Assembly: GCF_900114765.1 (NCBI RefSeq)
Contig: NZ_FOUD01000004.1
Location: forward strand, 62,001-126,000
Length of the DNA: 64,000 nucleotides
Source of the DNA: Halopseudomonas pachastrellae
GTDB taxonomy: Bacteria > Pseudomonadota > Gammaproteobacteria > Pseudomonadales > Pseudomonadaceae
Direction of reading: 5' to 3'
Of this stretch, positions 1 to 64,000 are shown piece by piece. Made by a program: the position numbers and the translations under genes. The notes beneath the pieces are model-generated. The model was not told the origin of the DNA, made no database searches, and saw only the letters and a list, made by a program, of their open reading frames with translations. How positions within the stretch are numbered: position 1 is the first letter of the stretch; the number at the start of each line of letters is the position of its first letter.

Positions 1-33
1 CAACGTCAGCAACACATGACCCAGTGCGATCAT
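1..33 (-). CDS. Start of the gene downstream of hemL (partial)
   Basis: An ATG at 33-31 overlaps the hemL stop codon in an ATGA arrangement, and the frame stays open to the window edge with a hydrophobic start ([11 protein letters not shown]). This looks like the first eleven codons of a translationally coupled gene encoding a membrane or exported protein. Too little is visible to name it, and the frame could be chance. Confidence 0.35.
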
Positions 34-1310
34 AGGGCGGCGAAAGCTTTTTCAGCTGCGTCCAGGGTCAGTTTCAGTTCAGCGTCGCCGTGGGCAATGG
101 AGGTGAAGCCGGCCTCGAACGCGCTGGGTGCCAGGTAGACGCCGCCATCGAGCATCAGGTGGAAGAACTTCTTGAAGCGTTCCGCGTCACTGGCCATCAC
201 GTCGTCAAAGGTGACGATGTCGTCGGCGCCGGAGAAGTACAGGCCGAACATGGCACCGGCCTGTGTGGTGACGAACGGGATGCCTGCGGCATCGGCGCGT
301 TCCTGTAGGCCTGCCAGCATGCGGCTGGTGTAGTCGGTCAGCTCGTCATGGAAGCCGGGACGCTTGATCAGGCGCAGGGTGGTCAGACCGGCGGCCATGG
401 CCAGCGGGTTACCCGACAAGGTACCAGCCTGGTAGACCGGGCCGAGCGGGGCGATACATTCCATCACGGCGCGCTTGCCACCAAAGCAGCCAACCGGCAT
501 GCCGCCGCCGATGATCTTGCCGAAGGTGGTGAGGTCGGGCGTCACGCCGTAGTGGGCCTGAGCACCGCCAAGGGCTACGCGGAAACCGGTCATTACTTCG
601 TCAAAAATCAGCACTACGCCGTGCTCGTCGCAGGCCTCGCGCAGGCCCTGCAGGAAGCCGGGGGCCGGCGGTACGCAGTTCATGTTGCCGGCAACCGGCT
701 CAACGATGATGCAGGCGACCTGCTGGCCAACGTCGGCCAGGGTGCTGCGCACCGCTTCGATGTCGTTGAAGGGTAGCGTCAGGGTGTGCTTGGCAAAGTC
801 GGCCGGCACGCCCGCCGAGCTGGGTACGCCCTGGGTCAGCAGGCCGGAACCGGCCTTGACCAGCAGGCTGTCGGAATGGCCGTGGTAGCAGCCTTCGAAC
901 TTGATGATGCTGTCGCGTCCGGTGTAGCCACGGGCCAGGCGAATGGCGCTCATAGTGGCTTCAGTACCGGAGCTGACCATACGCACCATGTCCATCGACG
1001 GAACCAGCGAGCAGACCAGTTCGGCCATTTCGGTTTCCAGCGCGGTCGGCGCGCCGTAGGACAGGCCGTGCTGCAGCTGATTGCGCACCGCGTCCAGTAC
1101 GTCCGGGTGGCTGTGGCCAAGGATCATCGGGCCCCAGGAGCCGACGTAATCAACGTAACGCTTGTCGTCTTCATCAATGACGTAGGCACCTTCGGCGTGC
1201 TTGAAGAACAGCGGCGTGCCGCCGACGCTCTTGAACGCGCGGACCGGCGAGTTGACGCCGCCTGGGATGTGTTTCTGGGCGCTGGCAAACAGGGATTCGG
1301 AACGGGACAT
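30..1310 (-). CDS. hemL: Glutamate-1-semialdehyde 2,1-aminomutase
   Basis: Converts glutamate-1-semialdehyde to 5-aminolevulinate in the C5 route to tetrapyrroles, in the cytoplasm with PLP as cofactor. The 426-residue product is full length for the family. It carries the class III aminotransferase fold: [12 protein letters not shown] near the N-terminus, [16 protein letters not shown] in the PLP-phosphate region, [10 protein letters not shown] with the cofactor-binding Asp, and [12 protein letters not shown] with the Schiff-base lysine. An AGGAG lies about ten bases before the ATG. In Pseudomonas hemL normally follows thiE directly; here a PIN-like gene separates them. Confidence 0.97.
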
Positions 1311-1328
1311 GGAAATGGCTCCTGGGAA

Positions 1329-1952
1329 TTACGGGGTTAGCTGGTAGCTGATCGACCCTTGATTGTCGACAACAATGCCTTGTTTGATCAGCTCGTCTAT
1401 CAGTGCCTGTACAGCCTGAGTTGTGAGCTTTTTCTGGAACTTTGAGTGCAGGTCTGTGGCTAGCGTGCTTAGCTTGGCCGGTTTGGCTTTGTTTGCCTTT
1501 ATTAAATGCTTCTTTGCAAACTGCACGCGCTCCTGCAGAGACATCTGGGTTGGTGTCTTCTTCGTAGTAGCTTTCGTGCTGGCGGGAGGCGGTGCTTTTG
1601 CTTGGGTGGTGCCAACTCGGCTGCTTTTTACTCCGATGCTGCGCATGTGCTTAAGCAAAGGGTCGTAACCAGTGTCTTTCGATATGACCACAATTTGACA
1701 GCTCGGCTCTTTGCATGAGAGCTGCCCCATGTAGAACGCGATATAGAAATCCAAGGCGTTTTTGCCAGACTCTTGAACGCGAATGTACTGGGCCCTCTCG
1801 CCGAAGCCTTGAATTTCCTGAGCAAGCTCGACGCTAATTTTGGGCTGGTTTGCACCGACGAAAACTTTCAGTGAGAAGCCTTCTTTCTGGAACTTCTCCA
1901 GTGAAGCTGGTTGTATGTTTTCAAGGTCTAGGAGCGCGTATTTTGTTTGCAT
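1329..1952 (-). CDS. PIN-like/NYN-type nuclease-domain protein with C-terminal winged-helix-like region
   Basis: The first 110 residues resemble PIN-like (NYN-superfamily) RNA-processing nucleases. An acidic start, YALLDLENIQP, matches the first metal-binding Asp. ESGKNALDFYIAFYMGQL and VVISKDTGYDPLLKHM match later acidic positions and the core strand. A Lys/Ala/Pro/Thr-rich linker (about 112-140) leads to a helical segment (about 150-207) that could be a nucleic-acid-binding winged helix. The gene starts six bases after the thiE stop and ends just before hemL, so it is probably cotranscribed with both. Base and codon use are visibly more AT-rich than in the neighbours, suggesting acquisition. 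Substrate unknown. Confidence 0.75.
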   Translation of the reverse strand: MQTKYALLDLENIQPASLEKFQKEGFSLKVFVGANQPKISVELAQEIQGFGERAQYIRVQESGKNALDFYIAFYMGQLSCKEPSCQIVVISKDTGYDPLLKHMRSIGVKSSRVGTTQAKAPPPASTKATTKKTPTQMSLQERVQFAKKHLIKANKAKPAKLSTLATDLHSKFQKKLTTQAVQALIDELIKQGIVVDNQGSISYQLTP

Positions 1953-1958
1953 GAAGGC

Positions 1959-2591
1959 CTATCCATGGCAGGTGAAAAACTGGCTGAAAGCGAGTGCTCT
2001 ATGCCGGACGTCTTCTGCTGATTTTTCCCCAAACAGGCCGTTGATCACGGCCAGGTAGTCGGCGCCGGCGTCCAGCAGGGGGGCGGCGTTGTCCAGTGTG
2101 ATGCCACCGATAGCAACGATCGGCACGCTGAAGCGAGCGCGAGCGGCGCGTAGCAGTGGCACATCGGCACTGGGGCCGCCAGGTTTGGTTTGCGAGGTAA
2201 AAAAGCGGCCAAAGGCAATGTGGCCGGCACCGTCTTCCAGTGCCTGCTCGGCCAGTTGCAGGCTGGCGTGGCAGGTGGCGCCGATCAGTGCGTCGGGACC
2301 AAGTTGCTGACGGGCCTCGCGTAGGGAGCCGTCTTCCTGGCCCAGGTGCAGGCCAACGCCGAGCTCGGCGGCCAGCGCCAGATCATCATTGATGATCAGC
2401 TCGCAGCCATGCTTGCGGCACAGGGCTGCCAACTGGCCGGCTTCTTCCAGCCGTTTGACGGCATCGCCGGATTTGTCGCGGTACTGCAGCCAGCGGGCGC
2501 CGCCGCTGATGGCGGCTTCGACGTAAGGCAGCAGCTTGCCGTCTGCCAGCAGCGTGCTGTCGGTAATGGCGTACAGGCCGCGCTGGCTCAT
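1959..2591 (-). CDS. thiE: Thiamine-phosphate synthase
   Basis: Joins HMP-pyrophosphate and the thiazole phosphate to give thiamine monophosphate. The 210-residue TIM barrel has the family signatures in order: [58 protein letters not shown] and the phosphate-binding [11 protein letters not shown]. Its ATG overlaps the thiD stop (ATGA), so translation is coupled. No TPP riboswitch is visible before this pair. Confidence 0.96.
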
Positions 2592-3388
2592 GAGCAGAAG
2601 TCCAGCGGCAGGCGACGCGGCACGTACTGGCCGTGACCAGGCTGCTCGGCGTCGCGCAGGGTGCGCCAGGTGTAATCCAGTGCCGAGCGCACTGCGCTGA
2701 CCAGTTCTTCACCGAGCGCCAGGCGCCCGGCCAGCGTGCTGGCCAGGGTGCAGCCGGAGCCGTGATAGCTGCCGGGCAGCCGTGGGCAGGTAAAGTCGTG
2801 GCGGCTGCCGTCGGCGCAATACAGGCGGTTGTGAATCTCCGCCTCGTCACCGTGGCCGCCGGTGATCAGCAGGTGGCGAATATGGGGCAGCAGCTTGGCC
2901 GCGCACTCATCGGCGCTGCCCTCTGGCAGTTCAGCCAGAATGCGTGCCTCCGGCAGATTGGGCGTGGCGATGGCGGCAGCCGGGAACAGGCGCTCGCGAA
3001 TGGCAAAGCCGACGTCGTCCTTGCCCAGCGAGCCACCGCCGCCGGCGCGCAGCACCGGGTCGCAGACCAGCGGCGTGTCGGGCAGGCGTTGCATCAACTC
3101 CAGCACGGTGTCGACCATCTCGACCGAGCCCAGCATGCCCAGCTTGACCGCTGAAATCGGCATGTCGCTGATCACCTTGTTGGCCTGGGCCAGCACCCAG
3201 TCGCGGTCCAGCACGCGGAAGTCGCTGACGTCGACGGTGTCCTGCACGGTCAGTGCGGTCACCGTGGGGGCCGCGTGACAGCCCTGGGCGATCAGCGCCT
3301 CGATGTCGGCCTGCAGGCCGGCACCACCACTTGGATCGTGGCCGGAGAGGCAGAGGACGACGGGCTTGAACGGGTTGGGTTGGGACAT
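2588..3388 (-). CDS. thiD: Hydroxymethylpyrimidine/phosphomethylpyrimidine kinase
   Basis: Phosphorylates HMP and HMP-phosphate to supply the pyrimidine half of thiamine. It is a ribokinase-fold protein with [20 protein letters not shown] at the N-terminus, the [14 protein letters not shown] core, and the C-terminal anion-hole/base motif [13 protein letters not shown] chose the ATG at 3388 ([11 protein letters not shown], 266 residues). The longer frame from 3451 adds 21 residues with no family resemblance. First gene of the thiD-thiE-(PIN)-hemL operon. Confidence 0.95.
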
Positions 3389-3493
3389 GGCGAGTGGTTC
3401 CGCGAGCTGACGGGCGTTTAACCAGCTCCGGCGCGCGCTCGGAGCTGGCATGACAGCCCGCTAGCATACCATCTTGCCCGCCGCGCGGGGTGT

Positions 3494-4756
3494 TCAGCCG
3501 CTGTGTCTATGCAGCCTCTGTTGCGCTGGATCGTAACGCCAGTGTGGCTGGCCCGGCTGCAGCGCAACGCCACCAACCCAGTAGCCAGTCGCGCGGCAAT
3601 TGAAACCGTCGGCTTTTCCTTGCACTACCGCCTGGCCTTGCGGGCTCAGTTGAATGACGCGCCGGGGCCAGTCGGCCTCGCTGCTGTCGATGTGCAGCAA
3701 GGGCGTCGGGCCGGCGAGCAGGGGCTGCAGCAGCCACCAGAACATCAGGTCGCCCAGATAGGGCAGCGGTTCGTCATGCCGCATCAGGGCGGCAAACACC
3801 TTGCCTGTCGGCAGCGGCCCTTCGCGCTCAAGAATTTGCAAGCTCAGGCGCTCGGTCAGGCCGAGCCCGCAATCCAGGTCCGGTAGTTGCTGCAGATGCC
3901 GATGCAGCGCGGTGCCGAGCATCGGCAGCGCGGGTGTGCCGGTTTTGATCAGAGCCAGCAGGGCGGCCGGGTCATCCGCTGTCAGCGCTTGCCAGGCGTC
4001 GCTGCCCAGGCGAAGCTGCTCGGGCGTGACCTGTTTGCGCTGCGGCCAGAGCCAGCTCAGTACCTCAGGGGCGAGTTGACCTATACCGATAAAGCGCTTC
4101 ACGCCCGGCACCTGGTCAACTGCAATCAACTGCAGCTCTGCGCTGGGCTGCAGCTCGCGCAGGCGGTGCAGCAGGTAGGCAAGAATCAGTTGGTCGTAGC
4201 TGTCGTGCTCGAACCACAGCACGATGCGTTGATACTGGTCGAGTTTGAGTAGTGTGCCGTAGCCCTGTTGCTGGCGGCCCAGCGCATCGGCAGGCGCCAG
4301 ATCAAAAGCCTCTGCAAGAAAGGTGGCGCGCTCGCGCAATAGCGTTTCTGGGGCGCTGTCACTCAGCGGGCCGATGCAGTAAGGGTCGGAAAACTCGAGA
4401 AAGTCACCGGTCAGGCCCGCAGTGCGCAAACTGTGCTGAATATCGCTGCCGCAGCGGATATGCAGGGTCTTTAGGTCCTGATCGCCCTCGCTCAGCAGTC
4501 GTTGATTGGCCAGGTTAATGCTGTCGATGTGCTGCTTGAGCCGCGGCCAGCTGGCAAAACCGCACTCGCGGGCAATAACCAGTTGAGCGTCCGCCAGCTT
4601 GAGTGCGCCGCTACGCGGGGTGATCCACTGGGTGACACGCGCTAAGGCTGAGTGCTCGCCTGCGTTGATGCCCTTGAGCAATTCCTTGGCGCGCTTGCGT
4701 TGCTGCTCAAGATTGAGGCGGCCGTTGCTGATCGGTCGGGTGCTGGTGCTGGACAT
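3494..4756 (-). CDS. DUF1835 domain-containing protein
   Basis: A 420-residue soluble protein of unknown function. Residues 1-80 form a helical segment of the type LNLEQQRKRAKELL...LADAQLVIARECGFASWPRLKQHI, often found at the start of ankyrin or other small stress-associated proteins. From about residue 96, LHIRCGSDIQHSLR starts the DUF1835 domain, with FSDPYCIGPL and the later WFEHDSYDQLILAYLL typical of the family. A C-terminal part (about 290-420) resembles the DUF3658-type partner domain. Encoded on the thi-operon strand, 42 bases before the thiD reading frame opens. Confidence 0.8.
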   Translation of the reverse strand: MSSTSTRPISNGRLNLEQQRKRAKELLKGINAGEHSALARVTQWITPRSGALKLADAQLVIARECGFASWPRLKQHIDSINLANQRLLSEGDQDLKTLHIRCGSDIQHSLRTAGLTGDFLEFSDPYCIGPLSDSAPETLLRERATFLAEAFDLAPADALGRQQQGYGTLLKLDQYQRIVLWFEHDSYDQLILAYLLHRLRELQPSAELQLIAVDQVPGVKRFIGIGQLAPEVLSWLWPQRKQVTPEQLRLGSDAWQALTADDPAALLALIKTGTPALPMLGTALHRHLQQLPDLDCGLGLTERLSLQILEREGPLPTGKVFAALMRHDEPLPYLGDLMFWWLLQPLLAGPTPLLHIDSSEADWPRRVIQLSPQGQAVVQGKADGFNCRATGYWVGGVALQPGQPHWRYDPAQQRLHRHSG

Positions 4757-4895
4757 ACGATCCCCTTATCGGGCCTGTGTCCGCCTGGCAGGCTGGGTGT
4801 CGTATGGGTAACTCAAGATGAGGTGAAGCGGGCGCAGCCCTTTCCGCGAACGGGGACGCCTATGCGGCGCGAACCAGAGGATCGCTTTTGGTCGC

Positions 4896-4910
4896 TCGGT
4901 TGTCAACCGA
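4896..4910. repeat. 15-bp perfect palindrome upstream of the DUF962 gene
   Basis: TCGGTTGTCAACCGA reads the same on both strands around a single central base. It lies in the 247-base gap between the divergent DUF1835 and DUF962 genes, about 95 bases before the latter's ATG. A second copy of the half-site TCGGTTG follows about 25 bases later. It could be a dimeric-repressor site; no regulator is identifiable. Confidence 0.45.
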
Positions 4911-5003
4911 CCTTGGCCGCTTCTGACACTGGTTCTCGGTTGGGCGTGTTGTCTACACTGTGAGACAGAGTGGACACCAACCAGACTAACAACAAGGTGG
5001 TAT

Positions 5004-5426
5004 ATGAAAGCGATTGATCAATGGTTTCACGAATACGGAGAGAGCCACCGTAACCCGGTCAACAAGCTGACCCATTGGATCTGCGTGCCGCTGATTACCT
5101 TCAGTGTGCTCGGCATGCTGTGGGCCATTCACCCCTGGGTGGCGATGCTGGTGGTAGGGGCCTCGCTGCTGTTTTACGCCATGCTGTCCTGGCAGATTGC
5201 GGCGGCCATGCTGGTTGTCAGCCTGGTGATGCTGCTGATTCTCAGCATGATGACCTATGTGTTCTGGCCCAGCGTGGCAATTTTTGTGCTGGCCTGGATT
5301 GGTCAGTTCATCGGCCACCATATCGAGGGTAAGAAGCCGTCGTTCTTCAAGGATGTGCAGTTTCTGCTGATTGGTCCGGCGTGGCTCTTGGGGTTTATCT
5401 TCCGGCTGTTTGGTATTCGCTACTGA
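5004..5426 (+). CDS. DUF962/Mpo1-like membrane protein
   Basis: A 140-residue integral membrane protein with about four hydrophobic helices. It has the two histidine motifs of the DUF962/Mpo1 family: SHRNPVNKLTHWICVP near the N-terminus and GQFIGHHIEGKKPSFF near the end. Yeast Mpo1 is an Fe(II)-dependent 2-hydroxy fatty acid dioxygenase, so a role in lipid oxidation is possible, but bacterial members are not well characterised. AAGGTGG lies close before the ATG, and a GC-rich hairpin follows the stop. Confidence 0.88.
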   Translation: MKAIDQWFHEYGESHRNPVNKLTHWICVPLITFSVLGMLWAIHPWVAMLVVGASLLFYAMLSWQIAAAMLVVSLVMLLILSMMTYVFWPSVAIFVLAWIGQFIGHHIEGKKPSFFKDVQFLLIGPAWLLGFIFRLFGIRY

Positions 5427-5432
5427 GTTGAG

Positions 5433-5462
5433 CGGGGCGCCGGGCGGCGCCCCGTTTGCTTT
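5433..5462 (+). terminator. Rho-independent terminator after the DUF962 gene
   Basis: A nine-base perfect stem (CGGGGCGCC/GGCGCCCCG) with a GGGC loop is followed by TTTGCTTT. It sits between two convergent genes, so it may also slow transcripts from the acyl-CoA ligase side. Confidence 0.75.
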
Positions 5463-6930
5463 ACGACAGTTGGTGCTTCATCACCTTACCGTTCGCGTTG
5501 CGCGGCAGCATATCCATTTCTGCGTACAGGCGCGGGCGTTTGTAGTCGGCCAGTAGCGGTTCCAGGTAGGCCGATAGCTCGGCGTGCAGGTCGGCAACTG
5601 GTTCACGCACAACCACCACAGCCTTTACCGTCTCGCCCCACTGCGGATGCGGCACACCGAACACGGCTACTTCTGCCACGTTTGGATGAGCCTCCAGCGC
5701 AACTTCAATCTCGCGTGGATAGACGTTTACACCGCCGGAAATAATCAGCTCCTTGGCGCGGCCCAGTACCCAGTAATAGCCGGCAGCGTCGCGCCGGGCG
5801 AGGTCGCCGGAGTCCAGCCAGCCGTCGCTGTGCAGACACTCTGCGGTGGCGTCGGGCTTGTTCCAGTAACCGAGCATCATGCCCTCGGTGCGAATCTGGA
5901 TTTGGCCGGTGCCCTCACCGATAACCTCATTACCCTGTTCATCCACCAGACGCAGTTCCGTGTGCAGCGCGCCACGGCAGCCGATTGAGCCGGCTTTGCT
6001 GGCATGTTCGGCGGGCATCATGATGCTGCCGCTGGGGCCTGCCTCGGTCAGGCCGTAGACGCAGTACAGGCGGTCGGTCTGCATGCGGTCGGCGAGTATT
6101 TCCAGCTGCTCGGTCGACATGGGGCCGCCGCCGTAGATCCAGTACTGCATGGAGCTGATGTCGCGCTCGGCGATATCCGGCTGCTGCGCCGTCATCATGA
6201 AGGCGACCGGGGCGCCGAAGAAGTGGGTGGTGCGTTCCTTCTCGACGGTGTCCAGCAGCAGTGTCGGATGGAACTCCGGCAATACCACATGCGCTGCGCC
6301 AACGTAGGTGCCGCCCAGCAGAAAGACGTTGAGCGGGGCAGAATGGGTCAGCGGCATCATATGCAGCAGTCGGCTGTATGGGCGCATGTCCATTTCCACC
6401 GCCGAGGCGGTAGCCACCGTCAGCAGGGCGTGGTGGTGGAACAGCACGCCCTTGGGTTTGCCGGTGGTGCCCGAGGTGTAGAGCAGCGTGCAGGGCTGCT
6501 CGCTGTCCATGTCGGCAACCAGCCAGCGGGCGTGCATCTCGGCTACCTGCGCGGCTGGCTGATCCAGGCGCAGGCAGGTGGACAATGCGCTGGCGCGATG
6601 TGCGTATTCGCCCTGGGCGATGACCAGGCGCGCGTCGCAGTCGCCCAGGATGTATTCCAGCTCGGCACTGGTCAGGCGGGCGTTGACCGGCACCACGATG
6701 GCGCCGAGGTTGATGACGGCAAAGTACCCCAGCACCCAGCTGTAGCTGTTGGGCATGTACAGGGCGACCCGGTCGCCCGCGCTGATCTGGTACTGCTCGT
6801 GCAGGTACGCTGCCAGGCGCAGACTCTGGTCGTGCAGTTCGGACCAGCTGAGGCGGCAGTCCGCTGTGATCAGGGCTTCGCCCGCAGGGAATTTGCGGGC
6901 GTTGACCGCGAGCAGCTTGGGAATGTTCAT
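5461..6930 (-). CDS. AMP-dependent acyl-CoA synthetase (fatty-acyl-CoA ligase type)
   Basis: Adenylates a carboxylic acid and transfers it to CoA. The 489-residue ANL-superfamily protein has LLYTSGTTGKPKGVLFHH (P-loop-like A3), VYGLTEAGP (A5), SGDLARRDAAGYYWVLGR (A7-A8 hinge), IISGGVNVYPREIE, and the catalytic lysine near the C-terminus in RNANGKVMKH. Substrate chain length cannot be read from sequence. It lies last in a co-directional run with a TetR regulator, AidB-type dehydrogenase, thioesterase and rluE, consistent with fatty or branched acid activation. Confidence 0.9.
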   Translation of the reverse strand: MNIPKLLAVNARKFPAGEALITADCRLSWSELHDQSLRLAAYLHEQYQISAGDRVALYMPNSYSWVLGYFAVINLGAIVVPVNARLTSAELEYILGDCDARLVIAQGEYAHRASALSTCLRLDQPAAQVAEMHARWLVADMDSEQPCTLLYTSGTTGKPKGVLFHHHALLTVATASAVEMDMRPYSRLLHMMPLTHSAPLNVFLLGGTYVGAAHVVLPEFHPTLLLDTVEKERTTHFFGAPVAFMMTAQQPDIAERDISSMQYWIYGGGPMSTEQLEILADRMQTDRLYCVYGLTEAGPSGSIMMPAEHASKAGSIGCRGALHTELRLVDEQGNEVIGEGTGQIQIRTEGMMLGYWNKPDATAECLHSDGWLDSGDLARRDAAGYYWVLGRAKELIISGGVNVYPREIEVALEAHPNVAEVAVFGVPHPQWGETVKAVVVVREPVADLHAELSAYLEPLLADYKRPRLYAEMDMLPRNANGKVMKHQLS

Positions 6931-6982
6931 GGGGTGTCCATCCTGTTGTTTTCGTTGAGTGATGGGAGTTTATGGGCGGGTT

Positions 6983-7603
6983 TTAGTCGGCGCTTGGCAG
7001 TTCACGCCACTGGCCCGGCTGCAGGTCGCCTAGCATCCAGTCGCCGATACGCACGCGCACCAGTCGCAGGGTTGGCAGCCCAACGGCTGCGGTCATGCGG
7101 CGTACCTGGCGGTTGCGGCCTTCGCGAATGGTGATCGCCAACCAACTGGTCGGTACGCTTTTGCGAAAGCGCACTGGCGGGTTGCGCGGCCACAGCGTGG
7201 GTTCTTCGATTTGCTCGACTTCTGCCGGTCGAGTCGGGCCGTCGTTTAGCTCAGGCCCGGCGCGCAGCTGCGCCAACTGCTGCTCGCTGGGCTCGCCCTC
7301 TACTTGCACCCAGTAGGTTTTGGGCAGCTTGTGTTTCGGGTCGGTGATGCGCGCCTGCAGGCGGCCATCGTTGGTGAGCAGCAGCAGACCCTCGCTGTCG
7401 CGGTCCAGCCGGCCGGCGGGGTAAACGCCCGGTACCGAGACAAAGTCGCGCAAGGTCGCTCGGCCGTCGCCGTCTGTGAACTGAGTAAGCACGTCGAAGG
7501 GCTTGTTCAGGGCAATCAAACGTGGCTCGGCTGGCGGCGGCGCGGGTTTGCGGCGTGTGCGCTGAGGCGGTCGCGAGCGAGGCGGGCGGGGCGTTTGCTT
7601 CAT
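6983..7603 (-). CDS. rluE: 23S rRNA pseudouridine synthase, RluE-like
   Basis: RsuA-family pseudouridine synthase, the group that in E. coli modifies U2457 of 23S rRNA. A basic, Pro/Arg-rich tail (residues 1-27) precedes the catalytic domain: [14 protein letters not shown], the catalytic-Asp motif [17 protein letters not shown], and the C-terminal [23 protein letters not shown]. No S4 domain is present, as in RluE. The 206-residue length suits the family. It sits between the thioesterase and acyl-CoA ligase genes but is probably functionally unrelated to them. Confidence 0.9.
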
Positions 7604-7679
7604 GGCATTCCCTGGTCAGGTTGGGTGGCAGTGGGGCCGGGCATTGTCCATTTGCCCGGCGCTGGCTGCAACGCGCTGG

Positions 7680-8129
7680 TCAGCTTCCAAGGCCATCGGC
7701 GGACAGTACGGCGATGGTGACAGTGGCCTTGCTGAACAGCCGCTTCTTGCCATCCTGCAGTGCGAATACCTCGGCCTCCACCACGCTGATCTGTTTGCCC
7801 GGTTTGAGCACCTCGGCGCGGCACAGCAGGGTGTCACACAGCGCCGGGCGCAGCAGGTTGACTTTGAACTCGACGGTCAGCGGGGCGAAGCCTTCTGGCA
7901 CCAGAGTCGCGGCGGCGGCGCCTGCGGTGTGATCGGCAATGGTGCCCTGTACGCCCGCGTGGACAAAACCATTCTGCTGGCTGTGGCGGTGGAGAATCGG
8001 CAGTTCGGTCTCCACCCAGCCGGGGCCGCAGGCAACCAGCTTGACGCCAAGGTCGCCAAGGAACGGCGCGCGGGCAAAGCCGCTGCGCACCAGCTCTTCG
8101 ATCTGTTCTTGTGTTCGGCTCATGTTCAC
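7680..8129 (-). CDS. PaaI-type hotdog thioesterase
   Basis: A 149-residue hotdog-fold protein that probably hydrolyses acyl-CoA. The motif HAGVQGTIADHTAGAAAATLV is the central helix with the active-site Asp of PaaI-like enzymes, followed by EFKVNLLRPA. Its ATG overlaps the stop of the acyl-CoA dehydrogenase gene (ATGA), so the two proteins are probably made together. Substrate is not deducible. Confidence 0.88.
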   Translation of the reverse strand: MNMSRTQEQIEELVRSGFARAPFLGDLGVKLVACGPGWVETELPILHRHSQQNGFVHAGVQGTIADHTAGAAAATLVPEGFAPLTVEFKVNLLRPALCDTLLCRAEVLKPGKQISVVEAEVFALQDGKKRLFSKATVTIAVLSADGLGS

Positions 8130-9784
8130 TCCTGCAGCGTTGTTGGGGTGGAGCGGGCGACCAGTGCTTCAACATCCAGGCCGCGGGGCAGGGTGCCGTA
8201 GGCCTGTCCGTGCTCGCCGAGGCGGCTGGCAATAAACGCATCGGAGACGGTGCTGTTGCCCGCTTCCAGCAGCAGCTTGGCCTGCAGTGCGATGGCAACG
8301 TCTTCGGTCAGCTGGCGGGCGCGATACTGAATATCGTCGGTGTCGGCGAACTGCTGCTTGATGCGCTCGATGCGCTGCTTGAGCGCGCTTGAGCCGTGGC
8401 CGTCACCGAGTTCGGCAAACAGGACATCGAGTACGCCGGGCTCCTTGGATAGCGCGCGCAGCACGTCCAGGCATTGCACATTACCCGAGCCTTCCCAGAT
8501 CGAGTTGACCGGTGCTTCGCGGTACAGGCGCGGCAGAATGGTCTCTTCCACGTAACCGGCGCCGCCAAGGCACTCCTGGGCTTCGTTAATCATTCCCGGG
8601 GCGCGTTTGCAGATCCAGTACTTGCCGATGGCGGTGACCAGGCGAGCAAACTTGTCCTCTTGCTCGTCATGCGCGTTGTCCAGCGAGTAACCCATGCGCA
8701 TGGTCAAGGCCAGCGCCGCTTCGCTCTCCAGCGCCAGGTCGGCCAGTACGTTCTGCATCAGCGGTTGTTCGCTCAGCACTCGCGTGCCGACGGTGCGGTG
8801 CGCGCAGTGGTGTGCAGCCTGCGTCAGCGCCTGACGCATCAGCGAGCTGGAGCCGATCATGCAGTCAAAGCGGGTCAGCGAGACCATTTCAATAATGGTC
8901 GGTACGCCACGGCCTTCCGGCCCGATCATCCAGGCCAGCGCGCCGCGGTATTCCACTTCGCTGGAGGCGTTGGCCCAGTTGCCCAGTTTGTTCTTCAGGC
9001 GCTGAACGTAGAATTCGTTGCGGCTGCCGTCCGGGCGGTGGCGCGGCAGCAGAAAACAGCTCAGTCCCTTGTCGGTCTGCGCCAGAGTGAGGAAGGCGTC
9101 GCACATGGGGGCCGAACAGAACCACTTGTGGCCGATCAGTTCATACGCCTGCCCCGGGCCGCCGACGCCGACCGGGTAGGCGCGGGTGGTGTTGGCGCGC
9201 ACATCGGTGCCGCCCTGTTTCTCGGTCATGGCCATGCCGATGGTGGCACCGGTCTTCTGCGCAATCGGCAGGTTGCGCGGGTCGTACTGGCCGGACAGGA
9301 TCTTCGGCAGCCAGATCTCGGCGAGGTCCGGCTGCAGGCGCAGTGCAGGCACGCAGGCGTACGTCATTGTCATCGGGCAACTGGTGCCCGCCTCGGCCTG
9401 GTTGTGCAGGTACATGGTGGCTGCCCGAGCGACCTGTGCGCCGGGGCGCGGGTCAGTCCAGGGGGCGCTGGTGATCCCCGCCTTGATGCCAGCGGCCATC
9501 AGCTCGTGGTAGGCCGGGTGAAAGTCGACCATGTCCACACGGTGCCCATAGCGGTCGTGGCTCTTGAACGCCGGCTTGTTCTCGTTGGCCAGGAACCCTG
9601 CCTCCATCAGCGCGCCGCCCGCCAGCTGGCCGTAGGCGCTGAGCTGTTCGTCGGCCCAGCCACCGTGATAACGGCGTACCCATTCCTGTAGTGGCAGATC
9701 GCTGCGGTACAGGTTCAGGCCGTCCAGCGGCGGCACCTGATTGGTGACCTCGTGGGTTTCGGCGTAGTGATGCAGCTGACTCAT
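8126..9784 (-). CDS. AidB-type acyl-CoA dehydrogenase
   Basis: FAD flavoprotein of the acyl-CoA dehydrogenase superfamily; at 552 residues and in sequence it is closest to E. coli AidB. Shared AidB-like stretches include EAGTSCPMTMTYA, GMAMTEKQGGTDV, GHKWFCSAPMCDA, LTRFDCMIGSS, ECLGGAGYVEE and NSIWEGSGNVQCLDVLRAL. AidB is linked to the adaptive response to alkylation and binds DNA, whereas many homologues are annotated as isovaleryl-CoA dehydrogenases. The operon here (TetR, thioesterase, acyl-CoA ligase downstream) favours acyl-CoA metabolism. Start ATG overlaps the tetR stop. Confidence 0.88.
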   Translation of the reverse strand: MSQLHHYAETHEVTNQVPPLDGLNLYRSDLPLQEWVRRYHGGWADEQLSAYGQLAGGALMEAGFLANENKPAFKSHDRYGHRVDMVDFHPAYHELMAAGIKAGITSAPWTDPRPGAQVARAATMYLHNQAEAGTSCPMTMTYACVPALRLQPDLAEIWLPKILSGQYDPRNLPIAQKTGATIGMAMTEKQGGTDVRANTTRAYPVGVGGPGQAYELIGHKWFCSAPMCDAFLTLAQTDKGLSCFLLPRHRPDGSRNEFYVQRLKNKLGNWANASSEVEYRGALAWMIGPEGRGVPTIIEMVSLTRFDCMIGSSSLMRQALTQAAHHCAHRTVGTRVLSEQPLMQNVLADLALESEAALALTMRMGYSLDNAHDEQEDKFARLVTAIGKYWICKRAPGMINEAQECLGGAGYVEETILPRLYREAPVNSIWEGSGNVQCLDVLRALSKEPGVLDVLFAELGDGHGSSALKQRIERIKQQFADTDDIQYRARQLTEDVAIALQAKLLLEAGNSTVSDAFIASRLGEHGQAYGTLPRGLDVEALVARSTPTTLQE

Positions 9785-10419
9785 GGAACCTCCTTGGCGT
9801 TGATGGCGCGCAGACAGAAACGAACAATGGCGAGGGTGACGGCTTCCAGCGATTCGCTGGGCAGGCCGCTTTCGCGGTCTGCGCGGGCTTGAGGGGAGAG
9901 GGGGCCGACCAGTGATTCGGCGACGGCGCCGACCACGCAGGCCGATGTCATGGGGATGTTCTCGACCTCAAAGCTACCGTCGGCGATGCCCTCGGCAATC
10001 AGCTCGCCGTACAGCGATGCATAGGCTTGACGGTAGTGCAGGCGCCGGGTTTCGACTTCTTCCTCGGCCGGTTCGGCGATCAGGGCATAGGCAAGCTGGC
10101 GGCTATGCCAGGCGCGTGCGGCAAACTGCGTGAGGCCGCTCTTGAGGCGGTCTACTGCGCGGCCGGGGCGCTGAAACTCGCGCTTAAGGGTTTCCAGCTC
10201 AATGCGGGTAGCTTTGACAAAGACATCGGCGGCTAGCGCGCCCTTGCCCGGGAAGTGTCGGTAGAGGCTGCCGGTGGCGACGCCAGCGGCGCGCGCCAGG
10301 CCGCTCATGGTCAGGTTGCCGAAGCCGTTGTCGGCAACCTGCTGCAAGGCGCAGTTGAGAATATGTTCACGCAGCGCCTGATCGCGCTCGATGCGCTGGG
10401 CGGTGGTGCGGTAGGCCAT
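9781..10419 (-). CDS. TetR/AcrR-family transcriptional regulator
   Basis: N-terminal HTH: ALQQVADNGFGNLTMSGLARAAGVATGSLYRHFPGKGAL, given here as two adjoining family motifs (NLTMSGLARAAG and VATGSLYRHFPGK). The C-terminal ligand domain is typical in size. I chose the ATG at 10419 (MAYRTTAQ, 212 residues) because AGGA lies eight bases before it; an in-frame start at 10458 has no such site. It is first in a chain with ATGA overlaps and probably represses the acyl-CoA genes downstream in response to an acyl-CoA ligand. Confidence 0.9.
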   Translation of the reverse strand: MAYRTTAQRIERDQALREHILNCALQQVADNGFGNLTMSGLARAAGVATGSLYRHFPGKGALAADVFVKATRIELETLKREFQRPGRAVDRLKSGLTQFAARAWHSRQLAYALIAEPAEEEVETRRLHYRQAYASLYGELIAEGIADGSFEVENIPMTSACVVGAVAESLVGPLSPQARADRESGLPSESLEAVTLAIVRFCLRAINAKEVP

Positions 10420-10549
10420 GCACTGAATCCTGTATTGTTCTTGTTGGATAAGCTGCACGGTCGCGCAGGAGCGTGCAGCAGATCTTTAGTGAATCAGGAT
10501 TCAGACTTTGGGGCAGCGGGGAAAACAGCCAGAAAAGCGGCTGAATTGG

Positions 10550-10750
10550 TCAGTGTTCGACCACCATGATCAACACTTCCTTGATCACAAAGGCCAGCAC
10601 ACCCAGGCCCAGGGCAAAAAACAGCACTGCGGTGCCCCAGCGCCCGGCCTGGGATTTTTTTGCCAGATCCCAGACGATGAACCCCATAAAGGCAACCAGC
10701 CCGAAAATCATCAGGGGCATGGCAATGGCTTCGAACTGTTCGTAGTCCAC
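10550..10750 (-). CDS. DUF2788 small membrane protein
   Basis: A 66-residue protein with two hydrophobic helices (about 10-30 and 41-62) separated by a short basic loop (AKKSQAGRWG). It matches the DUF2788 family common in Pseudomonas, function unknown. It stands alone between the tetR promoter side and the Lrp-type regulator. Confidence 0.85.
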   Translation of the reverse strand: MDYEQFEAIAMPLMIFGLVAFMGFIVWDLAKKSQAGRWGTAVLFFALGLGVLAFVIKEVLIMVVEH

Positions 10751-10804
10751 AGGCGACTCCGGCTTAAAAGTGGGGCGCCAGTATACCGGCGTGCCGGTGA
10801 TAAA

Positions 10805-11293
10805 TCAGTGCTTCCCTAGATGCTTGAGCGGCAGCTCGGTGCTGGCGATGATCTGGTTGAGCACAAAGCTGGAGCGCACGCTGGACACGCCTTCGATACG
10901 CGTCAGGGTGCCCAGCAGCAGTTGCTGGTAGTGCTCCATGTCAGGCACTACCACGCGCAGGTGGTAGTCAGCGTCCATGCCGGTAACCAGGCAGCAGTCC
11001 AGTACTTCCGGACATTGGGAGATTACCTGCTCAAAGCCGGCGAAGCGCTCGGGGGTGTGGCGATCCATGCCGATCATCACAAAGGCGGTGAGTTTGAGGC
11101 CCAGTTTGGCCGGGTCCAGCAGTGCAACCTGGCGGCGGATCAGACCGCTTTCCTCCAGCTGTTTTACCCGGCGCGAACAGGGCGAGGGTGACAGACCGAT
11201 GCGCTCGGCCAGCTCCTGATTGCTGATGCGGGCGTCGTGTTGCAGGGCGGCGAGGATCTTCAGGTCGTACCGATCCAGGTTAAGTGATTCCAT
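10805..11293 (-). CDS. Lrp/AsnC-family transcriptional regulator
   Basis: HTH domain at residues 1-60 (LDRYDLKILAALQHDARISN and the recognition segment LSPSPCSRRVKQLEESGLI) followed by a RAM ligand-binding domain (TAFVMIGMD, VTGMDADYHLRVVVPD). It would sense amino acids and bind DNA as an oligomer. Start chosen at the ATG at 11293 (MESLNLDRYD, 162 residues); a start four codons upstream is possible. Its target cannot be told from context. Confidence 0.9.
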   Translation of the reverse strand: MESLNLDRYDLKILAALQHDARISNQELAERIGLSPSPCSRRVKQLEESGLIRRQVALLDPAKLGLKLTAFVMIGMDRHTPERFAGFEQVISQCPEVLDCCLVTGMDADYHLRVVVPDMEHYQQLLLGTLTRIEGVSSVRSSFVLNQIIASTELPLKHLGKH

Positions 11294-11553
11294 GTTTTTA
11301 ACCAATTGCTAAATTTATTTGATTTTTAGTTTTTTGTTGCGCAGTTGGCAAGTATTTGTGCAAATAAAGGGAATTAATGTCCGGCCTGTCGCGATACCAT
11401 GTTCAACAGATTCAGCCATAGCCGGTCGTCCAGACCGCTGCGTCCACAAGGCGAAGCGGAGCCAGAGCATCCAGAAGGTGTGCGGCAAGCCGGTTACCCA
11501 GCCCACAAGGCACGGGAGCAAAGGCATCATCCCAAGAGGATGGAAGGGGACGT
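11294..11553 (+). other. Intergenic region with no assignable gene; possible small transcript
   Basis: About 260 bases between the Lrp-type regulator and the terminator at 11554. The first 85 bases are AT-rich and probably contain the regulator's promoter. From about 11371 the plus strand is G-rich with several GGA motifs (about 11457, 11515, 11538, 11542 and 11547) and runs directly into the terminator. One frame stops with TAA at 11553-11555, immediately before the terminator, and ends in a GWKGT-like tail. It has no convincing start codon. Either a small RNA or a decayed small gene is possible. Confidence 0.35.
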
Positions 11554-11592
11554 AAAAAGGCGAGCTGCCCTGCAGGCAGCTCGCCTTTTTTT
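11554..11592. terminator. Bidirectional Rho-independent terminator
   Basis: Perfect stem AAAAAGGCGAGCTGCC paired with GGCAGCTCGCCTTTTT around a five-base loop, with A-run and T-run on both sides. It can end the fieF transcript on the minus strand and any plus-strand transcript from the preceding gap. Confidence 0.92.
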
Positions 11593-11598
11593 ATGCGT

Positions 11599-12480
11599 TC
11601 AGGCCGGGTCTTTGTGGACCAGTACGTCGGCCTGAGGATAACGCGCCATGATGGCCAGTCGGGCTTGCTCGCCCCGTTCGTGGGCATCAGCCAGCGTGAG
11701 CGTGGCCGGCAGCTCCAAGTGCAGCTGCATAAACCAGTGCTGCCCGGACTGGCGGGTGCGCAGATCATGCACGTCGATGACATCGGGCACCGAGCGGGCG
11801 ATGCGCAACGCCTCGGCACGTACCTCGTCGGGCAGCTCATGGTCCATCAGAATCTGGATGGCATCCAACCCGATACGCACGGCGCCGTAGCCTATGAACA
11901 GCGCAATGCCCAGGCCGAACAACGCATCTGCCTGCTGAATGCCGAAGTGGGCGAGCAGCAGCGCGATGATGATGCTGAGGTTCAGCAGCAGGTCAGAGCG
12001 GTAGTGCAGGGAGTCGGCGCCAACGGCGGTGGAGTTGGTGCGGGCGATCACGTGTTTCTGAATGGCCAGCAGGCCAAGGGTGGCTGCGATGGAAAACACC
12101 ATCACGGCCACGCCGGCCCAAGCGGTGTCCAGTGGCTCTGGGTTGAGCAGACGGTTAACGCCCTGCAGCAGCACCAGCACGGCTGACCCGGTGATAAAGG
12201 CAGACTGGGCCAGACCAGCCAGCGCCTCTGCCTTGCCGTGGCCAAAGCGGTGTTCCTTGTCGGCGGGTTTGAGCGCGTAACCCACGGCAAACAGGTTGAT
12301 GATCGATGCCACGGCGTCCATCAGCGAGTCGATCAGGCCGGCCAGCAGGCTGACCGAGCCGGTGCTGATCCAGACCGTGGCTTTCAGCACGATCAGAATC
12401 AGGGCAACGGCGACCGAGGCGCGGGTAGCCAGCCTTAGCAGGCGGGCGCGCTCTTCTCCTGTGGCCTGCGGTTTATCCAT
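11599..12480 (-). CDS. fieF: Cation diffusion facilitator (FieF/YiiP-like)
   Basis: Proton-coupled efflux of Zn2+/Fe2+-type divalent cations across the inner membrane. The 293-residue protein has six hydrophobic helices and the CDF metal site: D51 and D55 in LIDSLMDA and the His/Asp pair in LHYRSD of TM5, matching the DD-HD site of YiiP. The cytoplasmic C-terminal domain (about 210-293) ends HWFMQLHLELP...ADVLVHKDP as in YiiP. The start overlaps the stop of the upstream lipoprotein gene (TAATG). Confidence 0.92.
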   Translation of the reverse strand: MDKPQATGEERARLLRLATRASVAVALILIVLKATVWISTGSVSLLAGLIDSLMDAVASIINLFAVGYALKPADKEHRFGHGKAEALAGLAQSAFITGSAVLVLLQGVNRLLNPEPLDTAWAGVAVMVFSIAATLGLLAIQKHVIARTNSTAVGADSLHYRSDLLLNLSIIIALLLAHFGIQQADALFGLGIALFIGYGAVRIGLDAIQILMDHELPDEVRAEALRIARSVPDVIDVHDLRTRQSGQHWFMQLHLELPATLTLADAHERGEQARLAIMARYPQADVLVHKDPA

Positions 12481-12896
12481 TAGCCGCGACCGGTGCGCTG
12501 CAGCAGGGCCTGCTGGCTGAGTGAGTCGGCCTTGATCTGGGTGGCGTTGGCGAGCGGCAGGTCTTGGCCCAGCTCCTGCTTGAGGATCTGCTGCAGCATG
12601 GCGGTGTCGACCTCTCCGTCTGCGTCTACCGCCTGTTGCAGAGTATCCGGAGCAACGCTGTATTTGCCGTTTGGCAGGTAGATGGCGCCGGTCGCAAAGT
12701 CCACACCAAAGGCGATCAGCCCCGGGATGATATAGATCAGCAGGCCAATGCCATTGAGGATGGCAACGCCCGGGTCAATCTGGCCGCTGATCTGGCCGCG
12801 GCGTTCGGGGTAAAAAATAGTGCCACAGGCAGTGAGCTGGGTGACCAGGGCACTGCAGAGCATAGCGGTGGACAGCAATTTCAGGCGACTATTCAC
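12480..12896 (-). CDS. Small lipoprotein of unknown function
   Basis: Starting from the GTG at 12896 (MNSRLKLLSTAML), the 138-residue product has a signal peptide and the lipobox LTAC. It continues GTIFYPERRGQ and a hydrophobic central stretch (about 48-75) rich in Gly/Ile that may be membrane-associated. The ATG-led extension to 13013 would overlap the hrpB start and lacks a signal. Cotranscribed with fieF, which begins at its stop codon, so a role in envelope metal handling is conceivable. Confidence 0.75.
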   Translation of the reverse strand: MNSRLKLLSTAMLCSALVTQLTACGTIFYPERRGQISGQIDPGVAILNGIGLLIYIIPGLIAFGVDFATGAIYLPNGKYSVAPDTLQQAVDADGEVDTAMLQQILKQELGQDLPLANATQIKADSLSQQALLQRTGRG

Positions 12897-12954
12897 GGGT
12901 AAGGGCTCACAAAAGGGGGGTAAACCAACTGCGCTAGCATAGCGGGCGGTCCGA

Positions 12955-12982
12955 GTGACGGAAAGCCTGTGGCCGCTATAAT
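12955..12982 (+). promoter_or_regulatory. Sigma-70-type promoter of hrpB
   Basis: TATAAT at 12977-12982 with GTGACG sixteen bases before it (four of six matches to TTGACA). It lies about 30 bases before the hrpB ATG, inside the divergent gap. Confidence 0.55.
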
Positions 12983-13011
12983 GCGGGCTCATTTCAGTCA
13001 GTCCAGGCCCC

Positions 13012-15549
13012 ATGAACGACCTGCCCGTTTCTCAGATATTGCCCGAGCTTCAACAGACTTTCAGTGCGCAACACTCGGTGGTGCTGCAGGCCCCGCCCGG
13101 CGCCGGTAAAACCACCTTGGTGCCGCTGGCGTTGCTCGAGTGCGAATGGCTCGCTGGGCAAAAGATCATCATGCTTGAACCCCGCCGGCTGGCAGCCAGA
13201 GCCGCGGCTGAGCGGTTGGCCGAGCTGTTGGGTGAGCCGGTGGGGCAAACCGTCGGGTATCGCATCCGGCTGGAAAGCAAGGTCAGCGCGGCAACCCGCA
13301 TCGAGGTGGTGACCGAGGGGATATTGCAGCGTCTGCTGCAGGATGACCCGGAGCTGCCGGGCGTTGGCGTGGTGATCTTCGATGAATTTCACGAGCGCAG
13401 CCTGGATGCGGATCTGGGGCTGGCGCTGTGCGTGCAGACCCAGCAGTACCTGCGTGATGATCCACCGCTGCGGCTGCTGGTGATGTCGGCGACGCTGGAC
13501 GCTGACGGGGTCAGCAAGCTACTCGACGATACGCCGATCATCACCAGTCAGGGCCGCCAGTATCCGGTGGATATTCGTTATGGCGCCCCGGCAACGCTGG
13601 GCCGGTCGAATGACGCAGACGTGGTGCAAACCGTGCTGCGCGCGGTTGATGAAGAGGCGGGCAGCGTGCTGGTGTTTCTGCCAGGCATGGCGGAGATTCG
13701 GCGGGTGCTGGCGCGGTTGGAGGAGGCGTTGGGCGATCAGCCAAACGTGCTGCTCACGCCCTTGTATGGCGATCTCGATCTGGCCGCGCAGCGCCGCGCG
13801 ATTGCGCCAGCGCCAGAGGGCAAGCGCAAAATTGTGCTGGCGACCGCGATTGCCGAGACCAGTTTGACCATCGAAGGCATTCGCGTGGTGGTAGATGCGG
13901 GCTTGTCGCGTGAGGCGGCCTTTAATCCGTTGTCCGGTATGAGCGCCCTGCAAACCCGCCGGGTTTCCCGCGCTGCGGCCGAGCAGCGGGCTGGCCGCGC
14001 CGGGCGACTGGAGCCGGGTGTTTGCTATCGACTGTGGTCAGCGCAGCAGCACGAGCAGTTGGCGGCGCAGCGCGACGCTGAAATGCTGCAGGCTGATCTG
14101 GCGCCGCTGGCACTGCAACTGGCCCAGTGGGGCGTGCAGCAGCCGGATGAACTGGTTTGGCTCGACCCGCCGCCAGCCGCTGCACTTGAGCAGGGCCGGG
14201 AGCTGCTGGAGCGCTTGGGCGCGTTGGTGCGCGACGGCGCCAACTGGCAGCTGACCGAGCATGGTCGCGTGTTGGCGGGCCTGCCGATGCACCCGCGGCT
14301 GGCGCACATGCTGGTCGAAGGGCAGCGCCTGGGTCTCGGCGAGTTGGCGGCGCGCATTGCTGCGGTGGTGGATGAGCGCGATTTGCTGCGCCGCGCCGAC
14401 AACGCTGATCTCGGCAATCGGCTTGCGTTGTTTGATGATCCGCGCGGTGCGGATGTAGACCGCGTAGCGTTGCAGCCGGCCAAACGGCTGGTGGAGCAAT
14501 GGAAGCGCTTGCTGAGCCGGCTGCCGTGCACCGACCCGGTCAGCGACCCGCAGAATGATGATTGGCATGGCGTGCTGCTGGCGCTGGCCTACCCGGATCG
14601 TATCGCCCAGCGCCGTGGCGCTGCGGGTTTGGACTACCGGTTGGCCAATGGCCGCTCTGCCGGCTTTGCTGATGTCGACCGCCTGCAGCAGTGCGAGTGG
14701 CTGGCCGTGGCGGCGTTGGGCGGGCAGGGTGGTCAGCGCCAGGCGCGCATATTCATGGCCGCCGAGCTTAACGTTGAGCGCTTGCTGGGAGTGGAGCCGA
14801 GCATGCTGGCGGCGCGGGATACTCTGGAGTGGGACAGCCGCAGCGAGACCCTGATGGCCGAAAGGCAAGAGCGGATCGGCGAGCTGGTCTGGCGGCGTAA
14901 AGCCTTGCCGAGCGTGGCGCCGGAGCAGCGTCAGCGTGCCCTCTGTGATGTGGTGCGACGTCAGGGCATCAATCTGCTGCCGTGGAAGCCGGAGCAGCGC
15001 CAATGGCAGGCGCGAGTCATGCTGTTGCGTGAGCTGGATCTTGCGCAAGGTGCTGATAGCCGCTGGCCTGACCTGTCGGACGGCGCCTTGCTCGCTACGC
15101 TGGACGACTGGCTGGCGCCGTATCTGGATAAGGTCAATCGGCTCGCGCATTTCGCCAATCTGGAGCTGGGCAACATCCTCGCCGGACTGCTGCCCTGGCC
15201 GCTGCCCAAAGAGCTGGACGAGCAGGCACCGACGCACTGGACGGTGCCGACCGGCTCGCGTATTCGCATCGACTACAGCGAGACGCCGCCAGTGCTCGCG
15301 GTGCGCCTGCAGGAAATGTTCGGCAGCGCCGATACGCCGCGTATCGCCGGGGGGCGGCAGGCGCTCAAACTGCATCTGCTGTCGCCGGCCCAGCGCCCGG
15401 TGCAGGTCACGCAAGACTTGGCCGGCTTTTGGCAAGGCAGTTATGCCGAGGTGAAAAAGGACATGAAGGGGCGTTATCCCAAGCACTATTGGCCGGATGA
15501 TCCGCTGCAGGCTGAGCCCACCCGACGAGCCAAGCCGCGCGGTACCTGA
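13012..15549 (+). CDS. hrpB: ATP-dependent RNA helicase HrpB
   Basis: DEAH/RHA-type helicase of 845 residues, normal for HrpB. Motif I APPGAGKTTLVPLAL (about residue 25), Ia MLEPRRLAARAAAERLA, motif II as DEFHER (about 123, a DEFH variant usual in HrpB), motif III VMSATLDA, motifs IV-VI including TAIAETSLTIEG and EQRAGRAGR. The HA2 and HrpB C-terminal domains follow, ending HYWPDDPLQAEPTRRAKPR. Its cellular role is poorly defined in bacteria. Confidence 0.95.
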   Translation: MNDLPVSQILPELQQTFSAQHSVVLQAPPGAGKTTLVPLALLECEWLAGQKIIMLEPRRLAARAAAERLAELLGEPVGQTVGYRIRLESKVSAATRIEVVTEGILQRLLQDDPELPGVGVVIFDEFHERSLDADLGLALCVQTQQYLRDDPPLRLLVMSATLDADGVSKLLDDTPIITSQGRQYPVDIRYGAPATLGRSNDADVVQTVLRAVDEEAGSVLVFLPGMAEIRRVLARLEEALGDQPNVLLTPLYGDLDLAAQRRAIAPAPEGKRKIVLATAIAETSLTIEGIRVVVDAGLSREAAFNPLSGMSALQTRRVSRAAAEQRAGRAGRLEPGVCYRLWSAQQHEQLAAQRDAEMLQADLAPLALQLAQWGVQQPDELVWLDPPPAAALEQGRELLERLGALVRDGANWQLTEHGRVLAGLPMHPRLAHMLVEGQRLGLGELAARIAAVVDERDLLRRADNADLGNRLALFDDPRGADVDRVALQPAKRLVEQWKRLLSRLPCTDPVSDPQNDDWHGVLLALAYPDRIAQRRGAAGLDYRLANGRSAGFADVDRLQQCEWLAVAALGGQGGQRQARIFMAAELNVERLLGVEPSMLAARDTLEWDSRSETLMAERQERIGELVWRRKALPSVAPEQRQRALCDVVRRQGINLLPWKPEQRQWQARVMLLRELDLAQGADSRWPDLSDGALLATLDDWLAPYLDKVNRLAHFANLELGNILAGLLPWPLPKELDEQAPTHWTVPTGSRIRIDYSETPPVLAVRLQEMFGSADTPRIAGGRQALKLHLLSPAQRPVQVTQDLAGFWQGSYAEVKKDMKGRYPKHYWPDDPLQAEPTRRAKPRGT

Positions 15550-15612
15550 GTGGCGCGTGGACTAAATGAGCACATCCCTTACAATGCGCCCCTTTGATCA
15601 GCGGAGAAGCCG

Positions 15613-16632
15613 ATGGACAACACCAGCCAGATTCTTGAGCGCAGCGCCGAGCTGTTCAGCGGTCAACGCTTGCTGCTGGTCAACCCCGCGGCCGACGGCC
15701 TGACGCGCAGCCTGCCGGCTGACTGGACGCTGTGGAGCTGGGACTACGCGTCCAGCCGAGCGTTGGCTGGCGCGCTGCCGGAAGATCGCCTGGTGTTCTC
15801 GCATCTGTGTCCGCAGATCGATGAGCTGGATGCGGCCATTCTGGTCATGCCCAAGGCGATCGAGCGCGCAGAGTATGCGCTGGCGCAGATGCTGCCGTTG
15901 CTGGCGCAGGGCAAGGCAGTCTATCTGGTAGGCGAGAAGAAGGGCGGCATCACCCGCGCGGAGAAGCTGCTGGGGCGCTATGGCGCGCATCCGGAAAAGC
16001 TCGACTCGGCGCGTCATTGCCAGCTCTGGCGAGTGATCGTTGACCAGCCGGCAGCGCCGTTCGCGCTGGAAGACTGGCTGCAGCAGTATGAACTCAGTTT
16101 TGACGGCCAGCCGCTGCAACTGGTCAGCCTGCCCGGCGTGTTCAGTCACGGCCGACTGGACGAGGGCAGTGAGCTGCTGCTGGCCGAGCTGCGCGTGCTG
16201 CCTGAAGGGCGCGTGCTCGACTTTGGCTGTGGCTCCGGCGTGCTGTCGATTGTCATGGCGCGGCGTAACCCGGGCTGCCGCTTCGAGCTGGTGGATATCG
16301 ATGCGCTGGCAATCTACTGCGCAGGGCAGTCACTGGCGCTCAACGGCCTCGAGGCAGAGGTTTACCCCTCGGATGGGCTGAGCGACGTGCACGGCCGTTT
16401 TGTGGCCGTGATCAGCAATCCGCCGTTCCACACCGGCATCCGCCAGGACACCAGCATTGCCGAGCGCTTCTTCAATCAGGTCACACGCAACCTGCTGCCG
16501 CGCGGCGAGTTGCGCATTGTGGCAAACGGCTTTTTGCGCTATCCGCCGCTGATTGAAGAGCACATTGGCCCGTGCCAGGTACTGCGCGAGAACAATCGCT
16601 TCAAGGTGTACTCGGCCGTTGCGCCGGGTTGA
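15613..16632 (+). CDS. rsmC: 16S rRNA (guanine1207-N2)-methyltransferase
   Basis: SAM-dependent methylation of G1207 in 16S rRNA. The 339-residue protein has the two-domain RsmC layout: a degenerate N-terminal MTase-like half (about 1-160) and a catalytic half with the SAM motif VLDFGCGSGVLSIVMARR (about 200) and the amino-methylation motif SNPPFHTG (about 268). A TACAAT sequence about 28 bases before the ATG may be its -10 box. Confidence 0.95.
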   Translation: MDNTSQILERSAELFSGQRLLLVNPAADGLTRSLPADWTLWSWDYASSRALAGALPEDRLVFSHLCPQIDELDAAILVMPKAIERAEYALAQMLPLLAQGKAVYLVGEKKGGITRAEKLLGRYGAHPEKLDSARHCQLWRVIVDQPAAPFALEDWLQQYELSFDGQPLQLVSLPGVFSHGRLDEGSELLLAELRVLPEGRVLDFGCGSGVLSIVMARRNPGCRFELVDIDALAIYCAGQSLALNGLEAEVYPSDGLSDVHGRFVAVISNPPFHTGIRQDTSIAERFFNQVTRNLLPRGELRIVANGFLRYPPLIEEHIGPCQVLRENNRFKVYSAVAPG

Positions 16633-16663
16633 TTGGCTGCTAGCAAGTCGTTATAGTTGCGCC

Positions 16664-16856
16664 CGTCTTAGGGGAGTAGCCTCCTTGCAAGCACCTGCTT
16701 GCATTGGCAAACGTCAACATAATTGATCCGCAGATCATGGCGTTTGCGACCCTCCACCGCCCAGTGCGGTATCGGGTTTGACGAGACCTTTGACACGCGA
16801 CCACCAGCCGAGGGCGGGGGTAGTCGTGTGTCAATGGAATCTGATCCCGCCCTCCG
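16664..16856 (+). promoter_or_regulatory. yybP-ykoY (Mn2+) riboswitch leader
   Basis: The leader contains the conserved elements of this riboswitch in order: GGGGAGTAGC (16671-16680), CGTCAACATA, GGCGTTTGCGACC and GAGACCTTTG (16783-16792). Downstream, two stems compete. ACACGCGAC (16793-16801) can pair with GTCGTGTGT (16823-16831), enclosing GAGGGCGGG (16810-16818). That same segment pairs perfectly with CCCGCCCTC (16846-16854) just before the gene. Known members sense Mn2+ and activate Mn exporters, matching the gene behind it. Confidence 0.92.
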
Positions 16857-16867
16857 TTGGAAAATCC

Positions 16868-17455
16868 GTGGAAGCTTTTTTCGTATCGAGCGGGATTGTT
16901 ACGCTGGCCGAGATCGGCGACAAAACCCAACTGCTGGCGTTGCTGCTGGCTGCCCGTTTTCGCCGTCCGTGGCCCATTATCTGGGGCATTCTGGTTGCGA
17001 CAGTGGTCAACCACGCGATGGCTGGTGCCATCGGACAGTTGGTTGCCGATTACCTCAATGAAACCTGGCAGCACGCGATCCTTGCCGTTTCCTTCCTGGC
17101 GGTTGCTGCCTGGACGCTGATTCCGGACAAGCTCGACGAAGACGAAGCGCCGCCAGTCGGGCGTTACGGCGCCTTCGTGGCAACCGTGATCGCCTTCTTC
17201 CTGGCTGAAATGGGTGACAAGACGCAGATTGCGACCGTGGTACTGGCGGCGCAGTTTGATGCTTACGTCAGGGTCGTGTTGGGGACAACGGTCGGCATGC
17301 TGTTGGCCAACGTGCCGGTGGTGATTCTGGGCAATGTGGCGGCCGAGCGCCTGCCGCTGCCGCTGATCCGACGTATTACCGCTTTTGCCTTCCTGGTGCT
17401 GGGCCTGTACTCCGCCTGGATGCTGTTTCAGCCGATGCTGACGACGGATGGCTGA
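16868..17455 (+). CDS. TMEM165/GDT1 (UPF0016) family cation transporter, probable Mn2+ exporter
   Basis: A 195-residue, six-helix inner-membrane protein with two inverted repeats, each carrying the family motif E-x-G-D-K-[TS]: LAEIGDKTQLLALLLAAR and LAEMGDKTQIATVVLAAQ. These acidic motifs form the cation site. Bacterial members such as MneA of Vibrio export Mn2+. I took the GTG at 16868 as start because upstream in-frame codons lie inside the riboswitch. Control by a yybP-ykoY element strongly supports a manganese role. Confidence 0.9.
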   Translation: MEAFFVSSGIVTLAEIGDKTQLLALLLAARFRRPWPIIWGILVATVVNHAMAGAIGQLVADYLNETWQHAILAVSFLAVAAWTLIPDKLDEDEAPPVGRYGAFVATVIAFFLAEMGDKTQIATVVLAAQFDAYVRVVLGTTVGMLLANVPVVILGNVAAERLPLPLIRRITAFAFLVLGLYSAWMLFQPMLTTDG

Positions 17456-17456
17456 C

Positions 17457-18398
17457 TCAGTTGCCGTTGACGATGCGGTTGCGCCCCTGCTGCTTGGCTT
17501 GATACAGGTTGCGATCCACGGCGTCGAGAAAGACTCGTGGATCGTCCTGTTGGCTGGGTATCAGGGTACCAATGCCCATGCTCAGGGTCAGAATCTGGCC
17601 GGCGGGGGAGTTGGCGTGGGCAATCTGCTCCTTGAACAGCAGCGCTCGGCAGCGCTCGGCTACCCGTTCGGCTGCCTTGGCGTCGGTCTCCGGCAATACC
17701 AGAATGAACTCCTCGCCGCCGTAGCGGGCAAAAAAGTCCCGGGCCCGTGCTGCGGCCCCGCTGAGCACCTTGGCTACGCGCTTGAGGCAGTCATCGCCGG
17801 CAATGTGGCCGTAGTGGTCGTTGTACTGCTTGAAGAAGTCGATATCCAGCAGGATCACTGACAGGGGTTGGCCGTTGCGGCGTGCATTGGTCCATTCCAG
17901 TTGCAGAATGGAGTCGAACATGCGGCGGTTCGCGACGCCGGTCAGACCGTCCTTGAACGACAGCTCTTCGAGCTCTCGTTGCAGTGCTTTGAGTTTCTCT
18001 TCGGTTTTCTTGCGCTCACTGATGTCGAACATGAAACCGATCAGTGCTTCTACCTCGCCGTTCTCGTCCCGCGCTACATGCACCACATCGCGAATCCAGA
18101 CGTAATCCCCGTCGGCAGTCAGGGCGCGGTAGTCCGCCTCGTGGTCGGTGCCGGACTGTGACTGGGATACGCAGAAGTTGACCACCCACTCGCGGTCTTC
18201 CGGGTGCATGCGTGTGGCCCAGTCATCCACGCTCAGCCAGCTGTCCTGGCGCCAGCCCAGCAGGTGCTCGATTTGCGGACCGATATAGGTGAAAGCCATG
18301 GTCTTCCAGTCGATCTTCCACGGAATGGCCTTGGTCGATTCGAGCAGGGTTTTGTAGACCGCGCTGTCCTGAGCAATTTCGGTGGCGATGTCGGTCAT
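17457..18398 (-). CDS. PAS-GGDEF diguanylate cyclase
   Basis: Makes c-di-GMP from two GTP. A PAS_3-type fold (about 25-140: WKTMAFTYIGPQIEHLLGW, then the PAC signature YVWIRDVVH) is followed by a short coiled coil and a GGDEF domain with LTGVANRRMFD and the active-site motif GGEEF (about residue 227). A degenerate I-site cannot be judged confidently. No membrane segment, so cytoplasmic. Start chosen at the ATG at 18398 (MTDIATEIAQD, 313 residues). The end lies two bases from that of the convergent GDT1 gene. Confidence 0.93.
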   Translation of the reverse strand: MTDIATEIAQDSAVYKTLLESTKAIPWKIDWKTMAFTYIGPQIEHLLGWRQDSWLSVDDWATRMHPEDREWVVNFCVSQSQSGTDHEADYRALTADGDYVWIRDVVHVARDENGEVEALIGFMFDISERKKTEEKLKALQRELEELSFKDGLTGVANRRMFDSILQLEWTNARRNGQPLSVILLDIDFFKQYNDHYGHIAGDDCLKRVAKVLSGAAARARDFFARYGGEEFILVLPETDAKAAERVAERCRALLFKEQIAHANSPAGQILTLSMGIGTLIPSQQDDPRVFLDAVDRNLYQAKQQGRNRIVNGN

Positions 18399-18481
18399 GG
18401 TCGCATCTCTTCTGGCAAAGGTTGTCAATCGGTCACTGGTAACAGGTAGCAGGCTTCATGCCAAGTGGCCATTATGGCCTT

Positions 18482-19264
18482 TTACTGTGGCGGTTGTGTG
18501 TCCGCGAGGCTGTGTATTGCCCGTTGATACAGCGCCATCAGCTGCTCCGGCTGGTCATAGACGATGCGCTCGCCTGCACTTAGCTCCCGGCGCATCAGCC
18601 GGAGCATCTGCTCCAGAGTGGGCTGCGCAAAATGGCTCGCTGCTTCACTGGTAACCTCCGCCAGGCGTCCGGCGATGACGGCCGAGTCACTGACAACCGG
18701 GCAGATACGGTAGCGATAGGTGCCGCCAATGGCCTCGGGCATCAGGTCCATGAAGCGGTCCGGTCGCTGGCGGAAAAAGCTCAGCGGCAAGCGATAGGTG
18801 TTGTGGCCGAGAATGGGCAGGTCATCCGGCACCGCCTCTTCTTCGTCCAGCACCTGCAGGCCGGTGGCCGGCGGCAGCAGTTGATCAAGTTGATAGGTTT
18901 GGGCCATGCGCGGGTTGCCAACGCGGACCAGGTTGGCGATCAGCTCGCCGAGAGAGGCGTGGCCGTTGATGGCCGCGCGCTTGGGCAGGCCACCCCAGGC
19001 GCCGTCAGCACCGTTGAGTAACGCCTCCAGTACCGAGGCGTTCTCGAAACCGCCGCCAGCGTGCATGTGCACCAGCAGCTTGAGGGGGCTAGGCAAGCGG
19101 CTGCGTGCAACGGCGACACAGGCGCCAACCCGTTCGCCAACCGGGTTTGCGCGCAGTGACAGATCGATGAACAACTGCTTGATGTTGCGCAGTTGATCAC
19201 TCTTGTCCTGGGCGCCGGCGAGTATGGCGTGGGCGTTGGCCAGGGTATCAGTAGCTGTGGGCAT
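18482..19264 (-). CDS. HMGL/DRE-TIM-like protein of unknown function
   Basis: From the ATG at 19264 (GGAAGG nine bases upstream) the product has 260 residues. Residues 55-115 resemble the second half of a DRE-TIM metallolyase barrel (HMG-CoA lyase, isopropylmalate synthase): LLVHMHAGGGF carries an H-x-H pair at 66 and 68 like the divalent-metal ligands, followed by LEALLNGADGAWGG and GHASLGELIANL. The first half of the barrel, including the DRE motif, is absent, and the C-terminal 150 residues look unfamiliar. Activity is uncertain. Confidence 0.55.
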   Translation of the reverse strand: MPTATDTLANAHAILAGAQDKSDQLRNIKQLFIDLSLRANPVGERVGACVAVARSRLPSPLKLLVHMHAGGGFENASVLEALLNGADGAWGGLPKRAAINGHASLGELIANLVRVGNPRMAQTYQLDQLLPPATGLQVLDEEEAVPDDLPILGHNTYRLPLSFFRQRPDRFMDLMPEAIGGTYRYRICPVVSDSAVIAGRLAEVTSEAASHFAQPTLEQMLRLMRRELSAGERIVYDQPEQLMALYQRAIHSLADTQPPQ

Positions 19265-19452
19265 CAGCTGAGCCTTCCGTGGTGGTGATATCAACTACTC
19301 TGTTTAGCACCAAGCCCGGCAGGCCGCTAGCGAGTTAGTGCGACCAAAGAACACTGCAGGTTGTCATCTGGCTGTGTTACCTATGACCTGGATCAGCACG
19401 TTTACCCATTCCAAAACCCATAATCTGTGCTGCCGATGCAAGGATGTCTGCC

Positions 19453-20715
19453 ATGAATTCAGTTGTCACCCGCCTGTCCCGCCGCCTGCTGCTGCCGTTG
19501 ATGTTTGGCTGGAGCAGCTTCGCTTTTGCTGCCGACCCCATAGCCCTTGGTATGAACTTGCCGCGAACCGGCCAGTACGCCCAGGAGGGGCTGATGCAGA
19601 TGCGCGGTGCGCTGCTGGCCGTGGAGGAAATCAATCAAGCCGGTGGCGTGCTGGGGCGCCCGCTGGAGCTGCTGGAGCGCGATTCGGCCTCGAACCCTGA
19701 GCGTGCGCAGCGCAACGTGGATGAGCTGGCGGGTGAAGGGGCGCGGATGCTGTTTGGTGGTGCCTCCAGCGCGGTTGCCATCGCTGCCGGGCAGCGCGCC
19801 CGCGAGCGTGGCCTGTTGTACTTTGGCACCCTTACCTATTCCAACGACACGACCGGCGCGGCCGGTCATCGCTATATGTTCCGCGAGAGCTACAACGCTT
19901 GGATGGCGGCGCGGGTATTGTCCGCCCAGCTGCAGGAGCAGTTTGCCGGCAAGCGTTATTACTATGTGACCGCCGATTACACCTGGGGCCACAGCACCGA
20001 GCAGTCGATGCGCCACTTTACCGACACGGCGTCCGCCGAGGCCCATGGCGCGACCCTGGTACCTTTCCCCAACGCGTCGCTGCGTGAGCTGCGCGAGGCG
20101 TTGCAAAAAGCCAAGGACGCGGAGCCGGAAGTGCTGGTGCTGGTGCTGTTTGGTGAGCAGATGGTCAAGGCCATGGGCATCGCCCGGCAGCTCGGCTTTG
20201 AGAACGTGCAGATCGTGGTGCCCAATCTGACGCTGAGTATGGTGGAGCAGGCAGGCCCGGCGGTTATGGCCGGGGTTATGGGGGCAGTGCCCTGGGCCTG
20301 GAACGTGCCGCAGCAGTTTGGCTATGCCCGTGGCGAGGCCTTTGTTAGTGACTTTGCCGCACGCTATGAAACCTATCCTTCCAGCTCTGCTGCCTCGGCG
20401 TACAGCATCGTCTATCAGTGGGCGGATGCGGTCACTCGTGTTGGCTCGCTGGACAGCGAGGCGCTGATTCGCGCGCTGGAAGGGCACAGCTATGAGCTGC
20501 TGAAAGACACGCAGACCTGGCGAGCCTTTGATCACCAGAACCTGCAAACGGTCTACGCCGTGCGCATCAAGCCACGCGCCGAGGTGATGGCAGACCCGCT
20601 GCGTCAGGACTATTTCGAGATTCTGGGCTCGCTGCCCGGCGAGCAGGCCGCGCAGACACTGGAGCAGTGGCAGGAGGTGCGCCGCGCGGCCGGTCAGCCG
20701 CTGCGGTTGCAGTAA
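19453..20715 (+). CDS. Periplasmic substrate-binding protein (branched-chain amino acid/amide type)
   Basis: A Peripla_BP_6-type solute receptor of 420 residues. The signal peptide (RLSRRLLLPLMFGWSSFAFA, cleavage near AFA-AD) is followed by IALGMNLPRTGQYAQEG and the two-lobe fold with ERDSASNPERAQRN and FGGASSAVAIAAG. AAGGA lies nine bases before the ATG at 19453. No permease or ATPase gene is adjacent, so it may serve a distant transporter or a sensor. Substrate unknown. Confidence 0.88.
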   Translation: MNSVVTRLSRRLLLPLMFGWSSFAFAADPIALGMNLPRTGQYAQEGLMQMRGALLAVEEINQAGGVLGRPLELLERDSASNPERAQRNVDELAGEGARMLFGGASSAVAIAAGQRARERGLLYFGTLTYSNDTTGAAGHRYMFRESYNAWMAARVLSAQLQEQFAGKRYYYVTADYTWGHSTEQSMRHFTDTASAEAHGATLVPFPNASLRELREALQKAKDAEPEVLVLVLFGEQMVKAMGIARQLGFENVQIVVPNLTLSMVEQAGPAVMAGVMGAVPWAWNVPQQFGYARGEAFVSDFAARYETYPSSSAASAYSIVYQWADAVTRVGSLDSEALIRALEGHSYELLKDTQTWRAFDHQNLQTVYAVRIKPRAEVMADPLRQDYFEILGSLPGEQAAQTLEQWQEVRRAAGQPLRLQ

Positions 20716-20739
20716 AGCGTGCTTGGCTGCTGACGGCGC

Positions 20740-21759
20740 CTAGAAACCCTGCGCCGCCAGCAGTGTGGCGATCTGCTCAAGGGCGGGGATGTCCTGCACG
20801 TCGGTCTCCAGCCAGGGAAGCTGTGGGCGCGGTAGCGCTGCGAAGGAGGCCTCGATCTGTTGCAGGTACTGCGCCTCCTGATCGCGGCGGCGCTGCAAGA
20901 AGGCGCCATCGGCGTCGGCCGGAATAACCCGGTTGACCAGGGTGGCGACCACCGGAATACCCGCCTCACCCAGCGCCTGTACCGCGCGCTCGGTCTCCAG
21001 AATCGGTAGCTTCTCCGGCGTCAGCACGAACATGAAGCCGCTCTGGGCCGGATCTTCCAGCTGGCGGCGGGCCTGATGAAACAGGCGGCGCCGGGTGCGC
21101 AGGGTATCGGCAATATCCCGGCTGCGGCGGTCCAGGCCACTGAGCTGATCCTCGTTTGGATCGGCCAGCGGGTTAGCCACGTCACGCCCGCTGCGCGGGG
21201 TCAGGTGTTGCAGTACCTTGCTCAGCTCGGCTGACTTGCGGTTGTGGCTGAGCAGTCCGTCGGTCCAGGCGGCCATCGCTTCGGGCAGTGTAAGCAGCCG
21301 CAGGGTGTGGCCGGTGGGCGCCGTATCAAAGATGATCAGGTCGTAATCGTCCGGCGGCGCCGTTACCAGCCGCGCGATGCGCTCCAGCAGTGCCGCCTCC
21401 TGGGTGCCGGGCGAGTGCCGGGTCAATTGCATCTGACGCGTCAGTTCCTGCAGCATCTCTGGTGCGGCCAGTTTGCGCATCTGGTCGATGACGCGGGCCA
21501 GGTGAGCGTCCACCTCGGCATCGGGGTCAATCTCCATGGCATCGAGGTTGGGCAGCAGGCGGCGCGGGCTGTCATCGAGCGCTCGGGCAAAGACATCGCC
21601 CAGGCTGTGGGCCGGGTCGGTGGACACCACCAGGCAGCGTTTGCCGCGCTGGGCGGCAAGCACGGCGAGGGCGGCTGATACGCTGGTTTTGCCCACGCCG
21701 CCCTTGCCGCCGACCCAGATCAGGCGGCGCTCAAGCAGGTTGGATAGATCGGTGGAAAT
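20740..21759 (-). CDS. ArsA/Get3-family ATPase with probable ATT start
   Basis: P-loop ATPase of the anion-pump/tail-anchored-targeting class: deviant Walker A GGKGGVGKT, switch I VSTDPAHSLGD, switch II IIFDTAPTGHTLRLL. The only standard start is a GTG inside the P-loop, which would destroy it. Reading back in frame to the TAA of the preceding gene, ATT at 21759-21757 has GGGAG seven bases before it and gives 339 residues beginning M-S-T-D-L-S-N-L-L-E-R-R-L-I-W-V. The arsenite-binding cysteines of ArsA are missing, so an arsenic pump is unlikely. Follows the cory-CC-star gene. Confidence 0.85.
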   Translation of the reverse strand: MSTDLSNLLERRLIWVGGKGGVGKTSVSAALAVLAAQRGKRCLVVSTDPAHSLGDVFARALDDSPRRLLPNLDAMEIDPDAEVDAHLARVIDQMRKLAAPEMLQELTRQMQLTRHSPGTQEAALLERIARLVTAPPDDYDLIIFDTAPTGHTLRLLTLPEAMAAWTDGLLSHNRKSAELSKVLQHLTPRSGRDVANPLADPNEDQLSGLDRRSRDIADTLRTRRRLFHQARRQLEDPAQSGFMFVLTPEKLPILETERAVQALGEAGIPVVATLVNRVIPADADGAFLQRRRDQEAQYLQQIEASFAALPRPQLPWLETDVQDIPALEQIATLLAAQGF

Positions 21760-21771
21760 AACGGTTCTCCC
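21757..21771 (-). promoter_or_regulatory. Shine-Dalgarno and ATT initiation site of the ArsA-like gene
   Basis: GGGAG at 21771-21767, seven-base spacer, then ATT at 21759-21757. The TAA of the upstream gene (21777-21775) is in the same frame, six bases before the Shine-Dalgarno. No ATG, GTG or TTG lies between that stop and the P-loop. CTG at 21738 is a weaker alternative without a ribosome-binding site. Confidence 0.6.
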
Positions 21772-21774
21772 GTT

Positions 21775-22056
21775 TTAGCAGCAACGAAAATGGTCGAGCG
21801 GCGAGTGCTCCATGCCCATGCGTCGGTGCCAGTCGTGGAAGCGCTCAAGCAGCAGCGGTTGCAGCTCCAGCGTGTAGTAGGCCGCCGGATTGGGCACGCC
21901 CATCATTTCGCCGAACACCAGCAGCATGAACAGGTCATCGTGGTCCCGGCGACTGCGGGCAATGGCGCCGCGATAGCGCGCGCTGTAGCTCTCTTCGAGA
22001 AAGAAGCGAGCCTGGCTCAGCCAGGCCCGCCAGTTGTCGCTGCGCTTAGTCGGCAT
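21775..22056 (-). CDS. cory-CC-star family small protein
   Basis: A 93-residue basic protein whose last two residues are Cys-Cys directly before the stop, the hallmark of the cory-CC-star family. The core has FFLEESYSARYRGAIARSRR, LFMLLVFGEMMGVPNPAAYY and FHDWHRRMGMEHSPLDHF. Function is unknown. Its start overlaps the end of the cstA-like gene by eleven bases, and the ArsA-type ATPase follows. The partners suggest a membrane-linked complex or a client or adaptor of the ATPase (inference). Confidence 0.85.
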   Translation of the reverse strand: MPTKRSDNWRAWLSQARFFLEESYSARYRGAIARSRRDHDDLFMLLVFGEMMGVPNPAAYYTLELQPLLLERFHDWHRRMGMEHSPLDHFRCC

Positions 22057-23731
22057 CGGGCTGTTCCGCTGCGGCCAGCGCCCGGTGGCGTTTTAGCGCC
22101 GCCGCGCACTCCAGCGCCACCAGAATCGCCGCTACCAGTACGACTATATCCAGCCCCAGCAGGAAGTAGTTTTCCTGTGCATAGAAGGTCTTGAGCTGCA
22201 GCACCAGGGCCAGCACGGTCATCAGCAGCAGGAAGCACAGCGGCAGCAGGGTGTACCACATGGGGCGGCGCATGTGCACCAGCATGACGGTGATCACCAG
22301 GAGCGTCAGGCCAGCCAGCAACTGGTTGGTGGTGCCAAACAGCGGCCAGATAATCATGCCGCCGGAGCCGTCTGCACCGCCGGCACCAAAGGCCAGCAGC
22401 AGGCAGGTGCCGATGGCCAGCAGCGTGGCTGGCAGCGGCTTTTTCATCCAGGGCTGGTTATAGATCTCGCCCCATTCCTGGAAGATGTAACGCTGCAGGC
22501 GCAGACCGGTGTCCATGGTGGTGCCGGCGAACAGCGCAGCCATGACGGTCAGCAGCGTTGCTGCTGTAACCTGTGGCAGACCGAGGCCGTTGTGGATCAC
22601 GTAAGCGCCGCCCTCAACGAAAGCTGTGACACCGCCCTGACCGAAGGCCGAGTACATGGCCTTCCAGTCTGCCAGGCTGGCAAAGCCGGCGCAGGCGACC
22701 AGAATCGCTGCCAGTGACAGGCAGCCTTCGCCGATGGCGCCGAAGTAACCAACAAAGCGGGCGTCGGTTTCCTTGTTCAGCTGCTTGGAGGTGGTGCCGG
22801 AGGCGACCAGCCCGTGGAAGCCGGAAATGGCCCCGCAGGCAATGGTGACGAACAGCAGTGGCAACAGCGACGGCGTGCCGGCCGGCACATCATTGTTGAT
22901 CATCGGGGCTACCAGCACCGGGTTGAGCAGCGCGATGGCGCCATAGAGGATCAGCAGACCAACAAACAGCTGCAGGCCGTTGATGTAGTCACGCGGCTGA
23001 AGCAGCATCCACACCGGCAGGACCGAGGCGATGCCGGCATACAGGAACAGCAGCAGAATCCACACCGCGTTGCCGGACATGCCGGCCACCTCGGCGGGCA
23101 TCTGAATCGGCACGCTGGGGCCAGCCCAGATCAGCGCATACAGCGCGACCACGCCGATCACCGAGACCACCGGCAGGCTGACGATGCGGCGATAGATCAA
23201 CTGGCCGACGATCAGGGCCACGACGATGGCGCCCCACACCGGCAGCACCGCAGTAGGGAAGTTCATCATCAGCTTGGCGATCACTACGGCGAATACCGCG
23301 TTGACCATCAGCAGCACCAGGAAGATGACGATCATGAAAATGCTGCGCGCGCGCTTGCCGACCACGTCGCCGGTCAGCGAGCCGACCGATTTCGCCTTGT
23401 TGCGCACGCTGGCCCAGATGGCGCCCATGTCGTGCACGCCAGCGAAGAAGATGGTGCCCATCACAACCCAGAGAAAGGCCGGCAGCCAGCCCCAGATAAC
23501 GGCAATGGCCGGACCGACGATAGGCGCGGCGCCGGCAACCGAGGTGAAATGGTGGCCCCAGAGAACAAAGCGGTTGGTCGGGACGAAGTCGATGCCATCT
23601 TCGAATTCGTGCGCCGGAGTGCGAAAGTCCGGGTCAAGGCGGTAAATACGCTGGGCGATAAAGCGTGAGTAGATGAGGTACCCGAGGGACATCATTACCA
23701 GCCCGATCAGCAGAAGGATCGCTGCGCTCAT
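22046..23731 (-). CDS. CstA-family carbon starvation transporter
   Basis: A 561-residue multispanning inner-membrane protein of the CstA family, whose members import pyruvate or peptides. The N-terminal signature NRFVLWGHHFTSVAGAAPIV and VVMGTIFFAGVHDMG are diagnostic, along with AISGFHGLVASGTTSKQL and IIWPLFGTTNQLLAG. It is shorter than E. coli CstA (about 700), as in the second subfamily. First of three overlapping or abutting genes with cory-CC-star and the ArsA-like ATPase. Confidence 0.92.
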   Translation of the reverse strand: MSAAILLLIGLVMMSLGYLIYSRFIAQRIYRLDPDFRTPAHEFEDGIDFVPTNRFVLWGHHFTSVAGAAPIVGPAIAVIWGWLPAFLWVVMGTIFFAGVHDMGAIWASVRNKAKSVGSLTGDVVGKRARSIFMIVIFLVLLMVNAVFAVVIAKLMMNFPTAVLPVWGAIVVALIVGQLIYRRIVSLPVVSVIGVVALYALIWAGPSVPIQMPAEVAGMSGNAVWILLLFLYAGIASVLPVWMLLQPRDYINGLQLFVGLLILYGAIALLNPVLVAPMINNDVPAGTPSLLPLLFVTIACGAISGFHGLVASGTTSKQLNKETDARFVGYFGAIGEGCLSLAAILVACAGFASLADWKAMYSAFGQGGVTAFVEGGAYVIHNGLGLPQVTAATLLTVMAALFAGTTMDTGLRLQRYIFQEWGEIYNQPWMKKPLPATLLAIGTCLLLAFGAGGADGSGGMIIWPLFGTTNQLLAGLTLLVITVMLVHMRRPMWYTLLPLCFLLLMTVLALVLQLKTFYAQENYFLLGLDIVVLVAAILVALECAAALKRHRALAAAEQPDAD

Positions 23732-23782
23732 GGGGTGGGGCTCCTGTGCGGTTGGGTCTTGTTTTAAGGGCGTGCCTTTGTC

Positions 23783-24247
23783 TCAGGCAAGCCACCCACC
23801 ACTATAGTTCAGCGCGGCGGCAGTGGGTCTACGACTAATGTCTAGAAGCCACAGGCCGCAACCAACCATCAAACCGCCCCCGAGTTTGCGCGCGGCGGGC
23901 TGATTCAGTGGTCTGGACAGTCGGCTGCCGAGCACCGCGTATAAACCCTTGACCAGCAACAGCGCGGCTGCAGTGGTATCCAGTACCTGCAGACACAGCA
24001 GCGGTGACAGTGGGGCGCTGATAAATAGTGGGAAGAAGCTGGCATAAAACACCAATGCCTTGATATCGCCCAGGGTCAGCATCAGACCGGCCAGCAGGCT
24101 TGTGTGCAGGCTGCCGGTGACGGCGGGTGTTGAGCGTGCTGCTGGTCGGCTGCGCCAGAGCGTCCAGCCAAACCAGATCAGGGCGTCGCCGGCATCGGCT
24201 GGCAGGTCTGTGTCGCAGCACTCGCAGTTGGGGCGTAGTTGCAGCAT
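23783..24247 (-). pseudogene. Chimera of a DUF1272 start and a LysE-family transporter end
   Basis: From the ATG at 24247 the 154-residue frame begins MLQLRPNCECCDTDLPADA, the opening of the small Cys-rich DUF1272 protein. At about residue 24 it passes into WFGWTLWRSRPA, the mid-region of a LysE/RhtB amino acid exporter, and continues with its C-terminal helices (LGDIKALVFYASFFPLF onward). The zinc-binding second half of DUF1272 and the first half of LysE are missing. An in-frame deletion joining two neighbouring genes explains this best; it is probably non-functional. Confidence 0.75.
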
Positions 24248-24361
24248 GGCAGATTCCGGTTTTGGAGTTATTCGCTGTTTTAGCAGCGGCTGATGCGCTG
24301 TGAAAGCCGGCTGGCAAGGGTGTACGCTGAGCACTGACTTTTGACTGATGCGAGCAAGCCC

Positions 24362-25024
24362 ATGCAAAGCCTGACCATTGATATCGTTTCCGACATTGCC
24401 TGCCCCTGGTGCGCCATCGGCTACGCCCGCCTGGAACGGGCGTTGACCACGCTCAAAGGTGAGATTGAGGGGCAGGTTGAGTGGCATGCCTTTGAACTCA
24501 ACCCGGATCCGAACCAGCAGCCCATGCCCATCGTCGAGGCACTGTCGCGTAAGTACGGCCGCAGCGAAGCTGAAATGCGGGCGGCGCAGGACAACATGAT
24601 CCGTATCGCCACCGATCTGGGGCTGAACTTTGCCCACATGCAGGAACGCAGCACCGCCAACACCTTTGATGGGCATCGGCTGGTCAAATGGGCGGCCGAG
24701 TATGGCCGACAGACGGCGATGAAGCAGGCATTGTTTGATGCCTACTTTGGCGAGGCAAAAAACGTCAGCGATAAAGACGTATTGCTGGAGGCGGTGCGCG
24801 CGGCAGGGCTGGATGCGGCAGAGGCCGAGCAGGTGCTGGACAGCGACCGCTTTGCCGACATCGTGCGCGCCGATGAGGCCAAGTGGCAGCAAGCCGGTAT
24901 CTCGTCTGTGCCGGCCTTTGTGATCAATGGCCGATATTTGATCTCGGGTGCGCAGGAGCCGGACTATCTGGTGCAGGCGTTGCGCGAGATTGCCCGGCAG
25001 GACGCCGAGGGCGCCTCCGCCTGA
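24362..25024 (+). CDS. DsbA-family oxidoreductase, FrnE-like
   Basis: A thioredoxin-fold protein of 220 residues with the active-site motif CPWC in DIACPWCAIGYARLE, a helical insertion, and the cis-Pro region ISSVPAFVINGRYLISGAQ. FrnE-type members are cytoplasmic disulfide isomerases or polyketide-associated oxidoreductases, and no signal peptide is present here. Start chosen at the ATG at 24362; an in-frame TTG seven codons earlier is less likely. Confidence 0.9.
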   Translation: MQSLTIDIVSDIACPWCAIGYARLERALTTLKGEIEGQVEWHAFELNPDPNQQPMPIVEALSRKYGRSEAEMRAAQDNMIRIATDLGLNFAHMQERSTANTFDGHRLVKWAAEYGRQTAMKQALFDAYFGEAKNVSDKDVLLEAVRAAGLDAAEAEQVLDSDRFADIVRADEAKWQQAGISSVPAFVINGRYLISGAQEPDYLVQALREIARQDAEGASA

Positions 25025-25041
25025 TGTTGTGATGCGGGGGA

Positions 25042-25074
25042 GCAGACCGACAGCCTGATGTGCTGACGGTCTGC
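25042..25074. repeat. Hairpin between the DsbA-family gene and the DUF2846 remnant
   Basis: Eight-base perfect arms GCAGACCG (25042-25049) and CGGTCTGC (25067-25074) around a 17-base loop. It lies between convergent reading frames and may terminate transcription, although no T-run follows. Confidence 0.35.
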
Positions 25075-25085
25075 AGGCTAGCGTC

Positions 25086-25340
25086 TTAGAGGTTGCTCTT
25101 GATCATGGTGCACTGCTGAACGCCGGCGCGGCCTTGTTGTTCGCTGACAACCTGCAGCTTGGAACCACCGGAGACCAGGCCCATTTTTACTTCCTGCCAG
25201 ACAAAGTAGTTACGATTGGCTTCGGTGTTGAGCAACAGCGACGAGGCGCCATTTTGTGAGCTGATGGTGTGCTGACCCGGTTCGAGCTGGAAGCGAACTA
25301 ATGCCTCTGCCGATGATATTCCGCTAGCGCTATTTTTCAG
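25086..25340 (-). pseudogene. 5'-truncated DUF2846 gene remnant
   Basis: On the minus strand, 84 sense codons end with TAA at 25088-25086 and read like the C-terminal part of a DUF2846 protein: LEPGQHTISSQNGASSLLLN, NYFVWQEVKMGLVSGGSKLQ, then VVSEQQGRAGVQQCTMIKS. An in-frame TGA (25343-25341) blocks extension upstream, and no ATG, GTG or TTG precedes the conserved region. The N-terminal half, normally with a lipoprotein signal, is gone. The break coincides with a perfect palindrome at 25341-25367. Confidence 0.7.
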
Positions 25341-25367
25341 TCAGATTGCAATCAGGTTGCAATCTGA
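25341..25367. repeat. 11-bp perfect inverted repeat before chrA
   Basis: TCAGATTGCAA and TTGCAATCTGA flank the five bases TCAGG. It lies 54 bases before the chrA ATG and at the truncated end of the DUF2846 remnant. It could be an operator for chrA or a scar from DNA rearrangement. No T-run follows, so it is not a typical terminator. Confidence 0.6.
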
Positions 25368-25420
25368 GGTTGGCATGCTCGGTGGATACTGGTGCCAATG
25401 AGAACAGGAGATACGCTGGC

Positions 25421-26773
25421 ATGGATTCATCCCGGACCGGGGCTGCTGGGCAGCCAGTGGCGCAGGCATCGCTGCGTCAGGCGCTGCTGTTCTGGCTGAA
25501 ACTGGGCTTTATCAGCTTTGGCGGCCCGGCCGGGCAGATTGCCCTGATGCACGAGGAACTGGTGACCCGGCGGCGCTGGCTGTCGGAGCGCCGTTTTCTG
25601 CATGCACTGAACTACTGCATGCTGCTGCCGGGCCCCGAAGCGCAGCAGTTGGCGACCTATCTGGGCTGGTTACTACACCGCACCTGGGGTGGTGTGGCCG
25701 CCGGGCTGTTGTTCATCGTGCCCTCGCTCCTGCTGTTGATACTGCTGGCCTGGGCGTACCTGGTGTTTGGTCAGGTACCCTTGGTTGCCGGGCTTTTCTA
25801 CGCCATCAAGCCTGCGGTGGTGGTTGTGGTGTTTCAGGCGGCCTGGCGCATCGGCGGTCGGGTGCTGCGCAATCGCTGGTTATGGGCGATTGCGGCGTTG
25901 GCCTTTGCCGCCATCTTTTTCCTGCGTGTGCCATTTCCACTGATTGTGCTGGGTGCGGCGCTGGCCGGCGCGCTGGGTGCGCTCTGGTGCCCGGCAGCCT
26001 TCTCCAATGACAGCAGCGAGACCGTTGCTGCAGCGGCCGCGCCGGCGCTGATCGACGACAATACCCCGACACCCGAGCACGCCCGTTTCAGCCGGTTGCG
26101 TCTGGCCCGTCTGATATTGCTGGGTGCTGTGCTCTGGTGTTTGCCGATGCTGGTGCTGACGGCCGCTGTTGGCTGGGACGGTACCCTGACGCAGATGGCC
26201 TGGTTTTTTACCAAGGCGGCGCTGCTGACTTTTGGTGGAGCCTACGCAGTGCTGCCCTATGTGTACCAGGGCGCGGTGGTGCAGTTTGGCTGGTTGTCAC
26301 CACTGCAGATGATCGATGGTCTGGCGTTGGGCGAGAGTACGCCGGGCCCGCTGATCATGGTGGTGGCTTTTGTTGCCTTTGTCGGCGGCTATCTGGGGCA
26401 GGTGTTGGGGCCGGATCAGCTGTTGGCCGGCGGCGTGCTCGCGGCGCTGCTGGTCTGCTGGTTTACCTTTCTGCCGTCGTTTCTGTTTGTGCTGGGAGGT
26501 GCGCCGCTGATTGAGGCCACCCGCGGCGAGCTGGGCTTCAGTGCGCCGCTGACGGCGGTCAGCGCTGCCGTGGTAGGGGTGATCCTGAACCTGGCGCTGT
26601 TCTTTGCCTGGCATGTCTTCATGCCTCAGGGGCATGGCCCTGACTGGCTGGCGCTGGGTCTTGCCGCAGTCGCTGCGGTGCTGGTGTTCTGGCGCGGCTG
26701 GACGGCGTTGCAGACGCTGCTGCTGTGCGGTGCAGCAGGTCTGCTGTTGGGCTGGGCCGGCTGGCTGCCGTAA
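25421..26773 (+). CDS. chrA: Chromate transporter, ChrA family (long form)
   Basis: Exports chromate from the cytoplasm. The 450-residue product is the two-domain (CHR-CHR) form. Domain 1 begins FWLKLGFISFGGPAGQIALMHEELV with LPGPEAQQLATYLG; domain 2 has FFTKAALLTFGGAYAVLPYV and GLALGESTPGPLIMVVAFVAFVGG. Start set at the ATG at 25421 with AGGAG eleven bases upstream. It adjoins gene debris, consistent with insertion at a rearranged site. No chrB regulator is present. Confidence 0.94.
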   Translation: MDSSRTGAAGQPVAQASLRQALLFWLKLGFISFGGPAGQIALMHEELVTRRRWLSERRFLHALNYCMLLPGPEAQQLATYLGWLLHRTWGGVAAGLLFIVPSLLLLILLAWAYLVFGQVPLVAGLFYAIKPAVVVVVFQAAWRIGGRVLRNRWLWAIAALAFAAIFFLRVPFPLIVLGAALAGALGALWCPAAFSNDSSETVAAAAAPALIDDNTPTPEHARFSRLRLARLILLGAVLWCLPMLVLTAAVGWDGTLTQMAWFFTKAALLTFGGAYAVLPYVYQGAVVQFGWLSPLQMIDGLALGESTPGPLIMVVAFVAFVGGYLGQVLGPDQLLAGGVLAALLVCWFTFLPSFLFVLGGAPLIEATRGELGFSAPLTAVSAAVVGVILNLALFFAWHVFMPQGHGPDWLALGLAAVAAVLVFWRGWTALQTLLLCGAAGLLLGWAGWLP

Positions 26774-26808
26774 ATCGACGCCAGCGCAGCTGTGCCCCGT
26801 TTTGCCTC

Positions 26809-27465
26809 TCAGGCGGCGCTGGCGGCGGCCGGACCGCCAAGGCGGTTCATCAGGGTGCGCAGCAGCACGCCATACAGTGGTAGGAACAGCAGCATGCTGA
26901 TCACCAGTTTGATCACGTAGTCGACGGTGGCAATCTCGACCCAGTGCTCGGCCATGAACGGGTTGCTGCTGTGCCAGAAGGCGACCGAGAAGAAGGCAAA
27001 GGTGTCGGCCAGGTTGCCGAGCACGGTCGACAGGCTCGGCGCGATCCACCAGGCCTTGATGCGACGCAGGCGGTCGAACACCTGAATATCCAGCAACTGG
27101 CCGATCACGTAGGCGACAAAGCTGGCTAGCGAGATGCGCAGCACAAAGTCGTTGAACGACAGCAGTGCGTCGATGCCGCGATAGCTGCCTTCCTGAAACA
27201 CCACCGACACCACGTAGGACGCGACCAGAGCAGGCAGCATAACGCGTGCGATAACGCGGCGAGCAGCCTGTTTGCCGAGCAGGCGCACGGTCAGGTCGGT
27301 AGCCAGGAAGATGAACGGAAAGCTGAAGGCGCCCCAGGTGGTGTGGTAGCCGAACAGGGTGATCGGCAGCTGCACCAGGTAGTTGCTGGCGATGATGATA
27401 AGGATGTGAAAACTGATCAGCAGTGCAAGCGCGCGTCGCTGCATGCCGGACGGTAGTGCGGTCAT
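26809..27465 (-). CDS. yhhQ: Queuosine-precursor (VUT family) transporter, YhhQ-like
   Basis: A 218-residue membrane protein of about six helices. YhhQ in E. coli imports queuosine precursors (preQ0/preQ1). Recognisable stretches: ILIIIASNYLVQLPI, WGAFSFPFIFLATDLTVRL, FVAYVIGQLLDIQVFDRLR, SLSTVLGNLADTFAFFSVAF and VDYVIKLVISMLLFLPLYG. An AAGGA lies before the start. The leader contains stem-loops (ATGGG/CCCAT and GTTCG/CGAAC around 27510-27550), but I could not match it to a known preQ1 riboswitch. Confidence 0.92.
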   Translation of the reverse strand: MTALPSGMQRRALALLISFHILIIIASNYLVQLPITLFGYHTTWGAFSFPFIFLATDLTVRLLGKQAARRVIARVMLPALVASYVVSVVFQEGSYRGIDALLSFNDFVLRISLASFVAYVIGQLLDIQVFDRLRRIKAWWIAPSLSTVLGNLADTFAFFSVAFWHSSNPFMAEHWVEIATVDYVIKLVISMLLFLPLYGVLLRTLMNRLGGPAAASAA

Positions 27466-27599
27466 GGTCTGTCCTTTTTACGATTCGAGCCTGTTGGCCC
27501 GCCGTTTTGTCAAATGGGGTGAGGGAACCCATATCGTTCGGGGTCGAACGGCGCGCAATTGTACTGGTTTTGCGGCGATTGACTAGCGTCTTTGCGGCT

Positions 27600-27635
27600 T
27601 TCCGACCGGCGGAGCTGCTGCCGCGCCGGTCGGAA
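27600..27635. repeat. GC-rich hairpin downstream of the M48 protease gene
   Basis: Twelve-base perfect arms TTCCGACCGGCG (27600-27611) and CGCCGGTCGGAA (27624-27635) with a 12-base loop, just past the stop codon of the protease gene. Probably ends that transcript or protects its 3' end; the T-run is poor. Confidence 0.5.
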
Positions 27636-27640
27636 GCTGC

Positions 27641-28447
27641 TTATTTGGCGGCTTCGTACAGCGGCTGCACTTGAGGCGCTGCTGCCTGCAATGCCTGGAT
27701 GCGGCCGGCAGAGGAGGGGTGGGTGCTCATGAACGCTGGCGGCTCGCCCTGGGAGGCGGCCTGCATTTTCTGCCAGAGGCTGACAGCGGCCTGGGGGTTG
27801 TAGCCGGCGCGGGCAGCCAGTTCCAGACCGATGAGGTCGGCTTCGCTTTCGTTGGAGCGGCTGTTGGGCAGGGTCAGGCCGTACTGCACTGCCATTTGAG
27901 CGGCCTGGTTACCAGCCTCACCCAGCCCGAACAGGGCGCCCGCCAACTGCGTGCCCATCTGGGTAACGTAGGCGCGAGAGATGGCTTCGCGACCGTGTTC
28001 GCGCAGGGCATGGGCAATTTCATGCCCCATGATCTGGGCGATTTCATCGTCGCTGAGCTCCAGCCGATCGATGATGCCGGAGTAGAACAGGATCTTGCCG
28101 CCGGGCGCGCAGCTGGCGTTCAGCTGGTCGTCCTTGATCAGGTTGACTTCCCAGTCCCAGCTGCTGGCATCAGCACGGAAATTCGGGACTTCCTTAATCA
28201 GCTCGGCGGCGATGGTGTTGAGGCGACGCACGGTGGCTGCGTTGGTATTGAGCAGGCCCTGCTTTTTGGCTTCTGCCAGGGTCTCCTGATAGGCCTCGTC
28301 TGCCATCTGGTTGACCTCTTCGGCTGACAGTCCGCCCATCATGTACTGGGTGCGGTTGACGCCAACATTACCGCCTTGGGTGGTCTGAACGCTCTGGCAG
28401 CCGACCAGCAGAACGAGGGGCAGGCAGAGGATAAAACGCAGTCGCAT
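27641..28447 (-). CDS. M48-family metalloprotease lipoprotein
   Basis: A periplasmic, membrane-anchored zinc protease of the LoiP/BepA type. The signal peptide ends in the lipobox LLVGC. The zinc motif HEIAHALREHGRE (HExxH) lies near residue 140 and the third ligand in NESEADLIGLELAARAGYNP (E-x-E-x-D). No TPR domain follows, so it is closer to LoiP (YggG) at 268 residues. Likely role: quality control of outer-membrane or lipoproteins. Confidence 0.92.
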   Translation of the reverse strand: MRLRFILCLPLVLLVGCQSVQTTQGGNVGVNRTQYMMGGLSAEEVNQMADEAYQETLAEAKKQGLLNTNAATVRRLNTIAAELIKEVPNFRADASSWDWEVNLIKDDQLNASCAPGGKILFYSGIIDRLELSDDEIAQIMGHEIAHALREHGREAISRAYVTQMGTQLAGALFGLGEAGNQAAQMAVQYGLTLPNSRSNESEADLIGLELAARAGYNPQAAVSLWQKMQAASQGEPPAFMSTHPSSAGRIQALQAAAPQVQPLYEAAK

Positions 28448-28630
28448 GGCAGATACTTCCTTGATGTCTGGTGAAATGGAAAAGGGGCGTGGGCAGCCCG
28501 ACTATGATTACGACCGGTCGCTGGTGGCGTCGTGCAATACCGCCCCGGACGCGGGCCCTGATCGTGCCGCAAGGGTAACAGAGGCGGGCCGGCTGGTGAC
28601 AAGCCAGCTGTGTTACCTGTGTCACGTTCA

Positions 28631-28692
28631 GGGCCTGCCCAGGGCTCTGCATGCCGGCTTGGCGCCGTTACGGCAGAGCTCTGGGCAGGCCC
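28631..28692. repeat. 20-bp near-perfect inverted repeat in intergenic DNA
   Basis: The arms at 28631-28650 (GGGCCTGCCCAGGGCTCTGC) and 28673-28692 are complementary at 19 of 20 positions around a 22-base loop. The repeat sits between the M48 protease gene and the entericidin gene. It is far longer than a terminator and has no T-run. It may be a miniature repeat element or a strong mRNA 3' structure. The rest of 28448-28719 shows nothing recognisable. Confidence 0.75.
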
Positions 28693-28719
28693 CCGGGTGG
28701 TTCTTTGCAAGGCGCGCCG

Positions 28720-28851
28720 CTAGTCGGCGGCATCCTGAATGCCGTCACCCACCGCCTGAACGTCTTCGCCGACGCCGGCAACCGTGTTGCAGCCAGTCAG
28801 CCCTGCGGCACCAAACAGCGTAAACAGCAAAATCACCAGTGCTTGCTTCAT
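28720..28851 (-). CDS. ecnB: Entericidin-family small lipoprotein
   Basis: A 43-residue gene: ATG at 28851-28849, TAG at 28722-28720, AGGAG eight bases before the start. The product begins MKQALVILLFTLFGAAGLTG with a lipobox ending at Cys21, then NTVAGVGEDVQAVGDGIQDA, the short amphipathic entericidin tail with alternating Gly/Val/Asp. Entericidins are envelope lipoproteins linked to stationary-phase lysis. Assignment to the B rather than A form is a guess. Confidence 0.88.
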   Translation of the reverse strand: MKQALVILLFTLFGAAGLTGCNTVAGVGEDVQAVGDGIQDAAD

Positions 28852-29047
28852 GATCTATGCTCCTGACAGAAGTTGGATGTGCTGGAATATTCCAGCCTTA
28901 GCTGCTGCCTGACAGGCGCAGCGTAAAGGTTGGGACAGCGAAATTGCGGCAAAGTATGCGCATGACTGCAGTTTTTTTACTGCTGGCCGATATACCCGAT
29001 GAAGCGGTATCGTTCGACGCCCTGCAGCCCCCGAGTAGAGGTAATCC

Positions 29048-31186
29048 ATGAAATTCAGGTCCATTCAGCTCTCCATCGCCGTACTGGCCGGTGCCTGTCT
29101 GTTTATTGCCGTTGGCGTGATGACGCTCTATTCGGTCTACTCGGCGCAGCGCAGTCAGCAGCACGTGCAGGAAAGTTCACGGGTGCTGATCGATGAGCTG
29201 GTTAAGGATCGGGTTCAGGCGATTGCCTCTGGCGAGCAGGCGCGCATTCGTCGCCATCTCGAGTATCCGCTGACGGTGGCTTCGCAGTTGGCGCAGCTCA
29301 ACTCCATGCTGGGCCAGATTCAGGGTGATGGCATGCCGGCGCTGATGATGGGGCGTGAAGAAATGACCCGCGTCATCCGCATGACGCTGGAGCAGAATCC
29401 GACCCTGTGGGATGCCTACGTGGGCTGGGAGCCCAACTCCCTGGATAACCTCGACAGTTTTTTTGAAGGTATCGAAACCGACGGCTATAACGGCACTGGC
29501 CGCTACATGCCGTTGTGGTTCAGAAACGAGAACGGTGAGCTGTCGCTCGAAGCCTTGGGCGATCTCGAGGACGAGACCATCCTCGATAATGGCGTCAGAA
29601 CCGGCGAATACTATCTTTGCCCGCGTGAAACCCTGCGCCCCTGCGTGATTGACCCTTCACCTTACGAGGTTGGCGGCAAGACCGTTCTGCTCTCGTCGTT
29701 CACCGTGCCGATCATCAGCGATGGTGAGTTCATGGGGGTTGCGGGTGCCGACCTTTCCATGGATTTTTTGCAGAACATGCTGCATGCAAGTGACGAGGAC
29801 TTGTACGGCGGCGCCGGTGAGCAGGCGCTGGTCAGCTCGACCGGGCGTCTGGTTGCCTACACCGGAGAGGGCGCCAAGCCGGGCGATCAGGCCGCTACCG
29901 TGCTGGACAAACAGGAGCTTGAGAGTATCGCCCGGCTGGGCAGCGAGCCGCTGTTTGAGCTGGATCACGAAGGTACTGATCACATGCAGCTGATCATGCC
30001 GATCACCCTGGACGGTACTGATGTACGCTGGGCGCTGGTCATCAAACTGCCGCTGGACGTGGTCATGGCGGAGTTCAACCAGTTGGATAGCGACCTCACC
30101 GATATGCGTGTTCAGGACTCGCTGCTGCTGGCGGGGATCGGCTTGCTGGTGGCGGTGGCCGGTCTGATTGTGATGGTGCTGCTGGGCTACAGCCTGGCCA
30201 AGCCGGCCCGTCAGTTGGTGGCAATGCTGGATGATATCGCCAAGGGTGAAGGGGATCTGACCAAGCGTCTGGCGGCTGATCGAGCGGATGAGCTGGGCGA
30301 TATTGCCCGTGGCTTCAATGCCTTCCTGGACAAATTGCAGGGCATGATTCGCGAGGTGGTTGGTTCGGTGCAGCAGGTGACCGATGCCTCCGAGCATACG
30401 GCGGATATCGCCATGCGCACCAACGACGGAGTGCAGCGTCAGCTCAGCGAGATTGATCTGGTTGCCACCGCTGTGACCGAAATGACCGCTACCGCTCAGG
30501 ACGTGGCGCGCAACGCCTCCCAGGCTGCCAGTGCCGCGCACAATGCGGACGGCTCTGCCAGCCACGGGCGCGAAGTGGTCAGAGCGACCTCCGAAACCAT
30601 CCAGAGCCTGTCGCAGGACATCCAGCGTGCGGTGGACAGCGTTGAGGCGCTGGCGCGTAACAGCGAAAACATCACCGGTATCCTCGACACCATTCGCGGC
30701 ATTGCCGAGCAGACCAACCTGCTGGCTCTAAACGCTGCCATTGAGGCGGCCCGTGCTGGTGAACAAGGCCGCGGTTTTGCCGTGGTGGCAGATGAAGTAC
30801 GCAACCTGGCGCAGAAGACCCAGAGCTCGACTGAAGAGATTCAGCACATGATTGAGCAGTTGCAAAACGGCACCCGCGAGACCGTGAAAGTGATGGAGCA
30901 GAGCCGTGCGCGTACCGATCAGAGTGTGTTGCAGGCAGAAGAGGCCGATGCGGCGCTGACCTCGATCACCCAGGCGGTGTCGGTGATTAATGACATGAAC
31001 AACCAGATCGCCAGTGCGGCCGAGGAGCAAAGCGCAGTGGCCGAAGACATCAATCGCAATGTGACCACCATCGATACGGTGGCCAAGGCGGTAGCCAAGG
31101 GCGCGGATGAAGCCTCTCAGGCCAGTGGCTCACTGACCAAGCTGGCCGAGCACCAGCGCCGGTTGATCAATCAGTTCAAGGTCTGA
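29048..31186 (+). CDS. Methyl-accepting chemotaxis protein with dCache-type sensor
   Basis: A 712-residue chemoreceptor. TM1 spans about 9-30. A large periplasmic region (about 31-350) looks like a double Cache domain ([49 protein letters not shown]) that binds small ligands directly. TM2 is at about 357-380, HAMP at 381-435, and the signalling tip [20 protein letters not shown] at about 554. No C-terminal CheR/CheB tether pentapeptide. Ligand unknown. Its 3' end overlaps the convergent SRAP-like gene by 16 bases. Confidence 0.95.
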
Positions 31187-31821
31187 GCAGCGCCGCTCGG
31201 GTTGCAGCAATGCGGCCCGACGGTGGCCGGGTTGCTGACCGCCGGGTTGACCGGGTAGGTCATTTCGATACGCCCCTCGGCGTTCAACAGCAGCGGCTGC
31301 AGAGCGCTGACCGCGGTACGCTCGGCCAGCCAGATTGCCTGCTCGCCGCTGTTCAGCGCTGCCGGCATACGATCACCAAGGCGGCTGGCCAGCCCCTTGG
31401 CGGGCACCGTGATCAAGGCGCAGCTGTCCCAGAATTGGCCGTCATCAAGCTGGTAGCGCTCCCACAGCCCCGCCAGTGCCAGGCCACCTTCCTTTCTGCG
31501 CAGGTACCAGGGTTGCTTGCGCGCTCCCTGTTGCAGCCAGAGAAAATAACCATCAACCGGGATCAGGCAGCGCCGCTGGGCGAAGGCCTGACGGAACATC
31601 GGCTTTTCGTGCAGGTATTCGGCGCGGGCGGAAAAGCTGGCGCGGCTGAGGTCGGTGAGCCAGCTCGGGGTAAGGTTCCACAGCGCCTGTACACACTCTA
31701 CCTGCCCGGCCTGCTTGCGCAGGATCAGCAGCGGTTTGCCCGGGGCCAGGTTCCAGTTGGGTTTCCAGTCGGCGGGCAGGTTGTTGTGTGGGGGGCTGAA
31801 TTGGGCAAGTCGGCCGCTCAC
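31171..31821 (-). CDS. SRAP-fold (YedK/HMCES-like) protein lacking catalytic residues
   Basis: SRAP proteins covalently cap abasic sites in single-stranded DNA through Cys2. This 216-residue protein keeps the fold ([67 protein letters not shown]). Compared with E. coli YedK, Cys2 is Ser2, the Asn of INAR is Ser64, the Glu of the GWFEW motif is Leu94, and the His of IHDR is Gly149. It probably binds DNA or another ligand without forming the thiazolidine link. Last gene of a CPXCG-DUF2007-SRAP operon. Confidence 0.85.
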
Positions 31822-32078
31822 GGTTGCTGCTCCGCACTGGCCTGCCAGCTGTCATCGTCGTCAACCGGGGTAGCGCTGAGGTACAGCTGAATCAGTTGTT
31901 CGCTGCGTGCCTGATCTTCATCCTGCACCCACAGGCCCAGCAGGTCATGCACCGGCAAGTCGCCGATCGCGCCTTGCAGATAGCGCCCGCTGACATGGCT
32001 GGGGATATGATGATCGGCAAGCATTGCGCACAGCAGGTCGGCTTCGGCCAGGTCGGCCGGGCGGTAGACGCGCTGCAT
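31818..32078 (-). CDS. DUF2007 small protein
   Basis: An 86-residue soluble protein matching the DUF2007 (putative signal-transducing) fold: RVYRPADLAEADLLCAMLAD, HIPSHVSGRYLQGAIGDLP and LWVQDEDQARSEQLIQLY. Such proteins resemble a small ferredoxin-like domain with unknown partner. Its ATG overlaps the CPXCG gene stop by one base, and its own stop overlaps the SRAP-like start by four, so all three are translationally coupled. Confidence 0.85.
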   Translation of the reverse strand: MQRVYRPADLAEADLLCAMLADHHIPSHVSGRYLQGAIGDLPVHDLLGLWVQDEDQARSEQLIQLYLSATPVDDDDSWQASAEQQP

Positions 32079-32272
32079 CAGTCCTGTTCCCGACGCAGGT
32101 CGATATGGACTTCTTCGCTGTGCTCATCAATCCACAGGCTGACCAGAATCGGCTGGCAGCAGATCTCGCAATCCTCGGTATAGGACTGGCTGCCGCCGCT
32201 CAGGTCGAGCAGCAGGGTGATGGGCTCGCCGCAGTGTGGGCAAGTGAGGTTGGCTTCTTCCAGTGCCTGCAC
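32078..32272 (-). CDS. CPXCG-motif zinc-ribbon protein
   Basis: A 64-residue cysteine-rich protein with two metal-knuckle pairs, LTCPHCGEPI and DCEICCQPI, as in the CPXCG family. A GTG start at 32272 with GGAG nine bases upstream gives MQALEEANLTCPHC, the usual length for the family. The longer open frame to 32500 runs into the divergent acyltransferase gene. First gene of the three-gene operon with DUF2007 and the SRAP-like protein. Confidence 0.87.
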   Translation of the reverse strand: MQALEEANLTCPHCGEPITLLLDLSGGSQSYTEDCEICCQPILVSLWIDEHSEEVHIDLRREQD

Positions 32273-32385
32273 TGGGCGTACTCCGTACGGCGGGTGTGAC
32301 ACAAAGTGTAGCGGTATCGTCAATCTGGCGAAACCACGGTCAGCGACGCATAATGCGCGGCTGATGATAAGACTCAGAGGGTGAC

Positions 32386-33537
32386 ATGAGCGAGTTCGAG
32401 GGCATTCGCCCCTACAACGATGCCGAAGTGCCGGCGGTGCTGCAGCGACTGCTGGCCGATCAGGAGTTGATGCGCATGCTGGCGGCCTATCGGCTGCCAA
32501 AGCTGAATCGGCTGCTGCCGGGGCTCAGTCGCCGAGTGGTCCAGGCGGCATTGCGCCGGGAGGCGCGTGGTGTGACCACGGTTGAGGACTTGCAGCACCG
32601 GCTGGAGCCCTATCTCGACCGTTTGATCGAGCGCAGTACGCTGGAGGTTACCTACAGCGGGCTGGACCAGCTCAGCGCCACGCAGCCCCACCTGTTTATC
32701 GCCAACCACCGCGATATCGTGATGGACCCGGCCTTCGTCAACTACGCGCTCTATCACGCCGGCCATCCGACGCCGCGCATTGCCATTGGCGACAATCTGC
32801 TGCAGCGGCCCTTTGTCAGCGACCTGATGCGCCTGAACAAGAGCTTCATCGTGCACCGTTCACTGACCGGGCGGCGCGAAAAGCTGCAGGCCTATCAGAA
32901 TCTGTCTGCCTATATCAGCCACTCGATTGCCGGCGGCGAGTCGGTCTGGATTGCCCAGGCCGAGGGTCGTGCCAAGGATGGTCTGGATGAGACCGACTCG
33001 GCGATCATCAAGATGTTCTGCATGAGCCGCAAGAGCGAGCCCTTTGACCAGGTTATCGCGTCGTTGAACATGGTGCCGGTGTCGATTTCCTACGAATGGG
33101 ACCCGTGCGACGGCATGAAGGCACGCGAGCTGGAGCAGCGTGCCCGGACCGGCAGCTATGTGAAGGAACCCGGAGAGGATGATCGCTCCATCGCCATGGG
33201 GCTGACCGGCTACAAGGGGCGGGTGCACGTGGCCTTTGGTACGCCGTTGCCTGCCGGGATGGCGGATGCCCGCGCCGTGGTGGCCGAAGTGGATCATCAG
33301 GTACTGGGCAACTATCGCCTGTATCCGTCCAATTACCTTGCCTTTGAGCAAGAAGAGGAAGCCTTGCCTGCGGCGTTGGCTGATTGGCGAGAGGGCTTCT
33401 CTGCACTGGAGCTGGCGCAGGAACAGCAGCGCTTCAGCGCGCGCCTTGACGCGTTACCCGAGGCGCTGCGTCCGTACTGGCTGCTGCAGTATGCCAATCC
33501 GGTGCGTAGCCGCCTGCGGGTAATGGGAGAGGGCTGA
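32386..33537 (+). CDS. Glycerol-3-phosphate/1-acylglycerol-3-phosphate acyltransferase family protein
   Basis: A 383-residue PlsC-superfamily protein. The catalytic motif NHRDIVMD (H-x4-D) lies near residue 108, with the acceptor-site block GRREKLQAYQNL and the EGRAKDGLDETDSAIIK block (variant of the EGTR motif). No obvious transmembrane helix, so perhaps peripheral. A GAGGGTG site precedes the ATG. Acyl donor and acceptor are unknown; other members of this Pseudomonas group are also unassigned. Confidence 0.85.
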   Translation: MSEFEGIRPYNDAEVPAVLQRLLADQELMRMLAAYRLPKLNRLLPGLSRRVVQAALRREARGVTTVEDLQHRLEPYLDRLIERSTLEVTYSGLDQLSATQPHLFIANHRDIVMDPAFVNYALYHAGHPTPRIAIGDNLLQRPFVSDLMRLNKSFIVHRSLTGRREKLQAYQNLSAYISHSIAGGESVWIAQAEGRAKDGLDETDSAIIKMFCMSRKSEPFDQVIASLNMVPVSISYEWDPCDGMKARELEQRARTGSYVKEPGEDDRSIAMGLTGYKGRVHVAFGTPLPAGMADARAVVAEVDHQVLGNYRLYPSNYLAFEQEEEALPAALADWREGFSALELAQEQQRFSARLDALPEALRPYWLLQYANPVRSRLRVMGEG

Positions 33538-33540
33538 GGG

Positions 33541-33816
33541 TCAAAGCTGGGTGCTGGTCAGCGACAACAGCGTGGCCAGGCCCAGGCACACGGCGCCTAC
33601 ACTGTAGAACAGGCGGTTGATGCGCTGATCGCGGTTGAGGCTCAGCTCGCTCTCACTGGGCGGCAGTGTCGCCAGGCGCTGACGGCCCAGGCTGCTGCGC
33701 ACTTGGGTGGCAATCCACAACCAGCTGCCATTGACGGCAAAGAACAGGGCAAGGCCGTTGAGGACCAGTGCCGGGTTTTCCAGGTAATAAAGCCAGGCTG
33801 CCTGTAATGGGAACAC
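33541..33816 (-). CDS. Small membrane protein of unknown function
   Basis: A 91-residue protein with two hydrophobic helices (about 16-36 and 68-88) separated by a charged loop (LPPSESELSLNRDQRINRL). I do not recognise the family. It ends three bases from the convergent acyltransferase stop and has its own upstream gap. Confidence 0.7.
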   Translation of the reverse strand: MFPLQAAWLYYLENPALVLNGLALFFAVNGSWLWIATQVRSSLGRQRLATLPPSESELSLNRDQRINRLFYSVGAVCLGLATLLSLTSTQL

Positions 33817-33981
33817 GGCAGTACCTCCGGTGTCTCGGACTCGGGCAACCAGCTGTTTGTTATTGTGGTTTTACAGGTTACGACGGAGCACAAAAAGGGG
33901 ATGACATGGCGCGCTATTTTGAGAGCGCCGGTTCATAAGCGCGGCTGATGTTATGCCAGGGCGCGATTGATTTCGACCCGG

Positions 33982-34002
33982 ATTGATCACTTTCCGATCA
34001 AT
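33982..34002. repeat. 7-bp inverted repeat before the glycine-zipper lipoprotein gene
   Basis: ATTGATC and GATCAAT flank seven bases (ACTTTCC), about 84 bases before the start codon. A candidate operator; otherwise the 269-base gap from 33817 shows nothing else I can name. Confidence 0.35.
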
Positions 34003-34085
34003 GGTTGTCCAAGTGCAGCGTGTTAGTGTTTTTCGACGACAACGCCATTGTGAGCGTCGGCGGGTCGTTATCAGCGAGGTGGTTA

Positions 34086-34550
34086 ATGATGAAAAAGCAG
34101 GCTTTTGCAGCAGTGGTACTGGGGGCGCTTCTGGCGCTGGGTGGGTGTGCATCGTCGCTGACCGGCGATGTCTACAGCCGCGAGGATGCCAGAGCGCCGC
34201 AGACGGTGCGTCAGGGTACTGTCGAGTCCGTTCGTCTGGTCCAGATTGAAGGCACCAAGACGGTAATCGGTCCGGCTGCGGGTGCGGCAATCGGTGGTGT
34301 GGCTGGTAGCACTGTTGGTGGTGGACGCGGCAGTACTATCGCTGCGATTGTCGGTGCGCTGGCCGGCGGCGTTGCCGGCGCCGCGGCGGAAGAGGGCATT
34401 ACCCGCACCCAGGGTGTGGAAATTACTGTCAATGAAGATGGCGGCTATACTCGGGCCTACGTGCAGGAAGCTGTGGATGGGGTGAACTTTGCACCCGGTG
34501 ACCGTGTGCGCATCATGACGGTCAACGGCAACTCTCGGGTCGTCAAGTAG
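34086..34550 (+). CDS. Glycine-zipper 2TM-domain lipoprotein (SlyB-like)
   Basis: A 154-residue outer-membrane lipoprotein. The signal sequence AAVVLGALLALGGC ends in a lipobox, followed by SLTGDVYSREDARAPQ. A glycine-zipper region (about 62-98) contains GPAAGAAIGGVAGSTVGGG and ALAGGVAGAAAEEG, then the conserved end VNFAPGDRVRIMTVNGNSRVV. This matches SlyB/Rickettsia 17-kDa-type proteins, which support outer-membrane integrity. GAGG lies six bases before the first of two ATG codons. Confidence 0.9.
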   Translation: MMKKQAFAAVVLGALLALGGCASSLTGDVYSREDARAPQTVRQGTVESVRLVQIEGTKTVIGPAAGAAIGGVAGSTVGGGRGSTIAAIVGALAGGVAGAAAEEGITRTQGVEITVNEDGGYTRAYVQEAVDGVNFAPGDRVRIMTVNGNSRVVK

Positions 34551-34566
34551 TCGATCACGCAGCCAG

Positions 34567-34592
34567 CACAGGCAGCGTTGCTGCTGCCTGTG
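34567..34592 (+). terminator. Hairpin after the SlyB-like gene
   Basis: Ten-base perfect arms CACAGGCAGC and GCTGCCTGTG around GTTGCT, 16 bases past the stop codon. The sequence after it (TTGCGCTGG) is only weakly T-rich, so termination may be partial. Confidence 0.5.
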
Positions 34593-34634
34593 TTGCGCTG
34601 GTTACGCATTTTGTAACGGATTCAGCGGCTTGCG

Positions 34635-34665
34635 TTGATCGTCTGGCAGGGCTTGCCTCTATAAT
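34635..34665 (+). promoter_or_regulatory. Sigma-70-type promoter of the mrp operon
   Basis: A consensus TATAAT at 34660-34665 with TTGATC at 34635-34640 (19-base spacer, somewhat long). It lies about 100 bases before mrpA, leaving a leader that contains an AAGGAG ribosome-binding site. Confidence 0.55.
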
Positions 34666-34768
34666 GACCTGCGCTTCCTGACCTGAAGGTCCCGGCAACA
34701 CGCCATACATCCGGCGTTGCCCCTGCTGGAACGGAGGCCGCAATGGCCATATAAGGAGTTAGTCCTGC

Positions 34769-37561
34769 ATGACCCTGGCGCTGATCGTCATTCTCCCTTT
34801 GCTTGGCAGCCTGCTGCCGCTGTTGTTCAACAATCAGGGTCGTTCCCTGTGCGCCTCTATGACCATGGTCGCACCGGTTATCGGGCTGGTGCTGCTGTGG
34901 CAGCACGTCGATGCGGTGTTTGCCGGCCAGGCGGTGATCCATTCCTGGCCCTGGTTGAGCGAGCTGGGGCTGAATATCAGCTTTCGTCTTGATGGGCTGA
35001 GTTTCCTTTTTGCATTGATGATCCAGGGCATCGGCCTGCTGGTGATTCTTTACGCACGTTATTACCTGTCCAAACGCGACCCCATGGGGCGCTTCTTCTG
35101 CTATCTGCTGCTGTTCATGTCGGCGATGCTGGGCGTGGTGCTGTCCGAGAACCTGCTGCTGATGATGGTGTTCTGGGAGATGACCAGCCTGTCGTCCTTC
35201 CTGTTGATCAGCTACTGGTCGCATTCCACCGATGCGCGCAAGGGCGCCCGCATGGCGTTGGCAGTGACTGGCGCGGGTGGTCTGGCGCTGCTGGCCGGTG
35301 TGCTGCTGCTGGGGCAGGTGGTGGGCAGTTACGAACTCACTGATGTCTTTGCCGCCGGTGAGCTGATTCGCGCCCATGCGCTCTACCCGGTGATTCTGGC
35401 GCTGGTGCTGCTGGGGGTGTTTACCAAGTCGGCGCAGTTCCCGTTCCATTTCTGGTTGCCGCATGCGATGGCGGCGCCGACGCCGGTTTCGGCGTACTTG
35501 CACTCGGCAACCATGGTCAAGGCTGGTGTTTTCGTGCTGGCGCGCCTGTATCCGGCGCTGGCCGACACCGATCTCTGGTTCTACCTGGTCAGCAGTGCCG
35601 GCATGGCGACTCTGCTGGTGGGGGCCTGCACGGCGCTGTTCCAGCATGATCTCAAGGGCCTGCTGGCCTATTCCACCATCAGCCACCTGGGCCTGATCAC
35701 GCTGCTGTTTGGTCTGGATACCCGGCTGGCTGCGGTCGCTGCGGTATTCCATATCATCAACCATGCGACCTTCAAGGCGTCGCTGTTCATGGCGGCGGGC
35801 ATTATCGACCACGAAACGGGCACCCGTGACATGCGCCGCATCAACGGGTTGCTGCGGTACATGCCGCACACGGCAACGCTGGCGATGGTGGCAGCCTCGG
35901 CGATGGCCGGTGTGCCGCTGCTAAACGGCTTCCTCAGTAAAGAGATGTTCTTTACCGAGACCCTGGAGCAGCACATGCTGGGCAGCTTCAGCTGGTTGAT
36001 TCCGCTGGGCGCTACCCTGGGCGGCGTGTTCTCGGTGGCCTACTCGCTGCGCTTTATTCACGATGTGTTTTTCAACGGCAAGCCGGTCAACCTGCCCAAG
36101 TATCCGCCGCATGAGCCACCGCGATACATGAAGGTGCCGGTGGAGGTGCTGGTGGCCATGTGTCTGGCGGTTGGTCTGGCACCGGGCTTTACCGTGGCCG
36201 GCCTGCTGGCCACCGCGGCGGCGGCCACCGTGGGTGGCCCGTTGCCGGAATACAGCCTGGCCATCTGGCATGGGTTTAACCTGCCGCTGTTGATGAGTGT
36301 TGTCGCCATGCTGGTGGGTATCGCGGTGTATTCGGCGCGCCGGCCGCTGTTTGCCTGGTATGCACGTCAGCGCGATGTAGACGCCAAGCTGGTGTTTGAA
36401 AGAGTGGTGCAGACGGCCGTGCGTGGGGCGGCGCGTATGACCTTGCTGCTGGAGAACGCCTCGTTGCAGCGCTACCTGACCTGCCTGCTGCTCAGCGCCC
36501 TGGTGGTCACCGGCTGGTGGCTGTGGCGCCTGCCTGCACTGCAGGGGCCGGTGGCATTGACGCCCGTCGATGGTGTGACCATGGCGGCGGCGGTGGTGAT
36601 GATGTTGGGCGCACTGGCGACCGTGTACTGGCACCGCATGCGCCTGGTCTCGCTAACCATGTTGAGTGTGGTCGGTCTGGTTGTCTCGCTGGCGTTTGCC
36701 CGGTTTGCGGCACCTGATCTTGCGTTGACGCAGATTTCGGTCGAGGTGGTAACCATCGTTTTGCTGATGCTGGCGCTGTTCTTCCTGCCGGCGCGCACGC
36801 CGCGTGAATCCTCGGCGCTGCGGCGGGGCAGGGACATGCTGATTGCCGGCGGCTGTGGCCTGCTGGTGGGTGGTCTGGCCTTTGGCATGCTGACGCGTCC
36901 TTATGACAGCATCTCGGACTTCTTCCTGGCCAACTCGGTCACCGGCGGTGGTGGGCATAACGTCGTCAACGTGATTCTGGTGGACTTCCGCGGCTTCGAT
37001 ACCATGGGTGAGGTGACGGTGCTGGCGATTGCTGCCATTGCCATCTACGCGCTGATCGATGGCCTGCGCCTGCGTGTACCGGGCGGCGACAGCCTGGGCA
37101 AACCCTGGGCCCAGCGCGGTGAGCTGCTGATGCTGGTCAACCTGTCCCATGTCTTGCTGCCGCTGGCGCTGATGATCTCGGTTTATATCTTCCTGCGTGG
37201 TCACAACTTGCCCGGCGGTGGCTTTATCGCCGGCCTGATCACCTCGGTAGCGTTGATTCTGCAATATGTTGCCAGTGGCGAGGCCTGGACCTCCGAACGC
37301 TGGCCGGTTAATTACCACTGGCTGGCCGGGGCCGGCGTGTTGATTGCCGGGGCGACCGGGCTGGGTAGCTGGGCCTTCGGTTATCCCTTCCTGACCAGTG
37401 CGTTTGATCACTTCCATATTCCGCTGGTGGGGGATATTGAGCTGGCAACGGCGATGCTGTTTGACCTGGGCGTCTATCTCACGGTGGTGGGTGCGACGCT
37501 GCTGATTCTGGCGAACCTGGGCAAGCTGCCCCAGGGCCGCCCAAGCGAAGGAGAGATCTGA
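34769..37561 (+). CDS. mrpA: Na+/H+ antiporter Mrp, fused subunits A and B
   Basis: Large subunit of the multi-subunit cation/proton antiporter, related to NuoL. The 930-residue protein has the proton-translocating core with [13 protein letters not shown] (Glu near 137) and [17 protein letters not shown] (Lys near 219). A DUF4040-like segment lies at about 604-674, then [20 protein letters not shown] and an MnhB domain from about 790 ([20 protein letters not shown]). Fusion of A with B is usual for six-gene Mrp operons of Pseudomonas and rhizobia. First gene of mrpACDEFG. Confidence 0.95.
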
Positions 37562-37887
37562 TGGAGCTGCTTTACGCCGTGGCCCTGGCCGTGCTGACCA
37601 GCTGCGGTATCTATCTGATGCTGCGTGCGCGCACCTTTCCTGTGGTCGTCGGGCTGGCGTTGCTGAGTTATGCGGTGAACCTGTTTTTGTTTGCCACCGG
37701 CCGTCTGGCGGAGGCCGCACCCGCGGTGCTGGGCAAGGCCGAGGTCTATGCTGACCCGCTGCCCCAGGCGCTGGTGCTGACCGCCATTGTGATCGGTTTT
37801 GCCATGACCGCCTATGCGCTGGTGCTGGCGCTGCGCGCCCAGGGTGAGCTGGACAGTGACCACGTTGACGGCAAGGGAGACCATTGA
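37561..37887 (+). CDS. mrpC: Na+/H+ antiporter Mrp subunit C
   Basis: A 108-residue, three-helix NuoK-like subunit: LTSCGIYLMLRARTFPVVVG, LALLSYAVNLFLFA and the conserved DPLPQALVLTAIVIGFAMTA. The ATG overlaps the mrpA stop (TGATG), showing coupled translation. Confidence 0.94.
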   Translation: MELLYAVALAVLTSCGIYLMLRARTFPVVVGLALLSYAVNLFLFATGRLAEAAPAVLGKAEVYADPLPQALVLTAIVIGFAMTAYALVLALRAQGELDSDHVDGKGDH

Positions 37888-39404
37888 TGAGTCACCTGCC
37901 GATTATGCCGGTGCTGGTCCCCATGTTTGTGGGGGCGTTGCTGCTGGTGCTGCGTGGCACCCTGGACATGAAACGTGCGCTGGCCCTGCTGGCGACGCTG
38001 GTACAGGTCCTGCTGGCGAGCCTGTTGATGGTGCAGGCCAGCCAGGGCACGCAGGTCTATGCGCTGGGTAACTGGATGCCGCCCTTTGGCATCGTGCTGG
38101 TGGTGGATCGCCTCAGCGCCTTGTTGCTGCTGGTGACCTCGGTGCTGGCCAGTGGCGCGTTGTTGTATGCGATCCGCGGTGATGATGCGGCGGGGCGTAA
38201 TTTCCATCCACTGTTCCAGTTCCAGTTGATGGGGATTAACGGCGCCTTTCTGACCGGCGACCTGTTCAACCTCTTCGTGTTCTTCGAGATTCTGCTGATT
38301 GCGTCTTACGCCTTGTTATTGCATGGGGCGGGGTCTGCACGGGTGCGTTCGGGTTTGCACTACCTGCTGCTGAACCTCACCGGCTCGGCGCTCTTTCTGA
38401 TCGCAGTAGGGACGCTCTACGGGGTTACCGGCACGCTGAATATGGCAGACATGGCCTTGCGCGTGCGTGAGCTGGGCGCAGACGATGCGCCGCTGGTTGG
38501 CGCGGCGGGCATGTTGCTGCTGGTGGTGTTTGGACTGAAGACGGCGTTTTTCCCGCTGTATTTCTGGTTGCCGCGGGCCTATGCCGCTGCCAGTGCGCCG
38601 GTCGGTGCCCTGTTTGCGATCATGACCAAGGTCGGGCTGTACTCGATATTGCGGGTCTACACCCTGATTTTCGGCCCTGAGGCCGGCCCGCTGGTCGATA
38701 TGGCGGTTGGCTGGCTCTGGCCGCTCGCCTTGGTGACCCTGGGCCTGGGCGCCATCGGTGCGCTGGCGGCGAGCACCCTCAACGCCCTGAGCGCCTATCT
38801 GGTGGTGGTGTCGGTAGGCACTCTGCTGGCCGGTGTGTCCCTGGGCACCGAAGAGGCGCTCAGTGCCAGCTTGTATTACCTGATGCATTCCACCTGGATT
38901 TCCGGCGCGTTGTTCCTGCTGACCGGCATGCTTCAACGGGTGCGTGGGCCGCGCTTTGCTGCGCGTCTGGTCGCAGGGCCTGCGTTGCCGCATCCGATGC
39001 TGCTGGGTGGGCTGTTCTTCCTGGCAGCCATGGCGGTTGCCGGTATGCCGCCGTTGTCAGGTTTTCTGGGCAAATTGATGCTGCTGGGCGCCGCTGGTAG
39101 CGGACGTGAGGCGGCCTGGCTGTATCCGGTGGTGCTCGGTAGCGGGCTGCTGGCGCTGATTGCCCTTAGCCGCGCGGGCAGCACACTGTTCTGGCGCCAT
39201 ACCGATGTCGCGCCCTCGGGCGAGCCGCTGGACGGCATGCGTTTGACGGCTACCCTGTTGCTGCTGCTGTGCAGCCCGGCGCTGGTGGTTTTTGCTGCTC
39301 CCACGCTGGAGTATCTGAACCAGACGGCAACGCAGTTGTTACAGCCGCAGGGCTATATCGATGCCGTCATGTCTGTTGTGCCGGCCACGGGGGAGGCGCC
39401 ATGA
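37887..39404 (+). CDS. mrpD: Na+/H+ antiporter Mrp subunit D
   Basis: NuoN/NuoM-like proton-translocating subunit of 505 residues with about 14 helices. Conserved points: FFEILLIASYALLLHG (functional Glu), FGLKTAFFPLYFWLPRAYAA (Lys in helix 7) and MTKVGLYSILRVYTLIF. The ATG at 37887 overlaps the mrpC stop by one base and is preceded by GGGAG; a TTG just before it is a poorer start. Confidence 0.95.
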   Translation: MSHLPIMPVLVPMFVGALLLVLRGTLDMKRALALLATLVQVLLASLLMVQASQGTQVYALGNWMPPFGIVLVVDRLSALLLLVTSVLASGALLYAIRGDDAAGRNFHPLFQFQLMGINGAFLTGDLFNLFVFFEILLIASYALLLHGAGSARVRSGLHYLLLNLTGSALFLIAVGTLYGVTGTLNMADMALRVRELGADDAPLVGAAGMLLLVVFGLKTAFFPLYFWLPRAYAAASAPVGALFAIMTKVGLYSILRVYTLIFGPEAGPLVDMAVGWLWPLALVTLGLGAIGALAASTLNALSAYLVVVSVGTLLAGVSLGTEEALSASLYYLMHSTWISGALFLLTGMLQRVRGPRFAARLVAGPALPHPMLLGGLFFLAAMAVAGMPPLSGFLGKLMLLGAAGSGREAAWLYPVVLGSGLLALIALSRAGSTLFWRHTDVAPSGEPLDGMRLTATLLLLLCSPALVVFAAPTLEYLNQTATQLLQPQGYIDAVMSVVPATGEAP

Positions 39405-39907
39405 AACGACCTGATCGCTGGTTTCCGCACCCCTGGCTGACCGTCACACTGGTGGTCGGCTGGCTGCTGCTGATGAACTCGTTGTCCTTCGGCAATCTGC
39501 TGATGGGCCTGGTGCTGGGGGTGATCATTCCCTGGCTGACCCACGTCTTCTGGCCTGCCTCACGCTATCGCCTGCGGGTTGGCAAGCTGGTGTTGTTTGT
39601 TGCTCGGGTGGTCACCGATATCGTGCTGGCCAACCTGCAGGTGGCGCGTCTTATTCTGGGGCCGCGCCGCGACCTGCGTCCTGCCTTTGTCAATTACCCG
39701 CTGACGCTGGAGAGCGACTTCTCCATCAGCGTGCTGGCCAGCACGATTTCGCTGACGCCCGGCACCGTCTCGGCGGACATCAGCGCTGATCGCAAGTGGC
39801 TGCTGATTCACGGCCTGGACGTCGGTGATGAGGTGGCGTTGATCGAGCAGATACGCCTGCGCTACGAAGAACCAATTCGGGAGATATTCGAATGCTCGAC
39901 ACCGTAG
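39401..39907 (+). CDS. mrpE: Na+/H+ antiporter Mrp subunit E
   Basis: A 168-residue subunit with two N-terminal helices (WLTVTLVVGWLLLMNSLSFG region) and a cytoplasmic domain containing SISVLASTISLTPGTVSADI and LLIHGLDV, the MrpE signatures. The ATG at 39401 overlaps the mrpD end by four bases (ATGA). Confidence 0.94.
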   Translation: MKRPDRWFPHPWLTVTLVVGWLLLMNSLSFGNLLMGLVLGVIIPWLTHVFWPASRYRLRVGKLVLFVARVVTDIVLANLQVARLILGPRRDLRPAFVNYPLTLESDFSISVLASTISLTPGTVSADISADRKWLLIHGLDVGDEVALIEQIRLRYEEPIREIFECSTP

Positions 39908-40161
39908 TGCTTATCTGTCTGGGCATTATCAGCCTGGCCATGGTGTTGACCTTTGTGCGACTGGTGCGCGGCCCGGATCTGCCGGACCGCATCCTGGCGT
40001 TGGATACCCTCTACATCAATGCCATTGCACTGATCATGCTGTTGGGGTTGTACCTGGACTCCAACCTGTTTTTTGAAGCGGCGCTGCTGATTGCAGTCAT
40101 GGGCTTCGTCAGTACTGTTGCCATCGCCAAGCATCTGCTGCGTGGCAATATCATCGAATAG
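39892..40161 (+). CDS. mrpF: Na+/H+ antiporter Mrp subunit F
   Basis: An 89-residue three-helix subunit: FVRLVRGPDLPDRILALDTL carries the essential Asp of MrpF, then LIMLLGLYL and AALLIAVMGFVSTVAIAKHL. The gene overlaps mrpE by 16 bases. Confidence 0.94.
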   Translation: MLDTVVLICLGIISLAMVLTFVRLVRGPDLPDRILALDTLYINAIALIMLLGLYLDSNLFFEAALLIAVMGFVSTVAIAKHLLRGNIIE

Positions 40162-40172
40162 GAGGTTGCGGC

Positions 40173-40511
40173 ATGGGCGGGGCAAGCTGGATGGAATGGC
40201 TGGTTGCAGCGCTGCTGCTGACCGGTAGCCTGTTTGCGCTGGTTGGGGCTATCGGCTTGTGCAAGCTGCCGGACTTTTTCATGCGCCTGCACGGGCCAAC
40301 CAAGGCGACCACGCTCGGTGTGGGCTCGCTGGTAGTCGGCTCAATGGTCTACTTCAGCGTGCAGAGCGGCGCGCCGAGTTTGCATGAGCTGCTGATTACC
40401 TTTTTCCTGTTTATCACCGCGCCGGTCAGCGCCCACATGCTGGCCAAGGCGGCGATGCATGAAAAGCTGCGCCGCGAAGCACGCACCCGCGGCGAGCCCT
40501 GGGATCAGTAG
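40173..40511 (+). CDS. mrpG: Na+/H+ antiporter Mrp subunit G
   Basis: A 112-residue subunit with three helices and the conserved IGLCKLPDFFMRLHGPTKAT motif of MrpG, then LFITAPVSAHMLAKAA. Last gene of the operon; a GC hairpin separates it from the convergent nhaC. Confidence 0.94.
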   Translation: MGGASWMEWLVAALLLTGSLFALVGAIGLCKLPDFFMRLHGPTKATTLGVGSLVVGSMVYFSVQSGAPSLHELLITFFLFITAPVSAHMLAKAAMHEKLRREARTRGEPWDQ

Positions 40512-40530
40512 GCCACGGCAAGCCGTGGCC
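40511..40530. terminator. Hairpin between mrpG and nhaC
   Basis: GGCCACGG and CCGTGGCC around CAAG, immediately after the mrpG stop and 9 bases before the nhaC end. No T-run, so this is a possible bidirectional stop rather than a classical terminator. Confidence 0.45.
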
Positions 40531-40538
40531 AGGTAGGA

Positions 40539-41864
40539 TCAGTCTGAGGTTGCCGGCGCCTTGACGCGCGGAAAGCCGAACACGATGGCCAATGCCGCCA
40601 TCAGACCCAACAGCCAGCAGTAGTGCACCTGGGTGATCAACGCCAGAGGCGACAGGGCCGCCAGCGAGCCGGCCAGCAGAATCTGCGCGCCGTAGGGTAT
40701 CAACCCCTGTACCACGCAGGAGAAGATATCCAGCAGGCTCGCACTGCGCCGTGGGTCAACGTTGTAGTGGTCGGCCAGGTCCTTGGCAACGCTGCCACTG
40801 ATGATGATGGCCACGGTGTTATTGGCGACAAACAGGTTGGTTGCGGCAACCAGGCCTGCGATACCGGTTTCACCGCTGCGCCGCCCGGCGTTATGTGCCG
40901 CCAGAGCCTGAATGCGCTCGCGCAGCCAGTCCAGCCCGCCCTCCTGCTTCATGATGGCCGACAGGCCGCCAATCAGCATCGACAGCACCATGATTTCCAG
41001 CATGCCGGCAAAGCCCTGATAGATGTCATTGCCGTAGGTCGCCAACTGGTATTCCGGCGTGACCAGCATGCCGGTAATGCCGGACAGAATGATGCCGGTC
41101 ATTAGCACAATCATCACATCCAGGCCAAAGAGGGCGAGGATGAGTACCACCAGATAAGGCATGACCAGACGGTAGTTGAATTCGACCGGCTCCGGCTGAA
41201 CGCTGGTGTCGCCCAGCAGGAACAACACCACCAGCGTCAGCAGCATGGCCGGCAAGGCGATGGTCAGGTTGAGCCTGAACTTGTCGCGCATGCCCACGCC
41301 CTGGGTGCGGGTGGCGGCGATGGTGGTATCAGAGATGATCGACAGGTTATCGCCCGCCATGGCGCCGCCCACCACCGCTCCGATGGCCAGCGGCAAGGAC
41401 AGCCCGGTGACCTCGGCAAAGCCTAGCGCGATCGGCACCAGCGCACCGATCGTGCCCATGGACGTACCCATAGAGGTGGAAATGAACACCGCAATGACAA
41501 ACAGGCCTGGCAGGATAAGGCTGGGCGGCAGGATGCTCAGGCCCATGTTGACGGTGGCATCAACACCGCCAATTGCCTTGGTCACGCTGGAAAAGGCGCC
41601 GGCGAGCAGAAACACCAACGCCATGGTGATGATGTTGCGGTCACCGATGCCGTCAATGAATGTTTGCAGGTTGTCGCGGTAGCTGGGTTTGGCCAGCAGC
41701 AGGCCGAGGATGATAGCCGGCAGAATCGCCACCGGTGCCTTGATCTGGTAGAAGGCAAAGTCGGTGCCGGTCAGGCTGTAGTAAATGCCGCTGCCAAGAA
41801 AAATCAGCAGGAACAGCAGCAGCGGCAGCAGGGCCGATGCACGTGGTTGAACGGGTGCTTGCAT
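40539..41864 (-). CDS. nhaC: NhaC-family Na+/H+ antiporter
   Basis: A 441-residue, about 12-helix single-subunit antiporter. Diagnostic stretches: ISTSMGTSMGTIGALVPIAL, AIGAVVGGAMAGDNLSIISD, TTIAATRTQGVGMRDKFRLN and LFVANNTVAIIISGSVAKDL. It probably extrudes Na+ in exchange for protons, adding to the Mrp system encoded convergently. A small nested hairpin (GCCGTC/GACGGC) lies just upstream of its start. Confidence 0.9.
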   Translation of the reverse strand: MQAPVQPRASALLPLLLFLLIFLGSGIYYSLTGTDFAFYQIKAPVAILPAIILGLLLAKPSYRDNLQTFIDGIGDRNIITMALVFLLAGAFSSVTKAIGGVDATVNMGLSILPPSLILPGLFVIAVFISTSMGTSMGTIGALVPIALGFAEVTGLSLPLAIGAVVGGAMAGDNLSIISDTTIAATRTQGVGMRDKFRLNLTIALPAMLLTLVVLFLLGDTSVQPEPVEFNYRLVMPYLVVLILALFGLDVMIVLMTGIILSGITGMLVTPEYQLATYGNDIYQGFAGMLEIMVLSMLIGGLSAIMKQEGGLDWLRERIQALAAHNAGRRSGETGIAGLVAATNLFVANNTVAIIISGSVAKDLADHYNVDPRRSASLLDIFSCVVQGLIPYGAQILLAGSLAALSPLALITQVHYCWLLGLMAALAIVFGFPRVKAPATSD

Positions 41865-41962
41865 GAAAAGGGTCTCTGTATAACGAACAATGCCGTCGTA
41901 GTGACGGCAGCGTTCGGTATTCTAGCAGAGACCTGCCGGCTGCCGGGTACAGCCGGTCGGCG

Positions 41963-42520
41963 TCAGGGCGCCAGGGCGATGCTCGAGGCGGGTTTGCGCG
42001 GGGTGATGTTGATCACCACACGGCGGTTCAGCTCGCGGCCTTCTGCGGTGCTGTTGTCGGCCCGTGGCGCGGCTTCACCCTCGCTGCGCAGCTGCATATT
42101 GTGACGGCTGACACCGCCCAGTTGCAGTACGCTGGCGACTGCCTGTGCCCGCTCCATGCTTAACTGCTGGTTGAGGTTGTCATCGCCCTGGCTGTCGCTG
42201 TGGCCGGTAACCTGGATATTGCTGTCGGTGGCGCCGCGCAGCACCTTGGCCACCCGGGACAGCGGGACCAGACCGGAAGGCAGCAGCAGGGTGCGTTTGG
42301 GGTGGAAATTGCCGTTAACCGGGATGATCAGGCGAATTTCTTCACCGCTGTTTTCGATTTCGTACTTCTCCTCCAGGGCGATGGCTGTCAGTTCAGCCAT
42401 GTGCAGTTGGGCCCAGGGAGTGGCTTCGGGAGTTGGCGGCGGAACCGGGGCTGGTTCTTTGCTGGCGCAGCCGGCCAGGAACAGACAGCCCAACAGAGAA
42501 AAGGTAGAAATCAGCTTCAT
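41963..42520 (-). CDS. OmpA-domain lipoprotein
   Basis: From the ATG at 42520, a 185-residue lipoprotein: signal FSLLGCLFLAGC, a Pro/Glu-rich linker (PAPVPPPTPEATP), then an OmpA C-terminal peptidoglycan-binding domain with IQVTGHSDSQGDDNLNQQLS, MERAQAVASVL and ELNRRVVINITP. It links outer membrane to cell wall. Divergent from the COG3650 lipoprotein. Confidence 0.92.
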   Translation of the reverse strand: MKLISTFSLLGCLFLAGCASKEPAPVPPPTPEATPWAQLHMAELTAIALEEKYEIENSGEEIRLIIPVNGNFHPKRTLLLPSGLVPLSRVAKVLRGATDSNIQVTGHSDSQGDDNLNQQLSMERAQAVASVLQLGGVSRHNMQLRSEGEAAPRADNSTAEGRELNRRVVINITPRKPASSIALAP

Positions 42521-42668
42521 TATTGTTAATCCATAGATGCAACGGGAACAAAATGCCGCTTGGTTGAATCGCAAGCGAATAACTGCGGCACAGAGTAGCA
42601 TCGGCTTGTGCGTTTGTGACCTGCCGTATGTCATGATTTACGCGGTATTTAAAGGAGTTCACAGATTG

Positions 42669-43313
42669 ATGCGTATTCGTTGGAGCGCCATGGCGTTGGC
42701 CGTGCCCCTGTTGCTGAGTGGCTGCAGTGCGTTCGAAGGGTATTTTTCTGGCCCGGAGCAGCGCTTCAGCGGATTGCTGGAGCGCTCTGGGGCTGATTAC
42801 GTGCTGCGCGAGTGTGGTAGCCGCGAGGTGCTGCCGGTGCAGTCGAGCGAGGCGCTGGATGCGCTCTGGCAGCAAACGGCGCAGCCGGGGCAAACCGCCA
42901 TTTTTGCCGAGCTGATGGCGCGCCAGGGCGCGCAGCTGGTACCGGGGGAGGTGCTGCGCATGCAGTCTCACGGCCGCGGCTGCGCTGACCAGACTGGTGC
43001 GGATGCCCAGTGGGTCGCCGTGAGCTATCAACCGGGCTGGCAGGCCACGCTGGACGGGCGAGGGCTGCATCGCAGCGAGCAGGGCCAGTCCGAGGTGACC
43101 GACTCGATCATGGTGGAATACCTGCCTGACGGTTCGTTGAACGCGGCCTCGCTGCCGGCGCACCGGGTGCAGCTGTGGCTGTATCCGCAGGCCTGCCAGG
43201 AGCCGCTCAGCGGTGACTACTTTCACATGCGCGCCACCCTGGTGGTGGATGGCGAGCAGCGCAGCGGCTGCGCTTATCGCGGCCGCCAGCCGACGGGTCA
43301 GCCGCCGAGGTAG
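42669..43313 (+). CDS. COG3650 family lipoprotein
   Basis: A 214-residue envelope protein. The signal MALAVPLLLSGC has a lipobox at the ATG-42669 reading. The body contains YVLRECGSREVLPV and a C-terminal COG3650-like domain (QPGWQATLDGRGL, EYLPDGSLNAASLPAHRVQL, GDYFHMRATLVVDG). Function unknown. AAAGGAG is 13 bases before the ATG. Its 3' end overlaps livF, convergent, by 16 bases. Confidence 0.82.
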   Translation: MRIRWSAMALAVPLLLSGCSAFEGYFSGPEQRFSGLLERSGADYVLRECGSREVLPVQSSEALDALWQQTAQPGQTAIFAELMARQGAQLVPGEVLRMQSHGRGCADQTGADAQWVAVSYQPGWQATLDGRGLHRSEQGQSEVTDSIMVEYLPDGSLNAASLPAHRVQLWLYPQACQEPLSGDYFHMRATLVVDGEQRSGCAYRGRQPTGQPPR

Positions 43314-44008
43314 GCCTTGCGCACCTCGGGGTTGGCCAGCAGGGCGTCGCCACTGTCTTCCAGCACTATGTGACCGTGCTCCATCACATAGCCGCGATCG
43401 GCCAGTTTGAGCGCCTGGTTGGCGTTCTGTTCGACCAGGAACACGGTAACGCCTTGCTGGCGTAACTGCTCGATGATCTCGAATATCTGCTGAATGATGA
43501 TGGGGGCCAGCCCCAGCGACGGCTCGTCGAGAAGCAACAAACGTGGCTTGCTCATCAGCGCACGGCCGATAGCGAGCATCTGCTGCTCACCGCCAGACAT
43601 GGTGCCGGCGCGCTGGGCAAAACGCTCCTTCAGGCGCGGAAACAGTGTCAGCACGGTATCCATCTGCACCTGCCGGGTTTCCTTGTCGCTGAAAAAACCG
43701 CCCATGCTGAGGTTTTCTTCCACCGTCAGGCGTGAGAACACGCGCCGACCTTCCGGCACGATGGCGATATCTTTGCGCATGATCTGGGCGGTGGTCAGCC
43801 CGGTCAGCTCCTCGCCTTCGTAGCGAATGCTGCCGGTGGTGGCGCGCGGATCGCCGCACAGGGTCATCAGCAGGGTGGTCTTGCCGGCGCCGTTGGCACC
43901 GATCAGGGTGACGATCTCGCCGCGCTGGACCTCCAGGTTGACCTCGTGCAGGGCCTGAATCTTGCCGTAGTGGGTTGATACGTTCTTCATGTACAGCATG
44001 TCAGGCAA
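43298..44008 (-). CDS. livF: Branched-chain amino acid ABC transporter, ATP-binding protein LivF/BraG
   Basis: A 236-residue ATPase. Walker A GANGAGKTTLL, LivF-type IAIVPEGRRVFSRLTVEENL, signature MSGGEQQMLAIGRAL, Walker B LLLLDEPSLGLAP and the switch His in FLVEQNAN (H replaced by Q-N, usual for LivF). Works with LivG on the LivHM channel. Last gene of livJHMGF. Confidence 0.95.
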   Translation of the reverse strand: MPDMLYMKNVSTHYGKIQALHEVNLEVQRGEIVTLIGANGAGKTTLLMTLCGDPRATTGSIRYEGEELTGLTTAQIMRKDIAIVPEGRRVFSRLTVEENLSMGGFFSDKETRQVQMDTVLTLFPRLKERFAQRAGTMSGGEQQMLAIGRALMSKPRLLLLDEPSLGLAPIIIQQIFEIIEQLRQQGVTVFLVEQNANQALKLADRGYVMEHGHIVLEDSGDALLANPEVRKAYLGG

Positions 44009-44011
44009 TCC

Positions 44012-44779
44012 TCAGGTTTCACCCAGATAGGCTTTGATGACGTCCGGGTTCTGCTTGATCTCATCCGGCGTGCCGGCAGCCAGCGGGCGGCCCTGGTTGA
44101 TCACCACGATGCGGTCGGAAATGCTCATGACCAGCTTCATGTCGTGCTCGATCAGCAGCACGGTGATCTGGTGCTGGTCGCGCAATTCGCTGATCAGTTC
44201 CTTGAGGTCATCGGTTTCTCGCGGGTTGAGGCCGGCAGCCGGCTCATCCAGCATCAGCAGCTTGGGCTGAGTCACCATGCAGCGGGCAATCTCCAGCCGG
44301 CGCTGCTGACCGTAGGCCAGGGTGTTGGCGGGGCGGTTGGCAAAGGCGTGCAGGTCAACGCGGTCCAGCCAGTAGGCGGCGCGCTCCAGCGCTTCCTGCT
44401 CGCTGCGCCGGTAGCCCGGGGTCTTGAACAGGCCAGACAGTAGATTGGTGTTCATGTGCTGATGTTGGGCAACCAGCAGGTTTTCCACCACGGTCATTTC
44501 CTTGAACAGGCGAACGTGCTGGAAAGTGCGAATCATGCCGCGCCGGGCCACCTTGAAGCCCGGCATGCCCTGAATCTCGCGGCCGTCAAAGATGATCTTG
44601 CCGCCACTGGGCTTGTAAAAACCGGTCAGGCAGTTGAATACCGTGGTCTTGCCGGCGCCGTTGGGGCCGATCATGGAAACGATTTGCCCGGGCTCGACAC
44701 TCAGGTGCACGCCGTCCACGGCCAGCAGGCCGCCAAAGCGCATAGTCAGGCCCGAAACATCCAGAAGGGGGCGGCTCAT
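44012..44779 (-). CDS. livG: Branched-chain amino acid ABC transporter, ATP-binding protein LivG/BraF
   Basis: A 255-residue ATPase: Walker [18 protein letters not shown], LivG-type [20 protein letters not shown], variant signature [15 protein letters not shown], Walker [14 protein letters not shown] and switch His in [11 protein letters not shown]. Its start overlaps the livM stop by four bases. Confidence 0.95.
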
Positions 44780-46035
44780 GTACGTAACTCCAGGTGCGGA
44801 CGGCTCATCGGTAGCAGACCCTGCGGTCGCCAGATCATCATCAGCACCATCATCAGGCCGAACAGCAGCATGCGGTACTCATCAAACTCGCGGGCCATTT
44901 CCGGAAGGATGGTCATGATGATTGCAGCCAGGATGACCCCGACCTGCGAACCCATGCCGCCCAACACCACAATGGCGAGAATGATCGCGGACTCGATAAA
45001 GGTGAAGGATTCCGGGCTGATAAAGCCCTGGCGAGCGGCGAAGAAGCACCCGGCAAAACCGGCGAAGGTGGCGCCAATGGTGAATGCGCTGAGCTTGACC
45101 GCAGTGGGGTTGATACCCAGCGCACGGCAGGCAATTTCATCTTCGCGCAGCGCTTCCCAGGCGCGGCCAATGGGCATGCGCAGTAGACGGTTGATCACGA
45201 ACAGGGTAATCAGCACCAGCAGCAGGGCCAGCAGGTAGAGGAAGATAATGCGGTGCTCCGAGCTGTAGCTGATGCCGACAAAGTCATGAAAACTCTGCAT
45301 GCCTTCGCTGGCGCGGCGGCTGAATTCCAGGCCGAACAGGGTCGGTTTGGGGATACCGCCGATACCGTTGGGGCCATTGGTCAGCCAGGTCATGTTGTTG
45401 AGCAGGATGCGGATGATCTCGCCAAAGCCCAGGGTGACGATCGCCAGATAGTCGCCGCGCAGACGCAGTACCGGAAAGCCCAGCAAAAAGCCGAACAGCG
45501 CTGCCAGCAGGCCGGCAACCAGCAGGCCGGTCCAGAAGCCGACATCAAAATACATGGCCATCAGCGCATAGCCGTAGGCGCCAACGGCGTAGAAGCCGAC
45601 GTAGCCCAGGTCCAGCAGGCCGGCCAGGCCAACCACGATGTTCAGGCCCAGGCCCAGCATCACATAGATGAGCACCAGGGTGCCGAGGTCCGTGCCGCCG
45701 CGATTGGACAGGAAGGGCCAGATAATCGCTGCGGCGATCATGAAGCACCAGAACAGGCGACGCAGTGCCGGTTTGTGGCTTACCTCAACCAGCTTCTGCG
45801 GAGCTTTGGGCAGGCCCGGCAGGCCCTTCCAGAGTGCGCTCAGCTGATCGCGGAAAAGATTGAAGAAGAACAGGAAAGCGGCGGCTGCGCCGATCTTCCA
45901 GTACACATCCGGACCGGCGCCGACCAGGCTCAGCGTGGTGCCTTGCTGGTTCAGGCGAATGCCCAGCAGCAGCCCGGCGAGGATGGCGACGACCACTGCG
46001 GAGATGATCGCCGGCTTGAGGTTGGCGCGCATCAT
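44776..46035 (-). CDS. livM: Branched-chain amino acid ABC transporter permease LivM/BraE
   Basis: A 419-residue permease with about ten helices; an N-terminal extension (about 1-100) precedes the core [20 protein letters not shown] and [19 protein letters not shown]. The coupling loop [20 protein letters not shown] is present. The stop overlaps livG and its start overlaps the livH stop (ATGA). Confidence 0.95.
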
Positions 46036-46964
46036 ACTTTCTCCACCTCCGGACGGCCGAGGATACCGCTGGGGCGAAATAACAGAATCAGAATCAGCAG
46101 GGCAAAGGCCACGACGTCCTTGTATTCGGTGCTGAAGTAACCGGCGGTGATGGCTTCGGTTACGCCCAGCAGCAGGCCGCCGAGCACCGCACCAGGGATA
46201 CTGCCGATGCCACCGAGTACGGCGGCGGTGAAGGCCTTAAGGCCGGCCATAAAGCCGATGTAGGGGTTGATCACGCCGTAGTACATGCCCAACAGTACGC
46301 CGGCGATGGCGGCCAGGGCGGCGCCAATGACAAAGGTCAGGGCGATGATGCCGTTGGTGTTGATGCCCAATAGGTTGGTCATCTTCAGGTCTTCGGCGCA
46401 GGCGCGGCAGGCGCGGCCCATGCGCGAGCGGGAAATAAACATCGTCAGGCCGAACATAGTGATCAGGGTGACGACAAAAATGATCATCTGCATGTAGGAC
46501 AGGGTGGCGTGAAAGCCCTCATGGGGTCCGATGTCGATACCACCGGAAATCATGGTGGGCATGGCGATGTCGCGCGAACCCTGGGCGATACGCACCAGAT
46601 TCTGCAGGAAAATCGACATGCCGATAGCGGAGATCAGCGGGATCAGGCGGTTGCCGCCGCGCAGCGGGCGATAGGCAACACGCTCGATACTGTAACCGTA
46701 GGCACTGGTCACCATCATGCTGATGGCAAAGGCCGCGACGATCATCAGGGGCACCGATTCGATGCCGAACATCGCCAATGCGGCAATGACGATAAAGGCG
46801 ATGTAGCTGCCGATCATGTAAATCTCGCCGTGGGCGAAATTGATCATGCCGATGATGCCGTACACCATGGTGTAACCAATGGCGATCAGGGCATAGGTAC
46901 TGCCCACGGTCAGGCCGTTGATCAGCTGCTGAATAAAGTAATAGAGGGACTCTGGCATGGCCAT
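46032..46964 (-). CDS. livH: Branched-chain amino acid ABC transporter permease LivH/BraD
   Basis: A 310-residue permease with the family start [40 protein letters not shown] and the coupling motif [20 protein letters not shown]. Follows livJ after a terminator-like hairpin. Confidence 0.95.
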
Positions 46965-47010
46965 GACACCAATAATGCTGGGGGACTATTGCCGCCGCGC
47001 GGGCAGCAAA

Positions 47011-47045
47011 TAAAAGGGCCTGCCAACGGAGGTTGGACAGGCCCT
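47011..47045 (-). terminator. Terminator/attenuator between livJ and livH
   Basis: On the minus strand a long stem, AGGGCCTGTCCAAC pairing with GTTGGCAGGCCCT (one bulge), is followed by TTTTATTTG. It lies 13 bases past the livJ stop. Because livH to livF have no other visible promoter, partial read-through would give more binding protein than transporter. Confidence 0.8.
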
Positions 47046-47057
47046 GAGCGGTCGTGC

Positions 47058-48185
47058 TTACTCGGTCATTGCGGTCTTGGTGGCGTCGGCGTGCCATTCA
47101 TAGACAACAAAGTTGAAGTCCTTCAGGTCGCCCTTTTCGTCAAAGGCCAGGGTGCCTGTCGGGGTGTCGAAGCTGTTGCTGCGCAGGGCTTCGGCGACAG
47201 CTTCGGTGTCGGTGCTGTCGGCCAGCTTGATGCCGTCGGCGATGACCTGTACCGCAGCGTAAGCCGGGAAGACAAAGGCGCCGGACGGGTCTTCATTCTT
47301 GGCCTGGAACGCCTCAACCAGGTGGGCGTTGGCCGGGTCCTGGTCAAATGCCTTGGGCAGGGTGACCAGCAGGCCTTCGGAGGCTTCGCCGGCGATGGCG
47401 GAAATGTCGGTGTTACCGACGCCTTCCGGACCCATGAAGCCAACGTCCAGGCCCTGCTCGGCAGCCTGGCGCAGGATCAGGCCCAGTTCAGGGTGGTAGC
47501 CGCCGTAGTAGACGAAATCAACGCCTTCCTGGCGCAGCTTGGCGATCAGCGCAGAGAAATCCTTGTCGCCTGCGGTGATGCCTTCAAATACCGGCACTTC
47601 AATGCCTGCTTCGGTCAGCACGTCACGCACAGCGGTAGCGATACCTTCGCCGTACTGCTGTTTGTCGTGGATGACGGCAACCTTGCTGGGTTTGACCTGC
47701 TGGGCGATGTAGTTACCGGCGGTCGGGCCTTGCAGGCTGTCCAGACCAATGGTGCGGAAGATCATCTGATAGCCGCGCTCGGTGATTTCCGGGCTGGTGG
47801 AAGCGGCGGTGATCATCAGAATGCCTTCTTCCTCATAGATGTCGGAAGCGGGCTGGGTGGAGCTGGAGCAGAGGTGGCCAACGACAAAGCTGATGCCTTC
47901 GTTGACGATACGGTTGGCAACCGCGACGGCCTGTTTCGGGTCGCAGGCGTCGTCAAACACAACCCCTTCGAGCTGGCTGCCGTTCACGCCGCCAGCCTTG
48001 TTGATCTGCTCAATGGCCATCTTGGCGCCAATGAACTGCATGTCGCCGTACTGGGCGACCGGGCCGGTGACCGGGCCAGCCAGCGCAATCTTGATGGTGT
48101 CGGCTGCCAGTGCGCAGGTGCTGGCACCTGCCAGGGCTGCTGCGGCAATCATCTGGGAAAGTGCTTTTTTGTGTGCCATTTTCAT
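47058..48185 (-). CDS. livJ: Branched-chain amino acid-binding protein LivJ/BraC
   Basis: Periplasmic receptor feeding the LivHMGF transporter. The 375-residue protein has a signal peptide ([14 protein letters not shown]) and the Peripla_BP_6 fold: [55 protein letters not shown] and [12 protein letters not shown]. It shares the LivJ/BraC cysteine pair ([12 protein letters not shown] and VGHLCSS). Two in-frame ATGs lie six bases apart; I used the first. Confidence 0.94.
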
Positions 48186-48502
48186 GTCATCTGCTCGCTT
48201 GTGTTGTTATTCCGAAGTCGTGTTGGCTCGTACTTCTTTGCTAGAGAATGCAAACGCTGCGTGGAACTGTACCGGCGCAGTTTAGCAACCGCCGAGCCAG
48301 CAGGGAAAGCGGGCGTTTCACAAACCGGTTTTGTGTCCGCAAACTGCAACATTCTGTCTGTATGGCGACATGTTCGCGCTCGCATCCGTGTTTTCCGGCG
48401 AATTTGTGCTTTCGGCCAACTGCGTGCAGGCAGCGGGCTGTGGCGTCGGTCCGGGCATCCCTTGTATGCTTCGGCCCGAATAAACGGGGAGTTTTAACGG
48501 CA
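48186..48502. other. Divergent intergenic region between livJ and the DUF2288 gene
   Basis: A 317-base gap that must hold the promoters of livJ (minus) and the DUF2288 gene (plus). The one feature I can point to is an inverted repeat, CACAAA (48319-48324) and TTTGTG (48330-48335) around CCGGT, about 135 bases before livJ, which could be a regulator site. No open frame with a credible start or codon pattern was seen. Confidence 0.4.
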
Positions 48503-48805
48503 ATGACAGTCTCGGATGAGGCCTACGCGGCCATTCTTGGTGCCACCGCTCAAATTGAATGGAGCGTACTGGAGCCGCATTTTGCACGCGGCGATCTGCT
48601 CGCTGTTGCAGCGCAGCTGGATCTGGTGGCGGTGGCGGCAGCCATGATGGAAGACAACAGCGAACTTATTAAAGGCTGGATGGAAGCCGGGCAGCTGCAG
48701 GTGGCCAGCGACGCGCAGGCAGCGGACTGGGCCGAGCGCCAGCCTGACACCCTGTGGGCGGTGGTGATCCGGCCCTGGGTGCTGGTGCAGGAACGAGCGG
48801 CCTGA
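48503..48805 (+). CDS. DUF2288 family protein
   Basis: A 100-residue soluble protein: YAAILGATAQIEWSVLEPHF, ARGDLLAVAAQLDLVAVAAA, then GWMEAGQLQVASDAQAADWA and FWAVVIRPWVLVQ-like end, the DUF2288 pattern. Function unknown. Stands alone. Confidence 0.85.
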   Translation: MTVSDEAYAAILGATAQIEWSVLEPHFARGDLLAVAAQLDLVAVAAAMMEDNSELIKGWMEAGQLQVASDAQAADWAERQPDTLWAVVIRPWVLVQERAA

Positions 48806-48857
48806 TTGCCCGCGGCCAGTTTTAGTTAAGTTGCAGCCTGCGCTGTGTTACCCACCG

Positions 48858-49622
48858 TTACCCCAATCTGGCGCGAACCCAGCCGCTCAGCGCATCCACC
48901 AGCAACACCATTGCCAGCATTGCCATTATTACGCTGGCGGCCTTGGATTGCTGGAACAGGCTGAGGGTTACATGCAGCATCTGACCCAGCCCGCCGGCGC
49001 CCACAAAGCCAAGCACGGCGGCCATGCGGATGTTGTTTTCCCAGCGATATAGCGTGTACGACAGCCACTGCGGCAGCACCCCGGGCAGGGTGCCGTAGAT
49101 AAACGCGGCCACGCGTCCGGCGCCGGCATCACGCAGCGCCTGGGCGGGCGCTGACGGGGTGTTTTCCAGTGCTTCGGCAAACAGCCGGCCCAGTACGCCG
49201 GTGGTGTGCAGTGCCAGTGCCAGCGTGCCGGCAAAGGGCCCCAGTCCGGCAGCCAAAACCATCAACGCGGCCCAGACCAGTTCGGGTACTGAGCGCAGCG
49301 CATTGAGCAGCAGACGGCACAGGGCGCGCGCTGCCGCGCCCATGCGCCCGGCAGCCAGCAGGCTGAGCACGGCGCCGAACAGCGCGGCCAGGAGCGTGCC
49401 AATGGCAGAAATGGCCAGTGTCTCAAGCGCACCCCGCCACAGCTTGAGCAGCCAGGCCGGGCTGGTGTCCGGTGGAAAAAAGGCGGCAGCATAGTCGTAC
49501 ATCTGACTGCGCCCATCTGCGGTCAGCAGGGCACTGAGATCCAGCTGTAGCCAGATGAATGAGGATGCGATGGCTGCGACCAACAGGCACAGCGTGAGCA
49601 GATTGCCGCTCGCGCGCTTCAT
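48858..49622 (-). CDS. phnE: Phosphonate/phosphite-type ABC transporter permease (PhnE 2)
   Basis: A 254-residue inner-membrane permease with about six helices and the coupling motif EALENTPSAPAQALRDAGAG. The end VGAGGLGQMLHVTLSLFQQS is characteristic of PhnE. The ATG at 49622 overlaps the stop of the other permease gene (ATGA). Two unequal PhnE subunits probably form a heterodimer. Confidence 0.88.
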   Translation of the reverse strand: MKRASGNLLTLCLLVAAIASSFIWLQLDLSALLTADGRSQMYDYAAAFFPPDTSPAWLLKLWRGALETLAISAIGTLLAALFGAVLSLLAAGRMGAAARALCRLLLNALRSVPELVWAALMVLAAGLGPFAGTLALALHTTGVLGRLFAEALENTPSAPAQALRDAGAGRVAAFIYGTLPGVLPQWLSYTLYRWENNIRMAAVLGFVGAGGLGQMLHVTLSLFQQSKAASVIMAMLAMVLLVDALSGWVRARLG

Positions 49623-50455
49623 GCCAACCTCCGGCGCAGCTGCAGGCTGATCTGGTCGGCCAGCAGCACCAGCAGCAGAAAGGTAATCAGGATGCTGGCT
49701 ACTTCGCCGCCGGCAAACATGCGCAGGGACAGATCGATCATCTGGCCAAGGCCGCCTGCGCCGACAAAGCCCATGACCACCGAGGCGCGCACCGCGCACT
49801 CCCAGCGATACAGGGTGTAGGACGTCAGCTCCTGTGCGGCGTTGGGCAGCAGACCATAGAAGAAGGCGGCGATGCGTGAGCTGCCGGACAGCAGCAGAGC
49901 CCGGGCTGGCGCCGGGTCAACCGACTCGAGTATCTCGGCGTACACCTTGCCGAGCATGCCGCTGTAGGTGATGGTGATGGCCAGCACCCCGGCCGTTGGC
50001 CCCAGGCCGACTGCGCGAACAAACAGCAGCGCCCAGACAATCTCCGGAATGCTGCGCAGCACCATCAACAACAGGCGCACCGGGTAGCGCAGTAGCCGTC
50101 CGAGTACGCCCGCGCGATCACTGAGCAGGCGTGAGACGGAGAGCGCGCGGGTGGCCAGTAGCGCAGCCGGTATGGCCAGCAGCAGTGCCAGTGTCATCCC
50201 GGCGGTTGCCATGGCCAGCGTCTCCAGCGTGGCCCTGCCGAGCAGGCGCAGAAAGTCCGCATCGCGTGCCGGTGGCCAGAACCCTGCGACAAAGCGGCCC
50301 ATGGTGTCCAGGTTTTGGCTGTTGAACAGCACCTGCGGCCGAAACTCGGCGAGCTGCAGCCCGGGCCACAGTAGAGCGATCAGCAGCAGGGTGGTCAGCG
50401 CCCGCGGGAGAGCGGCCGGGTCGCGTGACTGCCATTGGTTGCTCTGGCGGATCAT
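49619..50455 (-). CDS. phnE: Phosphonate/phosphite-type ABC transporter permease (PhnE 1)
   Basis: A 278-residue permease, paralogous to its neighbour: LETLAMATAGMTLALLLAIP, RSIPEIVWALLFVRAVGLGP, coupling loop EILESVDPAPARALLLSGSS and VGAGGLGQMIDLSLRMFAGG. Lies eight bases after phnC. Confidence 0.9.
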   Translation of the reverse strand: MIRQSNQWQSRDPAALPRALTTLLLIALLWPGLQLAEFRPQVLFNSQNLDTMGRFVAGFWPPARDADFLRLLGRATLETLAMATAGMTLALLLAIPAALLATRALSVSRLLSDRAGVLGRLLRYPVRLLLMVLRSIPEIVWALLFVRAVGLGPTAGVLAITITYSGMLGKVYAEILESVDPAPARALLLSGSSRIAAFFYGLLPNAAQELTSYTLYRWECAVRASVVMGFVGAGGLGQMIDLSLRMFAGGEVASILITFLLLVLLADQISLQLRRRLA

Positions 50456-50463
50456 CAGGTGAC

Positions 50464-51267
50464 TCAGCAGCGCCCGGGCCGCAGTGCGCCGGCCTGGGGG
50501 TGTGAAGGTGCAGCGGCGCTGGTCAGGCTATCGTTGGCGTACAGACTGGCTAGATCGGTCTGGCTGACCTCACTGCTGGCTTTATCGAACAACACGCGGC
50601 CATCGCGCAGGCCAAGCACCCGGGGGAAGTGCCGGAGGGCCAGATCGACCGCATGCAGGCTGGCCACCAGCGGGATGCCGCGCTCGCGTGCAACCGCGCC
50701 GAGCAGACCCAGGGTGTGGTCGGCCAAGACTGGGTCCATGGCTGATACCGGTTCGTCGGCGAGCAGCAGGTCGGGTTGCTGGTAGAGCGTACGGGCAATG
50801 CCGACACGCTGGAGTTGGCCGCCCGAGAGCTGATCACAGCGCTGAAACAGTTTATCGGCCAGGTCAAGGCGCGCCAGCTCCTGCCGTGCGCCGGCGGCGT
50901 CGACCGGATAACACAGCGAGAGCAGTGCGCGCAGCAGCGACCACTGGCCCAGTCGCCCGGCCAGAACGGCCGTTACCACCCGCTGGCGTGGAGGCAATGG
51001 CGGGCTTTGATGAATCAGGCCGATGCGGCTGCGCAGCCTGCGCAGGGCGCGGCCAGAGAGTTGGGCGGGCTGCTGCTCCAGCAGGCTGAGAGTGCCGCTG
51101 ACTGGCTGCAGGCTGGTGCTCAGCAGACGCAGCAGGGTGGTTTTACCTGCCCCGGATGGGCCGATGATCGCCAGTTGCTCACCTGCCGCCACCTGCAGAT
51201 CAATCGCCTGCAGCGCGCTCTGCCCGTTGGGGTGAGAATAACTCACCCCAGACAGGCGCAGGCTCAC
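50464..51267 (-). CDS. phnC: Phosphonate/phosphite-type ABC transporter ATP-binding protein PhnC
   Basis: A 267-residue ATPase: Walker A GPSGAGKTTLLRLL, Q-loop LIHQSPPLPP, signature LSGGQLQRVGIARTL, Walker B LLLADEPVSAMDP, switch His in ASLHAVDLAL. It starts with GTG at 51267, overlapping the phnD stop by four bases (GTGA). Confidence 0.92.
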   Translation of the reverse strand: MSLRLSGVSYSHPNGQSALQAIDLQVAAGEQLAIIGPSGAGKTTLLRLLSTSLQPVSGTLSLLEQQPAQLSGRALRRLRSRIGLIHQSPPLPPRQRVVTAVLAGRLGQWSLLRALLSLCYPVDAAGARQELARLDLADKLFQRCDQLSGGQLQRVGIARTLYQQPDLLLADEPVSAMDPVLADHTLGLLGAVARERGIPLVASLHAVDLALRHFPRVLGLRDGRVLFDKASSEVSQTDLASLYANDSLTSAAAPSHPQAGALRPGRC

Positions 51268-52133
51268 TCGAGCAGGCCGGCAGCGCGGGCGGCTTGCTCG
51301 ATGCCCTCGTAGTTCTCGGGCGCGGTGGGGATAAAGCGAGACGCGCGCTGCAAGTCGAGGATGGCCTTGTGCTCGGGGTTTTCCGGATCAAGGGCGAGGA
51401 AGGCAGCCTTGATGCGCTCCACCAGCTCTGGCTCCAGGTCCCCGCGCACGGTCCAGTTGTAGTCATAGTAGGCAGGGGTGGTGCTGTAGACGCGCACCTT
51501 GTCGGTGTCGACCTTGTTTTCTTCCAGCAGCTTGTCCCAGACCGACGAGTTCAGCACCCCGGCGTCAACCTTGCCTGATTCGACCCAGGCCACGGTAGCG
51601 TCGTGGGCCCCGGAGAAGCCGACGCGGCTGAAGAAGGTGTCGGTGTCGATGCCGTCCCGCTGCAGGAAGTAGCGCGGCATCAGGTGGCCGGAGGTGGACG
51701 ACACCGAGCCGAAGGCAAAGCTCTTGCCCTCCAGGTCGGCGTGGCTCTGCACGGCCGGGTCAGCGGTGATAAAGGTGCTGGTAAAGGCCTCATCCTGCTC
51801 GCGTTGTACCAGCGGTATGGCGTTGCCGGTGCGCAGCTTGGCCTGCACAAAGGTAAAGCCGCCAAGCCATGCCAGGTCCAGGCGCTTGGCTGCCAGCGCC
51901 TCTACGACGCCGGCGTAGTCGGACACCGGCTGAAAGACCACCGGTATGCCCAGCTCGGCCTCCAGATACTGGCCCAGCGGCTCGAATTTGCGCTGCAGCT
52001 CGGTAGGCGCTTCATCGGGGATGGCGGAGACGCGCAAGGTGGTGGTCTCGGCCTGGGCCGTGGCGGTGAACAGGGTGGCGACAGACAGGCACAGGCCGGC
52101 TAGCAGCGCCATGTGGCGATTGCGTGTGGACAT
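51264..52133 (-). CDS. phnD: Phosphonate/phosphite/phosphate-binding periplasmic protein PhnD
   Basis: The 289-residue receptor starts at the ATG at 52133 with a signal peptide (ALLAGLCLSVATLFTATAQA). The mature part has LRVSAIPDEAPTELQRKFEP, YAGVVEALAAKRLDLAWLGG and FAFGSVSSTSGHLMPRYFL, typical of PhnD/PtxB receptors. No C-P lyase, phosphite dehydrogenase or phosphonatase gene is adjacent, so the true ligand is open. Confidence 0.9.
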   Translation of the reverse strand: MSTRNRHMALLAGLCLSVATLFTATAQAETTTLRVSAIPDEAPTELQRKFEPLGQYLEAELGIPVVFQPVSDYAGVVEALAAKRLDLAWLGGFTFVQAKLRTGNAIPLVQREQDEAFTSTFITADPAVQSHADLEGKSFAFGSVSSTSGHLMPRYFLQRDGIDTDTFFSRVGFSGAHDATVAWVESGKVDAGVLNSSVWDKLLEENKVDTDKVRVYSTTPAYYDYNWTVRGDLEPELVERIKAAFLALDPENPEHKAILDLQRASRFIPTAPENYEGIEQAARAAGLLE

Positions 52134-52285
52134 GGTTTTTCTCCGGTTCAATAGCGGATGACTCGGGCCCGAGGGTCCACTCGGGCGAGGCGTGAGCAAA
52201 GTGTAGTGAAAAAAGCGGCCCGGGCGAAGCAGAGTGTTTTGCTGTATCGCCTATACTGGCCGGCCATTTCCACGGAGGACAGGCC

Positions 52286-53095
52286 ATGAGCTGGCCCCTG
52301 GCTGCCAATTTGTCGTTGTTGTTCCCTGAACTGCCTTTGATTGAGCGTGTGGCCGCTGCCCGGCAGGCGGGCTTTGACGGGGTTGAGATTCAGTTTCCCT
52401 ATGACACGCCAGCTAAACAGCTGGCGTCTGCGCTGGCTGCCGCAGAGCTGCCTCTGGTGCTCATCAACCTGCCGGCGGGCGATTTTGTCCAGGGCGGGCC
52501 AGGGCTCGCTGCTGTGCCGGCGCGCCAGGACGAATTTGACGCAGCCCTAGCCCAGGCACTGCGCTACGCCGCCGAGGTACGGCCGCAACGGGTCAACGTG
52601 CTGCCCGGGCGTCTGGCCGATGGTGTTGCGCGCGCAAGCGCGCTGGCCTGTCTGGTTGCCAACCTGCGGCGTGCGGCTGATGCCTTCGTCGAACTGGGGA
52701 TCGGCGTGTGCTGTGAGGCAATCAATCGGCTGGATATCGAGGGCTTTCTGGTCGCGGGCTCGGCGGAGTTGGCCGAGCTGATCGCCGAGGTGGACCACCC
52801 CAATTGCAGTGCGCAGCTGGACTTCTATCATATGGCACGCATGGGAGAGGCGTTGCCGGCGTCGGTCGCTGCGCTGGCGGGACGCATTGGGCATGTGCAG
52901 TTTGCCGATGTACCCGGTCGCGGGGCGCCCGGCAGTGGTGAGATGGACTTCAGTTCGGCGTTGAATGCGTTACGTCAGGCGGATTACGAGGGTTGGCTGG
53001 CGGCTGAGTATCGGCCGGTAGCGGGTGACGCTACCTCACCGCAGTGGCTGGTTCAGTGGCGCCAGCAGGGCTGGGCCAAGGGTGGAGAAGCCTGA
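52286..53095 (+). CDS. Hydroxypyruvate isomerase-like sugar isomerase
   Basis: A 269-residue TIM-barrel enzyme of the Hyi/OtnI group, which interconverts hydroxypyruvate with tartronate semialdehyde or isomerises 2-oxo-tetronates. Landmarks: AANLSLLFPELPLIERVAAA, GFDGVEIQFPYD, the metal-ligand Glu in CCEAINRLDIEGFL, QLDFYHMARMGEAL, HVQFADVPGRGAPGSGEMDF and the last Glu in AAEYRPVAG. A strong GGAGG precedes the ATG and TATACT lies about 30 bases upstream. Divergent from phnD. Confidence 0.88.
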   Translation: MSWPLAANLSLLFPELPLIERVAAARQAGFDGVEIQFPYDTPAKQLASALAAAELPLVLINLPAGDFVQGGPGLAAVPARQDEFDAALAQALRYAAEVRPQRVNVLPGRLADGVARASALACLVANLRRAADAFVELGIGVCCEAINRLDIEGFLVAGSAELAELIAEVDHPNCSAQLDFYHMARMGEALPASVAALAGRIGHVQFADVPGRGAPGSGEMDFSSALNALRQADYEGWLAAEYRPVAGDATSPQWLVQWRQQGWAKGGEA

Positions 53096-53111
53096 ATACG
53101 GGCTGCTGCGG

Positions 53112-53540
53112 TCAAACGCCCGGGCCGCAGCGCACCTCGCGTGCGGTCGCCAGCTTATTGCCGCTGGCGTCCAGTAGCCAGCCAGCAGGCCCCCAGCCCC
53201 GTCGTGAGGCATGGAACTGATAGTGCTGCCCTGCTGCAAAGTCGGCGTATTCGACGGCAAGAATGCAGCGCCGCTCGCCCGCGCTGAAGCTGCCGCTGAC
53301 GTCGCCACCGCCGCCGGGCACCTCGAAAAACAGCCGCACTTCGAGGCGGTGTTCGCCAGGCGTCAGGTCGGGGAACTGCAGGCCACCTACCGGTTCACCG
53401 TCCAGGCGAGAGGCCTGTAACCGGTTGGCAGCTTCTGTCTTCAGGCCCACGCGGGCGTGCGCGTTGTCCAGTGGCGGCAGGGGAGTAACAGAGCAGGCGC
53501 ACAGCAGGGCCGCCATTGGCAGGCAAAGCAGGTATTTCAA
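53112..53540 (-). CDS. PA0061/PA0062-family lipoprotein
   Basis: A 142-residue lipoprotein: signal LLCLPMAALLCAC, then an immunoglobulin-like beta-rich domain (ARVGLKTEAANRLQASRLDG, LTPGEHRLEVRLFFEVPGGG and YADFAAGQHYQF). This pattern matches a small Pseudomonas lipoprotein family without known role. Confidence 0.78.
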   Translation of the reverse strand: MKYLLCLPMAALLCACSVTPLPPLDNAHARVGLKTEAANRLQASRLDGEPVGGLQFPDLTPGEHRLEVRLFFEVPGGGGDVSGSFSAGERRCILAVEYADFAAGQHYQFHASRRGWGPAGWLLDASGNKLATAREVRCGPGV

Positions 53541-53542
53541 AA

Positions 53543-54778
53543 TCAGTGGCCTCCGTTGAGGTTTTCCATGTGCAGCGCTCGCTCGATATCAAGTCCAATG
53601 ATCAGTACACCAATGATGGCGCCGGTTTGTGGATCGCGAACGCTGGTGCTGATATGAACCTGATACCGCTGGGTTGATTGATCGTACGCCAACTGGCTCA
53701 TGTAGGGGCGGTCGGTACTGGCGAAGAAGGGCTCGGCGAATTTGGCCTCATCGCCTTGCCAGTAGTCGGTGGTCAGGCCGCTGACGGCGACATTCAGCCC
53801 TTGCTGGTCGGTCAGCAGTATCTCGCTGATCAGGCCTTCATGTTCTGCCTGGCGCGCGCGCAGCCAGTCGGCGGCAGGGCTGTTCAGCACGCTGTCGATC
53901 AGCGGCCCTGAGCCGTTGGCCTGCTCCTGCTGCCACTGCTGATCGCGGGCGTGGATCTGCTGCATGCTGAGCTGGTTGTGCTGGCTGTTGTGCTGTACGA
54001 CGGCGTCGATCAGGCGCGGCTCCTCTTTCCATGGGCTAAAAAGCTGTGCATACAGCTGCTGCAGGCGCTCGCGCTCATCGGCCTGTAGTACGCCGATCTC
54101 CGGCAGGCAGCCATAGACCTGTTGGTTGAATTGATCAATAAAGCCGGGGTGGCGCGCAAGGTAGCGGTTGGAGAAGTACACGCCGAGTGTGGTGTAGCGC
54201 TGAAAGCGCGCATGCTTCGGACGCAGTACGGTCGGTTGGCGGGTCAGCTCGATACGCAGGGTCTGCTGGTCAGCCAGAAAGGCATCAATGCGGCCGCGTT
54301 GCAGCAGCTGCAGCAACTGGCTGGTGCTGCTCACCATCGGGGCCACGCGGTAGCCTTGCTGCTGCAGCCAATTGGCCTCATTGCTGCCGCGGATGCCCGC
54401 GACACGGAGCGGCGCGCGTGCGCCATCGGCGCGTGGTGGCACGGGCTCGTTGCTGTACCAGTACCACTTTTCCAGTGCCAGCGGTGCCGACAGGGTGGCA
54501 AAATTGCTGGCCCGATTCATGCTGGTAGCGGAAAAAAAACCGTCTGCCTTGTCATCGCTGACCTCATGGATGGCGCGCTCCCAAGGCAGCACGCGAATCT
54601 CGTACTGCAGATTCATTGCCTCGAATATGCAGGCCAGTGCCGTCACCGAGCTGCCGCTCAGACGGTCCCCTTCACGCACTTGATAGGGCGGAAAAATATC
54701 CGTGTTCAGGCATAGCGGGGCAGCGCCAGCGAGGCCGTTGGTCAGCATCAGCAGAAAGAGCAGCAGGGCGCGAAGCAT
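53543..54778 (-). CDS. Periplasmic binding-protein domain joined to a Cache-like domain
   Basis: A 411-residue exported protein starting at the ATG at 54778 (AAGGA eight bases upstream) with signal LLLFLLMLTNGLAGA. Residues 20-230 resemble an SBP_bac_3 receptor (LCLNTDIFPPYQVREGDRLS, VLPWERAIHEVSDDKADGFF). Residues 270-405 resemble a single Cache domain (ISEILLTDQQGLNVAVSGLT, DYWQGDEAKFAEPFFAS, TSVRDPQTGAIIGVLIIGLD). No transmembrane segment or output domain follows, so it cannot signal alone. It may hand a ligand to a separate sensor. Confidence 0.75.
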   Translation of the reverse strand: MLRALLLFLLMLTNGLAGAAPLCLNTDIFPPYQVREGDRLSGSSVTALACIFEAMNLQYEIRVLPWERAIHEVSDDKADGFFSATSMNRASNFATLSAPLALEKWYWYSNEPVPPRADGARAPLRVAGIRGSNEANWLQQQGYRVAPMVSSTSQLLQLLQRGRIDAFLADQQTLRIELTRQPTVLRPKHARFQRYTTLGVYFSNRYLARHPGFIDQFNQQVYGCLPEIGVLQADERERLQQLYAQLFSPWKEEPRLIDAVVQHNSQHNQLSMQQIHARDQQWQQEQANGSGPLIDSVLNSPAADWLRARQAEHEGLISEILLTDQQGLNVAVSGLTTDYWQGDEAKFAEPFFASTDRPYMSQLAYDQSTQRYQVHISTSVRDPQTGAIIGVLIIGLDIERALHMENLNGGH

Positions 54779-54995
54779 GAAAGACGTCCTTGGGCAGTCA
54801 GGCTTTGTTAAGGAAGCACCGATTAATTCCACACGCCTTAACTATAGGGTATGAACCGGTGCTCATAAACCGGATTGCTGGCAGTTGATCAAGCGGACCG
54901 ATAGCACTGGTTAGCAGGGATTTGGCGGTGCATGATATTCACCCTGTTTATTATCAACCAGTCTGCCCATAACGCGGACAGTGGAGGAGGCTCGC

Positions 54996-55844
54996 ATGCA
55001 ACAACTTCAGGGCAAGGTGGCGGTTATCACCGGCGGTGGTAGCGGTCTGGGACGTGAGCTGGCGCTGTGCTGTGCGGCGCGTGGTATGAAGCTGGTGCTG
55101 GGTGACGTAGACGAAAAGGGCATGCAGGAAACCCTGCGCCTGGTCGAGGCCCAGACCCCTGGCACCGAAAGCGCCACCATGCGACTGGACGTCTCCAAGC
55201 TGGAGCAGTTGCAGGCATTGGCCGAGCTGTGCACCTCGCGCTTTGGTGCGGCTCACGTGCTGTTTAACAACGCGGGTGTCAGTGTTGGCGGTGCGGCCTG
55301 GGAGAACACCGTCGATGACTGGGAATGGGTCATGGGTGTCAACCTGTACGGCGTGGTTTGGGGCGTGAAGACGTTCACTCCGATGATGATCGCCCAGGGT
55401 GAAGGTCATATCGTTAACACTGCCTCGGCGGCGGGTTGGGTGAATGGCCCGAACATGTCGGTCTACAACGTGACCAAGCACTCGGTTGTGGCGCTGTCCG
55501 AGACCCTGGCGCTGGACCTGCGTGACGCCGGTGCCAATGTCGGCGTGACTTGCCTGTGCCCGGCGTTCTTCCCCACCGGTATTCATGAGTCGGCGCGCAA
55601 CCGCCCGGCTGACAAGGGTGACACCGTTGAGCTGAGCGAAACCGCGCTTAAGCGCGCCGAGCTGACCAAGGCTGCGATTCAGAAAGGCAAGATTCAGGCG
55701 TCCGATATTGCGGAAATGACCGTCAAGGCGGTGGAAGAGGATCAGTTCTATGTCTTCCCGCATCGCAAGATCAAGCAACTGATCGGCCTGCGTGCGCAGG
55801 CAGCTGCTGATGAGAAGACCGTTTTCGACTCGATGAATCCGTAA
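54996..55844 (+). CDS. Short-chain dehydrogenase/reductase
   Basis: A 282-residue Rossmann-fold oxidoreductase. Cofactor loop TGGGSGLGRE near residue 11, NNAGVSVGG, catalytic Ser in NTASAAGWVNG and the YNVTK tetrad (Tyr-x3-Lys). The acidic residue in GDVDEKG suggests NAD+ preference. GGAGGAGG lies before the ATG at 54996. Substrate unknown. Followed by a strong terminator. Confidence 0.92.
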   Translation: MQQLQGKVAVITGGGSGLGRELALCCAARGMKLVLGDVDEKGMQETLRLVEAQTPGTESATMRLDVSKLEQLQALAELCTSRFGAAHVLFNNAGVSVGGAAWENTVDDWEWVMGVNLYGVVWGVKTFTPMMIAQGEGHIVNTASAAGWVNGPNMSVYNVTKHSVVALSETLALDLRDAGANVGVTCLCPAFFPTGIHESARNRPADKGDTVELSETALKRAELTKAAIQKGKIQASDIAEMTVKAVEEDQFYVFPHRKIKQLIGLRAQAAADEKTVFDSMNP

Positions 55845-55863
55845 AGCTCTGCCTGTTGTACAG

Positions 55864-55893
55864 AAAACCCCGGCGCTCTCGCCGGGGTTTTTT
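55864..55893 (+). terminator. Rho-independent terminator after the SDR gene
   Basis: Nine-base perfect stem ACCCCGGCG/CGCCGGGGT with a CTCT loop and a run of six T. An A-run on the other side means it may also serve the convergent phaG transcript. Confidence 0.93.
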
Positions 55894-55897
55894 ATTG

Positions 55898-56764
55898 TCA
55901 GCCGGCCAGCGCCAGGCGCTGCTGGTTGCCGGAGGCGGGTGCCTGCAGCACAAACCCCTCGACGGCGGCGCGCATGTCCTGCCAGGCGGTCTTGTGCTCC
56001 ATATCCAGAAAGTGCCCGGTGTGGGCGATGCTGGCAAAGCGAGCGTTGCGCGCCAGGTCGGCGAAGTGCCGCGCGTCCGCCGGCCCGGTGTACCTGTCCC
56101 ACTCGCCATTGATAAACAGCAGCGGAATATCGATATTGCTCACACAGCGCATGTATTGATCGGCATCCAGCTCCAGCACCTGACGGATATGGAACAGCAT
56201 CTGGCCGTACTCATGCTCATCCAGACTGCTGACGTGACGGAAGTTGCAGCGCTTGTAGAGAGAGGGCAGGTGTTCGCCAATGGTTTCGTTGATCAGCTCA
56301 CCGATGGCCTGGCGATTGCAGGCAGCCAGGTGGGTCTTGCCGCGCGCGAGATAGTCTTGCATGGCTGGGTTGAGCACCGGCGCAAAGGAGGTTACCAGTG
56401 CCCGGCGAATCCGCGCAGGGCGCTGGGCCAGCGCCAGCATCGCCGCTACGCCGCCCCAGGAAAAGGACATCAGGTGGTCGGCGCGAAAGTGCTCGATCAG
56501 GTCCAGCAGAATCAGCGCTTCGTCTTCCTTGCCAATCAACGGCAGGGTCGGGTTGTGGGCCCGCGAATGGCCGCTGTAGGGCTGGTCAAATAGCACCACG
56601 TTGAACAGGGGCTGCAGATAGCGCAGGGTCTGGCCAAAGGAGGCTGCGGTGGCCAGCGAGCCGTTGACCAGAATGATGGTCGCATCGGTCTCGGGGTTAG
56701 GGTAGAACCAGGTGTGCACCTTCAAGTCACGGTGCACGCGAATAACGGCCTTCTCAGCGTACAT
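55898..56764 (-). CDS. phaG: PhaG-type 3-hydroxyacyl-ACP thioesterase/transacylase (RhlA relative)
   Basis: Alpha/beta-hydrolase that moves (R)-3-hydroxyacyl groups from ACP to CoA-bound or free forms, linking fatty-acid synthesis to PHA or to hydroxyalkanoyl lipids. Close to Pseudomonas putida PhaG: IILVNGSLATAASFGQTLRY, VVLFDQPYSGHSRAHN, nucleophile Ser in MSFSWGGVAAMLAL, RHVSSLDEHEYGQMLFHIRQ, Asp in NGEWDRYTG and His in TGHFLDMEHKTA. The ATG at 56764 follows GAGG (288 residues). It adjoins the rhamnose genes on the same strand. Confidence 0.87.
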   Translation of the reverse strand: MYAEKAVIRVHRDLKVHTWFYPNPETDATIILVNGSLATAASFGQTLRYLQPLFNVVLFDQPYSGHSRAHNPTLPLIGKEDEALILLDLIEHFRADHLMSFSWGGVAAMLALAQRPARIRRALVTSFAPVLNPAMQDYLARGKTHLAACNRQAIGELINETIGEHLPSLYKRCNFRHVSSLDEHEYGQMLFHIRQVLELDADQYMRCVSNIDIPLLFINGEWDRYTGPADARHFADLARNARFASIAHTGHFLDMEHKTAWQDMRAAVEGFVLQAPASGNQQRLALAG

Positions 56765-56880
56765 GGGCACCTCGGTGTCAGTCGGTCAGCGCACGCCGAT
56801 GGCGCGCAGGTCGGAGTCGACACCAGCTAAACCCAGACAGATGACAGCGACGTGTCACCGGAGCGCCGTTCAGGCGATCT

Positions 56881-57747
56881 TCACGGGGTTGTCATCTGTT
56901 GCAGGCAGGAGGTCAGCGCGCTGGCCCAGTCGGGTTGAGTAATACCGCATTCACGCTGCAGGCGCGTGCAGTCAAGAATGGCCGAGGCGGGGCGCCGTGC
57001 GGGTGTGGGGTACTCGGCGCTGGTCAGCGCTGAGAGCGTCGGTGCTTGCATGAGCAGGCCCAGCTGCACGGCGTTGGCGAAGATGCGCTGGGCAAAGTCA
57101 TACCAGCTGCAGGGCGGGTTGCCGCTGTAGTGAAAGATCCCGTGAGCGTCGGGCAGCTCTGCCAGCTTCCACAAGGTTTGAGCGATGGCTTGCGCCGGCG
57201 TTGGGCCCCCTGTCTGGTCGCAGACGATGCCCAACTGCTGGCGCTCGGCGCCGAGGCGCAGCATGGTTTTTACAAAGTTGCCGCCGTGCGCGCCGAATAC
57301 CCAGCTGGTACGCAGCACCAGCGCCTGCTCGCCCAAGGCCAGCGCCGCCTGTTCGCCCGCCAGTTTGCTGGCGCCGTAGACGTTGAGCGGCTTGCAGGGG
57401 GCGTCTTCTGCTAGTGCGGCGCCTGTGTCACCGGGGAAGACGTAGTCGGTGGACAGCTGGAACAGCCGTGCGCCAATGGCGCAGGCTGCCGCGCTCAGGT
57501 GCTCGACGGCGCTGGCGTTGATGGCGAAGGCGCGTTCGGGTTCGCTTTCGGCGCGGTCAACGGCGGTGTAGGCCGCGGCGTTGATAATCAGCTCGGGCCG
57601 CCAATGGCTTAGCAACTGGCTAATCTGCTGCGGCTCGCTCAGGTCCAGCTCACGGGAGCTTGGCGCCAGGCACTCAATGCCCTGCGGCTTGCAGGCGAGC
57701 AGGGCGTGGCCGACCTGACCGCTGCCCCCGGTGAGGAGAACGCGCAT
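56881..57747 (-). CDS. rmlD: dTDP-4-dehydrorhamnose reductase
   Basis: Last step of dTDP-L-rhamnose synthesis, NAD(P)H-dependent reduction. The 288-residue protein has the nucleotide loop GGSGQVGHAL, NAAAYTAVDRAESEP, STDYVFPGD and the catalytic YGASKLAGE. Starts with ATG overlapping the rmlC stop by one base (TGATG). Last of the rmlBACD operon. Confidence 0.95.
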   Translation of the reverse strand: MRVLLTGGSGQVGHALLACKPQGIECLAPSSRELDLSEPQQISQLLSHWRPELIINAAAYTAVDRAESEPERAFAINASAVEHLSAAACAIGARLFQLSTDYVFPGDTGAALAEDAPCKPLNVYGASKLAGEQAALALGEQALVLRTSWVFGAHGGNFVKTMLRLGAERQQLGIVCDQTGGPTPAQAIAQTLWKLAELPDAHGIFHYSGNPPCSWYDFAQRIFANAVQLGLLMQAPTLSALTSAEYPTPARRPASAILDCTRLQRECGITQPDWASALTSCLQQMTTP

Positions 57748-58292
57748 CAGCTATGCCTGCTTGCCAGTAGTGTTTGCAGTGTGGGGTTCTGGCGGTCCTT
57801 GTCAGACAGTTTCGGATCGCTGACGGGCCAGTCGATGGCCAGCGCCGGGTCATTCCAGAGCACACCGCCTTCATCCTGGGGTTGGTAGAAATCGGTACAT
57901 TTGTACTCGAAGTCGGCTATCTCGCTAAGCACGCAAAAACCATGGGCGTAGCCCGGTGGCACCCACATCTGCAGGTGGTTGTCGTCTGAGAGAATGGCAG
58001 AAGCGTGCTGCCCACAGGTCGGTGAGTCCGGGTTGATATCCAGTACTACGTCGAATACGCAGCCGCGGCTGACGCGCACCAGCTTGCCCTGCGGACGACT
58101 GCGCTGGAAATGCAGGCCACGCAGTACGCCGCGTGCCGAGCGCGAGTGATTGTCCTGCACAAAGGGCTGGGTGATGCCCAGCTCGGCGTAGCGTTCGGTT
58201 TGAAAGGTTTCAATAAAGAAGCCTCGGCTGTCGCCGAACACCCGAGGTTCCAGAATCAGTACGCCGGGCAGCGCGGTTTCGCGTACCTTCAT
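57747..58292 (-). CDS. rmlC: dTDP-4-dehydrorhamnose 3,5-epimerase
   Basis: A cupin epimerase of 181 residues, full length: [40 protein letters not shown] with the catalytic His, [16 protein letters not shown] with the Lys/Asp pair region and [15 protein letters not shown]. Overlaps rmlA by four bases. Confidence 0.96.
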
Positions 58293-59167
58293 GGTTTGCC
58301 GTCCTGCTGCAGCAGGCGCAACAGATACTGGCCGTAGCCCGTCTTGCTCAGGGCGCTGGCCTCGGCGCGCAGGGTGTCGGCGCTGAGCCAGCCCTGGCGG
58401 TAGGCAATTTCCTCCAGGCAGGCAACCTTCAGGCCCTGGCGCGCCTCGATGGTTTGCACAAAGGAACTGGCGTCCATCAGTGAGTCGTGGGTGCCGGTGT
58501 CCAGCCAGGCAAAACCGCGCCCAAGCAGGCTGACGTTGAGGTCGCCGCGCTCCAGGTACGCCATGTTCACGTCGGTGATTTCCAGCTCGCCCCGAGCCGA
58601 TGGTTTGATGCCGCGGGCGATCTCGATTACATCGTTGTCGTAGAAATACAGGCCGGTCACGGCGTAGTTGGATTTGGGCTGGGCCGGCTTTTCTTCAATT
58701 GATACCGCCATGCCTTGGTCATCAAACTCAACGACACCAAAGCGCTCGGGGTCGCTCACGTGATAACCGAACACGGTGGCACCACTGCCGCGCTGGGCCG
58801 CTTCGTTGAGCATGGCGCTGAAGCCGTAGCCATAGAAGATGTTGTCGCCCAGAATCAGGCAGACGTTGCTGTCGCCGATGAACTCTTCACCGATCAGAAA
58901 GGCTTGGGCCAGGCCGTCTGGAGAAGGCTGCTCTGCGTAGCTGAGGTGAATGCCAAAGTCGCTGCCATCGCCCAGCAGATTGCGAAAGTTGGGCAGGTCG
59001 TGCGGCGTGGAGATGATCAGGATCTCACGGATGCCGGCCAGCATCAGCACCGACAGCGGATAGTAGATCATCGGCTTGTCGTAGATTGGCAATAGCTGCT
59101 TGGAGATGCCGCGGGTGATCGGGTGCAAACGAGTGCCGGAACCGCCGGCGAGTATGATGCCTTTCAT
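58289..59167 (-). CDS. rmlA: Glucose-1-phosphate thymidylyltransferase
   Basis: First step of dTDP-rhamnose synthesis: glucose-1-phosphate plus dTTP. The 292-residue protein has [49 protein letters not shown] and [20 protein letters not shown], all standard for RmlA. Confidence 0.96.
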
Positions 59168-59188
59168 GATTGCATCCTGTTGTTGGAG

Positions 59189-60280
59189 TCAGTCCTGAGT
59201 ATGGCCCAAGCGCCCTAACTGATAATTGCCGCTGAGCACGTTCTGCCACCACTGGCGGTTAAGCAAATACCATTCCACGGTCTTGCGTATCCCGCTTTCA
59301 AAGGTCTCCTGTGGCGTCCAGCCGAGTTCGCGCTGTATTTTTGACGCATCGATGGCGTAGCGGCGGTCGTGTCCGGGCCGGTCCTTGACGAAGGTGACCA
59401 GCTCCCGATAGCTGGCAAGCCCCGCCGGACGCTCATCCGCAGCCAGTTCGTCGAGCAGTTGGCACAGAGTGTCGACGACCTCGATATTGCGTTTCTCGTT
59501 GTGCCCGCCAATGTTGTAGGTCTCACCCACCGCTCCCCGGGTGGCTACCTCAATCAGCGCCCGCGCGTGGTCCTCAACGTACAGCCAGTCACGCACCTGG
59601 CCGCCGTCGCCGTAGACCGGCAGCGGTTTGCCTTGCAGTGCATTGAGGATCATGTGCGGAATCAGCTTTTCCGGAAAGTGATAGGGCCCGTAGTTGTTGG
59701 AGCAATTGGTCACCACCACCGGCAGGCCAAAGGTACGCTGCCAGGCGCGTACCAGATGATCCGATGCCGCCTTGCTGGCAGAGTAGGGCGAGCTGGGGGC
59801 GTAGGCGGTGGTCTCGGTGAAGAGGTCGTGATCGCCCTCAAGGTCACCGTACACCTCGTCGGTAGAGACATGGTGAAAGCGAAAGGTCGCGCGGCGCTCG
59901 GCTGGCAGGCTCAGCCAGTATTCGCGGCAGGCTTCCAGCAGGCTGTAGGTGCCGACAATGTTGGTCTGGATGAATTCGCGCGGCCCGTCGATGGAGCGGT
60001 CAACGTGAGACTCGGCGGCCAGGTGCATGACGATATCCGGTTGAAAATCGTGCAGCAGCGCGCTCATGGCGGTCTGGTCGCCGATATCCTGACGAGCAAA
60101 GCGGTAGCGGGGTGACTGCTCTACCGGGGCCAAAGACTCCGGGTTGCCCGCGTATGTCAGTTTGTCGACGTTCAGCACCTCATGCGCTGTACTGGTAAGC
60201 AGGGTGCGGACGACCGCAGAGCCGATAAAGCCGGCGCCGCCGGTGATCAGGAATTTTAGGGTGCGGTGGGACTGGGGCAC
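59189..60280 (-). CDS. rmlB: dTDP-glucose 4,6-dehydratase
   Basis: Second step of the rhamnose pathway, NAD+-dependent. The 363-residue SDR has [46 protein letters not shown] and the [15 protein letters not shown] active-site segment. Start is GTG at 60280, with AGAGG nine bases before it. First gene of rmlBACD, divergent from rfbF. Confidence 0.96.
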
Positions 60281-60558
60281 TGAGGTTGCCTCTTGTTACG
60301 GACCAGTGTTGACCCGTGGTTGGAGCCGTTTAACGGCGACACGTCGCATCGAAAGCCAGGATTCTTGACGGTTTCGCCAGGGCGTAATGGTAGCTCATGT
60401 GGTTTTTTAACGTTACTCTGGCATAACTGTTTGAATTTAATTTAAATTTTTTGCTTGGCTGGAAAATTGCTTGCGTTTTAGTTGTTCGCTATTTTTCGGC
60501 ACAATGCCAAGCGTTGGCGTTGCTCTGTTCGTGAGTGCTCCTTGAGAGGGATAAAACA
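60281..60558. promoter_or_regulatory. AT-rich divergent promoter region between rmlB and rfbF
   Basis: The 278-base gap drops sharply in GC, with an AT-only run around 60430-60450 (TTTAATTTAAATTTTTT). Such tracts often mark promoters silenced by H-NS/MvaT-type proteins. At about 60375-60398 the sequence GCCAGGGCGTAATGGTAGCT partly recalls the JUMPstart/ops signal (GGTAGC core) found before O-antigen operons, but the match is incomplete. A GAGAGGG ribosome-binding site precedes rfbF. Confidence 0.45.
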
Positions 60559-61329
60559 ATGAAAGCTGTCATTCTTGCCGGTGGGCTAGGCACCAGAATC
60601 AGTGAGGAGTCGCATTTAAAGCCCAAGCCCATGGTAGAGGTGGGTGGTAAGCCCATCATCTGGCACATCATGAAGATTTATCAGCATTTCGGGATTACCG
60701 ACTTTGTGATTTGCCTCGGCTACAAGGGGTACGTGATAAAGGAGTACTTCGCCAACTACTTCCTGCACATGTCCGATGTGACCTTTGATATGTCGGAAAA
60801 CCGCATGCACATCCATGAACGCCATGCCGAGCCGTGGCGCGTGACGCTCGTGGATACTGGCGAGTCTTCCGGTACTGGTGGGCGGCTGAAGCGGGTCCGC
60901 GAGTACCTGGGTGATGAGCCGTTCTGCTTCACTTACGGCGATGGTGTCGCTGATATCAACCTCAGTGAGCTGGTTGCCTTCCATAAGCAGCATGGCAAGC
61001 TGGCTACCGTGACGGCGGTCCAGCCCCCCGGACGTTTTGGCGCGCTGGACATCAACGGTAACCAGGTCTCGGGGTTTCAGGAAAAGCCTTTGGGAGATGG
61101 CGGCTGGATCAATGGTGGTTTTTTTGTCCTGCAGCCTCAGGCGTTGGACTACATCGCCGACGACTCGGTGACCTGGGAGTTTGAACCGATGCGCCGGCTG
61201 GCTGCTGAGGGGCAGCTTATGTGTCATTTTCATCACGGCTTTTGGCAGCCGATGGATACCTTGCGTGATCGTAACTTTCTGGAAGAGCGCTGGAAAAGTG
61301 GCGCTGCGGAGTGGTGTCTGTGGGACTGA
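60559..61329 (+). CDS. rfbF: Glucose-1-phosphate cytidylyltransferase
   Basis: Makes CDP-D-glucose, the entry compound for CDP-3,6-dideoxyhexoses (also called DdhA). The 256-residue protein starts MKAVILAGGLGTRISEESHL, then KPKPMVEVGGKPIIWHIM, SSGTGGRLKRV, FCFTYGDGVADINL and WEFEPMRRLAAEGQL. Standard length; start at the ATG at 60559. Confidence 0.96.
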   Translation: MKAVILAGGLGTRISEESHLKPKPMVEVGGKPIIWHIMKIYQHFGITDFVICLGYKGYVIKEYFANYFLHMSDVTFDMSENRMHIHERHAEPWRVTLVDTGESSGTGGRLKRVREYLGDEPFCFTYGDGVADINLSELVAFHKQHGKLATVTAVQPPGRFGALDINGNQVSGFQEKPLGDGGWINGGFFVLQPQALDYIADDSVTWEFEPMRRLAAEGQLMCHFHHGFWQPMDTLRDRNFLEERWKSGAAEWCLWD

Positions 61330-62387
61330 ACGCAGAGTGCTGGAAAGGGCGCACCGTCCTGCTGACCGGGCACACCGGATTCAAGGGTGGCTGGCTTGCA
61401 ATTTGGCTGCAGATGCTGGGCGCCCGGGTGTATGGACTTGCCCTTGAACCGGCAACAGCGCCGTCGCTCTGGCAGGTGGCGCGGCTTGATGCTCAGGTAA
61501 ATGGCGATTACGTCGATTTGCGCGATCAGGCTGCGCTGGTGGATACGGTGCGCCGCGTTGACCCAGACGTGGTGTTTCATCTGGCCGCCCAGCCGCTGGT
61601 CAGAGCCTCCTATCGCGACCCGGTGGAGACCTACGCAACCAACGTCATGGGCACAGTGCACCTGCTGGAAGCACTGCGTTCCAGCCAGCGGCTGAAAGCA
61701 GTAGTCGTGGTGACAACCGACAAGTGTTACGAGAACCGTGAGTGGCTCTGGCCTTATCGCGAGCAGGATCGACTGGGTGGCATCGACCCCTACAGCAACT
61801 CAAAAGCCTGTGTCGAACTGGTGTGCAACAGCTATCGACAATCTTTCCTTGCGGCCAACGGCGTGCAGTTGGCTACCGCGCGTGCTGGCAATGTGATTGG
61901 CGGCGGCGATTGGGCTGAGGAGCGCTTGCTGCCTGACGTGCTGCGCGCCTGGGACGCGGGGCAGGAGCTGGTGCTGCGCTATCCGCAGGCCACCCGGCCC
62001 TGGCAGCACGTGCTGGAGCCGCTATGCGGCTATCTGTTGCTTGCCCAGCGGCTGCTGAGCAAGCCTGACGAGAACATTGAAGCGTGGAATTTCGGGCCTG
62101 ACGCGGCCGGTGTGGTCAGTGTCGGTGAGCTGGTCGAGCGGCTCGCCCGGCTTTGGCGAACAGGGCCAGTGAGTTGGCGGGTTGCCGAGCAGACGCAACC
62201 CCATGAAGCCTCCCTCTTGGCGCTGGACTCCTCCCGTGCCGGCCAACTGCTGGGCTGGCGCAACCGCTGGGATGTGGAAGCCGCATTGCAGCGCACGCTT
62301 GAGTGGCATTGGGGATGGCAAGAGGGTGCTGATCTGGTTGAGTTGTGCAGGCAGCAGATACGGAGCTATGAAAGGGCGCTGCCATGA
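61320..62387 (+). CDS. rfbG: CDP-glucose 4,6-dehydratase
   Basis: SDR-family enzyme (DdhB) giving CDP-4-keto-6-deoxyglucose. Has LLTGHTGFKGGWLAIWL, FHLAAQPLVRASYRDPVETY, VVTTDKCYENREW and the YSNSKACVELVCNSYR active site. Several GTG codons could start it; GTG at 61320 has GGAG eight bases upstream and overlaps the rfbF end (355 residues). Confidence 0.95.
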   Translation: MGLNAECWKGRTVLLTGHTGFKGGWLAIWLQMLGARVYGLALEPATAPSLWQVARLDAQVNGDYVDLRDQAALVDTVRRVDPDVVFHLAAQPLVRASYRDPVETYATNVMGTVHLLEALRSSQRLKAVVVVTTDKCYENREWLWPYREQDRLGGIDPYSNSKACVELVCNSYRQSFLAANGVQLATARAGNVIGGGDWAEERLLPDVLRAWDAGQELVLRYPQATRPWQHVLEPLCGYLLLAQRLLSKPDENIEAWNFGPDAAGVVSVGELVERLARLWRTGPVSWRVAEQTQPHEASLLALDSSRAGQLLGWRNRWDVEAALQRTLEWHWGWQEGADLVELCRQQIRSYERALP

Positions 62388-63706
62388 GTGATGCGAGAAA
62401 GCAGGCGCTACGAGAGGAAATAGCCCAGAAGGTGAGGGAGTATGCTGATCTGAGCTTTGCCGCGCCCGAGTTTGTTCTGGGGCAGACGACGGTGCCGCCG
62501 TCAGGCAAGGTGATCGGCGCGCCCGAGCTGGAGATGATGACCGACGCGGTGCTGGACGGCTGGCTGACCACCGGGCGCTTTAACGCCGCATTTGAAAAAC
62601 GGTTGGCCCATTATCTGGGCCGGCGCTGTGTGCTGACTACCAACTCCGGCTCATCAGCCAATCTGCTGGCCTTTTGCGCCTTGACCTCTCCTCGACTGGG
62701 CGAGCGCGCCATATTGCCGGGCGATGAGGTGATCGCGGTTGCCGCCGGCTTTCCTACCACGGTCAACCCGATTATTCAGTGCGGTGCGGTGCCGGTGTTT
62801 GTGGATATTGACCTGGCCACCTGCAATATCGACTCGTCGCAAATCGAGGCGGCGATCAGCCCCAAGACCAAGGCCATCATGCTGGCTCATACACTTGGCA
62901 ACCCGTTTGATCTGGCAACCGTACGCGCCTTGTGTGACAAGTACGGCCTGTGGCTGGTAGAGGATTGTTGCGACGCCCTGGGCGCGCATTACGACGGTAA
63001 GATGGTCGGCTCCTTTGGCGATATTGGCACCTTGAGCTTTTACCCTGCGCACCACATCACCATGGGTGAGGGCGGCGCTGTATTCACCAACAAGCCGCTG
63101 CTGAAACGGATCATGGAGTCCTTCCGGGACTGGGGGCGCGACTGTTACTGCCCACCGGGCGAGGATAATACCTGCGGCAAGCGCTTCGACTGGCAACTGG
63201 GTGCTCTGCCGGCCGGGTATGACCATAAGTACACCTATGCCCACCTTGGCTACAACCTCAAGATCACCGATATGCAGGCTGCCTGCGCCTTGGCGCAAAT
63301 GGACCGAGTCGACGAGTTTATTGCTGCCCGGCGTCGCAACTTTGCCTGGTTGCACAAGCGTCTTTCCGGCTTGTCGGACTACTTGATTCTTCCTGAAGCA
63401 ACGCCTGGCAGCGATCCTTCCTGGTTTGGCTTTGTGCTGACCCTGCGTGATGGCGAACGGCATCGCCGGGTTGATCTGCTACCGTTTCTCGACAGCCAGG
63501 GCGTGGGCACGCGCTTGCTGTTTGCCGGCAACCTGTTGCGTCAGCCCTATATGCAGGGCAGAACTTATCGCTCTGTCGGTGATTTGCCGGTGACTGAGAA
63601 AGTCATGCGCGACACCTTCTGGGTAGGTATATGGCCGGGGTTGGGGGGGCCGCACCTGGAGCATATCGCCCGCAGTCTTGAGACGTTTTTTGCGAGGATT
63701 GTGTGA
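62384..63706 (+). CDS. rfbH: CDP-4-dehydro-6-deoxyglucose 3-dehydratase (E1)
   Basis: PMP- and iron-sulfur-dependent enzyme (DdhC/E1) that removes the C3 hydroxyl. In this aspartate-aminotransferase-fold family the PLP lysine is replaced by histidine; here SFYPAHHITMGEGG puts His at 223/224. The [2Fe-2S] ligands fit C-x57-C-x-C-x7-C exactly, from the second Cys of VEDCCDALG to CYC and the Cys in DNTCGKR. The partner reductase E3 (DdhD) is not in the window. ATG overlaps the rfbG stop. Confidence 0.96.
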   Translation: MSDARKQALREEIAQKVREYADLSFAAPEFVLGQTTVPPSGKVIGAPELEMMTDAVLDGWLTTGRFNAAFEKRLAHYLGRRCVLTTNSGSSANLLAFCALTSPRLGERAILPGDEVIAVAAGFPTTVNPIIQCGAVPVFVDIDLATCNIDSSQIEAAISPKTKAIMLAHTLGNPFDLATVRALCDKYGLWLVEDCCDALGAHYDGKMVGSFGDIGTLSFYPAHHITMGEGGAVFTNKPLLKRIMESFRDWGRDCYCPPGEDNTCGKRFDWQLGALPAGYDHKYTYAHLGYNLKITDMQAACALAQMDRVDEFIAARRRNFAWLHKRLSGLSDYLILPEATPGSDPSWFGFVLTLRDGERHRRVDLLPFLDSQGVGTRLLFAGNLLRQPYMQGRTYRSVGDLPVTEKVMRDTFWVGIWPGLGGPHLEHIARSLETFFARIV

Positions 63707-64000
63707 TGCGCGCCTATATCCTGTGCGGAGGGTTGGGGACGCGTCTGCGTGAGGTGACCAAGGGCAGACAGAAGGCCATGGTTGACGTTAACGGCGAGCC
63801 GTTTTTGCTGCTGCTATTGAGGCAGCTCAAGGCCGCCGGTATAGAGCATGCGGTGCTCTGCGCCGGGTACCGTGCTGATCAGCTGGAGACAATGCTCGCA
63901 GACCTGTCGCAAGGCGCTGAGTTACCGCTGGACCTGGTCATCGAGCCGCATCCGCTTGGGACCGGCGGGGCGCTACTCAACGCCCTGCAGCAGCATCCTG
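63706..64000 (+). CDS. Sugar-phosphate nucleotidyltransferase (partial, runs off window)
   Basis: The ATG at 63706 overlaps the rfbH stop (TGATG). The 98 visible residues have the nucleotidyltransferase loop LCGGLGTRLREVTKGRQKAM, VDVNGEPFLLLLLRQLKAAG, HAVLCAGYRADQLETML and IEPHPLGTGGALLNAL. The pattern resembles HddC-type heptose-1-phosphate guanylyltransferases more than RmlA. A second activated sugar, perhaps a heptose, may enter the same polysaccharide. Confidence 0.85.
   Translation, partial: MRAYILCGGLGTRLREVTKGRQKAMVDVNGEPFLLLLLRQLKAAGIEHAVLCAGYRADQLETMLADLSQGAELPLDLVIEPHPLGTGGALLNALQQHP

Follow-up and report, generated by a model that had tools for sequence, protein, structure and literature searches.

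A cory-CC-star protein and a Get3-fold ATPase inherited as a pair accompany one clade of CstA-family permeases

In Escherichia coli, the permease CstA is encoded next to YbdD, a small protein ending in Cys-Cys that is needed for pyruvate uptake, and the accessible text of that study gives for pyruvate uptake 13% with cstA deleted, 20% with ybdD deleted and 25% with both deleted, so that the effects are not additive (PMC5847655). In the available portions of two reports, those CstA-family proteins with a reported substrate import pyruvate or peptides (PMC5847655, PMC7730263). For the YbdD family (DUF466), a selenocysteine has been predicted as the last residue in some Epsilonproteobacteria, according to the accessible part of the source, which suggests a chemical role for this terminus (PMC4607533); among the YbdD rows examined here, 11 of 13 end in CC and two in CPC. 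A related arrangement is E. coli btsT-yjiX-yjiA, where a permease, a CC-ending small protein and a P-loop NTPase follow one another in the same order as at the locus described here, with the difference that the NTPase is the G3E-type GTPase YjiA instead of a Get3-type ATPase. Both kinds of NTPase belong to the SIMIBI class. This layout is also found on a Klebsiella plasmid, and the GTPase is present in only 5 of 14 YbdD loci.

In arsenite efflux, ArsB is the permease and ArsD the small thiol protein, and the ArsA-ArsB-ArsD system resembles our locus in its ATPase family and in combining a permease with a neighbouring small thiol protein. Get3/TRC40, as represented by archaeal Get3, shares the fold and the ATPase motifs of the ATPase found here. 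Other bacterial members of the Get3/ArsA family are BagA/BagB (Rv3679/Rv3680) of mycobacteria, which the available portion of one report links to glycerol and nitric oxide tolerance (PMC10597346); they give weak matches to the ATPase described below, but form separate NCBIfam families, for which that protein falls far below the cut-offs.

The locus lies in a window of 64,000 nucleotides (the whole stretch of DNA analysed) from Halopseudomonas pachastrellae, and has the following features:

22046–23731, minus strand: CstA-family permease, 561 aa, of the short Cory-associated clade
21775–22056, minus strand: cory-CC-star protein (Cory), 93 aa, family NF041419; no membrane helix, predicted helical
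21778–21783, minus strand: terminal Cys-Cys codons of Cory, followed by TAA; CC in 112/112 extracted Cory ORFs, from 106 loci
21767–21771, minus strand: Shine-Dalgarno-like GGGAG, 7 nt before the ATT of the ATPase
21757–21759, minus strand: ATT, likely non-standard start of the ATPase; no upstream in-frame ATG, GTG or TTG as far as the Cory stop; matching codons in relatives
20740 to about 21759, minus strand: single-domain Get3/ArsA-type ATPase, 339 aa provided that translation begins at the ATT; TIGR00345

The first-pass annotation had described three genes that abut or overlap on one strand, including a CstA-family permease and a 93-residue protein with Cys-Cys at its stop codon, and these points were borne out, as the coordinates agree, the 5' end of the Cory ORF overlaps the CstA stop by 11 nt, and CstA matches PF02554 with an E value of 6e-138 (461 bits, gathering threshold 27). 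The ATPase start in the ORF list, GTG at 21696, falls inside the P-loop; judging from sequence, ATT with its GGGAG is likely the true start, and the matching place holds ATT in four relatives (L008, L009, L010 and L022) and ATC in a fifth (L013), all five with GGAG 7 or 8 nt before it. L008 has an additional in-frame TTG eight codons downstream of its ATT. In comparison with three relatives, dN is well below dS in all three genes, and a sigma-70 promoter scan of 20500–24400 returned nothing. The order and strand of CstA, Cory and the ATPase are identical in 87 of 87 Cory loci of a first set, a count that is biased to near kin because 80 of them are the nearest of at least 557 confirmed relatives. 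At locus L066, CstA and the ATPase are each broken into two ORFs.

Cory of the window scores 133.3 bits against NF041419, whose curated cut-off is 80. Six of the extracted Cory ORFs are second copies of genes already fetched, and 104 distinct DNA sequences were counted among the 111 checked; in 83 of these neighbourhoods, none of 1084 other predicted ORFs of at least 90 aa ends in CC. The protein lacks a hydrophobic tail (maximum KD19 1.18), and its AF2 model, with a mean pLDDT of only 63.6, places helices at residues 4–34, 39–51 and 59–79; this weak model gave no fold match at E ≤ 0.001, and Cory gave no Pfam match at E ≤ 1, YbdD/YjiX PF04328 included. A profile comparison of Cory with YbdD found no homology: hhalign gave a probability of 0.7% and a score of 13.2, which shuffled sequences also reach, as these averaged 10.6 with a maximum of 18.4, or 11.8 with a maximum of 15.2 when the CC end was left in place. 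The E. coli system further differs in that its CstA belongs to a long clade and no ATPase stands beside cstA-ybdD. By tblastn, CstA of the window is about 31% identical to E. coli CstA, and no second CstA was found in the source genome.

The distribution of the three families was followed in 194 genomes of the order and 398 genomes of the phylum, samples that have four Cory genomes in common. Cory is present in 20 of the order genomes, and in each the ATPase adjoins it, while CstA is adjacent in 14 and on another contig in six; in the phylum sample, all seven Cory genomes have both the ATPase and CstA adjacent. Over-cutoff Get3/ArsA proteins occur in 22 order genomes, namely the 20 with Cory and two with two-domain ArsA, and are found without Cory in 11 of the 398 phylum genomes; in both samples, those without Cory are ArsA with two domains, apart from one fragment that clusters with such proteins. 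Two genomes without Cory (G455 and G424) encode sub-cutoff Get3-like proteins, and Haloferax volcanii gave a below-cutoff control match. The trio was also found in Paracoccus, Pseudochrobactrum and Cytobacillus. Since Cory and the ATPase occur together and are missing together, with CstA sometimes elsewhere, they form an inseparable pair of which CstA is the usual third member. The families, whose rare co-occurrence had been named as the result that would tell against a working unit, thus keep regular company; the trio stands as a conserved unit, refined to a tight pair and a permease that may lie off the locus and that persists without the pair in several lineages. No CC-ending neighbour of CstA was found in a Halostella plasmid locus or in an Acetoanaerobium locus, and a search for a third CC-ending family beside Cory-less CstA, at four loci of the order and 20 more, gave a few CC-ending ORFs but no plausible neighbour family.

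In the CstA trees, the CstA proteins of Cory genomes, the window's included, fall in one clade, as far as they were put in the tree; a later version includes 12 of 20 additionally fetched loci and omits six long or odd rows (two plasmid CstA and four short-type CstA). Nested inside this clade are eight CstA rows whose genomes have neither Cory nor an over-cutoff ATPase, so that not all CstA of this kind depend on the pair. The support of this subclade is 93/92 only, and a single joint loss of Cory and the ATPase would be its simplest history, not the only one. One of the genomes without the pair, G455, is 86% complete. What the genome comparisons show is joint inheritance and joint absence of Cory and the Get3-fold ATPase, as companions of one CstA clade.

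We tentatively favour, at somewhat less than an even chance, a secondary transporter of the CstA type that is assisted by an ATP-dependent pair, Cory and the ATPase. Cory would be a soluble helical accessory of CstA, the counterpart of YbdD/YjiX in the E. coli-type clade; this analogy is drawn from gene position and the CC end, as no sequence homology links Cory to YbdD. Its Cys-Cys end would be the working end, as a thiol/disulfide or metal site, which the invariant HxWH histidines may join. The ATPase would bind Cory as its client; it is presumably dimeric, as other Get3 proteins are. With ATP it would load Cory on CstA, release it from CstA or recharge it for that permease. ATP would thereby switch or mature substrate uptake, not energise it; judging from the family, the substrate may be pyruvate or else a small carboxylate or peptide like it. 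As the first-pass annotation proposed, the ATPase may handle the CC protein, an idea that fits the pattern seen in the sequences, and by inference the ATPase may gate or assemble the transporter. CstA is found at E ≤ 1e-60 in 156 of the 398 phylum genomes, against seven with Cory, which counts against the accessory reading. In a bolder form, which we regard as rather unlikely, two CstA clades would each have gained, from unrelated sources, a CC-ending small protein together with a Get3/G3E-type P-loop NTPase, and in the Cory clade the ATPase would charge or reset the Cys-Cys tail, so that ATP switches a secondary transporter.

The ATPase itself allows other readings. It scores 243.9 bits against TIGR00345 (GET3_arsA_TRC40; cut-off 135), its P-loop, switch I and switch II are intact in 18 aligned copies, its closest solved structures by fold are Get3/TRC40 (the best archaeal one being 3zq6), and its nearest sequence profiles are those of algal ArsA1 and archaeal Get3. 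These likenesses would suit a Get3-like factor that targets or inserts CstA or another membrane protein with Cory as adaptor, which is an unlikely explanation, as the 30 residues after switch II/LPE are polar, with a mean of 28% VILMFWC in 41 of 44 ATPases (the pattern was unmatched in three) against 47% in two archaeal Get3; moreover, a hydrophobic tail is absent from Cory, and CstA is a polytopic protein, some of whose close relatives occur without either partner. No column is Cys in more than 50% of the 44 copies, and therefore there is no CXXC in the ATPase, a zinc motif that is also missing in some true Get3, as the accessible text of one report states (PMC10248533). Adjoining genes for a permease, a small CC protein and an ArsA-family ATPase also recall an arsenic-operon-like metal or metalloid pump, with CstA as channel and Cory as an ArsD-like thiol carrier that could supply the cysteines missing from an ArsA-like ATPase. 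This is very unlikely, given that xPG stands in 44 of 44 ATPases where two ArsA cysteines align (the third place lies outside the alignment), which upholds the earlier claim of absent arsenite-binding cysteines for those two places. In addition, the protein has one domain in place of two tandem ArsA domains, it separates from both ArsA halves in a tree of 24 of the 44 ATPases (support 100/99), and its permease is not ArsB but a member of the family with the substrates cited above. With intact nucleotide motifs but no conserved Cys and no Get3-like hydrophobic segment, the ATPase does not match the motor of an arsenite pump, nor does it match a standard factor for targeting tail-anchored proteins. 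In the same tree, the long-branched Haloferax mediterranei ATPase is placed among those linked to Cory, so a single origin of the latter does not follow from it. The ATPase of G530 has a TAA within its match.

Cory and the ATPase could also be a pair that handles thiols or metals on its own account and is a neighbour of CstA by chance in most genomes. This would agree with the six order genomes in which the pair is intact and CstA lies elsewhere, but it is unlikely in view of the presence of CstA in every Cory genome of both samples and the single clade into which those placed in the tree fall; likewise, among the 35 largest families, taking those in at least 8 loci, none but the trio occurs in more than two of 12 distant loci.

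The locus had been put forward as an undescribed system, which holds in part: NCBI already names the cory-CC-star family and annotates the trio, and in the open-access literature no paper was found on 'cory-CC-star', nor one pairing 'ArsA family ATPase' with 'carbon starvation protein'. The trio appears to represent a route, so far undescribed, by which a nutrient transporter is prepared or switched. To our knowledge, bacterial Get3/ArsA-type ATPases without an arsenic function mostly have no known client; the present one is linked, in genome after genome, with a protein of 93 residues whose chemical end does not vary, and with a family of transporters that has a measurable substrate class. 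The bolder form of the accessory reading, if true, would define a new class of symporters that are serviced by an NTPase and have a thiol-tipped activator, and would provide, to current knowledge, the first client other than a tail-anchored protein for a bacterial relative of Get3. In so small an operon, both the identity of the client and the part played by Cys-Cys, also for YbdD/YjiX, can be tested directly, and CstA relatives with and without the pair offer a clean comparison. CstA is nearly unaltered where the pair was lost: two columns change, against none in a control clade, and these are hypotheses at most. One enterobacterial CstA with no YbdD alongside (G374) has a long branch that joins the YbdD clade.

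In the window, a CstA-family permease, the small cory-CC-star protein (Cory) and a Get3/ArsA-type ATPase are encoded as a compact trio, in which the Cory start lies inside the last CstA codons with an overlap of 11 nt:

23731 to 20740, minus strand: whole trio, in the order CstA, Cory, ATPase
Minus strand: CstA-family permease, 561 aa (PF02554, E 6e-138)
Minus strand: Cory, 93 residues, Cys-Cys right at the stop codon (NF041419 'cory-CC-star', over cut-off)
Minus strand: Get3/ArsA-type ATPase (TIGR00345, over cut-off)

The same order and strand were found in 87/87 Cory loci first fetched, which comprised 7 from the phylum sample (the window among them) and the nearest 80 of at least 557 confirmed relatives in named genomes. 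The trio also occurs in plasmid records of Paracoccus, Pseudochrobactrum and Cytobacillus, where NCBI annotation names all three genes (Cory matches lie in 6 plasmid records, with regions read in 3). Every one of the 112 extracted Cory ORFs ends in Cys-Cys (106 loci once 6 genes fetched twice are removed; the 111 checked comprise 104 distinct DNA sequences), against none of 1084 further predicted ORFs of at least 90 aa from 83 of these neighbourhoods. Across 30 non-redundant Cory rows both cysteines are invariant, and so are both His and the Trp of an HxWH motif and the next Arg and Gly. In the Cytobacillus locus (L097), an extra ORF of ~95 aa at 4630-4917, with no Pfam or NCBIfam match, lies between CstA and Cory.

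When four models were run on an identical set of 194 genomes of the order, Cory was found in 20, the YbdD/YjiX family (PF04328) in 13, CstA in 49 and an over-cutoff Get3/ArsA protein in 22. In all 20 Cory genomes an over-cutoff ATPase adjoins Cory on the same strand and CstA is present as a two-piece or short match, and the co-occurrence implied by the working unit of the first-pass annotation is thus borne out; the other two Get3/ArsA genomes (G138, G531) carry two-domain ArsA. CstA is adjacent to Cory in 14 of the 20 and on another contig in six (G433, G489, G536, G556, G464, G514), and Cory and the ATPase still adjoin in all six. In the phylum sample (398 genomes), Cory was found in 7 and over-cutoff Get3/ArsA in 18, namely the 7 Cory genomes and 11 others, of which 10 have two-domain ArsA and one (G184) a piece grouping with ArsA first halves. 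Lineages with CstA off the operon have a protein of ~580-600 aa after cstA (L193 6893-8683, L195 6618-8363), the L193 copy with a weak, sub-threshold AhpC/TSA (redoxin) match.

A CC-protein beside CstA is also seen in E. coli, where cstA is followed by ybdD; btsT is followed by yjiX and then by the GTPase gene yjiA, whereas the trio has the Get3/ArsA-type ATPase instead. The btsT-yjiX-yjiA order, which annotation also shows on a Klebsiella plasmid, was found in 5 of 14 YbdD loci (at most 1.5 kb read per side). The 13 YbdD genomes of the order are precisely the 13 with a long E. coli-type CstA (one full-length match in 12, pieces at contig ends in G475); YbdD and long CstA lie on separate contigs in G425, and G536 has both Cory and YbdD systems. 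Among 13 YbdD-family rows, 11 end in CC and 2 in CPC, with 3 of the 14 order-sample loci giving no row. No homology between Cory and YbdD was detectable. Each of the two CstA clades thus has its own CC-ending protein, unrelated to that of the other, and its own type of P-loop NTPase. The YjiA-type GTPase and the Cory-linked ATPase are both, we presume, of the SIMIBI class.

In a tree of 47 CstA proteins, one clade is YbdD-linked (support 100/100) and a second (100/99) unites all CstA of the set that are Cory-linked, whether beside Cory or elsewhere, with 4 CstA from Cory-less genomes. In a second tree of 53 rows (the first minus 6 rows plus 12), 8 Cory-less CstA form one subclade (93/92) within the Cory-linked clade (97/92), nested among lineages whose CstA left the operon, and the genomes of these 8 are also without an over-cutoff ATPase; one of them (G455, 86% complete) has a weaker relative. 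An outer group of 6 CstA (family labels f39 and f72) is without Cory and without ATPase, and the CstA of G374, with no YbdD beside it, joins the YbdD clade by a long branch. Small-protein type thus largely tracks CstA clade, and Cory and the ATPase appear and disappear jointly; the simplest reading is that the pair was gained once, separated once from cstA and lost jointly. A third, shorter CstA type (~480-490 aa; L206-L209) forms its own clade, and the stretches examined around it contain no ORF with a CC end. Next to two Cory-less CstA copies, a ~390 aa protein (L234 1602-2771 (-), L237 2054-3247 (-)), permease-like by eye, has a Cys-Cys a few residues before its C-terminal end.

The P-loop, switch I and switch II of the ATPase are kept in 18 aligned copies. 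Its AF2 model (mean pLDDT 79.5) best matches archaeal and yeast Get3; by sequence profile, algal ArsA1 and archaeal Get3 come out on top. The protein does not match an arsenite ATPase, since it is single-domain, is separated in the tree from either half of ArsA (100/99) and has no Cys column above 50% among 44 non-redundant copies. The first-pass annotation had noted that the arsenite-binding cysteines are lacking, and at two of the ArsA cysteine places xPG is indeed found in 44/44 ATPases, the third place falling outside the alignment. Get3 has a hydrophobic segment after switch II that the Cory-linked ATPase lacks (mean 28% VILMFWC in 41 ATPases, the pattern having missed 3 of 44 copies, vs 47% in two archaeal Get3); published work describes this motif as a conserved feature of Get3 and Get3d that ArsA does not share, and reports Get3 homologues from many families of purple bacteria (PMC10248533). 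No membrane helix was found in Cory, which is therefore ruled out as a tail-anchored client.

Cory and the ATPase are co-inherited, the ATPase motifs are intact and the CC end is invariant. We propose that Cory would serve as a soluble CstA accessory carrying a reactive Cys-Cys tip, with the ATPase as the factor loading, releasing or resetting it; binding, the chemistry of the tip, an effect on transport and the substrate are features that we infer. The CstA relatives living without the pair count against this mechanism. Terminal selenocysteine, predicted as the final residue in some Epsilonproteobacterial YbdD-family members, is taken by the authors to indicate redox activity (PMC4607533). 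Pyruvate as substrate would be a guess by analogy, made because family members are tied to it: in E. coli, deletion lowers pyruvate uptake to 13% (cstA), 20% (ybdD) and 25% (double) (PMC5847655), and a pyruvate-specific phenotype is reported for a Desulfovibrio CstA that is 32% identical to YjiY (PMC10102598).

The first-pass annotation called the trio the best candidate for an undescribed system; 'undescribed' does not hold for the families, already named at NCBI, and stands insofar as no paper on 'cory-CC-star', or on an 'ArsA family ATPase' in connection with 'carbon starvation protein', was found in the open-access literature, a scope outside which most subscription papers fall. We rate the trio as a variant, itself new, of the known arrangement of CstA with a CC-protein.

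The source genome has one CstA and one over-cutoff Get3/ArsA-type protein, and a search of it for the YbdD family gave nothing at E<=1. ATG, GTG and TTG starts are all absent from the stretch leading from the Cory stop to the ATPase P-loop, and the likely start is an ATT at 21757-21759 (-), 7 nt after GGGAG. The matching position is ATT in four relatives (L008, with an additional TTG further on, L009, L010 and L022) and ATC in L013; other relatives have ATG nearby. Start codons of the ATT/ATC type are rare, and here one seems to be used behind GGAG in several Halopseudomonas-group genomes (window 21757-21771 (-)), where it could keep ATPase expression low.

Upstream of cstA, on the opposite strand, many Halomonas loci encode a protein with an exonuclease domain (its family occurs in 45 loci), a response regulator (in 34) and a member of a histidine kinase family (in 26), the kinase scanned having an SSF part (one example per family scanned; L014 2628-5065 (-), L015 639-3401 (-)); these neighbours hint at carbon-source control. 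A terminator-like hairpin of 12 pairs at 22005-22031 (-) in the window, inside the Cory gene towards its 5' end, may be chance in coding sequence; the region has 6 terminator-like sites vs 2.1 expected.
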